A DNA stretch of 64,000 bases from Parelaphostrongylus tenuis (taxonomy: Eukaryota; Nematoda; Chromadorea; Rhabditida; Metastrongylidae): NCBI GenBank assembly GCA_019055375.1, contig JAHQIW010004752.1:698683-762682 (forward strand). The letters run 5' to 3'. Both the position numbers and the translations under genes were made by a program. The notes beneath the pieces were generated by a model. It saw only the letters and a program-made list of their open reading frames with translations, was not told the DNA's origin and ran no database searches. Positions 1 through 64,000 of this stretch are shown here, one piece after another (within the stretch, counting starts at the first letter, position 1; every line of letters begins with the position of its first letter).

Positions 1-44
1 AGCACAAATCTCGAAGAACTCAAAAATGTGCTTGACTTCCAGAA

Positions 45-300
45 AAACTTTTCTGGTGGCGCTCTAAAAAGAGGAAAGGATTTGTGCTTCAAACCTTGTG
101 GTACAGAGCTCTTTCTGTAGTCTTTTAGTAATCATTCGATAGCATAAGTTCCAATCATTGCAACCTGCGCTTAATTTCTGGGAGAGATCATTTCACTGCA
201 GTGTAGCAGGGGAAATAAAAACCGAGTTTCAAATGTTAGGCCGAGCTTGTTCACCAGCTAATATGCATGTTGGGAACGATGCGATCTATCGATGGCCTAA
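45..300. repeat. Foldback-family repeat, partial copy
   Basis: This is a partial member of a dispersed family with copies near 6.8-7.1, 18.4-19.0, 48.4, 55.2-55.9 and 63.4-64.0 kb. Shared blocks in order are an 'agagctctttct' box, a 'tagtaatcattcgatagc' box, a 'ctgcgcttaatttctggg' block and a 'ttcactgcagtgtagcag' block. No coding potential is seen. Better preserved copies show that the family has long inverted arms, so this is probably one arm of a degraded non-autonomous DNA element. Confidence 0.6.
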
Positions 301-761
301 CGAGTTAGACATGCGGGATGCATTTGTTATTTAATTGGAATTTCTTCTCCTCAAAATTAACGAAAATCGCCCACCGCTGCGCGATTCTCTCTGTGCACAT
401 CGATTTCTATAGTCGCTCCTTAGGAGTACATGAAGAATGTTTTATGCCTTCTTGCACTTCCTCACTATCACGAAATAGAAAACGGAATAAAACAGTGTTC
501 CCCAACTTGTAGAGTAAAAGACCAGCAGTCTCTTTCACATCAATTCAAAGCGGAACCAGGAAGCTCAAAATCAGTTTGCAAGCAGATTGGCGTGAACCAG
601 AAATCATAAGATCTCAAATTCCCTCAACCTTCATCGTTGATAGTTTGACAAAATGTGATATGTTGCCTATGTCGAAGGAGTTCTTCTCTGTGCCGGTGAA
701 GAAAAATAAGTAAGCAGAATAAACCCTCGAACTTAGTAAATATTAGTGGCGGTAGTTTTTG

Positions 762-804
762 AGTAATTAATGAAATGGATTTCGAGTAATTGATGAAATG
801 GATG
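762..804. repeat. Short tandem duplication, about 20 bp x 2
   Basis: Two near-identical units reading 'gagtaatt(a/g)atgaaatggat' are separated by three bases. The rest of 300-1,830 shows no convincing gene. The open frames there have no splice sites or recognisable motifs. Confidence 0.6.
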
Positions 805-2234
805 AAACTTCGCGAACGGCGCTTATGTTCGTTATTTGATCCAAATTTTTTTCTTTCAAAGTAAAACTTTAGATTTTTCATATTACTCACATAGATTTTC
901 TCTACAGGGTCGTATACTTTTTGGATCCACCCAGTCTAGGAAAATTGATGAAATACTTGTCCAGAAACGCTAAGATGGCTCAGCGATAGAGTGCTACAAG
1001 TTATGTCTAAGCTATTTATGCATTCAAGCACCTGAACGACATTTTATAAAGCACTATGCACCGCACATGCATCAGGGATTGGTGAACGTCCAATGTTTTG
1101 CTCATTACTTCATCTTAAAGCAGCTTGAGTGCGCTCTTGTAAAATCATCATTCATCTTTATCATGTGAAAAGGGTGTCCAATTGGCTCATCTCTTTCATA
1201 GAACACATGAATTATTACATTTTCTGATGATATCATCTATTTTTAAAACTCAGCTTAGCGGAGCGACTGCTATTGATGGCTCGCCCTATTCTATTATGAT
1301 TTTGCTCATTGGAATCTTGTTGGACTATTTTTTGAGCCGATATGAGATTTCCCTGAAGATACGAGTTTATATATACTATCATGTGCTTCCATGTGGCAAC
1401 CAACATTAAGGGTTTCTTCTGAATCCTCGCGGCTGTACTTGATTCACTCTTACTGCGGTGCAAACGCGAAAACAATAATCTACGTCGAATTACAACTATA
1501 TTGTAAGCGGAGAGTCCTATAAGCTTGATCCACCCATATGTCCACGTATTCAGATGTATTGTTTTGCCGAAGCAGCCTTCCGTATTCCATCTAGGACCAT
1601 TCAAATTAAGGTCATCGTAAATCAACTCGAACTTTTAGTACGAGCGCAGTCAACGGTAGCAAAGTAACACAAAGTAGTCATAATTTAAACTTCAGTAACG
1701 AAGTATTGTTGGCTATTTAAAAAGTCATAACGAGGAGTAGCTTTGGTCTTAATGCGTAGACGACCATTTGTACCAAAAGGGAGGAATTTCTGTTCAATAG
1801 TTTACAATGGATCTCTTCAGCACTTACCTGTCCATCAATAGCTTGTAGTAAATAGACTCCACGAATGCCTCATAAAAGTTGTTTTCTACGCTCGATAGCT
1901 TGCAAAATCCCTTCTTGGAGAAGGTTATTTTGCCTTGAGAGATCACACAAAATTTGTACGATTGTCTAACACACATTGTCTTACATGAACTATTCTAACC
2001 AATGTTATCAACTAACGCGTCTACATCTGATGATAAACTTCCTTCAATGTACGGCAACTTATTTGCGATTGCGGTGCTTCGCTATTATTAGGTTGCTTTT
2101 TGTGTTTTGGCGTTAGAGAAATGAACATTAAGTTTATTAACAAGGAGTGATTGAAATTGCATGATTTTAGTATCGTTCAAGTGAGCGTTTTCTTGCGAAT
2201 ATTCTGGTATACAACTTGTCTATGTTGTTCTAAG

Positions 2235-2580
2235 ATGGAGCTGTCTTGAGAACAAATTCGTTTGCTACTCATACACGAATGGCGCCCAAGGGAAGGTGCT
2301 AGTGAAGTGGAGCGCAAAATTATTGGAGCTTGGAGCGCTGATACGGCTGCAGAAGGGATGATTAGGAAGTGATTCACCAAATTCATAACTGGCGAGAACA
2401 ATCTGAAGGATCAATCGCGCTCGGGTCGCCCACAGGAATCTTCATTAATCTTGAATGCCATTTCACTAGCATCTTCCCCACGGGCAATTCATGCATAGAT
2501 AGCAAGCAAATTTGTTCCCACGGCAGCCTCATCTCAAAGCAAATTTAGGCAAGCTGCATACCAAAGTGTGCGCAAGAAAA
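2235..2580 (+). mobile_element. Mariner-like transposase relic, N-terminal part
   Basis: Conceptual translation across stops and frameshifts gives a mariner/SETMAR-type N-terminus: MELS.EQI at the start, then a helix-turn-helix segment ending FTKF.TGENNLKDQSRSGRPQ, which is the (F)xKFxSGDxxLEDExRSGRP signature. Nothing resembling the DD34D catalytic core follows, so this is a truncated dead relic. The same fragment recurs at 26,403-26,745 in the second duplication copy and partly at 6.1-6.3 kb. Confidence 0.75.
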
Positions 2581-2904
2581 CTTTTACAGAACTTCCTGAT
2601 CATCGAAAAGGTGGTCCTTGGTTACTGAGACGCATTATGCCTTTGGCCTACATAATGTTTATATTGCACTTTGAACGAATTCCAATCTTTCTTTACGTAG
2701 ATCAGAATGACAAGAACCCTCTTTTGTGTGCGCGGTAGAGGACGCTTCTAATATCGTCCTATACACTACGACAATCAGGGATTTTCACTATATTTCCTGC
2801 ACAACGTTATCTGGAACGAAGTGATCCGTTTCTTGATTCTATTCATTACTTCAAATTTCTAGTATTTCTACTGCATTTTTCGCAGTGTCATGATGTTTTA
2901 TATT

Positions 2905-3245
2905 TACCTAAGAGAATTGGGTGCTGAGCAAAAATTCGACCGCAGCTGGGAGTCGAACTCGGGTTTCATCCATACCGGGGAGGGTGCTACCATTTGGAAT
3001 GAAAAATTACCATGAAAAAATTGGGGTATTGCCTATCACATTGGCTGTCAACTCAACTGGATTTATAAAGCGAAATCGCATACCGGACCAAACCTGCTAG
3101 GTTGGTGGCTGACAGCTAACATAGAGATGATGAAGAATGAAGTATGATGTTGTGCTATCTCGCATCCCTGGTATGAATGAAACGTGAGTTCGACTTTTGT
3201 CTAAGGCCTGATTTTTGCTCACTACTTAATTCTCTTAGTTACCTG
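2905..3245. repeat. Inverted pair of tRNA-derived SINE heads (copy 1)
   Basis: A tRNA-like head lies on the minus strand at about 3,010 to 2,905 and a related one on the plus strand at about 3,150-3,245. The minus copy has a near-perfect B box (GAGTTCGACTCCC) followed by 'tttttgctca...caattc'. The plus copy ends in the same 'tttttgctcactacttaattctc' type of tail. The better preserved counterpart is at 27,030-27,362. Neither arm folds as a complete tRNA, so I call them SINE remnants rather than tRNA genes. Confidence 0.7.
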
Positions 3246-3958
3246 TTCACTACATCGTCGACGTGTTTGAGATCCATCCTAGTAATCTTGCACTTTCAGG
3301 AGTTAGACATTATTTAATTTCTTGACGTAGATATGGTTAACGGCATTTTCTAGCTGTTTATTTTTACTGACATAAATAGCATATTCGACAGTTTGTACGA
3401 AATTTACCTAAGGAGCAGCAGTTTCTCCGCAGTGTAAAAATTCATAAGCGCTCGTTTACTCTAAATTGGGAACTCGAATGTACCTCAATTAATACGTCTG
3501 TGTAAATACGGATAGTGCGCCCAACATAGGCAGAGCAGAAATCTAAAGTCTTTTTTTCCGGATTTCTGAGTGTACAAAAATACTGTTTCGTTTTCAGCTT
3601 GCATTTAACTCAATGCTTGTACAGATCGGCCGGTGATCTCCTTGAGAGAACTATGTGAAGGCATATTGAGATAACAAGTTGATCTTCTACACGTAAGCAG
3701 AATAATGAGATTCTCCAATTTGTGATGTAAAAAATTTTATGAAGACCATTCACTGTGAGTTGCTGATATATATTAGATTTGAAGTACAAAATAGGAAAAT
3801 TTTAAGGAAGTGGAATGAGGTTTAGACCATTTAAATGTTTTTCCATGTCCTAGAAAAGGAAGAGATTCTAAAAGCGTGGTTTGCTCGTCATATCTCCACT
3901 AAATAGGTAGTGCCATGCTCTCTGTGCCAGAGATCCTGTACAATATTTACGAATCTAG

Positions 3959-4597
3959 ACGTGCACTTCGCTTACCTTTTTCGATGACCAGCAATGTATG
4001 GTAAATATGGAGGACGACGGAGTGAATCTTCGGAAGCCAACTCATGGTGAATACACGGCTCGCACCGACTTGAAGTTTTGCTACCCAGGTTTGAAAAGAT
4101 GCCTTGTCGTTTGGGCGCATAGCTCACAAGCCTTAAAATTCATTGATACTCAAAATAGCTTAATCTTCAGAGTTGAAAAAAAAATTGGAACTAGCTACCC
4201 AATTATTTCTTGAGTCTCGGCCATAGAGCTTGACTGTGCGATATTTCTTTTTTCCATTTCCATAAGTTATCAAGAAGAAAAGCCGTTCACTTGGCAGTTT
4301 AGAAACTCAGACTATACATAAATAAAGCGCAATGAAAATGGAATGATTATTATTATTACTTAAATGAACGTCTCGGTCAATAGCATGGGAGATTTTTTTG
4401 ATAAATCGCATTTTTACTTTCGTCCTCAATCATTTGACGATACCAGTTCGATGATACAGGAAGCGTAGGTGCTTGTATCGGCTAAGATTACACTCTGACT
4501 TCAGTGCCTGTATTGTGAAATTATTGACATTTCAGAAAACATTTATCCATATCACAGTTGTTTAGACTTCATTGCATTTAGGGATTACGCTGTTAAG
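3959..4597 (+). pseudogene. Two linked exons of an unrecognised duplicated gene, copy 1
   Basis: Exon at 3,959-4,088 follows a conserved 'ctag' acceptor and reads TCTSLTFFDDQQCMVNMEDD, then GVNLRKPTHGEYTART and LKFCYP. It ends in phase 1 at AG|GTTTGA. The next exon, 4,566-4,597, follows 'tgtttag', begins with the two bases needed to complete an Asp codon, reads FIAFRDYAVK and ends at AAG|GTAAGA. Joining them gives an in-frame LKFCYPDFIAFRDYAVK. Against the paralogous exons at 28,074 and 28,736, most differences in the first part of the long exon fall at third codon positions, which argues for past protein-level selection. I do not recognise the family. Downstream pieces (LVIDEW...LLQ near 5,508 and QKFHEYRVSIEEV from 5,704) are conserved with copy 2 but carry frame breaks. 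Confidence 0.55.
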
Positions 4598-5061
4598 GTA
4601 AGATAACCAGACAACTTTGTTGCAAGACAGAACTAAGCATTTTTTATGATTCACGTTGAACCTCGAGAGATTTTCTGGACTGCTAGTGGGTTACAACGGT
4701 CTGGAACTTTGCGTTGAACTCTGCGTCTTGAGTAGTGATTACGTATGCAAGGTGAAAAGGATGTTGAATTCAAATAATTCTATATCATTGGAAATTATGC
4801 GATACAATGGAAGTCAAGCAAAATAAAATTATTTTTGACTTCTTTTATGAAATTGGGCATATTTTAAAACTCTTTACTGCTCTTTTTTCTGAACATGATC
4901 CTTCACTAATCATTTACCAACTGTTAGGTTATCACTGTCATAACAGATCAGTATGTAAGCCTATGCTATATTTTCTCTACCATTTTTCTATTCTCTACGC
5001 CGGATTTCCTCACTTGATTCCGACCTACTATTAAAGCTGCAAATGCTTTACATTAGCATTA

Positions 5062-5326
5062 TACCAGTAATATTTCATTACTTCATCATGATTGATATAT
5101 ATTACATCACTTATACGCTTAATGCTGATTAATAACCAAAACTTCACTGCAGTCGGCAGTGTTTGCCACCCTGGAAGGTGGTTTCTTTGATACCAGTATT
5201 ATTTCATTATTTCATAATGATTGATATATATATATTACCTCACTTTTACGCTTAATGCTAATTAGTAACCAAAACTTCACTGCAGTTGGCAGTGTTTGCC
5301 ACCCTGGAAGGTGCGTTTCTTTGAAC
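5062..5326 (+). repeat. 129-bp tandem duplication containing a micro-exon-like segment
   Basis: Unit 1 starts at 5,062 and unit 2 at 5,191, both with 'taccagtat/aat'. Each ends with an acceptor-like 'actgcag', a 25-nt segment encoding (S/L)AVFATLE, and a donor-like GAAG|GTG: 5,153-5,177 in unit 1 and 5,286-5,310 in unit 2. The paralogous site in copy 2 is single (29,304-29,328) and reads SAVFSTL followed by a stop. Confidence 0.75.
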
Positions 5327-5479
5327 CCGGAGGATTCGCTATCTGCTCCAATTAGCCTTGAGCCTTCTGATGCCACCTATCAGCTGTACTACGTAAACGG
5401 CTCCACCTCACAACCAGAGCACTCTCCTATCGGTCAGCCATTTAACATCTTGGAGAAGGACAAGGGATTACATTGCTTT

Positions 5480-5850
5480 CTTATGCAATCTCTTTTCTTT
5501 TCACTACTTGTGATAGATGAGTGGGAACAAGGTTTTCTTCTGCAGCCGAGAAGAAGCACATTAACCAGCAAAAAAAGACCAGAATTAGTAGCTACTGGAA
5601 ATTTGAGCGCTCTCAATTATTCATTTAGGATATTTGGCTATTAGTCAAAACAGAATCTTAATTGTGAGTCAAATTTCTAAGTGCGAATGTCTAACTTTTC
5701 AGACAAAAGTTTCATGAGTATCGAGTATCTATTGAAGAAGTCTCAGGGAGTGAATTCGTCGTCGGCGAAAACTCTCAAAATCAAACCGATCAAACTGCGA
5801 AAACGTCTTTTCGAACAGAATCGGTGTGTTTTCATCAGTGCCTTTATTCC
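5480..5850 (+). pseudogene. Downstream exon remnants of the duplicated gene, copy 1
   Basis: Around 5,508-5,546 the translation LVIDEWEQGFLLQ matches LVIDEWKQHLLLQ at about 29,523-29,561. Copy 2 has a good 'ttttttttcacag' acceptor there, while copy 1 reads 'ttttcactac', so its acceptor AG is lost. At 5,703, after 'cttttcag', QKFHEYRVSIEEV matches QKFREYRANIYEV. Further on LRKRLFEQNRCVF matches LRKHLFKQSRYVF only after an indel, so this exon is frameshifted relative to copy 2. Product unknown; a decayed gene is the likeliest reading. Confidence 0.45.
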
Positions 5851-6059
5851 GATGATACCTCGGATACGGCATTTGCCATCCAATTGCTGCTTTTCAGCTG
5901 TACATACAAAAATAATACTATAATTTGCCTTAATAGTAGCTTGTTCAACATGAAAGTTATCAGAAAACCGCGTCTGACCGAGGTGGCCGGAATTAGAAAT
6001 GCTTTTGAATGAGTGGTGTAAGGAACTTGAAAATCCTTGCCAATTTTGAACGATCATTT

Positions 6060-6315
6060 TCCCGTGAACGGCCCGGACGCCACTGATCCTCCAGACTGTT
6101 CTCACCAGCCTTGAATTTTGCAAGGCACTTCCTAGTCGTCCTTCTGCAACCGTATCATCGTCCCAAACTCCATTGAGCTTGAGCGCCTCTTCACTAACAT
6201 TTTCTCTTACTCGCTAATTATGCAAGCGAATTTGTTCCAAAGGCAGCTCGTCTTCAAGTAGAGGCAGTTGTATACCAAAATGTTTGCAAGAAAATGCTCA
6301 CTCAAACGATATCAA
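6060..6315. mobile_element. Rearranged mariner-relic fragment with an inverted junction
   Basis: The stretch 6,124-6,165 ('cttcctagtcg.ccttctgcaacc.tatcat') matches the reverse complement of the mariner relic near 26,498-26,545. The adjoining 6,180-6,310 ('caagcgaatttgttcc...cagctcgtctt...gtataccaaaatg') matches the same relic in forward orientation (2,440-2,580). It marks an inversion or two facing insertions just beyond the end of duplication copy 1. Confidence 0.55.
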
Positions 6316-6784
6316 GAACAATGCCATTCCATTGCATAAATCATATTGAAAAATCAAAACGGCACGACATTTTTCATCCAATTTATTATTTTGTTTTCGC
6401 TACGATAGCACAGTAAGAAGTATTTTCTATAATTCAAGCTTTTAAATGATTAAAGAAAAGTATTTTCCCAGTTGAAAAGGTCCCTTCATGTGATTCTTTC
6501 CAATCAACGAAAACTATCTAAGTGATTTACTTGGCAGTGATGCCAACAATTCATCCTATTGCGTCTGTAACTGCACGAACAAATAATTTTCTAAGAAACA
6601 CAGATACTGCGATGATTAAACGCTAGTATGTGCAAACTGTACAATTGGATGAGTACAAATTCATTTTCAAGAAAACTCAGATCAAACTATTTTACAACTC
6701 TGAAAAAAAACAATGATTGATTTTTTTATGTTTGACGGAACAGATGAGCAACGGACCTCTTTTATGGATAGGAACTTTCCGTGA

Positions 6785-7140
6785 GAGAGTTAGTAATCAT
6801 TTAAAAGCTCAATATGAATAAAGTGCTAGAGTGTTTCCTTTGCAGCGCTATAGCATTTAAGATATAAAAATATGTTTCACGTGAGCCGCGCTCTCATACT
6901 TTTATCTCGCTTATATTTCTTTAGAAAAAACTTCCCTAAAAATGCTAGCAATCTAACGATATGTTTGCACATCAGGTAGGCTTTAGGCATCAGCTAGCAA
7001 AAAGGAATGTTTTGTGTTGCATATTCGGGTATTTCGTGCAGAACAGAGCTCTTTCCTTAAATCAAATAATCATGCAATAGCGTAAGTTTCGGCAACTCCG
7101 ACATCACACTTTGTTTGAAGCAAAGTCTCATTGCGCTTTC
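6785..7140. repeat. Foldback-family repeat, degraded copy
   Basis: It contains the family blocks 'gttagtaatcatttaaaagc', 'atgtttcacgtgagc..cgc', 'cagagctctttcctt' and 'taatcatgcaatagcgtaag'. No coding sequence is seen here or in the adjoining 6,320-6,780 and 7,145-8,090, which look like plain AT-rich intergenic DNA. Confidence 0.55.
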
Positions 7141-8094
7141 TTTGCGTCATGAAATTACATAAGAATACGTAATATAAAACGCATCTACAACAGTAACCGC
7201 GCTGAACAAAGAGTGCGAGCTTTTGACGTCTTAATAATTCAACCGCTTACTTCACAGTTCCAGTGTAGAACCTATATCTGCTAGTATTGTATTGTAAATA
7301 TTCAAGACATATAACGATACAGTTAAGAAACATTTCAGAAGATGAAGTGGCCAAAAGTAGAAAAATGGGAAGAGAAGCTGTGACTTAGTTTGAATGCGAT
7401 AGAATCCTAATATTCAATGCTAGCATAGTTGATTCCACTCATGAGAGTCATAAGAGACGATGTATCGGCGCATACACGCAACAGATCGGTCTGTTAAAAG
7501 CTGCAAAGTTTCATTCATTCGATTGACAACTAAGTTAAAGGCAGCAAGGTAAGATCTTGCTTAAAGAATAAAAGAACAGTTGGAGATGTTACAAGTAATG
7601 TTGAATGCTGAGAAATTGAGGGAAATAGCGTACATCAAGAGCAATCAACGCTATCACTTTGAAAAAGTTTATGAATAGATGACTACTCATTTGGTATCAC
7701 TTTTCTATTCACTCCTACTTTTGACGTACTTGCTGTATAACTACCCAAATCTTTTTATTCCATAAGAAAAAAGCCTCTTTGACCGAGGAGTAAGCCATGC
7801 ATGTATAGCTATCTTTTGTTGACTTCAACAACTCTTTCATGTTCCTGAGCGGTTCGAGAGGGTGATATTCTGGAGTGAGTGACCGGAACTACGCTGAAGT
7901 TATACCTAAATATTTCTACAGACTATCTATCAAGCTTTTTGCTAGGTTTAGTACGGCACCTTAGTGGTAACGAACCCTTCGACGGTTTCGCTCATGTCAT
8001 CAGTACAGTACGTCCATACTTAAATTAGCAAAAGGAGAAGATACCACAGTGTTCCAAACCTTGTAAAAGGCTGGATAGAGTATGTGGTTACATA

Positions 8095-8171
8095 GTATAT
8101 ATAGTGTATATAGTAATTATATATATATGCACGTATCTATCTATATAATTATTTATTTGTTTATTTGCGTA

Positions 8172-8211
<40 letters not shown>

Positions 8212-8215
8212 TATC
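8095..8215. repeat. (TA)n microsatellite tract
   Basis: Imperfect ta/tg repeats run from about 8,095 and become a nearly pure (AT)n run between 8,175 and 8,213. Low-complexity DNA with no other feature. Confidence 0.9.
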
Positions 8216-8639
8216 GAAATTCTGTAACAAGGTTTTGGAAACTTGATTAAATCAAAGATTACGTTGAAAATAGCTCATTGAATTAAAACTAACTTTTTTT
8301 AACCGAATAATTATTTCAACACATGTGAGCGCTTCCTCGTTTGACGTCATGATAAATCATTGAAGACACTTGTACAGACGTGACTGAAATAGAAATTTAT
8401 GCTTCACAATGACTCAACTTCCACAATGCGTGTTCGCCAAAATATTTACACACTCATTTCCTTCTTAGAAAGTTTTCAATCCTCACTCTCATAATTTCAT
8501 GATTTTTCCATACGCTGTTCATGAAAGTATCTGTGTCACTTACGTAAATACTTCCAAAACATGTCACATAGAATAACGCAAGCCTCAAAACATTCTACAT
8601 TTTTTTGCTTAGTGAACGTCGTTCACGGTGAAGACTATC

Positions 8640-8900
8640 ATTGGCTATGATGATGGTGTCATATCGTGATTTGTAAAACATCCGCATTTGGGAATATGGC
8701 CGAATCGCTCCAATGACCGACAAGCTCCCTATCGTCTAAACAGCCCTCGCTAGAAGGGTTCACCTCTATGTGGAGTCGAGATTGCTTCTGGTCATTAGTT
8801 GTCTGCTCTTTTTTAATGATCCACATACCAGTGCCTTTGTAGATGCTCTATCTCTGTGTCTCCATGTTGGAATGGATTTCAGCGGCCTGTGCCTTGCATC
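8640..8900. repeat. Unidentified dispersed repeat, copy 1 (pairs with 34.38-34.64 kb)
   Basis: Shared blocks in the same order as 34,380-34,640 include 'ctatcgtcta.acag', 'ctcgct..aaggg', 'cttaat/cattagttgt', 'tctctgtg' and 'gtctccat.ttgg.atggatt/agactt'. No clear protein domain is visible on either strand. It could be the untranslated end of a LINE, but I could not tie it to the RTE copies here. From 8,900 to 10,580 I see nothing else I can support. Confidence 0.45.
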
Positions 8901-10589
8901 TTGGATAAATATTATTTGTGGATTTAGCAGAATGGATTCATGCTCTTAATGCACTAGCACCAATTTTTTTTTGATGATACTGACAGTCCTTGGTGGTGCG
9001 GAAACATTTGCATTGCCAAAGAAGCAATCCATTGTTTTGAATCATCCAGAGATGTCGTTTACACCTAGACCATTCATCTTTTCGCGAGGTTTCCGAATTT
9101 TCTCTTGTCTGATAAGGATCTAGAGAAGATCATCTACCTTCAAACTTTGGATAAGATGTGTACAGATAATAGGAAACACTAACATGCGTACGGCTTGACA
9201 TTTCGAATATAAAGAGAACTGATCTTCAGCCAAATTAATTTTTCCTCATTGTAACAACACAGTAATTAGACGTTTTAATAGTTTTTCAGAAAAGGAAGAG
9301 CCATATATTGTGAGCACTCCAATAATATCACTTTTAATCACATAATTTAACACAGCTAAGTTACTGTTTCCCAGCATTCCGCTTTTCATGGGCTGTAAGC
9401 AGCCTTCAAAAAGCGTCAAAGAAAGACACTTCATTTGACTTTTGGTAGTCGTTACATTTCATACCGCACTAAACCTTTAGGGTGTTAAGTAGCATTTTTA
9501 TTCGAATATCCAATGATGTCAATAGGCATAATTTTTTGCTACACTGTACTTTTCGCTGCAAAACATTGGGAATTGATAATTTGAGATTTCGATCATAAAA
9601 GTAGTGCAAAAAATCGATAACGGAGAAAGATTACAAGAGAAATATGATATTTTGGAGCTTTCAGATCATTTTTTAACATCGTGATCAACATTACTTTGGA
9701 GCTCTAAAAACACGTGTTACAAAAAGAAATATTGGGATATCCATAGTTTCTTTCGCTCTACCAATCTACTCAGGAGTTATTGCGGAAAGACTGTGTAATG
9801 TTAGAGATTTTTTCAGTAGCCTTAGCTATACAGCCGTAGTACCATCGCTCACCTTGTTTACGGAGTGACTACCGCAAGGTGTTGTATCGATAGAAACCTC
9901 ATTATGCGAAAGTCTTTAGTTGTGGCCACAGAGGCAGGGCTTTCGCAAGGTGATAATCACTAGAGATGGCTACTGGGTCTACTACGGAACCATCCCACGT
10001 CATGCCTACTGACTGCCTCGCGGCAAAGATACTCCAACTCATCCAAAACCCTAGTTCCATGCTTGGCACGTTATGTACTTGATTTTCTTGAATTGGTAGG
10101 GCATACTGTTTTGGGAACAGATTGAGAAGAAAAAGGCAAATAATGTTTAGGAAGAATAACTCTGGAAATTGAGTGTAGAAGTGCGAAAGAAGCGTCCAAA
10201 ACGACTCAGTGTGGTCCTTCTCTAGGATATCGCTCCACATAACATTACGAAGTCGACTCGCCTTATGAAGATACTAGGCTGGAGAACAGTAACGTATCCA
10301 CCGCATAACCCTGATATTGCAAGATCGGTCTGCTTCCCTCTCGCACCCAAAAGCAAGTGCGGGAAAAAAATTTTAAGACTTCTAACAGCTCACAAGTAAC
10401 CTCATCGACTTATTCGAGCCAGCTTCTTTCCCTTTGAAAGAAAAGCGTCCAGTCCTTGGCCAATCAATGGTTGCACATTGACCATGATGGTGACTATTTT
10501 TTTGAAAAACTAATTTCTTTAGACAGATAATAACTCAAATAACAAATCCGAAAGAGTTTATACCTTTTTGGATTACCTTTGCTAAGCAG

Positions 10590-11830
10590 AAGGCGCCGCT
10601 CCGTTCTTCACGAGACAGTCGCAGGAGGTTGTATCCGCGTGGCTGTGCATTCATGTCTAGTTGTTTGCGCCTGCTTTCCTGGGAGATTTTCCACGGAAAT
10701 ATGGGTCAGAAAAAAGCAAGAGAAGAAATGTGTAAAGGTAGGGAGACGTTTGTGTAGTTGAAACAACTCATATAGAGAGCAGGGCGTCATCTTCTTTTCG
10801 GTATTGAAGTGTACTATAGGGATTTTTTCTAAAAACCACTGCGACTACTGAGATCTCCAGTTTTCGGGCTGTCGAATGATTGCTACTGATGGTTTAGTGG
10901 AGAAGTCGGTACGAGAAGAAGGCAAGGATACACAAGAATATTCCCTACAATGCGACTGCATGCCACTTTTTTCCCAATAATAGTAAAGGATAAAGGGTAA
11001 AGCTTTCGGCGTTGATCAATCCCTGAGAGATGCGCCAATATCTGGCCTTCATATTGACTTACAGTGGCCCACCGTTATATAAGTGAGTGCTGCCATTTCT
11101 ACAAACAAACTTAGCACTAATATACCGACTCGAGAGAGATGGTTTGATGAGTCATGAGAGTGAGATTGAACCATCGACCTGGTGTGTGACGCAGAGCACC
11201 TCCTAATCACTGCATCATGTCATGTGCTCCTCTCATTAAAAGATGAGTGAGCAGGCGTTATTTTCACTCAAAATATGTTTATCAAAGTCTATTCACTACG
11301 CTCTTCCTTTCCGTAGAAATGAAGTTCTCCTATAATCAAAAGTTAATTACTTAAAATTCCAAAAAATTTGCTGCATAGTTGAAACAACGCACTTCGAAAG
11401 CAGAACGTTATTCTCCCACAAATAAAACATACTATGAAAATCTAATCAGAAACAAAGTTTGGTATGGAAATCAGCATTATTCAAGCTATCAAATAACTAC
11501 AAGAGCATTAACTAAAAAGAAACATTGTTATCTACGAAATGAGAATATCCTCCTTTCATCAATATGCGGTTTTTGTCGCTGAAACATAAGAAATATAGAC
11601 AGAGTATGGAACATTATGTTATTTTTGACAAAATCATCTGTATAGAAGCCTTCTCAATAAAATCTCATCAATTCTTGATGATAATGTTCCCTCAAATTTT
11701 GGGTTCGTCTCCTCGCATTCATCGTCCCGAAAGCTACAGATACGCAGGCAGACACTATCTGCATGTCTGTACAGGCATGTATGACTGTCTGCTCCTGCTT
11801 TCCCAGGAGATGCGCTTGTTTTCCACAGCA
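10590..11830. repeat. Pair of related short repeat segments
   Basis: 'gttgtttgcgcctgctttcctgggaga' at about 10,658 resembles a segment near 11,775, and 'tagttgaaacaact.a...agagcag' at about 10,755 resembles 11,375. The two pairs occur in opposite order, which suggests shuffled remnants of a non-coding element. Open frames of about 60-130 codons here read through repeat sequence and have no recognisable domains. Confidence 0.45.
10985..11235 (-). mobile_element. tRNA-derived SINE, family S1, copy 1
   Basis: Read on the minus strand, the head begins near 11,235 with an A-box-like stretch ('gatgcagtgattaggaggtg') and, about 35 bases on, a B-box-like 'ggtcgatggttcaatct'. The tail at 11,035 to 10,985 reads 'ctcagggattgatcaacgcc' followed by 'gctttaccctttatccttta'. 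The same head and tail occur at 12,322-12,610, 16,905-17,205 and 61,912-62,115, so the unit is a Pol III-type SINE. Confidence 0.75.
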
Positions 11831-11878
11831 CGCGACGCCGCCATTACAGTAACTAAGTGAGATTTGACCTTGCGCGGC

Positions 11879-11897
11879 ACGGTACGAAACGTACCGT
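11879..11897. other. Perfect short palindrome
   Basis: Two 8-base arms, acggtacg and cgtaccgt, flank a 3-base 'aaa' loop. No adjacent feature explains it. It could be a protein-binding palindrome, a transposon scar or chance. Confidence 0.5.
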
Positions 11898-12321
11898 TCG
11901 GTCCTCAAAGGGTTATAGAACAACCCAATATGCGCAAAAATTAAATTAAATAGGTAGTTTAGAACACTTGGAATAGCTTTTAGCTTCCGATAAGAATACT
12001 CTTGGTAAAACAGTGAAAGACTCAAAAAAGGCTTCGGCATAAGCATAAGCAGCGCATGGAATCATGAAGCATTTCAGTCACATCAATACTCTAGCTTACT
12101 TGTATTCTTAAACCCTTCGATAGTTGTGCGTACTCCAGCACATTTTCCATTTATTCCTTGCCTTGCGATGGTCGTCTATTATGGTGGCTTAATTCCGGCA
12201 TGGTGGCGTGTACGGTTATAGCTGATTCGTAAATATAAGCATAGTCATGACACTCATTCATACTACAAAAAAGCTAACTAGTCCGTGGAAGGGGTCAAAT
12301 GTCAAGTGTATTGACTTAGTT

Positions 12322-12610
12322 AGGAGCGCATGCATCGCAGTGGTTAAAGGTGCTCCGCTTTACCCACAAGGTCGATGGTTTCGCACCGATGGCTCACTAA
12401 GCCTCATCACTCCTGAGTCAGTAAATCGGCACCATGTTCCTCTGTGAAGATGGGCAGTTCTGACTCGGATACAGCAGCAGGTCACCATGGGACATTGTAA
12501 GACCAAATATTCATACGCTACCTCAAACAAGGCAATAAACTGAGGACATCCCTCAGAGACTGATCTACGTCAGGAGCTTTATCCCTTATCCTTAATAGGT
12601 GAGTTGCAAT
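12322..12610 (+). mobile_element. tRNA-derived SINE, family S1, copy 2
   Basis: This copy has the clearest tRNA-like head. An A-box-like 'cgcagtggttaaaggtgctc' at about 12,337 is followed by a B-box-like 'ggtcgatggtttcgcacc'. The tail 'ccctcagagactgatctacg' and 'agctttatcccttatcctta' matches the other S1 copies. The remaining 12,610-13,230 shows no supported gene; the 63-codon frame at 12,865 has no family signature. Confidence 0.8.
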
Positions 12611-13239
12611 CGAATGCTATCAATTTTCCAATTTCAAAATTTTCGTCTTGACAGCTCGCACTGAATGACTGACCCGCATCATCAAAACTTTTCTGAATGA
12701 ATATCTGCGTATAAAATTGCTCAGTTCAATGCATTTTTGCTTGCATTCTCGATTAACATTAGTTCATGAGCGTTTCGTCTTCAGTCTTCTCAATGGAACA
12801 CATTTCTTTTGTTGTATTTGCACTTTCCTCATAGTGATTAGTGACTTACTAGAAAAATTTAACAATGCATCCTGCAGAAAATGACATGGTTAAGAACTAC
12901 GATGACTACAACGCTGCTGATATGCCTCTTCTTCCTCGTCGATCCACATCTGGCATGTGGGACACTCCCAGGAGGGCAAGGTGTCTTTTAGAACAATTTT
13001 TTGCCTTGCAAGCATTCCTGCTAAAATACACCAAAATCAATTGTTCGCTTAACTAAATTGATGTTAAAAAAATAGAAGGTTATTGAAATCACATTTTCTA
13101 ATATCCGAGTAATTATATGTGCTTACTTACATCGTTGATGGTGTTGCCATTACACCTAAATTGTTTTTGCTCCTCTCAAATATTATAGCGATGATAATGT
13201 TCTAAAATAGTCTTAATAAGCCTTTTGAAAGTCAATTGT

Positions 13240-13755
13240 CGCTACAGCTTTTCGTAGTTTCCCTAAAGCGGCAGCAATACTTAATACCAGCTCACACTCA
13301 TCGATGTCCTTACGTGGTAGTGTCGTCGTGCTGTTTGAAGTTCTGTACAACACATCGGCCCATCTTTATATGAACGCCTGCATCTCTTGGAGCCTACTAT
13401 ACCGTTCTAAGAACCATCTGTCACCTACTATTTTTATGATGTGGCTGGCCCATCTGTGCTTCACCACTGATATATATTTTTCGGATATTGTACAAGGAAA
13501 GCGTTTCAAGGATCAAAGCTGCGTATCCCAGTTGTCGTGAATGCCGTCTTAATTCCAAAATGCATCGATCAAGCCTTTGTATGACGTTGTTACTCAGCGC
13601 AGTCTCAGCTGTAAACAGCTTTGACAATATAGTGCAGCTTTGCCGAGTCTCCATCCCAATGAGAGTGAGGAAAAGACGATGGAGCGACTGCATTGTTGTG
13701 CTGCAACTGCGATAACAATCAGCTAATATTTGCTTGTAGAACAAGTCCACATCTT
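13240..13755 (-). mobile_element. RTE-type LINE fragment with internal deletion
   Basis: On the minus strand the frame at 13,750 begins in the reverse-transcriptase palm (LADCYRSCSTTMQSLHRLF, equivalent to the LxxCYxxCTTxIQLFHRPL block of nematode RTE elements) and reaches LIGMETRQSCTILSKLFTAE, the IGKGVRQGDTISPKLFTA block. It then jumps to the C-terminal region (RLDRCILELRRHSRQL ... KHRWAGH-like) without the FADD catalytic block. The element is therefore deleted and 5'-truncated. The join may be a real deletion or an old template switch. Confidence 0.75.
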
Positions 13756-13934
13756 GATAGAGGGACCGTGGTAGGATTGCATTACTTTATTTCTGTCAGA
13801 TTCCTCTTTTGATTTAGGTAAGGATGGCGGACAAATGACGCACTTAACAAGGTTCTGATATCTCAAATTCCGCTTAGTTGTGGGCCATAAAGAAAAATCC
13901 GTGCCGCAGTACTGCTTGTCCACTTGGATGTGCC

Positions 13935-14180
13935 TCATTCCAAGCACTTAATATGAGCATAGAAATTTTTGTGAGCAGCTTGCAGGTTACACCAAAGAAG
14001 CATACCAGGCGGTACCTGCAAAAAACTTTTCGTCCATCTTTCATAGGTAAGATGACTAGGCATGACGTTCTTCACTGACCTCAAATCGTAATTTGTTGCC
14101 TTTAGCTCGCTGAAACTAAGCTGCAGTTCCGATAAGACTTCCGATAAATCTTCTACCGCTACCCAAACTTCAGAGGGCAT
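13935..14180 (-). CDS. Unassigned open frame, possible exon
   Basis: The 81-codon frame starts MPSEVWVAVEDLSEVLSEL and has acidic, helical, coding-like composition. The minus strand carries a possible acceptor/donor dinucleotide (TTGCAG|GTACC) within it. No domain is recognised. It lies directly upstream (minus sense) of the RTE fragment, so it could be flanking host sequence or an unrelated relic. Low certainty. Confidence 0.2.
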   Translation of the reverse strand: MPSEVWVAVEDLSEVLSELQLSFSELKATNYDLRSVKNVMPSHLTYERWTKSFLQVPPGMLLWCNLQAAHKNFYAHIKCLE

Positions 14181-14895
14181 GATCAGCCGTTAATTCCCAC
14201 CAGCAAGAGTTTCGGATTTTGAAACAAAAATGTGAGGACGGCAAAGTTTGGTACCAGGATTTTTTTAACTCCATACCATGCATGCTAGAGAGTCGTGATA
14301 GTCATCGATCGTCAGAGTGGATAAGTGCAACAAAAAGGACTAACAAAATCGGAGAGCAGTCTTTACATTGAATCGCTTTTGACCTGCTTGGAATGATTTT
14401 CTTCTCATCTATCTTACAGAATCATCTACAAAGATCATTTACAGGAGGCATCAATCTTAGATCTACTTAGGTGTATCGCATCAGAGTTATGCTTCAGTTT
14501 CTCTTTTCATGTTCTTAGTATGGACGCAAATACGTAGTAAATTTGTGCGAGGAACTCACTGTGTTCTGGACAAATTCAAAACCTCTAAAAAGAAGTGGCG
14601 ATTTTTATGCAGCAAAATTCTTCCATCATATATGGGTTGCGTTGGACAATGACAAAAAGTCTATTCCACCAATGACAAAATCGGTATCTTGTAGTGAGAA
14701 GGCGGTGATCAGATCGAGTGCAGAATTCGGATGAAACTCGAGAAGGGAATCATCCTGCTGCCGTTAGAAAACCTTATTTTTCATAGTCGAATTTCCCATT
14801 TATCGAAAATTAATCTCCAATCAAAAGACATGCTACTGAAAAAATCCTACAAAACGGTTTCCATTCTCGTTCAATGTTCTCATCCTAAATTTTCC

Positions 14896-14952
14896 AACTT
14901 TTTTTCCCGGCTTTTTCTTCAACGTCTTTTTTTCCCGGCTTTTTCTTCAACT
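14896..14952. repeat. Tandem duplication, 27-bp unit x 2
   Basis: The unit 'tttttcccggctttttcttcaac' occurs twice in a row, separated by 'gtc' and followed by 'tac'. From 14,180 to 16,900 nothing else can be supported beyond this repeat; open frames there are not domain-bearing. Confidence 0.75.
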
Positions 14953-16904
14953 ACATTTTCTACAATACGTAAAAGGAATTTCGTGGCCGATGCCTTCTTC
15001 TCACTTGACTTAATTGTACAACGTGTCTATTTTGCTGCTAGCCAGCTGAACAAGCTAGCCGGCAGCATATGGTGATATCTTCTTTCGTGCGACGTACAAC
15101 TTTGTGGTTGAGGCACCATGATTTTTTGGTGTCTCAAGGGCAGCCTAGGAAGACCTATCTTCGGATCGTCATTATCACTAACAAATGTTGATCAGAAGGA
15201 GATTTGTTGCTAAGTGAATGATTCCATACCAGAACGGACGTGAATCCACGTGTTGCTTTTCTCTTTGTTAATTATCTGGATAGGATTGTCAGACTTCATC
15301 TTGGTTAAGGACTTCGCTAGGAAAAGAACTTTTTGCTGTGCATCCACGTCACACACCTGTAAGCATCTCCCACTCTTAATGGTACAGTAAATCTCTGAGA
15401 GGAATACTCAACGTAATAGAGCTAATGAAAAACCTAGTTAGCCGTTTTCTGTGAGAATTGAAGGTATCCATTCCAAAAAAAAGCCAACAGGATTGTGGGA
15501 TATTACAGAAAAAGCTCACGATGTCGCTAATCAGAACCTGAGTTTGCAGTTTTTTCTCTACGAGCGCTCACCTGAGGCCATCAACAAAGTGCAAGGAGCA
15601 TTGTAAAAGTGCTCTACGATAGCATGATCCTGGAAAAAGATTTAGCAGTATGCATCACAACCACAAATAGCAAAACTCATAGAAATATTGTGCGAAAGAG
15701 ATGGTTTCCACTTAATTTGTTTACTCCAGCTCAACTAAGTGTAGATGATTATGAATCTTGGATAAACATCAATATCTTGGATAAACGTGCTCAATGGGTA
15801 GAGGTCTTTTACCGGCTAAATATCTATTCCACAATCATTAACATAAATACAATAAATCTGGCAAAACAGAGTGGACTTAGCGATTTCCGCTCGACAAACT
15901 CACTTACAGAGAGGCAGAACAATTGTTGAGTGGTTTTGAAAGTGATCGCGAAGAATTAGAACATCAGCTTGACTATAAGGGAACAATGATGGAGGATTGG
16001 AGTCATTTTGCTAGACCAACTAACACTGTAACAAAAGAAAGTTTGGAAATTAGAAACTGATGCACCCGCATCTGCACTGTGCAAAGCCCTATCAAAAGTT
16101 GTGCTAGGAGTAAAGTGGTAAAGTGTCGCTGGGCGAGGGAAAGAACAAGGATTAGTACATAGTGATTTACACTATTAAAACCAAGCAAAGTCCTCCTCCC
16201 TCAACGTTCTTTCGCAATTCCACATGGACGGCTTAGCTCAAATACTTTCAAACTTCTAAGAAGAATCGTCTCGAGCACCATTCTACAAATTCCATAAATT
16301 CCATTTTCTTAGAAGCGAGTTTTCTAGGCAGAAGTCGGAAAAGAAGGGTGATGTTTGAAAACATTTTTAGACGGCGAATGAAAGAAATCAACTCGAGTTA
16401 TGGAAGTTCAGAAAAAATTGCAATCTTAACTCTGATTTGTCCTTAACTGTCTTATTCACGTACCTTCCTCGTAAACCGATCTCGTTTCGGTAAGTTGTGA
16501 GACGGCGTGGTGCGTCTCCACACAGCGGACTGAGAATTCAAACGTGAGCCAAAAGCGTCTTTGTTCTATCCTGTAACGCACGTAGATTTGAGAAGCACTT
16601 TCTGTTTCTTTTCGGGCTGGTATAACGTACACTTTTATATAATTTTGCTACTTGGATTAATAAGAAGCCTGCACCAAAATGGTTTGAGAGTGTATCCAGA
16701 AGTAATTCGGAATTGCCCAACAGGTGAGCTCTTTTTCGCTCACTTCAGGAGCTACTAGCACACTTACATGAGCGTATACAAGTTTCACGTTCTGAGTAAC
16801 TCTTAGGAGGGTACCAAGTTATAATGTTAGTGAATTAGGTGGACCACAGCCTTCGATTCAAAATGAGTCCTCAGTGCGATAGTGTTACGTAGGACAACGC
16901 GGAT

Positions 16905-17205
16905 AAAAAGCATGAAAATCTCGGCGTTGACCAGTTCCTGAGGGGTGGTCTATGCTTTTGTCTTCCATCTTTTACTACGCTCGAGGTATTTGAATGCATA
17001 TCTGGCTTCAACAACGGCTCACGGTGGCCGATGTATGAAGTCAGTGCTGCTTATCCTTTCACGCAAAGCTGGTGCCAGTTCGGCGACCTCGGAAGAATAG
17101 AAGGTTTAGTAGTCATGGGCGTGGGATCGAAACATCGACCCTGTATGCAACGCAAAGCTTCTCTAACCACTATTCAGCATGCGCTCTCCCGAATGAAAAG
17201 GCTGC
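16905..17205 (-). mobile_element. tRNA-derived SINE, family S1, copy 3
   Basis: On the minus strand the head near 17,200 reads 'gcgcatgctgaatagtggtt', then a B-box-like 'ggtcgatgtttcgatccca', followed by a body and a tail at about 16,940 reading 'cctcaggaactggtcaacgc'. The body is longer than in the other copies, probably because of a small internal insertion near 16,990. The region 17,210-17,780 shows no supported gene. Confidence 0.75.
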
Positions 17206-17784
17206 TTAGGTATTAGCGCCCTTCTTAGCTGTCTAAATCTCAAGAAACTAATGTGGCGATTGTGTATAAAAAACGTTGGTTTGCTTATGATCCTTCCTCA
17301 AGAGACATGTTCATGCAGGAATGAGTAGCAAGGTGCAGCGTTATCGGCCTGGTTGGAACGAAAAGATTCTACGCCTTTCACGTTGCGAGCTTAACAATAG
17401 AAATCAATCTTTGTTTTGACCATCATTATTTGCGCACCAACAGTAAACTACGATAAAGACAACGTTGAAGTGTTCTATGCGGATTCAGCAAAGTTTTCCT
17501 AAAGGGAACTATAGATTGTCAAAACCACCATTGCAAATTATAACACAAAAATTGAACCTAGCAGAGAAGCTCAAAACATTAAAATCCAGAGATTAGAATG
17601 GAGCTATAATGTGAGAGAATGTCTAAGTTTATAATGGTCACCAAAACCTCCTATAATAATTCACATCTCGGAAAGCGCCGCTCATATAAATTGGTTTCGT
17701 ACGCCCATCACTGCGTAACGAAATGCAATCCCAAAATGCTTCATTTGCACCCATCAAGGTCGAGAACTCAAAATGATAAACTAC

Positions 17785-18270
17785 CTAGTTTCGGAGTTGT
17801 GTAAAGAGGACGCAAGCAGCTTGGAAAACGCTTGAAAGCAACGAGGATGCAATAAGGAGCACAAGAACTCGAGCTATGCCCTCTTCTGAACTCAACGATC
17901 ATCCCTGCTTTACCATATGCATCAAAAACATGGTCGCGAGGTTAAGGGTGAAGGAGCTCTCAGTGTCATCAAACAAGCAGTTGAAATATCGATGATAGGA
18001 GTGTCGTGCACATTATAGGTGAGGAAAAGTATTCAAACTTTGTAGCCTTGATTTATGTCAACGAGATGAAAATTCAAAGATGGCCTTCTATAATGCCAAA
18101 TTATGGAAAATCAGGTGAAATGGGTACGTTATGCATGGGCGACAACCGATAGTCAAGTTGCTACTGATTGGAAACCACAGGATTTGAAACACCCAGCAGG
18201 AGGACAGTTCATGTGATAGCAAGTAATCTTCAAGAAACTTTAAAAGAATGATATGGTGCATTAGCAATGC
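17785..18270 (+). mobile_element. RTE-type LINE C-terminal fragment
   Basis: Conceptual translation with frame changes gives the conserved region downstream of the RTE polymerase: VKRTQAAWKTLESNEDAI, then ALSVIKQAVEISMIGVS (the IxRAxERxMLGVS block), then KWVRYAWATTDSQVATDW (the RWAGHVMRxxDNRWTxAVTDW block). Stops interrupt it. It corresponds to the part of RTE-A found at about 42.65-43.1 kb. Confidence 0.75.
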
Positions 18271-18394
18271 ATATAGAGAAAAAAATCCACTGATGTATTC
18301 TTACAAGCCATTAGAAAAAGTGGAAGCGTTTTTTGTTCATAGGGGAAGAAATGAATATTCGACCACATTCTCCATACTAGAATTTTTCATAGAA

Positions 18395-19045
18395 GTATTA
18401 GTAATCATTTAAAAGCATGAGTCTCTGGCTGGTGTCGTACGTGGCCAGTTTCGAAAAGACTTTTTCGTCACTGTAACATAAAAAATTGAAATTATGTTTT
18501 ACAGGCACATATGTGTTGCCGGACAGAGCTCTTTTTTTAACTGCTAGTAATCAATCAATAGCGGTAAGATTTAGTGATTTCAGCGTTGTACTTATTTTCT
18601 GAAAAGACCGTTTCTCTACAGTGCAGCAGAGGAAGTCAGGTCGAATTCACTTACGTGGGCAAAGAAGTCTTTGCTTTTCTACGGGGTGAGGGTTGGAGGC
18701 CCAGGGAAGATGTGGCCATTTCAACACACCGCTTTATCCATTGGTTCTTCCGTGGGTTGAAAGAAAGTGCAATTTCTGCTGTTCAATTAGAAATTGATTT
18801 TCGAAACTCCCGATCAAACGTCCGACTCCAATACCAAAAGATTTTCTCTACACATTCATGTGCGTTTCGTGCTTCCAGCGAAGCAATAGTTAAATTGCTG
18901 GACCGATGTGAAAGATAATTTTATTTTGAACTTCACAACGCTATAAAGTGGTTCTTTCGGAAACCGCACAAGTATGGCTCTAGCCAAAAAACCAAGCTCT
19001 CGAATGATTACTAACACTTATAAGAAGAATTCTGGTGCAGTGAAT
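18395..19045. repeat. Foldback-family element with inverted arms
   Basis: The left arm has 'agagctctttttttaactgc' and 'tagtaatcaatcaatagcgg'. The right end, read in reverse complement from about 19,030, has 'gtgttagtaatcattcgaga', so the two arms are inverted relative to each other. The interior shares 'attttattttgaactt' with the copy at 55.86 kb. The 114-codon frame inside (18,574-18,918) is not domain-bearing and is interrupted in the sister copy. Confidence 0.6.
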
Positions 19046-19074
19046 GAGGTCGAAGATTCATTTGTTCCTTTATA

Positions 19075-19200
19075 ACCGAAAAGAACTAGTGGAAACTTTA
19101 CAAACGACTGCCCAAGTCACTCGACGATCAACGCGACAGCACGTGATACGGTTGATTGCCTAAGACTATTCCTATCTCAAATTAATAGTATCAGGAGTAA
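19075..19200 (+). mobile_element. RTE-type LINE 3' terminus fragment
   Basis: The translation WKLYKRLPKSLDDQRDST matches the C-terminal end of RTE-type proteins (WKxYWRPLxQxDDQRESR), followed by 3' untranslated sequence similar to 43,205-43,280. It ends about 110 bases before the first recognisable exon of the downstream gene, so it separates that gene from any upstream exons. Confidence 0.6.
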
Positions 19201-19313
19201 TAGAAATAATGTGAAACAGTTAATCGTGGTTAGGCTCTAGGTAGGAAACCCAAAAAACTAAAGGTAATCTTTCAGACCTTGTGTTACTGGAAAATAGTCA
19301 CAGCAATTTACAG

Positions 19314-20649
19314 CGAGAACCTTGAGCTTTATCATCAGTGGTTTCAATCTCCCGATGTCAATGACATGGACGAGCGATCAAGGTGTAGCTTCGCGAATCC
19401 CAGGCATACTACGCAGTGGAGCCGATGTTCAAGCATTCGTTCAACGTCTTATGATGCAAGCTGTGAGTGTTAGGAAGATATCGAATTTACCATACTGCAT
19501 CTTGCTAATTTTGCCAAAAATTAGGGAAGATTAATACCGAAAGGTCAATGGAAGATTTTCCAGGTTTTTGATGTGCTTGAACAACAAGGTCGTAGCGCTG
19601 GCCTCGTTGACGCTGTGATAGCGGAAATTTTGAACCAACTTACCGTGAGGGTTGGCTATCGACCACTCCACTGCCAAGTGGTGGCTGTTCTTCCAGTTGC
19701 AAATATAGATTGTTAGCAATCAATTCAAATAGATAATAATGTGGAATGATATACAAAAATTTCAATCTCGAACGTGAATCGACCCAGCATGTCACCTTTG
19801 CGAGAGCACGTGCTAAACATATTTTTAAAGAATGTTCAAAGCCTTACCAGAGGTTGATATGCCATGTCCATATATCCATCGACTGAAAAGTGGTGATGGC
19901 ACAATGGCATAGTACAATATGTCGTCACCACATTCGCCTCCCCCTTTGCTACAGTGCAGGGTTTATTGAGGGGCGTCGGCCACTGACGAGGAGGGCGAGA
20001 CGTCCGAAACACGCGTGTATAGCTCTGGCATACCAACCTCGGGTAAGGCTCTAAACATTCCTTAAAAATCATATTGAATCATAATAATAATGGTTTATCC
20101 ATAATATAACGCCAATATCTGTTAAGTAAGGTGAACACATTCAAAAAACATGATATGTTTTTTTTCTGGAGAATTTCTAGCACTATATATTCTTGCAAAT
20201 TCACATACTGACCTCTAATTCTGCCCCTTTTCAATGTTTTATCAGAAACTGATTATTTCTTTAGAAGGATTGTCTTGCAGATGACATGGATAAGATGATG
20301 GGAGAGAGTTGCGTGGTTTCCGACAATATAGTAAACGGCTTGTGCAAACCAAGCATGGGCAATGTCAAAATGTGTATGCTAATGGGCAACGATGCCTTTA
20401 AGGATGTTATACCCGTACCAGAGCAACATATGCGAATTAATGGGACTATCTCGGTGGGAGATTTCCTATTTACCTTCGAAAACATTGATACTTCACTGTG
20501 AAAATAAAGTTCAGACCACCAATATCATTATGGCAAATTGGTCAACGCAAATGTGGCAAAGCGTTTTGAACAGAGTTACCCGAGCCTTAACGTCAGGCCC
20601 GTTTGGGGCGAACTTCGCTGGAGTTTCTGCCACTATCAGAGGAAGTTAA
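19314..20649 (+). CDS. Unrecognised nematode-type gene, copy 1 (four visible exons)
   Basis: Exon A, 19,314-19,462, reads LSFIISGFNLPMSMTWTSDQ, GVASRIPGILRSGADVQAFV and QRLMMQA, ending at GCT|GTGAGT. Exon B starts at 19,564 after 'ttttccag' with VFDVLEQQGRSAGLVDAVIA and ends in TGT TAG at 19,711-19,716. Exon C, 20,281-20,453, reads MMGESCVVSDNIVNGLCKPS then VIPVPEQHMRINGTIS. Exon D, 20,515-20,649, reads TTNIIMANWSTQMWQSVLNR and ends with TAA. Phases at A/B and C/D are compatible. B joins C only if spliced within the terminal Cys codon (T|GTTAGC); otherwise B ends a separate product. All four exons recur with many synonymous changes at 53,858-54,923. The 5' exon is missing: exon A opens in mid-codon and an RTE end lies just upstream. 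Function unknown; copy 1 may be truncated. Confidence 0.65.
19821..20069 (+). mobile_element. 249-bp inverted-end element between exons B and C
   Basis: The left arm, 19,821-19,863, and the reverse complement of the right arm, 20,027-20,069, agree at 38 of 43 positions. Both read 'atttttaa.gaatgtt.a.agccttacc.gaggttg.tatgcc'. A 3-base 'cat' flanks each end (19,818-19,820 and 20,070-20,072) as a possible target-site duplication. The paralogous intron at 54,265-54,565 lacks it and is about 260 bases shorter, consistent with insertion. The interior holds a candidate hammerhead ribozyme beside the right arm. It codes for no evident protein. Confidence 0.75.
19978..20024 (+). ncRNA. Candidate type I hammerhead ribozyme
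   Basis: The core CUGACGA (19,983-19,989) is followed by stem II G19990-G-A with U-C-C20005 and a 10-base loop, then GAAA (20,006-20,009). Stem III pairs A20009-C-A-C with G-U-G-U20018 around a 2-base loop (or three pairs plus a CGCG tetraloop). Position 17 is A20019, giving a GUA cleavage triplet between 20,019 and 20,020. Stem I pairs U20020-A19982, G20022-C19980, C20023-G19979 and U20024-G19978 with one A/C mismatch, and is continued by the element's inverted arms. All strictly conserved hammerhead residues are present. It lies sense to the surrounding exons, so cleavage would cut that pre-mRNA. Confidence 0.7.
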
Positions 20650-20683
20650 AACAAGTTGTCATTTGAGAGATATTCAATAGATC

Positions 20684-20689
20684 AATAAA
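20684..20689 (+). terminator. Polyadenylation signal AATAAA after exon D
   Basis: A canonical AATAAA lies 35 bases after the TAA stop of exon D, supporting D as the true terminal exon of the copy 1 locus. Confidence 0.6.
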
Positions 20690-20924
20690 GTATAAATTAC
20701 GCGAATGTCCCACTCAGAGCTTCATGATAACTTCAGAACCGACTTCCCTCTGGCATCGGCATTTCAAATTAGTCATGTATTCTTTGCTGTTTGAGCCTGT
20801 AGCACGAAGATGTGAGGATAAATCTACTCGACTGACGTTTCGACGCATTTCGTCTATCTCATAGCCGTTAATCCGTATAACAACTTCGTGCCACTGACTC
20901 ATTCAAGGAAGAGTACATATCTAT

Positions 20925-21530
20925 TAGGTGTCCAACTATGTTTCCGAACTTGCTCAAAATTCAAAAACAAATTTTTCAAAGTATTTGAAAGTATCAAACA
21001 ACATTAATCAAAGTATTCTCCGTCTGCCTGGATGCAGTTCTGCGAACGGTTCGACAACAAATCAATTCCGCGCTTATAAAACTCATTATTCTTCAATGCA
21101 AACAAACCAGCCAATTCTTGACGCAAGTAATTGGTACCTCAAAACTTCTTCTTGTCCGATTAGTGCTCCAAAGATCTGAAGAGAAGGAGATCGGACGGAG
21201 ACAGACGTCTGGCGAATAAAGCGGATGCAAGTGCTCCCAGTTCAAATCGGTCAACTTCTTCCTTGCTTCCTTGGCAACGTGTGTTTTCACATTTTCTTGA
21301 AGCAAAATGACTTGGCGACGGCGTTGACATGGATTTGCTTGGAGTCAACGGGCCAGTTGCCGACAATACCGCTCGGCGTTGATGATCTAACCGGCTTGCA
21401 ACAAGTCCCAATAAATTGGCCCACTTCGGTCCCAGAAAATGATTACATCGCTTTTGGCGCAAATCGATTTGGTCTCGGAGTTGATGCTTGCTGCTGACCT
21501 GGTGACAACCACTAAATTGGACGACGCTTG
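20925..21530 (-). mobile_element. Mariner-like transposase relic, C-terminal half
   Basis: On the minus strand from about 21,470 the frames give SDVIIFWDRSGPIYWDLLQA, INAERYCRQLAR, then LQENVKTHVAKEARKKLTDL and NWEH, then SPSDLLLFRSLEH. These match, in order, the mariner blocks after the first catalytic Asp (xWDxxGxIxxELL, NxxxYxxQLxR, DNARPHxAxxTxxxLxxLxWE, SPDLAPSDYHLFRSL). The central DNAR reads ENVK, so the second catalytic Asp is lost. The C-terminal third of the frame is shifted. It is a dead fragment; the N-terminal domain is absent. Confidence 0.75.
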
Positions 21531-21789
21531 CTATTTAAGAATATCTACCTCTCATCTACCATGCACCATGCCATACTTCAATTAATGTTATTTGAAACTT
21601 TTAAGTACTTGGAAAGTAAATTTCTGAATTTTTTGATCAGTTCGGAAACTTAGTTGGAGATTTGATGAGTAGGTTTGTGGGAAAATTGTAACTTCCAAAC
21701 GTTTGGTCTAGTGAATACTCTACTCCTTATTTCAAACGGTCTAAGTATAGATATAAAGATGTGTTTCATAACAGCAGACCTAGAGAGAA

Positions 21790-21945
21790 CAGGTAGCAGT
21801 GATTGAAGCACCGTGCAATACTCTCAGAAGCCAGCTTTTTCGTAACTACCTATATAACCGACTATGCACTACGCGGGATTGCAAAATATGCTCAAACGGC
21901 ACAAAATGTGATTGCTGAGTTTGCGTACAATCTTTAAAAATGTTT
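21790..21945 (+). mobile_element. Penelope-like element fragment (endonuclease linker)
   Basis: The translation YLYNRLCTTRDCKICSNGTK followed by CDC matches the Cys-rich segment between reverse transcriptase and GIY-YIG in the two larger PLEs here (LYDLCETNDCNVCPNGR). The upstream NTLRSQLFRN corresponds to PPxTLRHQLxxN. No GIY-YIG core follows, so this is a short relic. Confidence 0.6.
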
Positions 21946-22212
21946 TTAACCTTTCTCCAGGCTGTTAAGTTAATTGTGATTTACATAACTTATTCAAAGT
22001 CGTAAAAAAAAGATAAAGTGCTGAATAATTCGTGATGTCCAGACACTTTCTTCTTCAGTCATTTCTTTAATTTTTGAAGTTTATGCGAAATGCCTCAAGG
22101 ACTTTCGTGCCGATGTTCTCACTCAAGGCCTAGATTCACAACGCAGCGTTGAAGTTTTATAACTGCTCTCTGAGCCTACTTGTCGCGTGATCTTTTGAAT
22201 GGGCTCTTGTGG

Positions 22213-22256
22213 AGCCCGAAGCACATGTTTCGACCTTGACAGTCTCGTCAATCGGG
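22213..22256 (-). ncRNA. Hammerhead-like fold with two core changes
   Basis: On the minus strand UUGACGA (22,251 to 22,245) stands where CUGANGA is required. Stem II is GAC-UGUCAAG-GUC, followed by GAAA (22,231-22,228), a short stem III ACA..UGC, then U at position 17. Stem I is six perfect pairs, GCCCGA with UCGGGC. Departures from consensus are C3 to U and U16.1 to C, both transitions, so the motif looks like a recently decayed ribozyme. The 3' strand of stem I also belongs to a competing hairpin GGGCUC-cacaa-GAGCCC. Confidence 0.5.
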
Positions 22257-22317
22257 CAGAATCCTTCGTCTTTCAGCCAATCCTCTGTGAGTGTTCCAGT
22301 CTCCACACTAAGAGTAG

Positions 22318-22581
22318 GCGACGACGACCGATTGACACTGCACTGCTGTCAAGTGAAATTAACTAGAACAGCAGCTTCATACACTCGATTTTTCTTGGCT
22401 AGAATTTCAAACTATATTATATAGTTCTTTTCAGTGTTTTCTCAAAACTGTATTCTTAGGACCCGAAAAGAACGGTATAACATTTTTTAAAATGCCCGCC
22501 AAGAGCAATCGAGTGTACAAAACTGATGTTCTAGTAATTTTCAATTGATAGCAGTGCAGTGTAAATCGGTCATCGTCGTGA
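22318..22581. repeat. Imperfect inverted repeat, arms about 88 bp
   Basis: The left arm, 22,318-22,405, beginning 'cgacgacgaccgatt' and containing 'cactgcactgct.tcaa.tgaaa', is the reverse complement of 22,493-22,581 with scattered differences. The loop is about 88 bp. It sits between the hammerhead-like fold and the first Penelope frame, so it may be part of the PLE 5' terminal repeat or a separate foldback element. Confidence 0.75.
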
Positions 22582-23360
22582 ACTTCATCAGGCGAAAACG
22601 AGCTATGCGGGCGACCAGAAGACAATCAGCGAGTATTGAGCATCGAACTAAGACTCCTACGAGAAGCACTTCGATTCAAACAACATTTAATGTATTCTCA
22701 TTTAATGAAGTGTGAGTCGAAAGAATTTTATTGTGTTCAATATTTGAAGGATCGCCTTCGGAGGGGAATTAAGGGTGGGTCAATTTTGATTTGCGAATCT
22801 ATTAGGTCAAATGCTAAAGTAAACTTACGCAGAAAATTTGGAAAACTTCTAAACAATTCGCATAGGCAAACTCCAGCAAAACACTATAACACCGTTAACG
22901 AAAGCCCTAAGAGTCTAACTAACATCAGTAATGTGTCGGAACATGACTCTCCCCGATAATGCGCGCTCGTTCCTAGAAATGGGCCCAAGTTTCTTACCAG
23001 CGCAATCCATTTCTAAGGAAACCCTGTGTACTATCGCGTGCAATTTGCAAGACCTGCAAGATTGGCTCCGCTATAAAGCTAGACTAGATCCACCCAATAG
23101 GCGCGAAAAGCAGGAAAATATAAGGGCATTGACAACATGCCTTTCCCTCGAGCGTTCTTTGGACAACAAGGCCCTAATAATGAAGTGTATATCAATTTCG
23201 CATATTTTCGGACGAAACTCTTAGAATCTTCAATCACTTTCGCGCAAAAAAGTTTAGCTCCAACCTAACATCAACGCAGAAAAACGGTATACGTCAGATA
23301 CGGGAGCTAATAAAGTCCAAAACCATTCGACTATCAGTTAATGATAAGGGAGGAGAGCTC

Positions 23361-24166
23361 GTGGTAAATCCCCATAAGTCGGATTTTAAGATAACGAAAA
23401 AACACCTAGAGGACACTACACTCTATCGTCCATCATCCAATAAGGAATTTCAAAAGCAATATCGAAAGTTGAATAGTGAGTGGGTAAAAATAGCAAGTTC
23501 GGCTGGTTTAAAATCTTCCGCTATTCCTCAACTAAAACTTAATCCATCATCATGCCCCGTCTTTTACTTACTAATTAAGACTCATAAGTTTGAGTGTACT
23601 GATGATCTTGCGTCTACTGATCCATCAAAATTTAAAGTTAGAGCCATCATCAGCTGTGTAAACGGGCCAACGGATAGAATAACGTGGTTTTTGAACCTAA
23701 TACTAGTCCAACTATTAAAACACAATCCAGCCCATCTTACCAATACCCAAATGTTCTTGGATCGTCTACGTAACGCGTCTCCCAACAACGCGTACGCAAT
23801 GGACTCGTTCGACGTACCGCTTTTTATACAAACGTGTCGAATGAGTCCTCAATGCAAGCCATATGCTAGCTTCTAACGGAGCACGAACGAACTACGAACA
23901 TGTATGGCTTCTCCATCCGGCAGGTTATGGCTTTCTTAAAAGAGTGCCTTAGCTGCTCATTCTTTAGATGGTCTGGAAATTATTTTGCGCAGATCAGAGG
24001 GCTGGCAATGGGACAACGAATAGCTCCGACCCTTGCTATCGCTTTTATGTCTAAAGTAGATGCACCAATATTCGATCTCCAGCCGTTTCTCTACTGTAGG
24101 TATATAGATGATTGTTTTATCGTCTGCTCAACGCAAGAGGAGATGGACAAATGTTTTGAGTTCTAA
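23361..24166 (+). pseudogene. Penelope reverse transcriptase, frameshifted
   Basis: The first frame contains the PLE core blocks YLLIKTHK, RAIISCVNGPTDRITWFLN and SFDV, the motif A aspartate. The reading then shifts by one base, since SFDV should continue T-LYTNVSNES but reads PLFIQTCR. The second frame, from 23,900, has motif B (GLAMGQRIAPTLAIAF) and motif C (CRYIDDCF) with both catalytic aspartates, then the STQEEMDKCFEF block and a stop. All catalytic residues survive, so the loss of function comes from frame breaks rather than active-site decay. Confidence 0.85.
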
Positions 24167-24561
24167 AATAGCCAGTCAGAGTACATAACGTTCACCCGTG
24201 AGAAACCTAAGGCAAATTGGCTTCCATTTTCAAATGTTCAAGTTAACCTCTCTAAAAACTCCTACAACACAAAGTGGTATCGTAAACCAAGCAACAAAAA
24301 CATCCTGGTTCACTACCTATCCGCTCATCCCTCGCACACAAAATGCGCACTTATAAAAAACATGTTTCGAACAGCTGCTAATAAATGCACAGAAAAAGAA
24401 CACAAGGTGGAGTCCTTGATATTGGCGCGAAAAATAGCCATCTCCAATAGTTACAAACGATAGGAGCTTCTCGGGTTAAATTTAGAGGAAATTCGGCGCC
24501 CCTATGCGGAAGGTCGAGCGAGGATACAGTTCCATTCATCCTGCCTTTCATTTCCAACGAT

Positions 24562-25074
24562 GTGAGTGCAGCCATTGAACGCTGCTTAAAAAGAGCAGGT
24601 TTAGATATTCTGGTAGCAGTAGTCAAGATACCACCAAGAACACTAAAACGCCAATTAGTTCACAACCGGCTGTATGATCTCTGCGAAACCAACGACTGCA
24701 ATGTTTGCCCAAACGGCAGAGACGGCGACTGCATGAGGTCGGCTACAACTTACCTGATCTCTTGCGAGGCATGCGGGGATGAATATATTGGCGAAACGGG
24801 TAGACCACTCTGCATCCGCGTAAAAGAGCACCTAGCTGGGAAACGTAACTATGACCCAAAAACCTCACTAGGCACGCATAGGGAACAGAAGCATAATGGA
24901 GCAGATTTTGACGTTAAAGTCACGGTCCTTGCACAGAAATCGAAAACGTCTACGCGTAAAACTTTGGAAGCCTTCTGGATTCATAGCAAAGGCCCAAAAA
25001 CGAACCGCAAAGAGGAATGCCTCGTAATAACGCGTGACCTAGCACCATATCTCAGGCTAATATTCCCGACCTGA
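24562..25074 (+). CDS. GIY-YIG endonuclease domain of PLE-A
   Basis: The 170-codon frame starts in the linker (SAAIERCLKRAGL), then PPRTLKRQLVHNRLYDL, a Cys cluster (CETNDCNVC...GDC), and the nuclease core YLISCEACGDEYIGETGRPL followed by CIRVKEHL. The GIY-like and YIG residues, the following Arg, and the Glu-His pair are all present. HREQKHNGADF and the C-terminal helix region complete the domain. This module nicks DNA to prime Penelope reverse transcription. It is open to its natural stop, although separated from the RT by frame breaks. Confidence 0.85.
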   Translation: MSAAIERCLKRAGLDILVAVVKIPPRTLKRQLVHNRLYDLCETNDCNVCPNGRDGDCMRSATTYLISCEACGDEYIGETGRPLCIRVKEHLAGKRNYDPKTSLGTHREQKHNGADFDVKVTVLAQKSKTSTRKTLEAFWIHSKGPKTNRKEECLVITRDLAPYLRLIFPT

Positions 25075-25271
25075 GCCAGCCACAGTCTTAGATTATCACA
25101 GACTCCAAGTGGCAGGTCTTCAATGATTGATTGAACGACCTAAAACATCTAAGCGGTAAGTGTTTTTGAAATGAAGTTTTTCTACGCGACCCAAAAGTTT
25201 ATCTCTTACATTTTCTGCTAGGGTTATGGAGGCTTTTGATTTAATAATTCGCGAATCAATTTGACCTTTCC

Positions 25272-25310
25272 AGGCTCTGAAGATGGCGAACCTTGCCGAA
25301 ACGTTAGCCA
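25272..25310 (+). ncRNA. Minimal hammerhead motif at the PLE-A 3' end
   Basis: GGCU (5' strand of stem I) is followed by core CUGAAGA (25,277-25,283), stem II GGC...GCC, then GAAAC and GUU (cleavage triplet), and AGCC pairs back to GGCU. Stem III is only two pairs with no loop. Minimalist hammerheads of this kind are known in the terminal repeats of animal Penelope elements, where they may work as dimers. One unpaired U precedes stem II. Confidence 0.6.
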
Positions 25311-25604
25311 CCACGACTGTTGTAATATTCGTGCTGCATTACTAACTGTATTGTTATGTGCTTCGCTGATATTCGATAAATAATATCATTAACACCTCGG
25401 ATCGGCTAAACAGAAGAAGATACTGATTTATTCAAACTATGCCGAGGTTGATAGATAGTCGGACCTGGGATTTATAGATTTAACTCCAGGAGTGCCTCAT
25501 GAAAGTTGTTTCCTGCGCTCGATGGCTTACAAAATCACTTTTCGGAGGAGCTTATTTTGCCTCCTTGAGAGATCACACAAAATTAGTACGATTGTCTATA
25601 ATGT

Positions 25605-26130
25605 GTGATTTTCATACCGAATTTCATAATGAGGATTCACACTATAGCAAATCGCCCAACGGAGTTTTGCTATCTTTTCGGGAATTACATGATAATTTAG
25701 GTAACGCAGATGGTCCACGACCTTAGAGAGCAAGTGCTACCGCAGAGGTTCGAGGACCTCAGACAGAATGGTCCAAGTGGCGAGGGCGGCACCCAACTGC
25801 CACCAACCGCAGCAGGCAGTTCGATCGACGGTCATCATCCGAACGGTGGTTTTGTATAACCCATATAAAGGATTTGAACTTTGTGCTCTTGTCGGTTACA
25901 AGAGACAAGTTGGCAGAAGACACGGTCACACAGACCAAAGTTCAGCCCGTAGCAACTTGGAAATGCAACCAGCCACTTCAAAGGGCAAAAGTCGTCGCAA
26001 CCTGGAAGTTCGACGCGGGCAGCACAAAGGTCAGTGCGCCGCTAAGGACAATCTAACCATATTCAGATATCGATCGGGTCACTGCCTGAGACAAATTCAG
26101 GGACCACACAGCAAAAACCACTGAACCTCC
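25605..26130 (+). other. Segment present only in duplication copy 2
   Basis: It interrupts the alignment between 'gtacgattgtct' and 'cacacattgtct', which are almost adjacent in copy 1. It is richer in G+C than its surroundings and has open frames of 75 and 118 codons, the latter with a Gln/Arg/His-rich composition and no recognised domain. It is either an insertion in copy 2 or a deletion in copy 1. No inverted ends are obvious. Confidence 0.6.
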
Positions 26131-26402
26131 ACCACACACACATTGTCTCACATGAAATGAGATATTCTAATCAATGATATCAACTAAAACATCTACATTT
26201 GATAGTAAACTTTCTTCAATGTACGGCAACGTCTTTCCGATTGTTCTTTCGCCATTATTAGGTCGCTCCTGAAGTTCTGGCATTAGAGAAGTGAACACTA
26301 GATTTGTTAACAAGGAGTGATTAAAAATGCATGGTTTTGGTATAATTCAACTGCGCGTTTTCTTGCGAATATTCTGCTATACAACTCGTCAAAACATGTG
26401 CT

Positions 26403-26745
26403 AAGATGGAGCTATCTTGGAAACAAATTTACTTGCTATCATTCATGAATGGCATAGGGGAAAAGACTAGTAAAGCGACGGGCAATATTATTGGAGCTTG
26501 AAGTGATGATAAGGTTGCAGAAAGGCCGACTAGGAAGTTTTTCGCCAAATCCAAAGCTGGAGAGAACAGTTTGGAGAATCGGCCGCGCTGAGCTCGTTCG
26601 CAGGAATCTTCATTAATTTCGAGCTCCATTTCACTAGCATATTCCCCTACGAAAAATTCGTGGATAAATAGTAACCACCGCAGCCCCATCTTAAAGCAAA
26701 TACAAGCAAGCTGTATGCCAAAATGGGCGCAAGAAAACTTTCAGA
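26403..26745 (+). mobile_element. Mariner-like transposase relic, N-terminal part (copy 2)
   Basis: Translation gives MELSWKQIYLL, then an ATGNIIGA segment, then TRKFFAKSKAGENSLENRPR, matching the relic at 2,235-2,580 and the mariner helix-turn-helix region. It carries stops and no catalytic core. Its presence in both duplication copies dates the insertion before the duplication. Confidence 0.7.
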
Positions 26746-27029
26746 GCTTTCTGATTATTGAAAAGGTGCTCCTTTGTTACTGAGATGCATTATGCTTTTG
26801 GCCTACATAATCTTCATATTCCACTTTGAACGAATTCCAATCTTTTTTTTTACGTAGATAGAATGACAAGAACCCTCTTTTGTGTGCGCGCTAGAGGACG
26901 CTACTAATATCGTCCTATACACTACGACCATGAGGGAATGGCTATTATATTTCCTGCACAACGTATCTGGAACGAAGTGATCGATCCGTTTCGTGATTAT
27001 ATTAACTACTCCAAATTTCTATACCTAAG

Positions 27030-27362
27030 AAAATTGAGTAGTGAGCAAAAATGCGACCCCAGACGGGAGTCGAACCCGTGTTTCATCCATACCGGGAAGG
27101 CGTGCTGCCATTTGGAATGAAAAATTACCACGAAAAAATTAGGGCACTACCTATCACAATGGTTGTCAGCTCAACTGGGTTTATGAAGTAAGATCGGATA
27201 CCAGACCAAACTGTTAGGTTGGTGGCTGACAGCTAACATAGAGATGTTGAAGAAAGAAGTGTGGTGCAGTGGTAGCACGCGCCCCTGGTATGAATGAAAC
27301 GCAGTTCTACTTCTGTCTGAGGTCGTATTTTTGTTCACCACTCAATTCTATTAGAGTACCTA
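27030..27362. repeat. Inverted pair of tRNA-derived SINE heads (copy 2)
   Basis: The minus-strand head (about 27,125 to 27,030) has a perfect B box and T-arm, CGGGTTCGACTCCCG, followed by 'tctggggtcgca'. The plus-strand head (about 27,255-27,362) has an A-box-like 'gtggtgcagtggtagcacgc'. Both continue into 'tttttg(c/t)tcac.actcaatt'. The composite of the two resembles tRNA-Trp (GTGGCGCAATGGTAGCGCG...TTCGAATCACGTCGGGGTC), which I infer from memory of that tRNA. About 130 bp separates the heads. Confidence 0.75.
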
Positions 27363-28073
27363 TTTACTAGATTGTCGACGTGTTTGAGACCCATCCTGGA
27401 AATCTTGCTCTTTCAGGAGTTAGATACTATGTGAACTTTTGGCGTAGATATGGTTAACGGCATTTTCTAGTTGTCTATTTTTACTGACATAAACAACAAA
27501 TTCGACAGTTTGTACGAAATTCACCTAAGGAGCAACAGTCTCTTCTCACTGTAAAAATTTACAATTGCTCGTTTACTCTATAATAGGAACTCGAATGTAT
27601 CTCGATTGATACGTCTGTGTAAATGCGGATAGTGTGCCCAACATAGGCACAGCACAAATCTAAATTTTTTTTTCGGATATCTGAGTGTCACAAAATACCG
27701 TTTCGTTGTCAGCTTGCATTTAACTCAAGCTTGTACGGACCGGCCGGTGATCTCCTTGAGAGAACTATGTGAAGGCATATTGAGATAACAAGTTGATCTC
27801 CTGCACTTAAGCAGAATAATGAGATTCTCCAACTTGTGATGTAAAAAAATTTTGGAAGACTATTCACTGTGACTTGTTGATAAATGTATTAGATTTGAAG
27901 TACAGAATAGGAAATTTCTAAGGGGAGTGGAATGAGGTTCAGAATTCAAATGTTTTTCCATGTTCTAGAAGAAGGAAAAGATTTCGAAAATGTGGTTTCC
28001 TCGTCATGTCTCCACTAAAAGGCAGTGCCATGCTTTCTGTGCTAGAGATCCTGTCCAGTATTCACGAATTTAG

Positions 28074-28767
28074 ACGTGCACTTCGCTCACCTTTTTCGAT
28101 GACCAGCAATATATGGTAAATATGGAGGATGACGGTGTGAATCTTCGTAAGCCGCCTCATGGTGAATACACTGCTCGCACCCACTTGAAGTTTTGCTACC
28201 CAGATTCGAAAAGATATCTTGTCGTTTGAGCGCTCAGCTCATAAGCCTCGAAATTAAATGATAATCAAAATAAGTTGTCCTCCAGAGTTGAAAAAAATTT
28301 GGAGCCGAAGGCAGAATCAGTGATTCTGTTTGAAATGATACCTTCACTAATGAATTACCAAATTCTTTCTTGAACCTCAGATATGGAGCTTGATATGCGG
28401 TATTTTTTATAGTAAAGAATTTCCCACTTTCCATAAGGAATCATAAGAAAAGCTGTAAACTTGGCAGTTAAGAAACTCAGACTACAGATAATTAAAGCAC
28501 ATTGAAAATGGATTCAATGTTATTATTAGTTAAATCTACGTCTCGGTCAATAGCACGGGGGATTTTTTTGATAAATCGATTTTTTACTTTGGTCCTCCTT
28601 CATTTAACGACCCCAGTTCGATGTTACAGAAAGCGTAGGTGCTTCTACGGCTAAGATTACATTCTGACTTCAACGTTAGTAATGTGAAATTATTGAACAT
28701 TTTAGAAAACATTTCTCCATATCACATTTGTTCAGACTTCATTGTATTTAGGGATTACGCCGTTAAG
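28074..28767 (+). pseudogene. Two linked exons of the duplicated gene, copy 2
   Basis: Exon 28,074-28,203 reads TCTSLTFFDDQQYMVNMEDD, GVNLRKPPHGEYTART and LKFCYP. It has the same length (130 nt) and phase as its copy 1 counterpart. Its donor is destroyed: AG|GTTTGA in copy 1 is AG|ATTCGA here. Exon 28,736-28,767 reads FIVFRDYAVK with an intact GTAAGA donor. Downstream, the 25-nt segment at 29,304-29,328 contains a stop, and LVIDEWKQHLLLQ follows an intact acceptor near 29,523. With a lost donor and an in-frame stop this copy is probably a pseudogene. Confidence 0.55.
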
Positions 28768-29499
28768 GTAAGATAACCAGATGACTTTGTTGTGAGGCAG
28801 GATTAAGCAATTTTCATGATCCAGGTTGAACCTCGAGAGAGATTTTCTGGACTGCCAGTTGGTTATGACGGTTGAAAGTTTGCGTTGAACTCTTCGTCCT
28901 GAGTAGTGATTACGCATGCAAAGTAAAAAGAATGTTTGATTCAAGATGGGAGTCAATGGTAGTCAATCAAGAAAAAACTATTCTCTGAATTCTTTTATAA
29001 ATCTGGCCACTCTTTGAAACTTTCTCCTTATCTTTCTTCCAAACAATGATCCTTCGCTGACAAATTATTGATTGTTAGGTCATCACTGTCATAGGAGATC
29101 AATATGTAAGCCTATGCTATATTTTTCTCTACCATTTTTCTATTATACTACGCTGGACTTCCTCAGCTGATTCCAACCTGTTTATAAAGCTGCGAATGCT
29201 TTGCGTCAACATTGTATCAGTATTATTTTATTCTTTTACGATAATTGATATATCGCATTACTTTTACTCTTACTGGTAATCAGTGATCAACACTTCGCTA
29301 CAGTCGGCGGTGTTCAGCACCCTGTAAGGTGTGTGTTCTCTAAACTCGGAAGAATCGCTTTCTGTCCCATTTAGATTTGAGCCTTCCGATGCCAACAATC
29401 AGCTGTACTTCGAAAACGACTGCACCTCACAACTGGAGATCTTTGCTATCGGTTAGTCGTTTGTTAATTTGCGTAGAACAAGGAATTAGACCGATTTCT

Positions 29500-29935
29500 G
29501 ATGCAAACTTTTTTTTCACAGCTTGTTATAGACGAATGGAAACAACATTTACTTCTGCAGGCAATAAGAAACTCATTGACCAGAAAAGAGGAAAGAGTAA
29601 AATCGGTAGCTACTAAAGTCTTTAGGGCTTTAATTTTACATATAAGATGTTTAGTTCCTGAGGTCATTATAATTTTTATTTTTCATTCGGATTTCTATAC
29701 ACAGATCGCCCTAGTTTTTAGACAAAAGTTTCGTGAGTATCGAGCGAATATCTACGAAGTCGCAGAAGGTGAAACCGTTATCTGTGAAACACTTGAGATC
29801 AAGGCGATAAAACTGCGAAAACATCTTTTCAAACAGAGTCGGTATGTTTTCTTCAACGCCTGCTCTGATTTTACTCAAACATTCCACTTCACTCTTTTCG
29901 TCGGGAACCGCATTTGTAAGGAAATAAAGTTATAG
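29500..29935 (+). pseudogene. Downstream exon remnants of the duplicated gene, copy 2
   Basis: After 'ttttttttcacag' the frame reads LVIDEWKQHLLLQAIRNSLT. From the 'tttttag' acceptor near 29,719 it reads QKFREYRANIYEVAEGETVI, ETLEIKAIKLRKHLFKQSRY, and runs open to a stop at 29,935. Here copy 2 is the better preserved copy, because copy 1 is frameshifted in the ETLEIK region. The protein is unknown; the fragment is charged and probably helical. Confidence 0.45.
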
Positions 29936-30950
29936 ATTTTTGTGACTGTATTTTGGTTCGGCGGCTGCCATCTGATTACCGCTTCTCCAACTGTACATAT
30001 AGAAGCAAAACTATAAATCACCCTGATAGTGGTTTGTACAAAATGAATACTGCCGGAAAACCGCGTCTGACGTGGTAAAGAAATTGAGAGCGAATTGAAA
30101 GAGTGGTGTGAAGAAATTGTAGAACCCTTGCTATTTTTGTGCAACAAAGGAGAAGCAAGAAAAATCTTGATATCTGATAGATTTCCACTTTCTCAGTCTT
30201 ATGTTAGCTGTGTTCTGTCATACTGCTCTTCCGTCTGGATATGAACAAAGTTGGGCCAACATACTTTTAATCTTAGTTTAGTGAGCACTATTTTCAAAAG
30301 CTTATAAGCCAACTTATGCATAAATTTTCGCAGCTTATGCTTTCTATAATTTCCATGTGAGCAAGATAAAAAAGTAAAGTGTTGAGCACTTCTTGATGCA
30401 CGTACTTGCGCATTCTTTTGCACACTGCATATGATATGGAAGCTAATTGAAATTATATTCATATCCATGGCCGAGCGAATTGCCCAAACTCATATTCATG
30501 CCCATAGCTGCCTATGGTGTCTGTTAGTCTGCTGCTTCACTTATTATTATTATCTATCTTTATTATCTATTATCTGTTATTATCTAAATTATCTACTGGT
30601 CTCAAAAGAAGCAAGGATATTAGAGTAACTTTTATTTCATTATCTTTGTATCAGCTGGAAAAGATAACAAAGGCCATAACTTTATTTTTCATGTATGTAG
30701 TGCCCGACCTAAAATTGGTGATTTAAAATGATTTGTTATGATTAAAACAAATATCAGTAAAGCGAGATGAACACCAATTCCAGGAAAAATGCGAAACTAA
30801 GCACAATAATATGAAAAAGTACAACACAGAGTTCAGACGGCTTTAGTCGAAAACAATCAACTCAGAGACCAAAATAATCACTACATAATCACTATGCAAA
30901 ATTGCCATTATGCATAACTTTTTTAAAGTAATAACTAGAACAACAAAATC

Positions 30951-31154
30951 GTGGCAAGTTTACAGAATACCTTGAAAGACACGCCCTTCGTCAAAGAAGT
31001 AGAAGAGTGGGCGACCAAGCGTGCAAAACAGAGAATCCTAAAATTTGTGAGGGATTACGTTACCGAGGAGATACAACTAAAAAATCAATGCAGAATAAAG
31101 CTTGATTGCGTTGAAGAATTTACATGTGAGCGATATAAATCACACTACTATTAG
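30951..31154 (+). CDS. Unassigned exon-like open frame
   Basis: After a good acceptor ('gtttacag', ending near 30,963) the frame reads NTLKDTPFVKEVEEWATKRA, KQRILKFVRDYVTEEIQLKN and so on, a charged amphipathic helical pattern more coding-like than its surroundings. A GTGAGG donor lies at the 'aaattt' near 31,049. No family is recognised and no partner exon is evident in 30,140-30,950 or 31,160-31,730, where I see nothing else. Confidence 0.3.
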   Translation: MASLQNTLKDTPFVKEVEEWATKRAKQRILKFVRDYVTEEIQLKNQCRIKLDCVEEFTCERYKSHYY

Positions 31155-31734
31155 CTTCAACCGCTCACGTAATCACCCTTTGCGTTTACTACAATGAATT
31201 GAATCACAAGTTGACCAACTACACCGAGTTGGAAGGATATCAAAAGGAGTAAAGCTTACTAAAACGTGTGACCTCTGTTACACACACTGACTACCCGTTT
31301 GAAGAAGAAATCGTTTTGAAATCGCACTAACCATAGGTACGTTTTCTTCCGTAATAACGGAATGGAGCGTATTTACGGAAAGAGACTCCTAACCATCATC
31401 CCCGTACTTCCCAGCCGATGATTGTAGGCTTTTGCACAATCTGATTAGCAGAGAAGTTTACATGTCAAACTAACGCTGCAAAAATAGGGAGTTTATATTT
31501 CGAATCCACCTACATCTCAATGAAAACACACGATCGCCTCTTGTCCGCGTTTGATTTTCAGATCCGCAACCTGGGAGCGCGTTGCGCACTCTCACAGCTA
31601 ATCGGGCAAAGATTACTTCAATAAGAAGAACCTGTAGAATCGATTCAAGTGCTTCTTCAAGACATAAAATTGCAGGTACTTTACATATGTATTTACTTCA
31701 CTTTGATTGATCCGTCTCACAATTTTTCTTTTTT

Positions 31735-31925
31735 ACCATGCGCATCCCAATTCTGCTAGCATTCAATTGTTTTTCTTCATCTTGAACCTCGTTAGAATAG
31801 TGGCTGAGCGCGTTTCTTTGCAGTCTCGACGATAGCTTGGCTGTGGCTTTCCATAGAGGCGTTCGTTGTTGACTACCGGAGAATGTTGGAGGATGAAGAT
31901 CAGCTTTGCCTCAGTGTAGGAGAAA
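31735..31925 (-). mobile_element. tRNA-related SINE, family S3, copy 1
   Basis: On the minus strand it shares with 48,130-48,378 the blocks 'caacatt', '.acgcc.c', 'agc/tatc.tcg.ga.tg/c' and the 3' tail 'aattg..agca/gaat.ttgggat' (gtgcggatccc/gcgcatccc on the plus strand). The head is too degraded to recognise here; copy 2 has it. Confidence 0.5.
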
Positions 31926-32530
31926 GATGTAATCGTCAAGATAACTTGACACAACACTCCACTAACATAGTAGACCGACCTATATGAGTACAATAATTGC
32001 ATCCTGGTCTCCACAGTGCCACACTGCAAGACGATAATCACGTTTAACAGGTAACTATCTGCATACATGAGTCTGCTCTTATGGTTGACGGTAACCGATA
32101 TACATAGCATCTTTTTCAAACCTGTCGCTTACGTTGACCAATAACACAGCGACTACTTTCTTCTGCAATCTGAAAACTCCGGCTGAAGTCTCACAATATC
32201 AATACACGTTCAAAAAATATTAGTTCGGGCAATAATTATATACATCTATCACAGTGACATTCTTCATGAAACAATCCAAAATTATTGTCGTAACCGGAAA
32301 TGACCTCTACCAAAACTTGTATAGTGATTCTAGACTTTCATTACTACATTGCTGGTACATAATATGTTTTATATTTCATACTTAGACGTTTTGCTGCTAC
32401 AGTAAAGTTACCTTTTTTGGATAAATGTGTGAACACTACTTCATGTTCGATGTTTTCCAGACTCCAGTTACCTTATGCACTTTATGCAGTGTTCTTCATA
32501 AACGGTTGCAAACTTCCGCTCTGAGTGTCT

Positions 32531-32692
32531 CATAATAATATTGCGGAAGTTTATAGCTATACGATTTCATTAGTCACACTTTCCCTAGTTTGCATTATTT
32601 GCTAGGAAATGTCTCATTATTGCGGAAGTCCGAAGTAACACGATTTCATTAGTCACACTTTCCCTAATTTGCATTATTTGCCAGGAAGTGCC
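32531..32692. repeat. Tandem repeat, about 79-83 bp x 2
   Basis: Both units contain 'attgcggaagt', 'acacgatttcattagtcaca' (or near) and 'tttgcattatttg.(t/c)agg'. 'cgatttcatt' recurs with a period of 79 bases (32,562 and 32,641). The flanking 31,930-32,530 and 32,700-34,370 stretches hold no supported gene. Confidence 0.85.
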
Positions 32693-34379
32693 TCAATATG
32701 CGAGTAATTCATTCCACATGTGTCGAGCAGTACATGATGAAATTTCTTGAAAAAACATGAACATTTTGACGAGTGAACGCCAGTGAATCAAATTGAGCAG
32801 CTCTATACTTGCATTTCACTTTTGTTGAAAAAGCATGAGATATATGTTTTTATGGAAATGACTTGAAGGCAACGGAAACGTAGAGCACTTTCAACTCAGG
32901 ACTACCAAGATCAGTGTGTGCACAGTGTCAAAGTTGACATAAAGGCATGTCTTGATTGCTATCTTAAAAGTTGCCAAAACCTCTTTAGTGACATTTCTCA
33001 ATTATAGAGAAGAACTATTCTAAAAGGGCACCAATAACATTCGTCATTTATTGGAGTCCAGAAGACAATCTCAAAAAGAAGTTCAAAGAAGTCCTCCGTT
33101 TGAGTCCTGTTATTAACAGCTTGCGTTGGAAGGACAAGCAGACAGATGTTGTATCACCTGGATTTCTTCAAACTGCTGCTTTTTCCCTGAAAGAAAACAT
33201 TGTAATTCTTTATGCTTCGTTGGAAACAGAAACATATTCCGTTTTTTTTTGTGTCGTATACCTACAAAAGAGCAAATAAGTATGAGGATCACATCTACAA
33301 AAGTAGCCTGGTTGAGCAAAATGTACTACTTGCTGGGTATTACGTGAGAATCGCCTACCTCTCTGTTCCTCTATCAACCATAAATATCTGCAAATAACGT
33401 AATGAACATTTTTCAAGCCGTAAAAACAAGCCATCAAGAGTATTGTCAGGCGGAGAAGTGGTTAAAATTAGAAAATGAGAAGTGAGATGTCGACTTGATT
33501 CATATTCAATAGAATATTCGTCAACGCTAAGAGAGTTGCTTTATTCAAATGATAATCACAGGAAATGTTGTACCAGTAAGCACGTACATCGAACAGTTAA
33601 TAACAATCGATTTGACAAACTTTTTTCAATCTTTCAATCATTAACTTGGTTATGAAAATAAAGCAGCTTGAGATTTTTGCTTGAGAGAACGAAAATACCT
33701 GTGAACTATTGGTGCATCAACAGCAATCCACAACATCATTATATAGTAGTTTTTGAAAAAATAACCGCTCATTTGCTAACTTTTTCGGATTAAAGTTGCT
33801 ATTTGACTTTCCTGATCAATCAATAATAGGATCAATGATTCCGGATCAATGAATCTTGTTGTATTACTACGCCATTCTTCATACGCATGCAAATATTTCT
33901 ATTGAATAAAAGTAAGCTTTGCATGCATAACTTTTCTTATTAAGGAAGTAAAAGACCACGCCTTTCAATGCATCCCTGAGTGGTTTAGGAGGATGAAAAT
34001 CTGTAGTGAAAGATCGGAACTCTGCTGAGGGTGACTCATCGAAAGAAGGCTCTTTCTCAGTAGACATACAATAGGTTTGACTTTTATGAAAACTTTCTTG
34101 CCATGACAATTAATTATTGAGGAAACATGAATGGATGTGATTATATTAGAGAAAATATGCCTACAAGTGTCAGTTTTTGCGGTGCGCGTTCCTATCTCCA
34201 CGCACTTTCTGCTTTTAACGAAATTTTGATGCTCACTTTCGTATTTTCACATATTTTTCTCAAACGTTCATTGCAATGATATCTGTTTACCTACTTGGAT
34301 GCCTTCTGGACCTGTCATCACGAGTAGTGGAAATCTCAGCGCACTGTTCATTCGTTAGTTTACCTTATGATCGTACTCC

Positions 34380-34640
34380 ATGATAAAGGCCTAGATCGGT
34401 GGCGGTGCTGGTGTCATACCCACATTAGTCACAAGCGAGCCCGCCTATCGTCTAGACAGTCTCGCTGAAAGGGTCTACTTCTACCTCAACTCCACTTAAT
34501 AGTTGTTTCTGTCAATTTGACTTCCAGTCTTTCTTATGTGGTCTGATCTGTGCTTCTCTGTGCATCGCTAACTCTGTCTCCATATTGGGATAGACTTCGC
34601 CAGAACTGCGCTCCGTATTCCAGCTACAGGATGTTTGTCA
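34380..34640. repeat. Unidentified dispersed repeat, copy 2 (pairs with 8.64-8.90 kb)
   Basis: It shares ordered blocks with 8,640-8,900, for example 'cctatcgtcta.acagt', 'ctcgct.aaaggg', 'tagttgt' and 'gtctccatattggg'. The sequence continues to about 34,640 with no frame I recognise. Confidence 0.45.
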
Positions 34641-35459
34641 AATTCAACGATATATTCCATCTTTTCGATGAACTAATTCTCGTCTCTTGCAAGATTACAG
34701 CACTCATTCGGTATCGTCCAACCAATTGCATATTCAAAATAGCAGTCCAGCTCCCATTTCGAAGTCATTCAAGGATGCTACTAGTAGATCTTCCATATGT
34801 TCGCAAAATTTCTAACTTGCAAAGATCCGTGTAATTCCCAAACTTCAAGTAGGATGTGTAGCAGCAATAGAAAAGCAGTAACGCACGTGGAGTTTGCCAT
34901 TCGAACTGCTAAGCACCTGCAGTTTTATTCATGATAAAGTTTTTTCTATATCGAAGCATTGTTTAACGTGTGATACCATAGCTTTGCAGAAAAGAGTGCG
35001 CTATATATTGCGGGTTCTTTAGTAACGTCGTTTTCGTACAAATGTTCAGGCATTGCTATCGCATTTCGACCACCATGGAATGCAAGCTGCAGTAAAAGGT
35101 GTCAAGGAGAGAGTTTTCTTGTTCGGGTTCTTCATTTTCAAAGTACATTAAGTTATCAGAGCATACTGTAAAATTTATGCCGGTCTATTCAGCAGTGTTC
35201 ACCGGCAGATTTTCTACGGCAGCGAACCTATCTCCATGAAACAGGATGAATCGATCACTTCGAGCTCGATTTAAACACTCTGGAAAGGTGTACAGTAAAC
35301 CGGTTCTAAGCATAATTTCGGTTCTCCTCTTGATTATTTCTCTACGATGAACTTACTCTAACTATCTTTAATCGTTCACGCATATCCCTCTCTGAGGGAT
35401 CCTGGAGCCCAGTTAGTCATGAGGGTATGTGACGCCACTCCGGGTAGTGGATAAGGGAT

Positions 35460-35760
35460 TTCAATGCGAACCGAAGGGACCGCGTGCCTCCTAGAGAAGC
35501 AAAAGAATTCAGGGGTGAGGTCACTGCTTCTGCAGCGCCCATTTGGCAAGCCTCCATTTTTATTAGTCAAACTGGCCAAAAGCCTGAAATCAGGCAGCTG
35601 GGAAGAACATGGGAGCGGTTGGCAGTCGCTTCCAAAAATTACCTCCTTCTGCTTCTCCTACAGAGACCGGCAAGCTACGAGTAAGTGCTCGCCTTCCTCT
35701 CCCTCTCCTCTCTCTCCGCCCCCGTTAAGGGCTCAGCAAGCTGCACGTTGATTATTCAAA
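35460..35760 (+). other. GC-rich island with splice-like signals, possible exon
   Basis: This short stretch is clearly richer in G+C than its neighbours. An open frame (35,484-35,684) ends right at a near-consensus donor, CGA|GTAAGTGC, and a strong polypyrimidine acceptor 'cttctcctacag' lies 17 bases before it. The next 70 bases are a C/T-rich run. The adjoining 35,376-35,460, read on the minus strand, has a block resembling the S1 SINE tail. It could be a short host exon or repeat DNA; no protein family is recognised. Confidence 0.3.
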
Positions 35761-35979
35761 TGATAAAGAGTGTAATAAGAATGAGCCTCATTCCCCTGCC
35801 TCAAAAGAGCCCCCGGTAGAGTAGCGATGCATAGCGCGAGATCGCAGAAGCTGCTGAAATCTCAGGACCAAACTATGTTGCCAAAATAGGAACGAGCCAA
35901 AGTGGCTATTTGTATGCAATAACACACGTACAATTCAAAGTTCGACTTTCTATAAACCCAGGCATAATTAATTGATTTA

Positions 35980-37655
35980 TGAAAATCGAGAAAACTTATC
36001 TTGATTGCTGACGCGAAGTTCGTAAAGTAGTCGTAGTAATTCGGCTGATGTTGCGGCAACCCACCTTCTTCAAAGCCTGGGCGCATATAGTACTAGTCTA
36101 TTTCAATGATTCGGAAAATCTCATTTATATGCTGCCTAAGTTAGGATAAAAGATCAGACGAAAAAGGGCCCGAGGTCTCGTGTGATGGTGACGCATTCGT
36201 CCTGCCAGATCATTTCGAAGTTTTTAGCGTTCATCCAAGATGCCTCAAGAGTTTTACGGGTGGATGCTTTTGATTCCTGCGCTAGGATCGTGACAGTCAC
36301 ATTAAAATCTTTGTTGTTGTATTCTGTACCCTATGTAAGCCTAAAGGTTGGTTTATGTATTTTAGAATTGTATCTAGATGTTCTTTTATGCGGAGGAAAA
36401 GTGGTCTATCCGTTTCACCAACATATTTTTTCCAGCATGTCTTACATCCTACCAAATGAATTGCTCCCAATCTCATACAATCCCCTCCTATCCCTTAGAG
36501 CGAGACTATACAGTCTTTGGTGTTGCACAATCGATCATAAAGTCTATTACGGATCAGCTGATGGCGTAGGGTGGGAGGTGGGTTTTCAATAACTACCACA
36601 GAATTTTCAAGACCGCATCTTTTTGAGGCACCTTTTAACCGCGCTGCCGATTTCGTTTGATATAAATGCAGTTTGAAGGAAATTCTATTCAGGTGTGGAG
36701 TATTGTTCTTTTGGGACCTAATTCCACTTTTTGAATATTCCCGAGTGGCAAATGTTTGTGCCGTTGGTAATGGCAACTTTTCGTGCCAAGTTCAATGATT
36801 CGTTCCTTTCCTCTTCTCCTGTGCACACATTTTTAGTCGTTCGAAACATCTTTCAATTAGCGATTTTTTTCATGTGTGAAGGATGAGAGAAAGGTGATCG
36901 ACGAAAATGTTTTTGTTACTTGGTTTTCGATACCATTTTGTACCATAGCCACTATCCAAAAGCTTCACTTGGATGCTTAAGAATAGAAGCCAGCTCCCGT
37001 TTGGACTCTCTCGCGTAAATTTTATATGCTCTGACTGCCCGTTCAAGACTTCAAAACATTTGTCCACTTCCTCTTGTGTGGAATAGACAATGAAACAGTC
37101 GTCTATATACCGACAGTAGAGCAATCGGTGGTGAACGAGAACTGATCTTCGAACTTTTACATAAAAGCAATGGCGAGACTAGGTGCCAAACGTTGACCCA
37201 TGGCTAACCTCCTGAGTTGTGTGAAGTATTTACCAGACCACCGAAAGATGAAGAACTGAGGCATTGTTTTAGGTGGGTCATTAGCTGTTGAATTGAGCGG
37301 CCATACATCTTTACTTTTCGCTTATTTTCTGTTAGAAGTTCAAAAATGCCTTGTATTGCAGAGTCATTTGACGCGTTTGTATAGAGTGCGGTAACATCAG
37401 ATAACTCCATTACGTGCGACATGTTTTGGTTGCGCGCAGTGTAGGTGATCTAGGAACATTTGAGTATTGGTAGAAGGATTCGTATGAATTTAAGCATCTG
37501 AGTAAAGATAAGGTTTAAAAACTACGTTATTCTACCCGTTGGTCTGCCTATACAACTGATGATAGGTTTAACCTTGTTTGTTGATGGATCGGTTGACACT
37601 AGATCATCAGTAGATATCGGATTATGTGTTTTTATGAAAAGGTATAGGACCCAAC
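35980..37655 (-). mobile_element. Inverted, 5'-truncated Penelope copy PLE-B'
   Basis: It is the reverse complement of 38,762-40,445 with moderate divergence and lacks the N-terminal half. On the minus strand it reads VLYLFIKTHNPISTDD ... KPIISCIGRPTGRIT (37,650-37,522), motif A region LSDVTALYTNASNDS (37,410s), motif B region, motif C CRYIDDCF (37,110s), then GLENSVVVIENPPPTLRHQL and the Cys segment (36,600s), and a GIY-YIG remnant CWKKYVGETDRPL (36,440s). Frames are broken. It faces away from PLE-B, forming the inverted terminal repeat arrangement typical of Penelope elements. Confidence 0.85.
36043..36078 (-). ncRNA. Degenerate minimal hammerhead motif of PLE-B'
   Basis: On the minus strand GGCU-UUGAAGA ... 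GCC-GCAAC-AUC-AGCC keeps both stem I strands (GGCU/AGCC), but C3 has become U and the GAAA block reads GCAA, so it should be inactive. Confidence 0.4.
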
Positions 37656-38590
37656 AATTTGTTGCGATGTGTGTCAGCAAGTTATTCTCGACTTGTTGAG
37701 GACGTAATGTCATTAAGGCAAAAAATTGTCTTGGTGCGACAAAAGATTCACTTTCTCCGCTGCTGCTCAAAATACAAACTTATTCCTAATTCTATAACAT
37801 CTAGGAAGCTATACGTATGCGGCCTACCAAAGGACTCTCCAAAGATACTGAGCAACGAGACACAACTACTTCGTATTTCTTTCAGATGCGTCCGTGACGA
37901 AATGTTTTCCTACATGAATAAATGTGTGTCAGAGGAACATTATTGTGCTCAGTATCTGGAGAAACGCCTTTGGTGGAGGATAGTAAACGAAGAATAGCTA
38001 TCTGCAATGATGCTTGGCGCAAAATCAAAAATAACCCAAAGAGAAGGATTGACTGCCTTCAATCGAAATCAAAGTGCGGAAGCGTCGATTTCCGCGATAA
38101 TATCAATGAATCGGAAAGTCACGGCGCGCTTGAGAGATCAAGAGTTACTGTCTTAGGCTGCGTAACGCTTCTGGATGATGCGCGTACCTTATTGGAATTC
38201 GGTCCAAGTTTTGCGCTTAGTCAATCCACTTCTAAATCAATTCTGCGCGGGATCGTATGCAGTCTGCAAGAGCTTCAAAATCAAGTGCGCTACAAAGCTA
38301 GATTGGATGGGCTAGGTAACGAAAAGCAAGCAGGGGCACTTCCACTCAGCCCTTCCCACAAGCTTTTTATAAGGAGGTAAAACCAAAACGGCGAACTCAA
38401 CCCTATTTTCCGCGTCTTCAAACGAGGTTCTTCAAATACTCAACCAATTTCCGCATGAAAAATTAAGCAATAATGACGCACAAGCAAAAACAAGGTTTGT
38501 CCCAAATTATGGAGCTTGTAAGATCAAAATCTATGCGTCTATCCATAAGTGATAAAGGTGGTATTTCTGTAGCAAATCCAAATCAATTGG

Positions 38591-39376
38591 ATGTCGAAAA
38601 AATGGGGAAATATCTTCAGGATGTCTCCCTCCATTGTCCACTGTCCATTCTCTGAGGAGGGAAATAAACGCCAATACCAAAATTTAAACAAAGAATGGGT
38701 CAACACGGCAAGGCGTTTAGAAATTTCAGTAATCTTTCGGCTCAAGAAAAATTTTTCAATTTGTCCGGTCTTATATTTTCTCATAAAAATACATAATCTA
38801 ACATCTACTGATGATCTAGTGTCAACCGATCCATCAACATACAAGGTTAGACCTATCATCAGTTGTATAGGAGGACCAACGCATAGAATATCATGGTTTC
38901 TAGACCTTATTTCAACTCAGATGCTTAAATTCATACAAACCTATCTATCCAATACTCAAATTTTCCTAGTTTACACACGTTGCGCGCAACCAAACAGCTC
39001 GCACGTAATGGAGTCATTTGATGTTACCTCACTCTATACAAACATATCAAATGACTCTACAGTGCAAGCCATTTTCGAACGTCTAACAGAAAATAAGCAA
39101 AAAGTAAATATGTATGGCCTCTCAGTTCAACAACTAATGACGCGCCTAAAACAATGTCTTGGTCCTTCCATCTTTTGGTGGACGGATAAATACTTCACAC
39201 AACTTATGGGGTTAGCCATGGGTCAACGTTTGGCACCTAGTCTTGCCATCGCTTTTATGTATAAGATGGAGGCTTCAGTTCTCGTTCAACGCCCATTGCT
39301 CTACTGCCGGAATGTAGACGATTGTTTGATTGTCTGTTCCACACAAGAGGAAATGCACAATTGTTTTGACTTTTGA
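38591..39376 (+). pseudogene. Penelope reverse transcriptase of PLE-B, one long open frame
   Basis: The 261-codon frame contains, in order, LYFLIKIHN, RPIISCIGGPTHRISWFLD, motif A SFDVTSLYTNISNDS, the LTENKQKV block, motif B GLAMGQRLAPSLAIAF and motif C CRNVDDCLIV, then STQEEMHNCFDF and a stop. Both catalytic Asp residues of motif C remain, but the YIDD consensus has become NVDD, losing the conserved Tyr. It is the longest coding frame in the window yet still lacks the N-terminal region and fused nuclease, so I treat it as a pseudogene. Confidence 0.85.
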
Positions 39377-40342
39377 ACGGACAGTCAGAGCATATGAAAT
39401 TTGCGCGAGAGAGTCCAAACGGAAACTGGCTTCCATTCTTAAACATCCAAATAAAGCTTTTGGATAGTGGTTATAGCACGGAATGGTATCGAAACGAAGT
39501 AGCCAAAAGATTTCAGTCGATGCCTTTTCTCTCATTCTTCACGCATGGAAAAAATCGCTAATTGAAAGATGTTTCGAACGACTCTAAGAATATGTGCACA
39601 GGAGAAGAGGAAAGGAACGAATCTTCAAACTTCGCACGAAAAGTTGCCATCTCCAACAGCTACAAAACATTTGCCACTCGGGAATATTTAAAAAGTGGAA
39701 CGAGGTTCCTAAAAAAGAATACCTTACACCTGAATGGAATTTTCTTCAAACTGCCATTTATATCAAGCGAAATCAGCAGCGCGGTTAAAAGGTGCCCAAA
39801 AAGATGCGGTCTTGAAAATTCCGTGGTAGTTATTAACAACCCACCTCCCACCCTACGCCATCAGCTGATATGCAATAACTTTACGATCGATAGTGCAACA
39901 CCAAAAACTGTATATTCTGCTCTAAGGGAAAAGAGGGGGTTGTATGAGATCGGGCGCAGTTTATTTGCTAAGAGGCAAGACATGCTGGGAAAAATATGTA
40001 GGTGAAGCGGAAATACACTTTTCATCGCATGAAAGAGCATCTAGATAACAAATCTAAAATAGATGAAGCCAAACCTTAGGTTTACATAGGGAACAGAAAC
40101 ACATCAACAAGGATTTTGATGTGACTGTCACAATTCTAGCGCGGGAATCAAAAATATCCACGCGCAAAATCTTGAGGCATCTTAGATAAACGCCAAAAAC
40201 CCCGAAATGAACGGGAGGACGAATGCGTCACCATCACACGAGACCTCGCGCCCTTCCTCCACTTGATCTTTTAACCTGATCTAGGTAGCATATGAGTGAG
40301 ATTCTCCGAATTATTCGAACAGGCCAATACTACATATCCCCT

Positions 40343-40380
40343 TGCTGCGAAGAGAACGGGTCGCCGAAACGTTAGCCGAA
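40343..40380 (+). ncRNA. Degenerate minimal hammerhead motif of PLE-B
   Basis: GCU-GCGAAGA ... GCC-GAAAC-GUU-AGCC keeps the GAAAC block, the GUU triplet and part of stem I, but the CUGA half of the core is changed to GCGA. Probably inactive. Confidence 0.4.
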
Positions 40381-40504
40381 TTACTACGACTACTTTACCA
40401 ACCTCGCGTCAACTAGTCAAGATAAGTTATTTGATTTTCATATAGCACACGTACACTTGAATATGAATTTGCTGTAGAAATTTGCTGACGCAAGCAGGTA
40501 GGAT

Positions 40505-43325
40505 TCATTGCGATGTCGTTGGCCTAACTGAGTAAGAAGCCGCCACCATTTCACTCTGTTTATGACAGTGGAAAAGAGCTGTTTCAAGAATATGCGATAG
40601 CAGTGGTGCCGGTGGCGTTGGAGTTTCCGACAGAATGAGTTTGACTATGAACCTCGATTCATTTGATGACCTAACATTCCGGATGGGACGATCACCGTTA
40701 CAACGGCGTGGCTCATTACAAGCTTCAACCATCTTCGTTGCTTACTCACCAACATCAAGCTATGGCAAAGGTAAAGTCAAAGCGTTTTTCATGGACCTCG
40801 AAAAGTTTCTTAGAGTGGACAAAACAATCTTCAAGGCCATCAGTGCAGATTTCAACGAGAAAATCTTACCTAAAAGAGCGCATGAAGAAAGTCACTTTGG
40901 AACCCACGAACTAGAATGGAACGAACACGGTGAGAGGCTAGCTAAGTTCGCCATGACCAGCAAAACTATCCAAAGTAATTCGTAATTCCAAAAGTCCCAC
41001 TCCCAACGGTGGACTTGCGAGTTTCCCATTGGAAAGCACCAGAACGAAATAGACCACATCTCACTAAATCGAGGAATCCACCGGACCGATGTCGCTGTTG
41101 TGCCTAAGTTCTGCATGTAATCAGACCATTGCCTCATAATGCACGGCTCCATTTTTCTCGAGAAGAAGAGAAATGTGCTAAATCAAACAACGAATTCCCA
41201 GAACTACCATAAACTGGGATGTATTGAAGTTATTAGTCGGCTCTCATGAAGACACCGTTGTTGACAACATCGACGAAGAATACGACCGGCTCATAGACAT
41301 CTTCACGCTAGCTCGATGAAAGCCCAGAGTTTGAGAGTTACGAAGAGACTTTGTCTCCGCATACACTCGAGCTGATACGTCAACGTGGAAACGCGCGAGC
41401 TGCAGGCAACCGAAATCCTGCATCCGAACTGGGAAAACTCAGCAGAGAGTTGATAAAACAAGATCTTGAAGAAAGAACTGCGCCGTTTGCAGCGAAAGCA
41501 ACAGAAGTTGGAAAAAGTACTCGCAAAGCCCATCGAAGCATTGCCAATTATAACACCGAGATGATTGCACCTCGACGACCTAACGGGCACTTACGGCTTC
41601 CAGAAGGATAGTGGAGAAAATCTTCCACGACTACTACTTGGATCTCTTCGCTAGCTCTGCCCTCGTGCCGTCATATGAATTGAAATATTACAAATTTGTG
41701 GTCGCACCGGTCCTTCCTTCCGAAATCCGACATGCAGTATTCTCGGTGAAGAATAGAACAACACCCGCTCCACATGAGAAAAGACCAGAACTCTAGAAGA
41801 ACCTGCCACTAGTGCCCATCATCATCCTGGCTCAGCTCTTCACTCATTATCTGTCAGAATGCAAAGCCAGTCAATGGAAAACCAGCAAGACCATTTTATT
41901 GTTCAAGAGGGAGACCATCACGACATAGGCAATTATCAATCAATCTGATTGCTGTCCGTCGTCTATAAACTCTTCAGTCGAGTCATCCTAAAAAAGTGAC
42001 AGAATACTGAGCGAAGATCAGTCATGCAAACAGGCAGAGTTTCGAAAAACATTCAGTACCATAGAGCACACCCACGCAATCATATTACTCATTGAAGTTT
42101 TACGAGAGTACAAGAGACCGCTCTGTCTCACTTCCCTCTATCTGAGGAAAGCTTTTGATTCCGTGGAAACAAAAACAGTCATAAAAGCTCTGGACAACAG
42201 GGCGTCCCTACTCGGAACATTGCGATTCTCCTTGAGCTATACAGAGATTTCTCAACCGAAATACTGTTATTCTATGTTGACGTAACTATCGCAGTGAGAA
42301 GAGGGTTTTGACAAAACAATACAGTCTCATGAAAATCATTGATTGGCGCAATCCAAAACGTCAGGCGAACATCAAAATAGGACTATGTGGGAATGTGAAT
42401 CAACGGTTGATAAGTAAACTGTTACTGCTCCATCGTCCTTGTAACATCAAGCATCCGCTAGATGGAACGCATGTTGATCGATTTTGACAACATCTGTGAA
42501 GGATTGGTCTTTGACTAAATCTAACGGAAACGTTTATGATGGGACGTTTATAGGGAACGGATGGGCTGCGAACCTTCTTCACGCTAAGAACGAATGTCTC
42601 CGAATGCTCCACCTACTTCCGTTTAGGTCGTTAAGTTAACATGATGAACGACCTAGCTCCAGAGTTGAGCAAGGTGAGACGAGCGGTATGGGTTACGTTT
42701 AAGAGCATCGAGGAAGAACTAAAGAGGACTCAAAGCACCCGGTTCCGTACCCACCTTCTCTACTGGACGGTTATTCTTGCTCAAACATATGCAGCAGAAA
42801 CCTGATCGATGTGTAAGCAGGATGGATGATCACCCAGCGTTATTAAGCGCGTAGTCAAAAGGTCGATACTAAGAGTATCTGAAAACGCGCAAATGAGGAG
42901 GGAGTCCAACGTTCTCACCTGCGTCAGCGGTCGAAGATCAAGGACGCTGTTCTACACGCAAGGGAATCAAAAATAACGTAGGTCGGACACGTAATGCACT
43001 TTAACAATCGAAGGATGGGAGCCGTCATCGACTTGATTCCACACGACGTCGAGCGCTTCACAAGAAGACCATAAACCGGGTAGTTCGCTTTATTCACAAA
43101 AGCCGAAAAGGAAAATGTGGTGTTTGACGAACTGTTAGATCAAGGAGGACCTGCAGGGCTACTCTTGCATGGGACATGAAAAACTATAAGCACAGTTGAT
43201 GCTTGCTCGAATCACTCGACGGTCAGTGAAGACGGTACTTGATATAGGGTAACATGTAGATGAGTCGATTGCTTTTGCCTTTCAAAAGAACTCTGTGAGA
43301 ATTACAGGTGTTTCCAAGTAAAAGT
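40505..43325 (+). mobile_element. RTE-type LINE, copy A, degenerate
   Basis: Apurinic-like endonuclease blocks come first: DVVGLTE (40,510), SSGAGGVGV (40,600), TIFVAYSPTSSYGKGKVKAF and DLEKF (40,730), ADFNEKI (40,845), HELEWNEHGERLAKFAMT (40,905), NEIDHI and DVAVVPKFCM.SDHCL (41,050-41,130). A linker with LPSEIRHAVFSVKNRT (41,720) follows, then SSINSS / VYKLF (41,950), FRKTFSTIEHTHAI-like, LRKAFDSVETKTVIKALDN (42,150) and C-terminal blocks (LAPELSKVRRAVW, 42,660). Where FADDIVLVTSS is expected the frame reads CYCSIVLVTSS, so the catalytic Asp pair is gone. Many stops and shifts are present. It inserts almost exactly at the PLE-B 3' end. Confidence 0.85.
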
Positions 43326-44099
43326 ATGTATATTTCTTGTTTGCTCATTGTTGTAACTCGATCTTAACTGTCTTTAAAGCTTCAAAAAAGGTCGACTAAG
43401 GGAATTTCGGGACAATTCGAATTTCTCAAGCTCCAAAAAAGAAGAAACTTTTGAGACTTCGGTCAGTATTGTACTATATTGCCTCCAGTCTCATAAAGAC
43501 ACCGATGAATAGGCAATTGGTGAGTGGTCAGAGAAGTTGTCGTTACCCACAATCCTACCCTACTCTGATGTGAGGTGTTAAAAGTAACGTGAGACTCTGG
43601 TGGAAGAAACCAGTCGGCTCTTTACACTGTACATGTCCATATCTGAAACTTAATAGTAGAGTAGATATAAATAAGCATCGTGTAAATATTGAGCAGAAAA
43701 TGACGCTCTCACTCTCACATAAAAGGCGGCAAGGGTGGGCAATAAGAGTTGAAGGTACGCTCATTTCCTATACTTATCGTCTTCCTCTTAGAAAAATACG
43801 GCTTGCTAGAACGTATGAGTGAGTGTTTCTTTCATTACAAAGTTCTCTGGAAGTCTCCTAAGCAACACTTTACCTATTCGTTACGGGACGGTGTCTCAAC
43901 TATTCAAATTTTACTACACGTTGCCAGCAAAATCCTGTGTGAAGTTCAAACAACGCATTAACTACTCCAATAGCGAGGTGTAATAGGTTGGAAAGAAATT
44001 TCTGGGGCACTTGTAAGAACTGAAAAGTAATGCATGAATTTTGAACAATAACAATAATGATAATTCTTCAGAATAAAGGCCACCGTTTTGTACAACTTT

Positions 44100-45060
44100 T
44101 TGCCATCGGTCCGCTAAGTTAAGAATCTGGTCGAAGACAGCATTCCTTCGACTTAATCACAAGGGACTCTTGACATTCTTCTTCGACTTCATCGAACGAA
44201 TCAAATCGGCGACCCTTCAAAAAGTGTTTCATTGGTCGGAAAAGGCAGAAATCGGATGGAGCGCAATCTGTTTTGTAGGCGGAATGTGACAGGCCTTGAC
44301 TCCGTCCAATTTGATCAACTTGTCCTTGGTCTTTTTGGCGATGTGCATTCTGGCATTGTTTTTTTTGCATTGAATAGCGCTTCCGGTCGACCAAAGTCGG
44401 ACACTTCTCCTTGTGTTTGCCGTAGACTAGGATAAACTGCTAACAATAAAGTTTGGCGCTGATAGAGTTGCCTTTTGGAACCATCTTAACATGCAAGACT
44501 CCTTCAGAATTCCATCAAATACAGATCACGATGTCCTTGTCAGGTCTGCTGTGCATTCAAGCTGATGGCGTAGCCTGACCCTTTTGAACTCACTACTTGT
44601 GTCGACTGTGATTGACCAGGTACACCCACTTCTCGTACGAAGTCTTAATGCCTCTGCGAAATAGGCCACTCAGTGAACTGCTGAACAGTTTGCGACAAAT
44701 TTTGACTCCTTTGTCGGTTAGTGCTCTAGCGAGTTCGTTTGAATCATGTCGTCGCTTCTTCTGGACAAAGTTAAATTGGTGGAGATGAGTTACAACAGTT
44801 ATATGAGAAACATTAAGTTTTGTTGCCGGTTCTCGAGCACTTAAACAACGGTTCATCTTTTGAAGCAGCGGGCAAATCATCGTTGCTTTACTTCGTTGGA
44901 CGTCCTGTACGAGACTTCTTCAAGGCCACGATCTCCGGCATCAAGTGTTGAAAACAGCGCCCAGTAGCAAAATTCTCGTTGTGCCTTCCTCTTCAACATC
45001 GTTGATTTCATCGACTGCAATTCGTTGAGAAATCCGTCCAGCTAAAGAGACCTTAGAGCA
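44100..45060 (-). mobile_element. Mariner-like transposon relic, most of the transposase
   Basis: On the minus strand the frame 44,880-44,593 reads NRCLSAREPATKLNVSHITV, LHQFNFVQKKRRHDSNELAR, ICRKLFSS and KTSYEKWVYLVNHSRHK. Upstream traces (RTGRPTK) represent the SGRP linker. Downstream come NARMHIAKKTKDKLIKLDG and APSDFCLFRPMKHFLKGRRF. Of the DD34D triad, the first Asp (TGDEKW) reads TSYEKW and the second (DNAR) reads NNAR, while the last (APSD) is intact. The transposase is therefore catalytically dead. No terminal inverted repeats could be found with confidence. Confidence 0.85.
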
Positions 45061-45479
45061 ATAGTGTTCCAGCACAGGTACACGTCATTCCAAAAGAGTT
45101 GAACAAGGTTTAACTGAATCAATTTTTTTAGGTTCTTCTGGGTTTTCGGCTTGTATATCACCCGTGAACGGTCGGATGACTTTTTCTTTCCTACTTTTAT
45201 TCTTAATTCGGATTTAACACTACTGCCGAATCAGCTGGTAGGTTCGACCAAGAATCCGCCACCGAAAGCTAATTCCTTGGAATAGACATTGTGAAGACCT
45301 GAAATAGCTTTTGCAAGGTAAAGTCAGGAATCCAACGGAACCAGTCTGCACAATCAGCAATAAAACAGCCCCAGTACCCCGCACAATGAATTTTGCCGCC
45401 TATGGGCGTCAGGCGGTGAGACAACCGGTAAGAGGCTACAAAATATCAGGATACACAAGACGTCTCTCGAACCGGATCT

Positions 45480-48080
45480 GTTAAACACGCAAACGACACG
45501 CCGTGGAGACTGCTTTTTACTGTGCACTTACAATGCAAAAACGCCCTTCACTGACTCCGATTTTCAAGCATTTTTCGACGCAGCACACCAAATAAAATTT
45601 TATGTGATCACCGTGCGAAAAACGAAAATTGGGAAGATCGCCATATGTCAACTTAGCAACGGGACGCTAATGATTTGAAGAGAAAAATTAACGCCACGAA
45701 GTGTCGACGGCGCAGGCTTTGTCTTTCATCCGTTCATAACCCATATCGTCGACTCCCATGAAATCCTTCCTTCTTGCCTTGCCATCTTTAGATTTACCCA
45801 AAGCGAGCACAAAAAATCAGTATCATCAACTGCTACGCACCCCGACCGACTCAGCTGATGAAAACGAACCAGATGCGTTTTATTATCACTTGGAGGAAAT
45901 TATCCGCAGTGATAAACCAAATAAATTCATTGTCAGTGACTACAATCGGGAGGGCAAACGAGGAGAATTTAGGATCGGAAATTCCAGATTAGGAGAAAAA
46001 AATAAAAGTGGGATCTGCCTAGCAGGACTCCTGTCTGCAGCATGTCCCTTCCACGGAAATTCACCTTGCAGAAGAAACAACACCGCCGCTGGACAAGTGA
46101 GTCGCTTAAAGGTACGACACATGCGGAGATCGACCGTATACCCTATAGACAGAAGACGGTGCCTACTTGGCAGGTCCGTAGTCCCATCATTCTGTACTGG
46201 GTTTGATCACCGTCTTCTTCGAGCGAAAAAATCGATTTTATCGCATGTTGGAAAAGATCTCATATTATAAATCGGAAATTGACAAGCCGTTTATTCCGAA
46301 GGCATTCTATACGATATCCTGCCCAATCATGACTGGCAGATGAATGAAGATTCGACCGAGGAGTACGAGCTGCTTATCAAGGGACTTCAAAGTTGTGCCG
46401 AGCCTGCATCAATTACATCAACAAGAAATTCAGACCGTATCCCCACTATCACTAAGAAGTTGCTTGAAAAGATAAGCAAATGGAGGTTCGATCCTAATGC
46501 AACACATTTAGTTGAGTGTAAATAAACTCTAGCTGCAGAAGAGCTTTGTAGGAGGATCTTTACCGGTACAAGCAGAAGAAAACTGTTGGAAGCAGTACAA
46601 AAAAGATTTTGTCTAAAAAATGTCGTCGGAACTTGTTCGATTATAGTGTTTGGCTTACTCCCTGATGAATGACCATGAGAATGCTAGAACATTTCGCCAT
46701 GACATGAAATCGATAACAGAATGATTTCAAACTACCCTTTTCCGTTCCACAGTCCTCGTTCCGGAACCCAAAATCCTCAATGGAAAAAACTACCCAGGAT
46801 TTTACCCTCTGAAGTGCGAGTTGCAAACGCCGTGCACAATCATCTTCCATAAAAAGGGTGGCCTCAGGGATCCTCGTAGTTAGGGGTCCGATTTCTTGTT
46901 GAGTGTGCTTTACAAGCTCTTTGCGAGGATTAACTTCTGCGTATATTAATAACTTGTATGAGGCTCAGCCAATTGAACAACCAGGATTCCGTAAAGGATT
47001 TTGCTGCATAAATCACATTCAAAGAGTATCACTGGCCATTGAAGTCATCGGAAATATCACATGCCTTTAATCTTAATATTTGTCGACTATGAAGAAGCGT
47101 TTGACAGCGTCGAAACGAATGCGGTCTTATCAATGCTCATCGATCAAGGAGTGGATCCGTTCTATATAAGAACCTTGTCAGACTGCTATCGCATCTACAC
47201 CACGAAAATACAGCTTTTCATCGACCTCTGATCATACCCATTGGTAAAGAAGCTCGCCATAGCGACAGGATTTCGCCAAAGCTGTTGACCGCATTTCTGC
47301 AGTAGGTAAAGAAGTCACTCGATTGGGACGAGAAGGGCATTCGTGTCGATGGAAAACTCCAATTATATCTTCGTTTTGCGGACGACATCGGCATCTTTTC
47401 GAAAAGTTCCGGCGAATTAAAGACAATATTGAAGGAATCAAACGAAGAGGGAAAGAAGATTGCCTTACATATTGGTAGCATGAAGAGCCGGTTCATAAGC
47501 AACCCATGGTGTAATGGTGATCGAGTCGATATAGATGGTTCTCTGATTGACAGAAATCACCTCGTATTGTACCTAAGGCGTTCACTGAACATGGAAAATA
47601 ACATGAAGGAGAAATAGATAGAAGGAGGAAAGCAGCATAGGCCGCATTCGGGTTTCTCAAAGAAGCCACCGACCAGCTAATAAACCCAAAATTCAATGCT
47701 CACCTTTTCGATTCAACGATCCTCCCGGCGCTCTGCTATGCAGCTGAGACGTGGGCTGACACTTCGACCACGTTAATACTGCCACGAACAACTCACAAAG
47801 TGCTTGAACTATGTCTTCTGGAATTTAGTCGGCCCACACAACATGTGACCGGATCGCGTAGCTCAAATCTTCGAGGTCTATCCCATCTTCGTGACTCAGA
47901 GGTCTACACATCTATAGCGAAAGCGGATGGGCTGGTTGTATATTGAGAAGAACAGACGACAGATGGACGAGAAGAACTGTAGAGTGGATTCCACGACAAT
48001 GTACGCGTCCTCGAGGACGATTACTTACACGTTGAGCGGACATGATAAAAATGGCTGTGCTGGGCAAAGTGTAAGGGCTT
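45480..48080 (+). mobile_element. RTE-type LINE, copy B, degenerate but nearly full
   Basis: The endonuclease begins near 45,500 (LCTYNAKTPFTDSDFQAFFD, GAGFVFHPFITHIVDSHEIL). A 170-codon frame at 45,758-46,270 continues (CLAGLLSAACPFHGNS, CLLGRSVVPSFCTGFDHRLL). Linker EYELLIKGLQSCAEPAS sits at 46,370. RT blocks follow: VLYKLFARI (46,905), EQPGFRKGF (46,970), YEEAFDSVETNAVLSMLIDQ (47,095), and LRFADDIGIFSKSS with intact FADD at 47,375-47,386. The C-terminal region has RRSLNMENNMKE, HLFDSTILPALCYAAETWAD and LRGLSHLRDSEVYTSIAKA to about 48,070. Stops and frameshifts rule out function. RTE elements move by target-primed reverse transcription. Confidence 0.9.
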
Positions 48081-48129
48081 ATAGTGTTTTCATTTCTATA
48101 TTTTTTTATGGCCCGTTCTCACTTTTTAT

Positions 48130-48378
48130 GTGCGGATCCCAATAGTTCTAGCAATTGAGTCGTCTCCTCGCAATCATGGCTTGCTTGACGTTTTCGATTT
48201 CTTCATGAGCGTAGTAAAATACTGATCAGATCTACTTACAATCCCGAGGATAGCATGGTTGTGGCGTTCCTTAGTGCGCCCGTTGATTGAATGTTGGAAA
48301 GCGTTGGGTAAATCAACCCCGCAACAAGCATCACTAACCACTCGGCCAACGCCACCAAGAGTTATTAGAGTCTTACCA
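48130..48378 (-). mobile_element. tRNA-derived SINE, family S3, copy 2
   Basis: On the minus strand the head begins near 48,357 with GGTGGCGTTGGCCGAGTGGT, a close match to the 5' end and A box of Leu/Ser-type tRNAs, then 'tagtgatgcttgttgcgggg' and a degenerate B box 'gggttgattt'. The body and tail match 31,735-31,925. The head is shorter than a tRNA, so the anticodon region is deleted. Confidence 0.65.
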
Positions 48379-48419
48379 AATACGGAGCGCAAGGCCTGAA
48401 TCTTGAGTTTCGATGTTTA

Positions 48420-48565
48420 CTTTATTACTGTGATGGTTTTTTCAGTGCAGTGTAGCAGTAAAATTGAATCTAAACTTGACACTCAGCACATTCATTGGAA
48501 AACGGAGTTTTCTCCTAGACCTTTAGTAATCATTTGTTAGCAAGATCAAAGGCATCTGCACAGTT
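48420..48565. repeat. Foldback-family repeat fragment
   Basis: It contains 'ttcagtgcagtgtagcag' and 'tttagtaatcatttgttagc' from the family. The following 48,570-50,860 is AT-rich with no supported gene. The 82-codon frame at 49,866 has a weakly hydrophobic stretch but no splice partner or family. Confidence 0.5.
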
Positions 48566-50869
48566 TTTGATTACTGACTAAAATGACTTAAGGGAGCTTT
48601 AATGTCCCCTGATTGTACGAAACGGGGTGTAGTTTAAAAGTTAAATATGGAACTAACTAGACACCTCATCAATGTGCACCTAACCGTTAAAGCAGACGAT
48701 GAAATTCAACACTTACTGATGCCAGCTCACTGCCACGATCACATAAATATAAATCATCGAGATGGTTGTACAAATATTATTGCAATTAAAAAAAAAATCC
48801 TTTGAGATACTCAATTTTTTCAGTGAGTGTCTATGAATGTGGTTACATTCATTTCTCACGCTGGAACAGTTTCTCCACTCTTACTATCGTAATTCCCAAA
48901 AGCAATTTTCTATTAATCTTGTTACTGTAATAATTCACTCTCATTCTTGCTAAGAAAACACGAGGTCTTTTTTATATTTTTTCATTTGATTATTTCTAAC
49001 GTTGGAACTGATTTCGCCTTTTTAGAGCTCAAGCAGAAAAACTATCTTTAGATTTATCATCCAGACACCTTTCAAAAATCTCATATAACATGGTTTAATG
49101 AAGCCTGCTCACTTTTCACCGTTTTGACGATACGACTGAGTAAAAAGCTGTTTTCTTTCTAAGCCGGCAGTTACATAAACACAACTACTGATTTAGTGGA
49201 AAATCATGAAGCCTAGTATCCTACAACTGGCCTATTTAAGGCACAAAATGCTATCTATTGATAGTCAAAAATACAAGACGTTAAGAAGTGTATATTTGAT
49301 TAGCCATGACATCTCAGATCAGGGGAAGTGGAGTGAAGAGCTGCAATAAGTGAGGAAAGAAATAAGAACGAAAAGCTCTGGAAATCGTCTTCTAAATTTT
49401 TCTTAAAGTGACATCTAGTAATCAGGCAATACCGAAAGGAAATTCATTGAATATATTTTATGATTTTTACGGTGTGGCCAACTTTTGCCTTTTTAGTAAA
49501 GCAGCACTTTACGGCGCCCTGCGAAGATTATGTTTCGAACCTACTTTCTGAAGATATATGGAAAAGCTGGCTATTTCAAAACGATATTTGCAGTGATCAC
49601 CAATAATCATATACTCCAATTGTTTACAGACTGCCTCGAGTTCAGCTATCTTCGCTTCTATCATAAGCAAAATTTAATTTGCATAACTGCACAATTTGCA
49701 CTTGTGAGCACCCAGTCGTCAAACGGTTTACTAATTTCAAAATAGTTTGTTCTGCCTTATTTTATAGGCGCGATTCGTTCAGAATTGTATACCTGCTTTT
49801 TTACTTGTGCATTCGCATATAGCACAGCTGGTCTTCAATCATTGCCCTGATATGAATTATATCTTTTGATAAATTCTCACTTCCTCATAGTGTCTGCTCA
49901 CTTTTGGAGGAAATTTCTAAATGTGAGTCTTGCAGAAAATGGCAAGCTTAAGGAGTACGATGGATCAATCCTTGTTGGCTTTTCTTTTTTTCCTTATTGC
50001 TCCGTTGCTGGGCTGTGGAACACTACCAGCTGGACAAGGTATTCACTAAAACAAGAATTTCTCTCTGAAGAATCTGTCGCAAATTTCATCATGGTCAGCT
50101 CTCCTATAATATAGATGATGTGCAAGTAGAGAGATTGAAGTAGTAGAGAACAAGCATTCAAAATCCTCAAATATCATTTGCAGAAATGGATCATTCTGTT
50201 TATTTCACAGAGTATAGAGCCCCTACATTGCTTACAGGTAGTCTCTGTTTAAATATTCAGTACTCTAAATAAGTGAGGATTCATTTCTATAGTATTAAGG
50301 CATTCAAAAACTGAAGTTTTGGTAAATGATATTCTAAGAATTTTAAATGCTTCCGCTGAGGTTTCAAACATCTCTCATCACCACAGGTTTTTCGGTGGTT
50401 CGCATAGGACTCATGGATGGTAGTACATACGACACAGTACAAGTCAAAGGCGCCTTCTGCTTGTCACCACCTCGCTTCTTGCATGGCTAAGTTTCTGCTT
50501 TGCCTAGAACGATCATCGGAAAGATAATTCCAATAAACTCATTTTCAAGCAATGTAACTGACGAAATTTCCAATTTTCTTCTTAAATCGGACACAAGTGT
50601 TATATTATTCTTTATTCAGTAGCTGCACTTCGGCAAAACGCCTTTTCAAAACCTGAAAAGGTCATGTTGTCTACAAACCAATCAATCATTTTTTAATTAC
50701 CCAGATTTAAGGTTGTTTTTCTCTTGTTGTAAACATGAATGATCGGCGTGGCAGGCACCTAATCCAAACACCGATAGTGAACACAACAACACCCGAACCC
50801 AGCATTTTCTACTGCAGTCACTATAATTTTTTCAACACTACAATTCTTGACTAATTGGATTGTAGACAA

Positions 50870-50935
50870 TCTGACTTTTCCAGGCTCCGAAGAAGGCGAA
50901 CTGCCAAAACGTCAGCTGTTGAATAAAAAATATTA
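50870..50935 (+). mobile_element. Solo Penelope 3' terminus with degenerate hammerhead
   Basis: 'cttttccaggctc.gaagaaggcgaact' followed by 'gccaaaacgtcagc' matches the PLE-A 3' end at 25,265-25,310. Stem I (GGCU/AGCU with one wobble) and a GUC triplet are kept, but CUGA reads CCGA and GAAA reads AAAA. No coding part of a PLE is adjacent, so this is a solo terminal fragment. Confidence 0.55.
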
Positions 50936-51599
50936 TAACAACTGGTGAGTGGCTTAAGAAGAAAATTTGGAATTAATGAAGCACGCCTAGGTTATATTTT
51001 ATATTATTTAATAGATAGACGGTTTTGAGAATTAGTAATTGACTTATGCAAGTACCCAATGCGAAGGTGAATGTGAAGTGAAGTTATACTCGGATAGCTC
51101 GTCTTCACTGGCGCTGCGAGTCTACTCCATAAATCTCTTCGACTCTCAATTTATTGATTTTATTATTTGACTGGCCTAACTTATTCATCAATGTATATAC
51201 TCTCGCATCATGGTCATAAGAAACGTTTCAAAAATCAGTTTTGCGCTTTCCAGCTGAAAGTTGTGAGTGATTGTTAATTTCAACAAGACGTCGTAAGCCT
51301 TCTGTAGGTGATGCACGGAGTTTCTTGCCGTTATTCAAGTGCCTATGCTACTTTTCTTCCTTTTTAAACTTCTTTTTGCTGCTCGAAATGTTTATTCAAT
51401 GCATAAAGTACTTGCAGCATGGTTTCAACAATCTGAGAGCAATCCAACTGATTTTTTGACTTTCATGCCATGGACTTCTCTGAGCTAATTCAGAATAAAC
51501 TTTGCCACTATAGTGTAGTCTGAATGTTGTCATCGTAAGGACGATTTGATAGGATTTTGCTATAAATACATATTGCCTTCTCGTTCCGGCTGTGAGCGT

Positions 51600-51760
51600 T
51601 ATTCGTCGCAATGCAACACTTAACATTTTGACGATACTGTATGGCATCGTCGACCGTTTCCTTTCAACGCTTATGGTTAGAGGGCAACGGAAAGGCTGCA
51701 ATTTTGTGTTGTGGTTCCTATGGCAATCGATAAATCTGCGTATATAAGACGAATCCACCC
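51600..51760 (-). mobile_element. RTE-type LINE fragment
   Basis: The minus-strand frame starts YIRRFIDCHRNHNTKLQPFR then CPLTISVERKRSTMPYSIVK, matching the RTE palm block YVRTLANCYDRCTTxIQLFHRPLTIPIGKGVRQGDTISPK. The remaining frame to 51,396 does not match. Short, dead fragment. The region 50,940-51,590 otherwise holds nothing I can support. Confidence 0.55.
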
Positions 51761-52764
51761 ACTATTGATCGATGGATGCTGATAGTTTGCCTTATCTTTT
51801 ACTCTGTCACGCGCTTACTCTTAGACGTGTAGATTTGGAAGGAGGGAGATGGTGTTTCCAACAGACCTTTATGACACGCCACACGACCTAATGTCGTTGA
51901 TCTGGTAGACTTCTTATTGGATCTAGCCTAACTACCCAATTAAAAGTAGGAGTCAACTAATTAGACCTCATGTGAGGTCTTTGTTTTCTACAAAATAATT
52001 ATCTGTGAAAAGCTTGCGAGGCATACTCTACAGGCAAATCTAACAATAGTCATGAAGACTTCTTCATCACTCATCTCGGCCAGCGTGAATGCTCGCAGTT
52101 TGTTTCACTGGCGAAAGACTTTTTCAGTCTGAATATAAGATATAAGGTCAATGAAAAGCAGACGACTTTGTGACGAAGTCAGCACTTTTACTATTTCAAA
52201 ATTGAAGTTTTCCTTTATGAATAACAATGATCCGCATGGTGTATATCAGCTTTGGTCGCAATAATGGGCGACAATCTAAAATTTGATGCGTTCAGTGACC
52301 TCAAGAAGAATGTAGAGTGCGTAGGAAATTTCTGCTAAGGGATAAATTCCTCGTTGTACATCCAAATTCTACACCTACCCCGCTACTCAACCATAAAGCA
52401 GTAAATGCTTGAGAGGATTTTCAAATATTGCAGTGACTGAAAAATCTATCAAAGCTTCCTCTGGCACACTAGACTGACTTTTCATGCTCCACTCGTAAGA
52501 ATCGAAGGTTCCCTCAGCACAGGGTCGTATTGGTTGTGATGTGTTACAAAAGGAAAGACCGATACAAGATCGTCAGCCCGAAACCGCTATTACAATTTTT
52601 GTCTCAGAGAGTATTTAGTGGAGCCATCAACAATTTTAATGTTGAATCACTAGCATTGTGGTTCACAAAGTCGTAAGTCTTTGAGAAGGATTTAGTACAG
52701 TGTACCATCTAGAGCAGAAAAAAGGTCTTAGAAGTATCCTAATAATGGAAACGATGACCTTACC

Positions 52765-53030
52765 CCATTTTCGTTGATTTGGAAGTGGCCCAACCTCGAG
52801 AGAGCGTGAAGCGATCGTAAAAATTTACTGCTTTCTCGAGTTCCTGATCAGTAACTAAGGCCCTTTTATCGGCTATGCAGCTATTTCGCGAGCAGTAGTT
52901 CAGATACAGTGACAAATTTGACTCACCAAATGAGCCTCGACCTATTGATACCATCTCGCAAACTCGTTCACATTCTCTTGCATAAGCCAAAAGAGAGGTA
53001 CAAATGCTGGATGATTTAGGAAATGTTTCT
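52765..53030 (-). CDS. Candidate coding exon, unrecognised
   Basis: On the minus strand the sequence after 'catgttttag' reads SICTSLLAYARECERVCEMV, SIGRGSFGESNLSLYLNYCS, RNSCIADKRALVTDQELEKA and VNFYDRFTLSRGWATSKSTK, ending at a strong donor GGG|GTAAGG near 52,764. Five cysteines in a short frame suggest an extracellular protein if real. No partner exon is identified. The interval 51,770-52,760 has no other supported feature. Confidence 0.35.
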
Positions 53031-53857
53031 AAAACATGGATCTCGTTTAACTTCACAAAAGCGATCCTTATGACGGACGCTTTTTTTTTTTGTTAGACGA
53101 CGCTCATTCTTCAACGAATGAGCATCTCAGAATGCTGCCACTTTTGATAATTAGACAAAAAGAGCACTTAGCTAATGCGGCGTAAGCGGGACGGGATATA
53201 GTGTTCTGTGCAACGCTTTATTAAACTATTGTATTACCACTAATCCGTATCAGATAAATAAGAAGCAAAAGTGTAATGAATGAGTTCGAAATGTTTTGAA
53301 GGTTAGATAAGATTTTCAACCTTGCACCAATGGCTCAGTCAAGAAAATGGTAGGCTCAGTATTAGCTAATTTCCAAAATGACGTGTGAACAACATTTCAG
53401 CGAATCAGATCCATCAGGAATTGAGACTATGCAATTTAATCCAAGACACCCACACCTACAATGAAGGGGCAAACTACTGAGGAAATAGAAAGAGCGGTAG
53501 CAGAACAGTGATTTCGGTGAAAGGTAGCATGCGCCTTCGTTATGGGTAAAACGCGGGATCTACTTTCATATGATGTCGAATGTTTAACATACCACTCAGT
53601 AAACTTAGATGCATATTTATAGTATCGTACCATTGCCACAAAACAGCAGAAAACTTATGTCATCTATTGAGGAGAATAGTTTCAAACTTTTTGTAGCTAT
53701 TTCTTTCCTCGAAAATGGCAGTACTGTCAGTATTTGAAGTAATGATGAGAAGAAGTTTGTGCTTGATCAAATGGCCAAGAAAGCAAGCATAAGTATCTGG
53801 AGCCGATCTCTAAAACATTGTGCCAGTTGGAAAAGAATAACTCAACTCATTTTGTAG

Positions 53858-54923
53858 AAAGAAACTTGAACTTTACCGTCAGTGGTTTCACCTTGCCGGT
53901 GCAAATGACATGGACGACTGATCAAGGTGTAGCCTCCCAGCTTCCAGGTATCTTACGCAGTGGAGCAGATGTTCGAAGATTTGTTCAGCGTTTTTTAGCG
54001 CAAGCGGTAAGCCAGTAGAGAGATTTGCCTTTGCTATGTTTTACTAATTTTACTCATAACTAGAGAATTTTCAGACAAACAATGGGGACATTTTAGGTGT
54101 TTGATGTGCTCGAACAACAAGGTCGTAGCGCTGGCCTCGGAGATGCTGTGACAGCGGCAATTTTGAGCCAACCTACCGTGAACATCAGCTATCAACCACT
54201 GCAGTGCGAAATAGTATCTGTCAATCCAGATGCACGAGCTCCACCACTACTTCGTCAGTGTTGAATGAAGTCAAAGGATTTTAACTTATCACGAGAGAAT
54301 TTCTCCAAAAGTGGTGAAATTTAAAAAGTCCATATTTCAGTGATATAACGATAGGTCGGAATAATTCATATTTGTAGAAGCTCACCTATGCATTGTAGCT
54401 CCATTTTTTGTTTATGAGAATCAGTACTATCAGAACACTTGAATTTCTCCGTCTTTTTGTCAGGTAGCATATGTCATCACATCCTTGAAACTCGTATAAC
54501 AATCGACATTCTTGTTCTTTTTCAGTGCTTTGTTAGAAGGCGAGTTTCTTTAAAATAATTTACAGGTATGGCTATGATGATGGGCGAGAGCTGCGTGATT
54601 TCTGGCAACACAGTAATCGGAATTTGCAGACCCCCCATGGGCCGCGATGTGTGTGAACTTCAACCAAATTTTATGAATATTGTACGTGTACCAGAACAGC
54701 ACTTACGAGTCACTGGAATTATCACAGTGTGTCTTCTTTCCGTGCGTTTCAAATGCAATGAAAATTTTATTGTGGAAGCAACGTTTAGACGACAAATATC
54801 ATCATGGCAAACTGGTCGACACAAATGTGGCAAAGCGTTGTGAACAGAGTGGCCCGAGTGCTAGCGTTAGGCCCATTTAGAACAAACTTTAGCGGAGTTT
54901 TTGCTACTGTCAGCGGAAGATGA
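53858..54923 (+). CDS. Unrecognised nematode-type gene, copy 2 (four visible exons)
   Basis: Exon A, 53,858-54,006 (after 'tttgtag'), reads LNFTVSGFTLPVQMTWTTDQ, GVASQLPGILRSGADVRRFV and QRFLAQA, with a GTAAGC donor. Exon B, from 54,097, reads VFDVLEQQGRSAGLGDAVTA then PTVNISYQPLQCEIVSVNPD and ends in Cys-stop (54,259-54,264), or is spliced at T|GTTGAA. Exon C, 54,566-54,726, reads MAMMMGESCVISGNTVIGIC and VRVPEQHLRVTGIIT. Exon D, 54,789-54,923, reads TTNIIMANWSTQMWQSVVNR to TVSGR-stop. Exons A and D are exactly as long as in copy 1. No stop interrupts any exon, so this copy is the better candidate for an expressed gene. A 5' exon is still missing, since exon A starts in mid-codon. Function unknown. 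Confidence 0.65.
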
Positions 54924-54957
54924 AATGAGATTTAGCGTCATGTAGTGGAACTTGTCA

Positions 54958-54969
54958 AATAAAAATAAA
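54958..54969 (+). terminator. Overlapping polyadenylation signals after exon D
   Basis: Two adjacent AATAAA hexamers (54,958 and 54,964) lie about 35-45 bases after the TGA stop, mirroring the AATAAA at 20,684 in the paralogous locus. Confidence 0.6.
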
Positions 54970-55204
54970 TTAAAGTGACTGTGTAAGGTTTAATTCTACC
55001 ACCTGAAGTTGAAGTCACCATAAAAAGCATGAAAAAAGCACAGTTTCAGGACCCGAAAACATCACTGCCAAATTTCGACAAGCTGGAGGTCATAGTTTAT
55101 ATGTATCTCGGTACTTATAATAGTGGTAAATGAATATTACTTCGTTTGTTCTATGAGATTTCCTAATGGAAGTGTTAATCTCTATTCGAAAGCTTAAATC
55201 TCTG

Positions 55205-55945
55205 CCAACAGCTCCGGCGGCTGATTTTCCATGAGACACTTTTATAACGCCGTAAAATCCAAGAAAAAATTATGTTTCACCCGACCACGTCTTTTTTCTT
55301 ATCTCGCCATAATTCGCTGGATAAAAACTTCTCCCTTGGAGCGCTAGTCATTCGATAGCACAAGTTTCGAAAAGCTCGAAAACCTATTTGCCTTTCGTGA
55401 AAGTTTCCTTTTGACAGCGCTGTAGGAGAAAGAAAATATTTGCGATTTACAGCTCGCCGGATGGAGCTCTTTCTTTGGATTGATAATTATTAGATAATGT
55501 AAGTTCCACTGACTCCAGCGCTGTGCTTATTTTCCGGGAAAGAACTTTTCACTGCAGTGTAGCACGCAAAATAAGATTGAGGTTCACATAATTAGTGATT
55601 TTGTTTACCGTCCAACTCACGGCGAGAGGAAGAGGGCGGGGTGATCGGTGGAAATGGGTTGGATATGTGGGCTGCAACGTTTTCGATTGGAAATTTTTCG
55701 TCGCTTTAAAGAATACTCTGCATAAAAACGATTGATTCAGATACTGTGGAATAACTTCTAAAGATGGATATATTTTTTGTTCTTCCAGCAAATTGCACGG
55801 GTGAGAAAAATAAAGACGCGTGCAGGGTGTGATACGCTATTTTATTTTGAACTTCTGCAGCGTTATCAAAGGTTGTTTTGGAAAATCGGCTAAGTGCAGC
55901 TTTGCACAGATTTAAGCCTTCGAATGACTACTAACACTCCCTTGA
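55205..55945. repeat. Foldback-family element, long copy
   Basis: The left end 'acacttttataacgccgtaa' matches the terminal region of the element at 63.4 kb. Internal blocks 'gagctctttctttgg', 'ctccagcgctgtgcttattt' and 'ttcactgcagtgtagcac' follow. The right end, in reverse complement from 55,940, reads 'gtgttagtagtcattcgaag', the inverted counterpart. It carries no transposase. Confidence 0.65.
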
Positions 55946-56029
55946 AAAAATCTTATCAATCGAAAGGGATCGCTTTCTCATTTGTCGCCGTCTAACATAT
56001 AGCTGGCTTTATTTTCCGCGGCACATATA

Positions 56030-56757
56030 ACATCTTATCTCCATAAGAAGGAAATTCCGAATCAGTGGAAAACGTCGCGCGCAGTTATCCTCCATAAAAA
56101 GGGTGACGGATGAAATCTTCGTAACTATCATCCGATTTGCTTGCTGACTATGCTTTAAAATTTTTTTACGCAGAATATACTTCTGCGCACATCAGGAATT
56201 TTGTTTGAGGCAAGGCCAGTTGAGTAAGAAGGTTTTCGAAAAAGATTTTGCCGTATGGCTCGCATTCAAGCCGAATTGAGGGCAGCAGAAATTTGTCACG
56301 AATATTACCTTTCTTCAAATCTAACTTTTTTCGACTATGAATAAGCGTTTGATAGCATTGAAACGAGTGCAGAACTATCAGCGCTCGTCGATCAAAGAGT
56401 GGGCCCGTCCTACATATGAACTTTGTCAAACTGCTATCGAAATTGCGCTACGGAAGTACAGCTATTTCATCAACTCATTACCATACGCATTGACGAAGGA
56501 TTTTACAGGGCGGTACGGTATCGCTACAACTGTTCACCTCCGCACCGCAGTGGATAACAATGTCACTCATTCAAGAAGGGAGAGGATACGTATTGATGGA
56601 AGATTCCAACCACACCTCCGTTTTGCGGACGATATTGCCATTATCTCAAAAAGCACTAGTGAAGCAGAGACGATGCTTAGGGTAGTCAGCGAAGCAGAAA
56701 GAGAAATTGGACAACTCATAGTTCTTATGAATACCCCGTTTATTGAAAATTGACAGG
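56030..56757 (+). mobile_element. RTE-type LINE fragment, copy C
   Basis: Early RT blocks are recognisable near 56,040-56,240 (IPNQWKTSRAVILHKKGD-like, then a GFRKRF-like trace). The DxxxAFDSxET and palm regions follow in shifted frames. A 138-codon frame ends with RIRIDGRFQPHLRFADDIAI and SKSTSEAETMLRVVSEAERE, keeping the FADD catalytic motif at 56,622-56,633. It is truncated at both ends. The following 56,760-57,760 has no supported gene. Confidence 0.8.
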
Positions 56758-57764
56758 ACACTGTGGAGACTCCTAAATTTTTCAATCGTCATTGCTTTGC
56801 CTCTACTTTGCTCTTTTTACGACCCAAAGATTGTGCGTTGAAAAGACGAAAAAGTTCTAGATGTGCCTGATAAATCATTCTACTGGAGTTTATATTATTA
56901 ACATCAGCTCATTTAGATTTGGATACAACGAGCATTTCTTCATCATCTTCAGAATCGCATGTAATTGACGTGTTGAGTTGAGTATCATACACCAATAACT
57001 ATAAATACCAGTATCTATTTTTGTATACCCAGTGATGAAGGGTGATATGCAAAATCATTTACGTCAGATGGAAATCACTACACATCCGCTATTGACGTGA
57101 TACCTGTGGTGTTGACTGGAATTGAAGTGAATTTAGTAATGTTCCATGATTGTGAATAGTTAATCAGACTAGTAAGTAATCTGAAAATTTTCGCCAAATA
57201 ATGTAGAGCAGATCTCGCTGCTGTCGAGACAAGCTTGCATATGCATCAATCTCAATCACTAGATAAACAGCTTCACGACAGCTTCTGCGATACCAATCCA
57301 CACATTACCAAGGAACGGCATTTTATGATGTTTTCTCCAATATTTGTTAAGCTCTTTGAAGTTAACGAAAAACATTTACGTGGTTTAAATTTGTTATGCG
57401 GTCTTACAGTTGGAAAACAGTTCATCTTATGCTTTGGCGGCAATTGAAACCATATAAAACATGCTGAAAGAAAAGTAGTGAGTTGCCTCTGCTGTTTCCA
57501 CGACCCATTTCGAATTTTGCTTCAAAACCGTAATTACTTTTGCACCATTGAACATCTTTTCCATAAATTAGATCAATATGAAATAAATAAATGGTAAGTA
57601 TAGCGTCATTATCAACATAACATAGAGCGACATATCAAAGAGCGAATTCAAGAGTTCGTAAACCGCCTTATGCAACAACCTAATAGTTTGATGGCTAATA
57701 TTTTGGCTACTTCGTCTTCTTCATAGACCGGACGTGCCTTACATTAGACGAATTCAATTTGATT

Positions 57765-58440
57765 ACAAAGGCAAAATGTTGAACTCCGTAGTTCTGACGG
57801 AACGATAACAGCCTTCAGAAAGACAGTGGAAAAATCGATCACTGATACTACCCAGCTTTCTCTAAGCATCACTTCCTCTACCGGTAATGAGAAAGAGGAT
57901 AAATTTGTTGTTCCACCGACTCTTCCTTCGAAAATCCGGCACCCTATTTCATTGGTGCACGGATCAAACAAAATTGTGTCTTACAGGATAAAACTGGACA
58001 CCTAAGCACTTCTACTAGTCTTTTCAGCAGCTGCTTCGGCTATTCACTCGTTGCCCTGTGAGAACGCAAAATCCTAGTCAATGGAAAACTGAAAGATTGT
58101 TTTGTTTTACCAAAATGAAACCTTCACGACATCGGCAACTATCGCTCCATTCGCTTGCTGTCCATCGTCTATAAACTCTGTACCCAAAAAGCGAGCTGAT
58201 ATGCGGAGTGTTTGTAAACATCAAGATTGTAGTGGAGAGCAATTAACACCCCATTTCGTGATCATCTTTTCGACTTAAGAGTCTCCCGCTTCAAAATGTG
58301 CATCGGAGGTCTGGCCACTGCGCAAGCAGGATTGGAGATCACGCTTTATTGAAAAAGCAGTGCAATGGTCGATGCTAGGAGTATCAATTTTCTAGTAAAT
58401 GAGATGAAAGTTCTAAAATTCTGACCTATGTTGACTACCG
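57765..58440 (+). mobile_element. RTE-type LINE fragment, copy D, internally deleted
   Basis: The linker reads SDGTITAFRKTVEK and VVPPTLPSKIRHPISLVHGS (57,915), then KTERLFCFTKMKPSRHRQL-like sequence and CCPSSINS (58,160), matching RTE-A at 41.7-41.95 kb. From about 58,330 it jumps to the C-terminal block (ALLKKQCNGRC / MLGVS region). Most of the polymerase is missing. Confidence 0.65.
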
Positions 58441-58779
58441 CAAATCAACGACCTTGTAGCACACGCTGAGCTATCGAACGAAAGGTGAAATTATTCGAAA
58501 TTTGTGCAGTTGGTGCTCAAAGTCTAGTGGAAGCTCACTCTCAGGACCCCTGCTGAGCAAGCAGAGCAAATCGAGTGTGACGCATAACTTTATTATTGTC
58601 GCTACAACGCATCGTATTGTAAGATAAGATTTAATTACTTTACGTCTTAGAAAGACCCCTATACAGGGCCTTTATAGATTGTCATCAGCGCAGTCACATG
58701 CCGTCGTGATTGCTTCAATGCAGATTCTCTGCAGTTGGCATTTACCATCTGGCTATGTTGCGTACTTTGCCTCTGTACT

Positions 58780-58865
58780 AGAGGTGCAGAGTAGTGCAGT
58801 GGCTGGTGATGCGGCAAGGTGATAAGCAAACTACAGTTTCGGCACCCTTACCAACAATCTCCGAA
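58780..58865 (+). repeat. Possible tRNA-like SINE head
   Basis: An A-box-like 'tagtgcagtggctggtgatg' is followed about 30 bases later by a B-box-like 'agtttcggcaccc'. The tail does not match the S1 or S3 families. It may be a third SINE type or chance. Confidence 0.3.
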
Positions 58866-59001
58866 ATCAATGTTCTGAAAGCTTAGAGGGCCTCAAATCG
58901 GCTGCCTGTAGGATTGCAGAAAAGGAAATGGTTCTAATGCCCTTACTTATTGTTCTTCGTCTTGATCATCGTCTCTAATTTCATCTCTTTGACGGAATCG
59001 A

Positions 59002-59220
59002 TCATGAAGCACGTGTAAACCGCATAGCTTCGTCGCATAGTTTTTTTTTTGCAAATACTTGCGTTGGTGAGAAACTTGAGTCTACTTCTAATAGCGAGTG
59101 AGAGTAGTCGGGTAGTGTCTTAAGTACTAACGCTGCGATCCTTGACATTTTTCTCACCGCATCGAACCTAGTTTGACTCCTGGGCTTCCTTAAGCTGTAT
59201 TTCATTACTATGATTATCAT
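59002..59220 (-). CDS. Unassigned open frame
   Basis: The 72-codon frame has coding-like composition (RFDAVRKMSRIAALVLKTLP, DYSHSLLEVDSSFSPTQVF) but no splice support and no recognised family. The stretches 58,870-59,000 and 59,230-60,220 show nothing I can support. Confidence 0.2.
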   Translation of the reverse strand: MIIIVMKYSLRKPRSQTRFDAVRKMSRIAALVLKTLPDYSHSLLEVDSSFSPTQVFAKKKLCDEAMRFTRAS

Positions 59221-60223
59221 TATTATAAAGCTGAACGACTTGATTTATTTGGTAGTGAAATGAATTTTTGCTTGAATTCGTTTAGCATTTGACTTAGCAG
59301 AATTTGATCAATATTAAACCACCTATCATCTTCCTCCAAGGTGATACTTCAAATCTTGAAGCACGCAAGTGATCGCTCGAGTTGAACTTTTTTGAGCTGG
59401 TCGAACATCTTTTTGTGCTTCATGATAGACAGTGGTGGCATATTCGTCTTTCGATGTCCAATAATTTGTGGGAGTTCTTAATAAACCATGTATAAAAATT
59501 CGTGTCGTTTTCGTTTATATGAAAAGTAGTACTGTTTACATTTACAACTAGCGGAAGAGAAAGTAAGTGTTTGTCTAATTAAGATATCTTCTGTCTCTGA
59601 AGGGTTCTTTGGCATGTCGGAAATATTCTGCTAGCAGTCATGTGGCAATCCAAGGGCTGACTTTTTTACTGAACACTTCAGTTGAAATTTCCAAAATGCT
59701 TAGAACTGTCTTAATAGACAGCAAAAAACTGTGTTTGAATGAGAGAGTAGAGAGCAACACAATAATGAAAGCGAGAAAGATGGCCGAGGCTAGCCATTTA
59801 GAGAGCGGGAATTATTTTTTAGTTGTTCTGAAATTTCGCTGTATTTATGGTCTTGTTACGGAAACACTGCTTATTGCGGCCACCATTTAGCGCGTTCTGC
59901 TGCGATGATGTGAGCCGAATGCTCGTAGCGGATTGTTTCCTTTCTCTCGGAAAAAGCTTCAAGAATTTTTTTTTGGTTCGAATAGCCTTATACTACTGCT
60001 TTCGTTTCTGCAGAAATTTCTATGAGCACCGACCAAATTCGCTGATAAGGAAAGTACAAAATGGCAGTATTCATTTTGTCCTGGAAGAGCATTAAGATCA
60101 TTAGATACTTTTCAGTTGGTTATGATAGTATTTAGTTTCTTGCGGCTATAAGAGCGCTCTTTCTATGGTTCTCTTTATTACTTTATCTAACCCGGTTCAC
60201 AAACTTTTTTTCTTCTCTGCAGT

Positions 60224-60538
60224 TCACAGTGCTTCTGGCATTCGATTTGTCTTCTCGCTTGTTTTGAGGTTTCCAGTTATCTTCGCGAACGCCCTAAAAC
60301 GTCGTGCACGTCGCTCTTCATCCTCAAGGTTAGTCGGGCCTGGGACGATCGCTGTTGATTGCCGGAGCGCGTTTCGAAGCTGTGTCAATTCGGCGTTGAC
60401 CGTGCCGAGCATCACTAGGCATTCGGTCCACAGTCTTCGTGTACTCAGATCTTTGGATATTCTTTTAGAATGCAGAAATTGGCCCTGAATTTTCACTGTG
60501 TCAACTTGTGCTTTTCCTCTATCATCACTCATATTCAA
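60224..60538 (-). CDS. Unassigned 104-codon open frame
   Basis: It starts MNMSDDRGKAQVDTVKIQGQ and continues RRLWTECLVMLGTVNAELTQ, LRNALRQSTAIVPGPTNLED, EERRARRFRAFAKITGNLKT. It is GC-richer than its surroundings and strongly charged, with a coding-like pattern. It could be the start of a small gene or of a retroelement gag-like frame, but no zinc knuckle or protease motif is visible. Confidence 0.35.
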   Translation of the reverse strand: MNMSDDRGKAQVDTVKIQGQFLHSKRISKDLSTRRLWTECLVMLGTVNAELTQLRNALRQSTAIVPGPTNLEDEERRARRFRAFAKITGNLKTSEKTNRMPEAL

Positions 60539-60736
60539 AAAGTAATTATATGCTTTTTTGACATTTCAGTAGTCATTCGGTGGCTTAAATCTCGAGAATT
60601 TGAAGTGCTTCTGGTTTTTCGATGCCCTTTATTTTACGACTGCAGCAGTGAAAGTAAATTATTTCACACTCAAGCATTCTTCGCTGAGCCAGCGGCGAGT
60701 CTAACGAGCGTTTTTGGCTTCACCAAAAAAATTTTT

Positions 60737-60917
60737 ATTGCGCTGCAACAGCGAAGTTAAGATTGCATTTCACACCGCGGCATATTGCACTGGTATGTCT
60801 GTGAATTTCGCAACATTGGCATAAAGTCATCGCCTTCCAACAACCAGACGATAGTTCGAAGTAGTCAGCAAAATCTCGGACGTTGTTCTTGCTTTTCGAA
60901 AAAAATCTTCCAGCGCC
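60737..60917 (-). pseudogene. Exon-like segment with ambiguous frame
   Basis: After a strong acceptor ('ttcttactgttacag', minus strand) two frames look coding-like. One reads GAGRFFSKSKNNVRDFADYF and is cysteine-rich to a stop at 60,737. The other reads ALEDFFRKARTTSEILLTTS then stops, with LYANVAKFTDIPVQYAA and LTSLLQRNKNFFGEAKNA continuing beyond it. A GCG|GTGAGT donor about 90 bases upstream could define a short intron. An AATAAA lies about 100 bases downstream. Probably a decayed coding segment. Confidence 0.3.
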
Positions 60918-61911
60918 CTGTAACAGTAAGAATAAGAGCGTGGAACAGAATTTATTTTCATTAATACAGCATAATATATAAACCATTTAGAAGATAAAAC
61001 TCACCGCTAAAAGTTTCGAGATTTATGCTATAGATTAGTTAATAAATGTTGAAAAAGAATAAAAAATACGCGTTTTTCGAATATGGGTCCGGATGTGGAA
61101 AGAGTACCTCATCAACATCACGATTCAACCGGACTTTGAGCAATCTGACATTCAGCCATGGATGATAGTGACATCAGGCGACTGTATAGGCCTAGAAGAA
61201 GGACAATTTTTATGCAATTCTGCAGTGTAGTCCTTCCATTTCAGTTCGTATATTTTGAGTTTTCTTCTATTCGCTCGGAACTGAAGATCGAACTTCCTAA
61301 GTGACACCTCGACTTCAACGAAATAAGCAGCAGATGAGTAACTCGTGCTAATGCAGATCGTTATACAGTAATCTATTCCACTATAACTCAGCGATGGTCA
61401 TGTTAGCTAAATTAGACCACAGTAGCCCCATCTGCTTCAGACTATCAATAGAGCAGTAATGTCTTGCTTCTTTTTTTATTGATTTGCAATTGACATTTGT
61501 TGACACTCCACAGCTCACACAACAACGAATAGCGATGTTCAGCAACGAATCATCGAACGTAACAAGAACATTCTTACAGCGAATAGATAAAATTACATGG
61601 AAAAGTGTCAGTCGCAACGGAGATCCTTTGTCTTACCCTAATAAACTTTCATGAATCAGTTGTACCAACCACACAGGTAACAAATATAAGCGGAGGAGTC
61701 CATAAAAAACCTAAAAGTGTCGTTGCCAGGCCGTTGTGAAGTGTTCAACACGTGCGTCCCAGCCAGTAAAACGTGCCAAAGACCTGCATTTCACAGCTGA
61801 AAAAAGTTGAAAGGTAGAAAAATAGCCACTTGAAAATAATAAAGCTATAACTGAAGAATCCTACTCTTGAAGTTTCAAAAAGTTACCTACGAAATAACCA
61901 TAGGAATGATA

Positions 61912-62115
61912 AGGATATAAAGGGTGAAGCTCTCGGCATTCATGAATCTCTCAGAGTTGAGCCATGCATTCGTCACCTTCCCAGTCTTGTATCAATTTCC
62001 CGACCCCAGAGGATGGAGTAGCTTGGTGAGCCATGAGCGCGAGATCGAGCCAACATCTTGAATGCGACGCACATCACCTCTAACTTACTTGCGCTACACA
62101 TGCGCTCCTTATGAA
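61912..62115 (-). mobile_element. tRNA-derived SINE, family S1, copy 4
   Basis: On the minus strand: 'aggagcgcatgtgtagcgca' (A-box region), then 'gttggctcgatctcgcgc' (B-box region), then the family tail 'ctctgagagattcatgaatg' and 'gagcttcaccctttatatcc'. It is the shortest and most intact copy. The flanking 61,020-61,900 and 62,120-63,420 stretches contain no supported gene apart from a run of ten C's at 62,944-62,953. Confidence 0.75.
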
Positions 62116-63424
62116 ATGATATCCATCATAATGACTCCACTGCAAATTTTGAGATCTATTACCATATATAAAAGCAGGTGGAGATCAAGATGTGAGACAA
62201 TAACTAATTGATGCTTTTTTCAAGGTGGTCGGGTAACTCGCTCATGTTGGATAAGATTGAAGCAGATGAAGAAGTTCCACGCTTCGTTAAGTAATACTGT
62301 AATGGAGACAGATCCGTTTGGCTTGAAGTCATTCCACGCAAAACGCACAAAAATTATTCTATGTGGAAGAAGACGACATTATGGCATTTATTAGAAGTAG
62401 GTCTACATAAAGTCGATTGCAGTAAGGTTACCACCAGCGACTTTGATAACAATATCGACGCAGACAGAATAATTAGAGACATCACGCTGGCACAAGTGAA
62501 TTAGTGGATTAGAGTAAAAATTTTCATTAGAAGATTCATTCATCTCAGTGAAAATCGTCATTCAAGAAAACATTCATCTCAATGTGTTATTTGGTGAATT
62601 TCAGAATTACTCATTCATCACTGAACACGAGACATACAACCAACAGGTATTAGTGAAAACGCAGAGATGCTGCCCATTTGCCCTACATGGCTTTTTTCCA
62701 TGTCCGCCACTAGCTTTTAAAGCCACATGGCTTTTTCGTGAAGAAAAAAAAGTCCATGCTGAAGCCGAGATATTTTACAAGTCAACCATATTCAGATTTG
62801 GTGTGTGATTTCTTGTGATTGATTAAGTTCTTCCCTATATATTATCCAAGATAGTTTCAAAACTTTCATGCGTAGGTTCGGCTGGTGCTTAAAGATTGTT
62901 GTTTTTGTTACAAATGTCACTGGATGCTGACAGAGCTTATCTTCCCCCCCCCCTCCAAAGTATGTGCCATTAGAAACAGCATGACAATCTGGATCAATGT
63001 GGTGTCAAATGAATAGTCTGAAGTTAATAAATGTTTAGCGGTTTCTCGTTAGTGATAATGAGGCAAATCTCTTCGTAGTCAAAAGGAGTTCCGTCGCTTG
63101 TAGATTTTACGGTCAAACTTCTGATCCTTTATGGGTAATGGAATAGGCATTCTAGTAGAGTGATCTTGGAAATTCAATTGCAGGCCATCATTCTTCTAGA
63201 TTCATGTTTTGTTCTATCGTAACAATCATTCTAATCTCAACTCAGTCGTTACTGCACCACAATCCCATACATTCATTGATCGAAAAAGAAGAAAATAAAA
63301 CCAGTTACAACCGATAAGAAATTTTTGGTTCTTTCTGATTATACGGGACAAATGATAAACCAATCTCATTCACTGGAAAGAAACTTTTCATAGATATGTT
63401 AGTCATATTCCAAAGGCTAAGATT

Positions 63425-64000
63425 TCCGGCTACAGCCCCACGTCGCCGATTTGACAAAACACCCTTTTATAACGCTGTAAAATCCACACGAAAACTATGT
63501 ATCGGACGCCCATACTTCTCGACGAACAGAGCTCTTTCTTTGGACCGTTAGTATTCAATCAATAGCGCAATCGTTTCTGATTCCAACGCTGTGCTTATAA
63601 CCTAAAAAGACCGTTTCTCTGGAACGCAGCAGGCAAAATAATTTGAGTTCTCATCTTTGATAGAAGAGATCTTTGGCCATTCACGTGCGCTGGTTCGATG
63701 GTCGATAGACCTTGCACCGGTCTAACGACATCACTCCAGCGCACTTGAATTGGCAGAAGAGCTTCATGATCGCAGATGGATATTCAACTTATTTTACCTG
63801 CTGAGTTTCGGAAAAACGGTCTTCTTAGGACATGAGCACAACATTGGAATCAGTTACGATTACGTTATCGAATTATAACTAATAGCCCAAAGAAAGAGCT
63901 TTGTTGAGAGAGAAGTATGCGCGCCCGTTACATAGCTTTGTGTGGATTTTATAGGGTTACAAAAGGGCGTTTTACCAAATCTGTGAATGGTGTTGTAGCC
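63425..64000. mobile_element. Foldback element with long terminal inverted repeats, running to the window end
   Basis: The left arm starts 'ggctacagcccca...gatttgacaaaacaccc' and the right arm, in reverse complement from 64,000, starts 'ggctacaacacca...gatttggtaaaacgccc'. They remain alignable for about 270 bases, through 'ataaaatccaca', 'gagctctttctttgg', 'gattccaa.g.tgtgct' and 'cctaagaagaccgttt', to a centre near 63,710. This is the most complete member of the family and shows that it is a non-autonomous foldback transposon. The right end may continue past the window. Confidence 0.8.

Follow-up and report, generated by a model that had tools for sequence, protein, structure and literature searches.

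Does the hammerhead-like motif found in the sense orientation within an intron of a Parelaphostrongylus tenuis gene act upon the transcript of its host, or is it part of a small element that has come to lie there? The window, that is, the whole stretch of 64,000 nucleotides that was analysed, had been read in a preliminary description as carrying a candidate self-cleaving ribozyme that, if active, would either cleave the pre-mRNA of a conserved gene or release the RNA of the element that carries it. The analysis described here favours an origin in the element: the motif is probably a decayed hammerhead in a truncated member of a non-autonomous retroelement family of P. tenuis, here called family A, mobilised by the reverse transcriptase (RT) of Penelope-like elements (PLEs).

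The letters on which the ribozyme had been proposed are all present. On the plus strand, the hammerhead-derived motif of type I topology (19977..20025, in the window copy of family A) comprises stem I (19977-19982/20020-20025), the core CTGACGA (19983-19989), stem II (19990-19994/20001-20005), GAA at 20006-20008 (GAAA at 20006-20009) and, forming stem III, the palindrome ACACGCGTGT at 20009-20018 followed by A at 20019; the GUA of 20017-20019 places the predicted cut between 20019 and 20020. The stems are likewise as they had been described, with three contiguous pairs in stem II, three to four in stem III and an imperfect stem I. Taken alone, the motif stands at about the level of chance, since a loose descriptor that fits it was found in 5 of 60 random windows drawn from a second-order Markov model, and 23 of 100 shuffles contained the spaced core pattern. 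What raises it above chance is the finding that it is one copy of a repeat family whose consensus is a complete hammerhead.

Searched at the DNA level, the 481-Mb assembly gave at least 85 matches to the repeat (the best 40 of 2580 first-look candidates were scored), and the monomer of family A has a period of 266 bp and a GC content of 48.1%. The consensus, drawn from the window copy and 33 other copies, combines stem I GGGCCA/UGGCUC, stem II GGAGG/CCUCC and a stem III palindrome ACACGCGUGU, with stems I, II and III of 6, 5 and 3 bp in a three-stem layout open at stem I. The core CUGANGA, the GAAA and a UH cleavage site are all present in this consensus of 34 aligned sequences, and stem-loop II reads GGAGG-GCGAGA-CCUCC. 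The hammerhead fold of the consensus lies 2.6 kcal/mol above the predicted minimum, and the minimum fold itself has stems I and II. By a hand calculation, a complete hammerhead would arise by chance at about 2e-7 per 266-bp repeat, and sampling with the same settings gave 0.

Moreover, the core has been spared by substitution. Among the 33 other copies, non-CpG core letters are changed in 6 of 231 cells; outside the motif the figure is 430 of 4585 (Fisher p 1.3e-4). The core letters are kept in 20 of these copies, two of them on duplicate contigs, where the substitution rate outside the motif would predict 34% (p 0.0014), so that the loss of the core in most genomic copies, which the preliminary description had named as telling against a ribozyme, is not what is seen. 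All stem pairs are formed in 5 of the 33, two of these again on duplicate contigs. The hammerhead is not alone in being retained: a hairpin lies upstream of it, a perfect 18-bp stem in the consensus, and when up to 3 mismatches are allowed, the 43-nt hammerhead core matches 274 places in the genome, the hairpin (43 nt) 101 and a tail stretch of 46 nt 29; none of the three reversed controls matched anywhere. Within the same limit among the 33 aligned copies, the hammerhead is found in 20, the hairpin in 18, a middle stretch in 5 and the tail in 6; the hammerhead and the hairpin are thus retained about equally, and both better than the middle stretch or the tail. A chance resemblance to a hammerhead, for which the chance-level motif of the single window and the Rfam scores below cut-off would speak, carries next to no probability against the consensus stems of 6, 5 and 3 bp and the low rate of core substitution.

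Covariation between the two sides of the stems is suggestive. In the first 27 rows compared, pair changes were neutral (2 vs 1.4). In 34 verified rows, changes on both sides of a pair occupy 11 cells as against 3.9 when shuffled (reached in 0 of 2000), while the number of pairs with a both-side change, 4 vs 3.0, is not unusual (663 of 2000); the 11-cell count therefore leans on one subfamily with shared ancestry, and as the counts are of cells and not of events, that the stems are kept by covariation can only be suggested from them. The rows were assembled from the 34 aligned sequences by excluding eight (seven with a changed length, and L020 as a duplicate of L019) and by adding nine of 20 stretches chosen by their tails, the other eleven being excluded by eye as truncated or shifted in the motif or as duplicates; the resulting 36 rows, minus the artificial consensus and L075, gave the 34, which were checked against the loci. 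The sister subfamily in question, whose copies were picked by the tail, keeps stem I by paired changes (GGGUCA/UGACCC). Two copies carry the palindrome ACACCGGUGU, in which the centre is CG in place of GC and the stem III palindrome is kept; since full pairing of a loopless palindrome requires a second molecule or copy, this retention may hint at action as a dimer. For the upstream hairpin the signal is weak, with G-C at pair 15-28 in 17 rows vs 12.4 shuffled (78 of 5000) among 61 of the 101 hairpin matches.

The covariance models of Rfam, by which the preliminary description had proposed to check the motif, do not recognise it. No family matched the whole window at its gathering score, and in a 2-kb stretch no hammerhead was reported with an E-value as high as 10 allowed. 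When 91 bases of the window copy were searched, RF00163 (Hammerhead_1) was second by E-value with 11.3 bits (E 4.8) against a cut-off of 34, which formally goes against the hammerhead claim. However, a copy with exactly the consensus core (again 91 bases) scores only 12.8 bits (E 1.6) against the same cut-off of 34, which indicates that the Hammerhead_1 model is insensitive to family A. For both inputs Hammerhead_1 had the top bit score among the families listed, at a significant level in neither. The same model does find other hammerheads in this genome, with at least 31 matches, at least 20 of them above cut-off (74 of 119811 candidates scored), and none in 14 control genomes; of ten such places examined, seven were recovered by the descriptor, and palindromes like ACAGGCGCCUGU form their stem III. 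The hammerheads above the Rfam cut-off include L055 and L065-L074, several of which have a palindromic stem III, and inverted pairs occur at two places among them, L069/L070 and L055. A further hammerhead, CTGATGA..GCGAGA..GAAACGTGTGT, lies on the minus strand near 1140-1190 of L064 (G000:C3859:28000-34000), about 520 bp beyond a PLE endonuclease frame. Short hammerhead repeats are known from a worm in the Sm-alpha elements of Schistosoma, to which family A is alike in this respect; family A differs from Sm-alpha in its CUGACGA, its stem-loop II GGAGG-GCGAGA-CCUCC and its position below the Rfam cut-off, and the stem-loop II of another hammerhead family in the P. tenuis genome is presumably Sm-alpha-like.

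Given that the family consensus is a hammerhead, could the copy in the window still work where it lies? The host gene (19361-20649, plus strand), a member of a large P. tenuis family, has approximate exons at 19361-19462, 19564-19711, 20281-20453 and 20515-20649, with boundaries set by eye, and the inferred intron at 19712..20280 holds the element. The protein spliced in this manner matches its paralog P0001 at 83% over 100% of the query, and such a match to the best homologue over the whole query supports an intron at about 19712-20280. The intronic position and sense orientation of the motif, as they had been described, fit this by-eye gene model and the paralog match. That the gene is conserved holds within P. 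tenuis: all of the 82 homologues listed are named as that species, and a Pfam search with the host protein matched no family.

The sense orientation in this inferred intron and the intact core letters are what would make the motif a working hammerhead by which the host pre-mRNA would be cut and its splicing tuned, like the amniote RECK and CTCL hammerheads, which are intronic as well. The accessible part of the source on those ribozymes (PMC6155905) describes them as conserved across species, whereas the window motif belongs to a decayed copy of a dispersed repeat. Compared with the consensus, the window copy has lost two pairs of stem I, the second (C.A) and the sixth (C.C), and the fourth pair of stem II (G.G), which leaves 4 of 6 pairs formed in stem I and 4 of 5 in stem II, and its hammerhead fold is predicted at -7.9 kcal/mol as against a minimum of -19.7, a gap of 11.8 kcal/mol. 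The paralogous gene at L096 (G000:C763, around 6.2 kb) aligns with the window at 85% as far as 19820 and again, at 82%, from 20066, and between these flanks it has 264 bp without recognisable similarity to the element; the element is thus absent from that paralog, the one examined, and the hammerhead is not conserved at the same place there. On the strength of the folding of the window copy and the comparison with the paralog, an intronic regulator was rejected, and it is held to be highly improbable. Because of the three broken pairs, the predicted misfold and the absence from the examined paralog, the window motif is most likely a decayed transposon copy and not an intronic switch, and most likely an inert one. 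Of what was first proposed, the descent from a hammerhead carried by a small element is supported and a working intronic ribozyme is not; for intact copies elsewhere, release of the RNA of the small element is plausible as judged from sequence.

The whole element copy in the window is a truncated family A member of 264 bp at 19816..20079 on the plus strand, delimited by BLAST to the monomer consensus and by the flanks of the paralog. It consists of an inverted arm at 19816..19872 on the minus strand, which runs from m266 of the monomer down to about m210 with its outer end in the loop of a 3' stem-loop, and of a direct arm at 19874..20079 on the plus strand, which runs from m66 through m266 to m4 and has its 3' end in the same loop. 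The hairpin upstream of the hammerhead is decayed here (19890..19931, plus strand), and of the 3' terminal stem-loop only the 5' half is present (20035..20079, plus strand; the AACCTCG side and the loop), the copy stopping within the loop. On the idea of a tRNA-derived SINE, ARAGORN found no tRNA gene; a stretch near 19895 was taken, by eye, to be A-box-like.

In the window alone, such an arrangement has the look of a MITE, an apparent element of 249 bp with terminal inverted repeats of 44 bp at 89%, and this look is what would commend a derivative of a cut-and-paste DNA transposon in which the hammerhead is incidental. The other copies argue otherwise. An inverted copy is present on the 5' side in 15 of 29 family A loci, with both 3' ends outward and arms of variable length, and no inverted arm was found in the remaining 14; all but one of the 15 inverted arms end in one of two 3'-end classes (the loop class being taken to m11). 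The direct arm exceeds one monomer in 19 of the 29 loci and passes unit to unit at 266 bp, the longest array being 589 bp. Clear target-site duplications were seen in 2 of 27 copies, of 13 bp (L003) and 11 bp (L023), with two weaker cases of 7 bp, and are thus of no fixed length. As neither fixed terminal inverted repeats nor a target duplication of fixed length was found among the copies, the MITE was rejected; its probability is very small, and the inverted arm joined to the direct arm in the window copy is re-read as a pair of retrocopies lying head-to-head. The 5' ends do not gather convincingly at the predicted cut: 7 of 79 fall at m207-m216 where 3.0 would be expected, but the densest 10-nt window elsewhere holds 9.

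If the copies are retrocopies, the next question is which RT made them. In the same window, a PLE remnant with RT and GIY-YIG pieces lies at 23111..25475 on the plus strand, recognised by Pfam (RVT_1 above cut-off, GIY-YIG below) and delimited by alignment to genomic relatives, and it is a candidate for the type of autonomous partner of family A. Just upstream of it, an inverted repeat of 114 nt is formed by 22319-22432 and 22465-22578 (82% complementary, 32-nt spacer). PLEs look very abundant in P. tenuis, with 22077 first-look candidates for the PLE endonuclease, of which 150 were scored to give at least 150 matches. Minimal hammerheads have reportedly been found in PLEs, and the remnant carries one of this Penelope type at 25273..25312 on the plus strand (GGCT-CTGAAGA-(T)GGC...GCC-GAAACGTT, with the cut before AGCC), for which Rfam gave no match at E up to 10. 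The resident form, AGGCT-CTGANGA-..GGC..GCC-GAAACGTH with the cut before AGC, occurs in 30 of 34 PLE loci, some of which overlap. PLEs with minimal hammerheads and family A are alike in the palindromic stem III and in the 3' stem-loop behind the hammerhead, while stems I and III of family A are longer than those of the resident PLE hammerhead.

The likeness extends to the way in which copies end. The 3' ends of family A, counted once per locus with one duplicate contig excluded, fall in two classes, in the loop of the 3' stem-loop (m259 to m8) in 16 of 29 loci and about 46 nt beyond, at the end of a tail (m40 to m53), in 12, with 1 elsewhere; the loci had been selected with a query that reached only to about m10, so that ends before about m246 are hardly visible in this count. 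In 16 resident PLE copies, measured against one reference and with that reference and three near-identical copies excluded, 7 run to the end of the tail and 6 stop within the loop, while 2 more break off in the 3' stem and 1 at another point. Family A loci therefore display the two classes of internal RT-start ends around an optional tail that mark Penelope-type insertion. Further, partial tandem and head-to-head copies are common to the two in this genome: among the 150 PLE matches listed, 12 of 13 pairs of neighbours less than 10 kb apart are head-to-head with their 3' ends outward, two of the pairs apparently being copies of each other. These twin insertions of family A and of PLEs are read as reverse transcription primed at both sides of one break. 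Work on an Anolis PLE reports that its protein cuts and extends both strands and that its RT starts at internal sites, the optional tail of 30-40 bp being the stretch between two RT start sites, and this tail signature has been called common to and unique to PLEs (PMC11167929). The hammerhead of the Anolis element is reported to need the PLE protein for its cleavage and to be dispensable for insertion in vitro (PMC11167929).

Whether the tails are also related by descent can be judged less firmly. Against three PLE 3' termini, the score of the family A tail was reached by 0, 1 and 0 of 2000 shuffles, and over the 34 PLE loci, termini scored 50, 50, 47 and 44 as against at most 42 in 3120 reversed windows, while one window away from any PLE terminus also scored 50. 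When the final 36-38 nt were aligned end to end, 1, 9, 13 and 0 of 5000 shuffles did as well, and a profile of 8 PLE termini searched against the tail gave no match. In view of the profile miss, the homology of the two tails is moderate, and the common pattern of insertion is the stronger argument. It is on these points that a retrozyme-like hammerhead repeat moved by another RT, such as an RTE or L1-like one, has to be weighed, the PLE likeness being then a coincidence or a matter of common structure. The profile miss fits this alternative, as does the fact that PLEs are the one RT type of the genome compared with family A; moreover, that PLEs move animal retrozymes is put forward as a hypothesis in the accessible part of the published source (PMC7229834). 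The two-class 3' ends and head-to-head copies, which match those of PLEs in the same genome, stand against it, and another RT is considered unlikely, though it is the likeliest of the alternatives.

A closer tie to PLEs is also conceivable, in which family A would not be an independent short element but the pseudo-LTR of a PLE lineage. A hammerhead with a 3' stem-loop is indeed the layout at PLE 3' ends here, and 4 of the 30 family A loci contain PLE termini (E below 0.001). However, a piece of PLE protein occurs in only 1 of the 30 loci, each of about 3.2 kb, and a frame with RT and GIY-YIG, as an autonomous PLE would have, was not found in them; the direct arms, too, continue from unit to unit at the 266-bp period. 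The pseudo-LTR was rejected on the count of the protein piece and is judged improbable, and family A is taken onward as a short element distinct from PLEs.

As such, it has its closest counterparts in the non-LTR retrozymes of animals (Cervera and de la Pena 2020, PMC7229834; the comparisons rest on the accessible part of that paper). In both, a type I hammerhead sits in a short tandem monomer, the 266 bp of family A lying within 150-450 bp; both co-occur with PLEs that carry minimal hammerheads; and a highly self-paired circle is common to both, in family A as a prediction from the consensus, whose monomer folded as a circle gives -97.3 kcal/mol against a shuffled mean of -68.6, a value reached by 0 of 200 shuffles. 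The GC content of retrozymes is given there as under 50% in the results and under 45% in the introduction, as compared with the 48.1% of family A, and retrozyme target duplications, when present, as longer than 4 bp, next to which family A has the two clear cases of 13 and 11 bp and the two weaker ones of 7 bp among 27 loci. Family A differs in its PLE-like two classes of 3' ends and its head-to-head copies, and in residing in a nematode, the string 'nematod' being absent from the main text of PMC7229834. No description of a retrozyme-like element in nematodes was found among literature titles and the openings of abstracts, a search in which most subscription papers were out of reach.

How might such an element propagate? 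Intact members of family A would be transcribed as partial or full tandem repeats, and the type I hammerhead, probably acting as a dimer by way of its palindromic stem III, would cut the RNA once per monomer. The RNA may then serve as a template for the RT of resident PLEs, which would begin synthesis at either of two places, the AT-rich loop of the 3' stem-loop or the tail end, and priming from both sides of the cut target would leave two copies head-to-head with their 3' ends outward. That PLEs are the likely movers of animal retrozymes has been proposed from their shared hammerheads, tandem copies and co-occurrence, as set out in the accessible parts of two reports (PMC7229834, PMC7761336). 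Family A may offer genomic evidence for this proposal, and its palindromic stem III may point to a dimeric ribozyme in tandem or twin RNAs; this wider proposition is put forward tentatively, with doubt slightly outweighing belief.

Overall, family A resembles the animal retrozymes, and the window holds one of its decayed copies; the family bears Penelope-type marks of insertion and brings a retrozyme-like hammerhead element to a nematode. The case also illustrates how a hammerhead family can escape a covariance model and how a single decayed intronic copy can mimic a regulatory ribozyme. The identity of the enzyme that mobilises animal retrozymes has so far been a hypothesis built on common hammerheads, tandem copies and co-occurrence (PMC7229834 and PMC7761336, in their accessible parts). 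Given that the ends of family A coincide with the start sites of PLEs in the same genome, the question becomes one that could be put to the test with a purified PLE protein and one short RNA.
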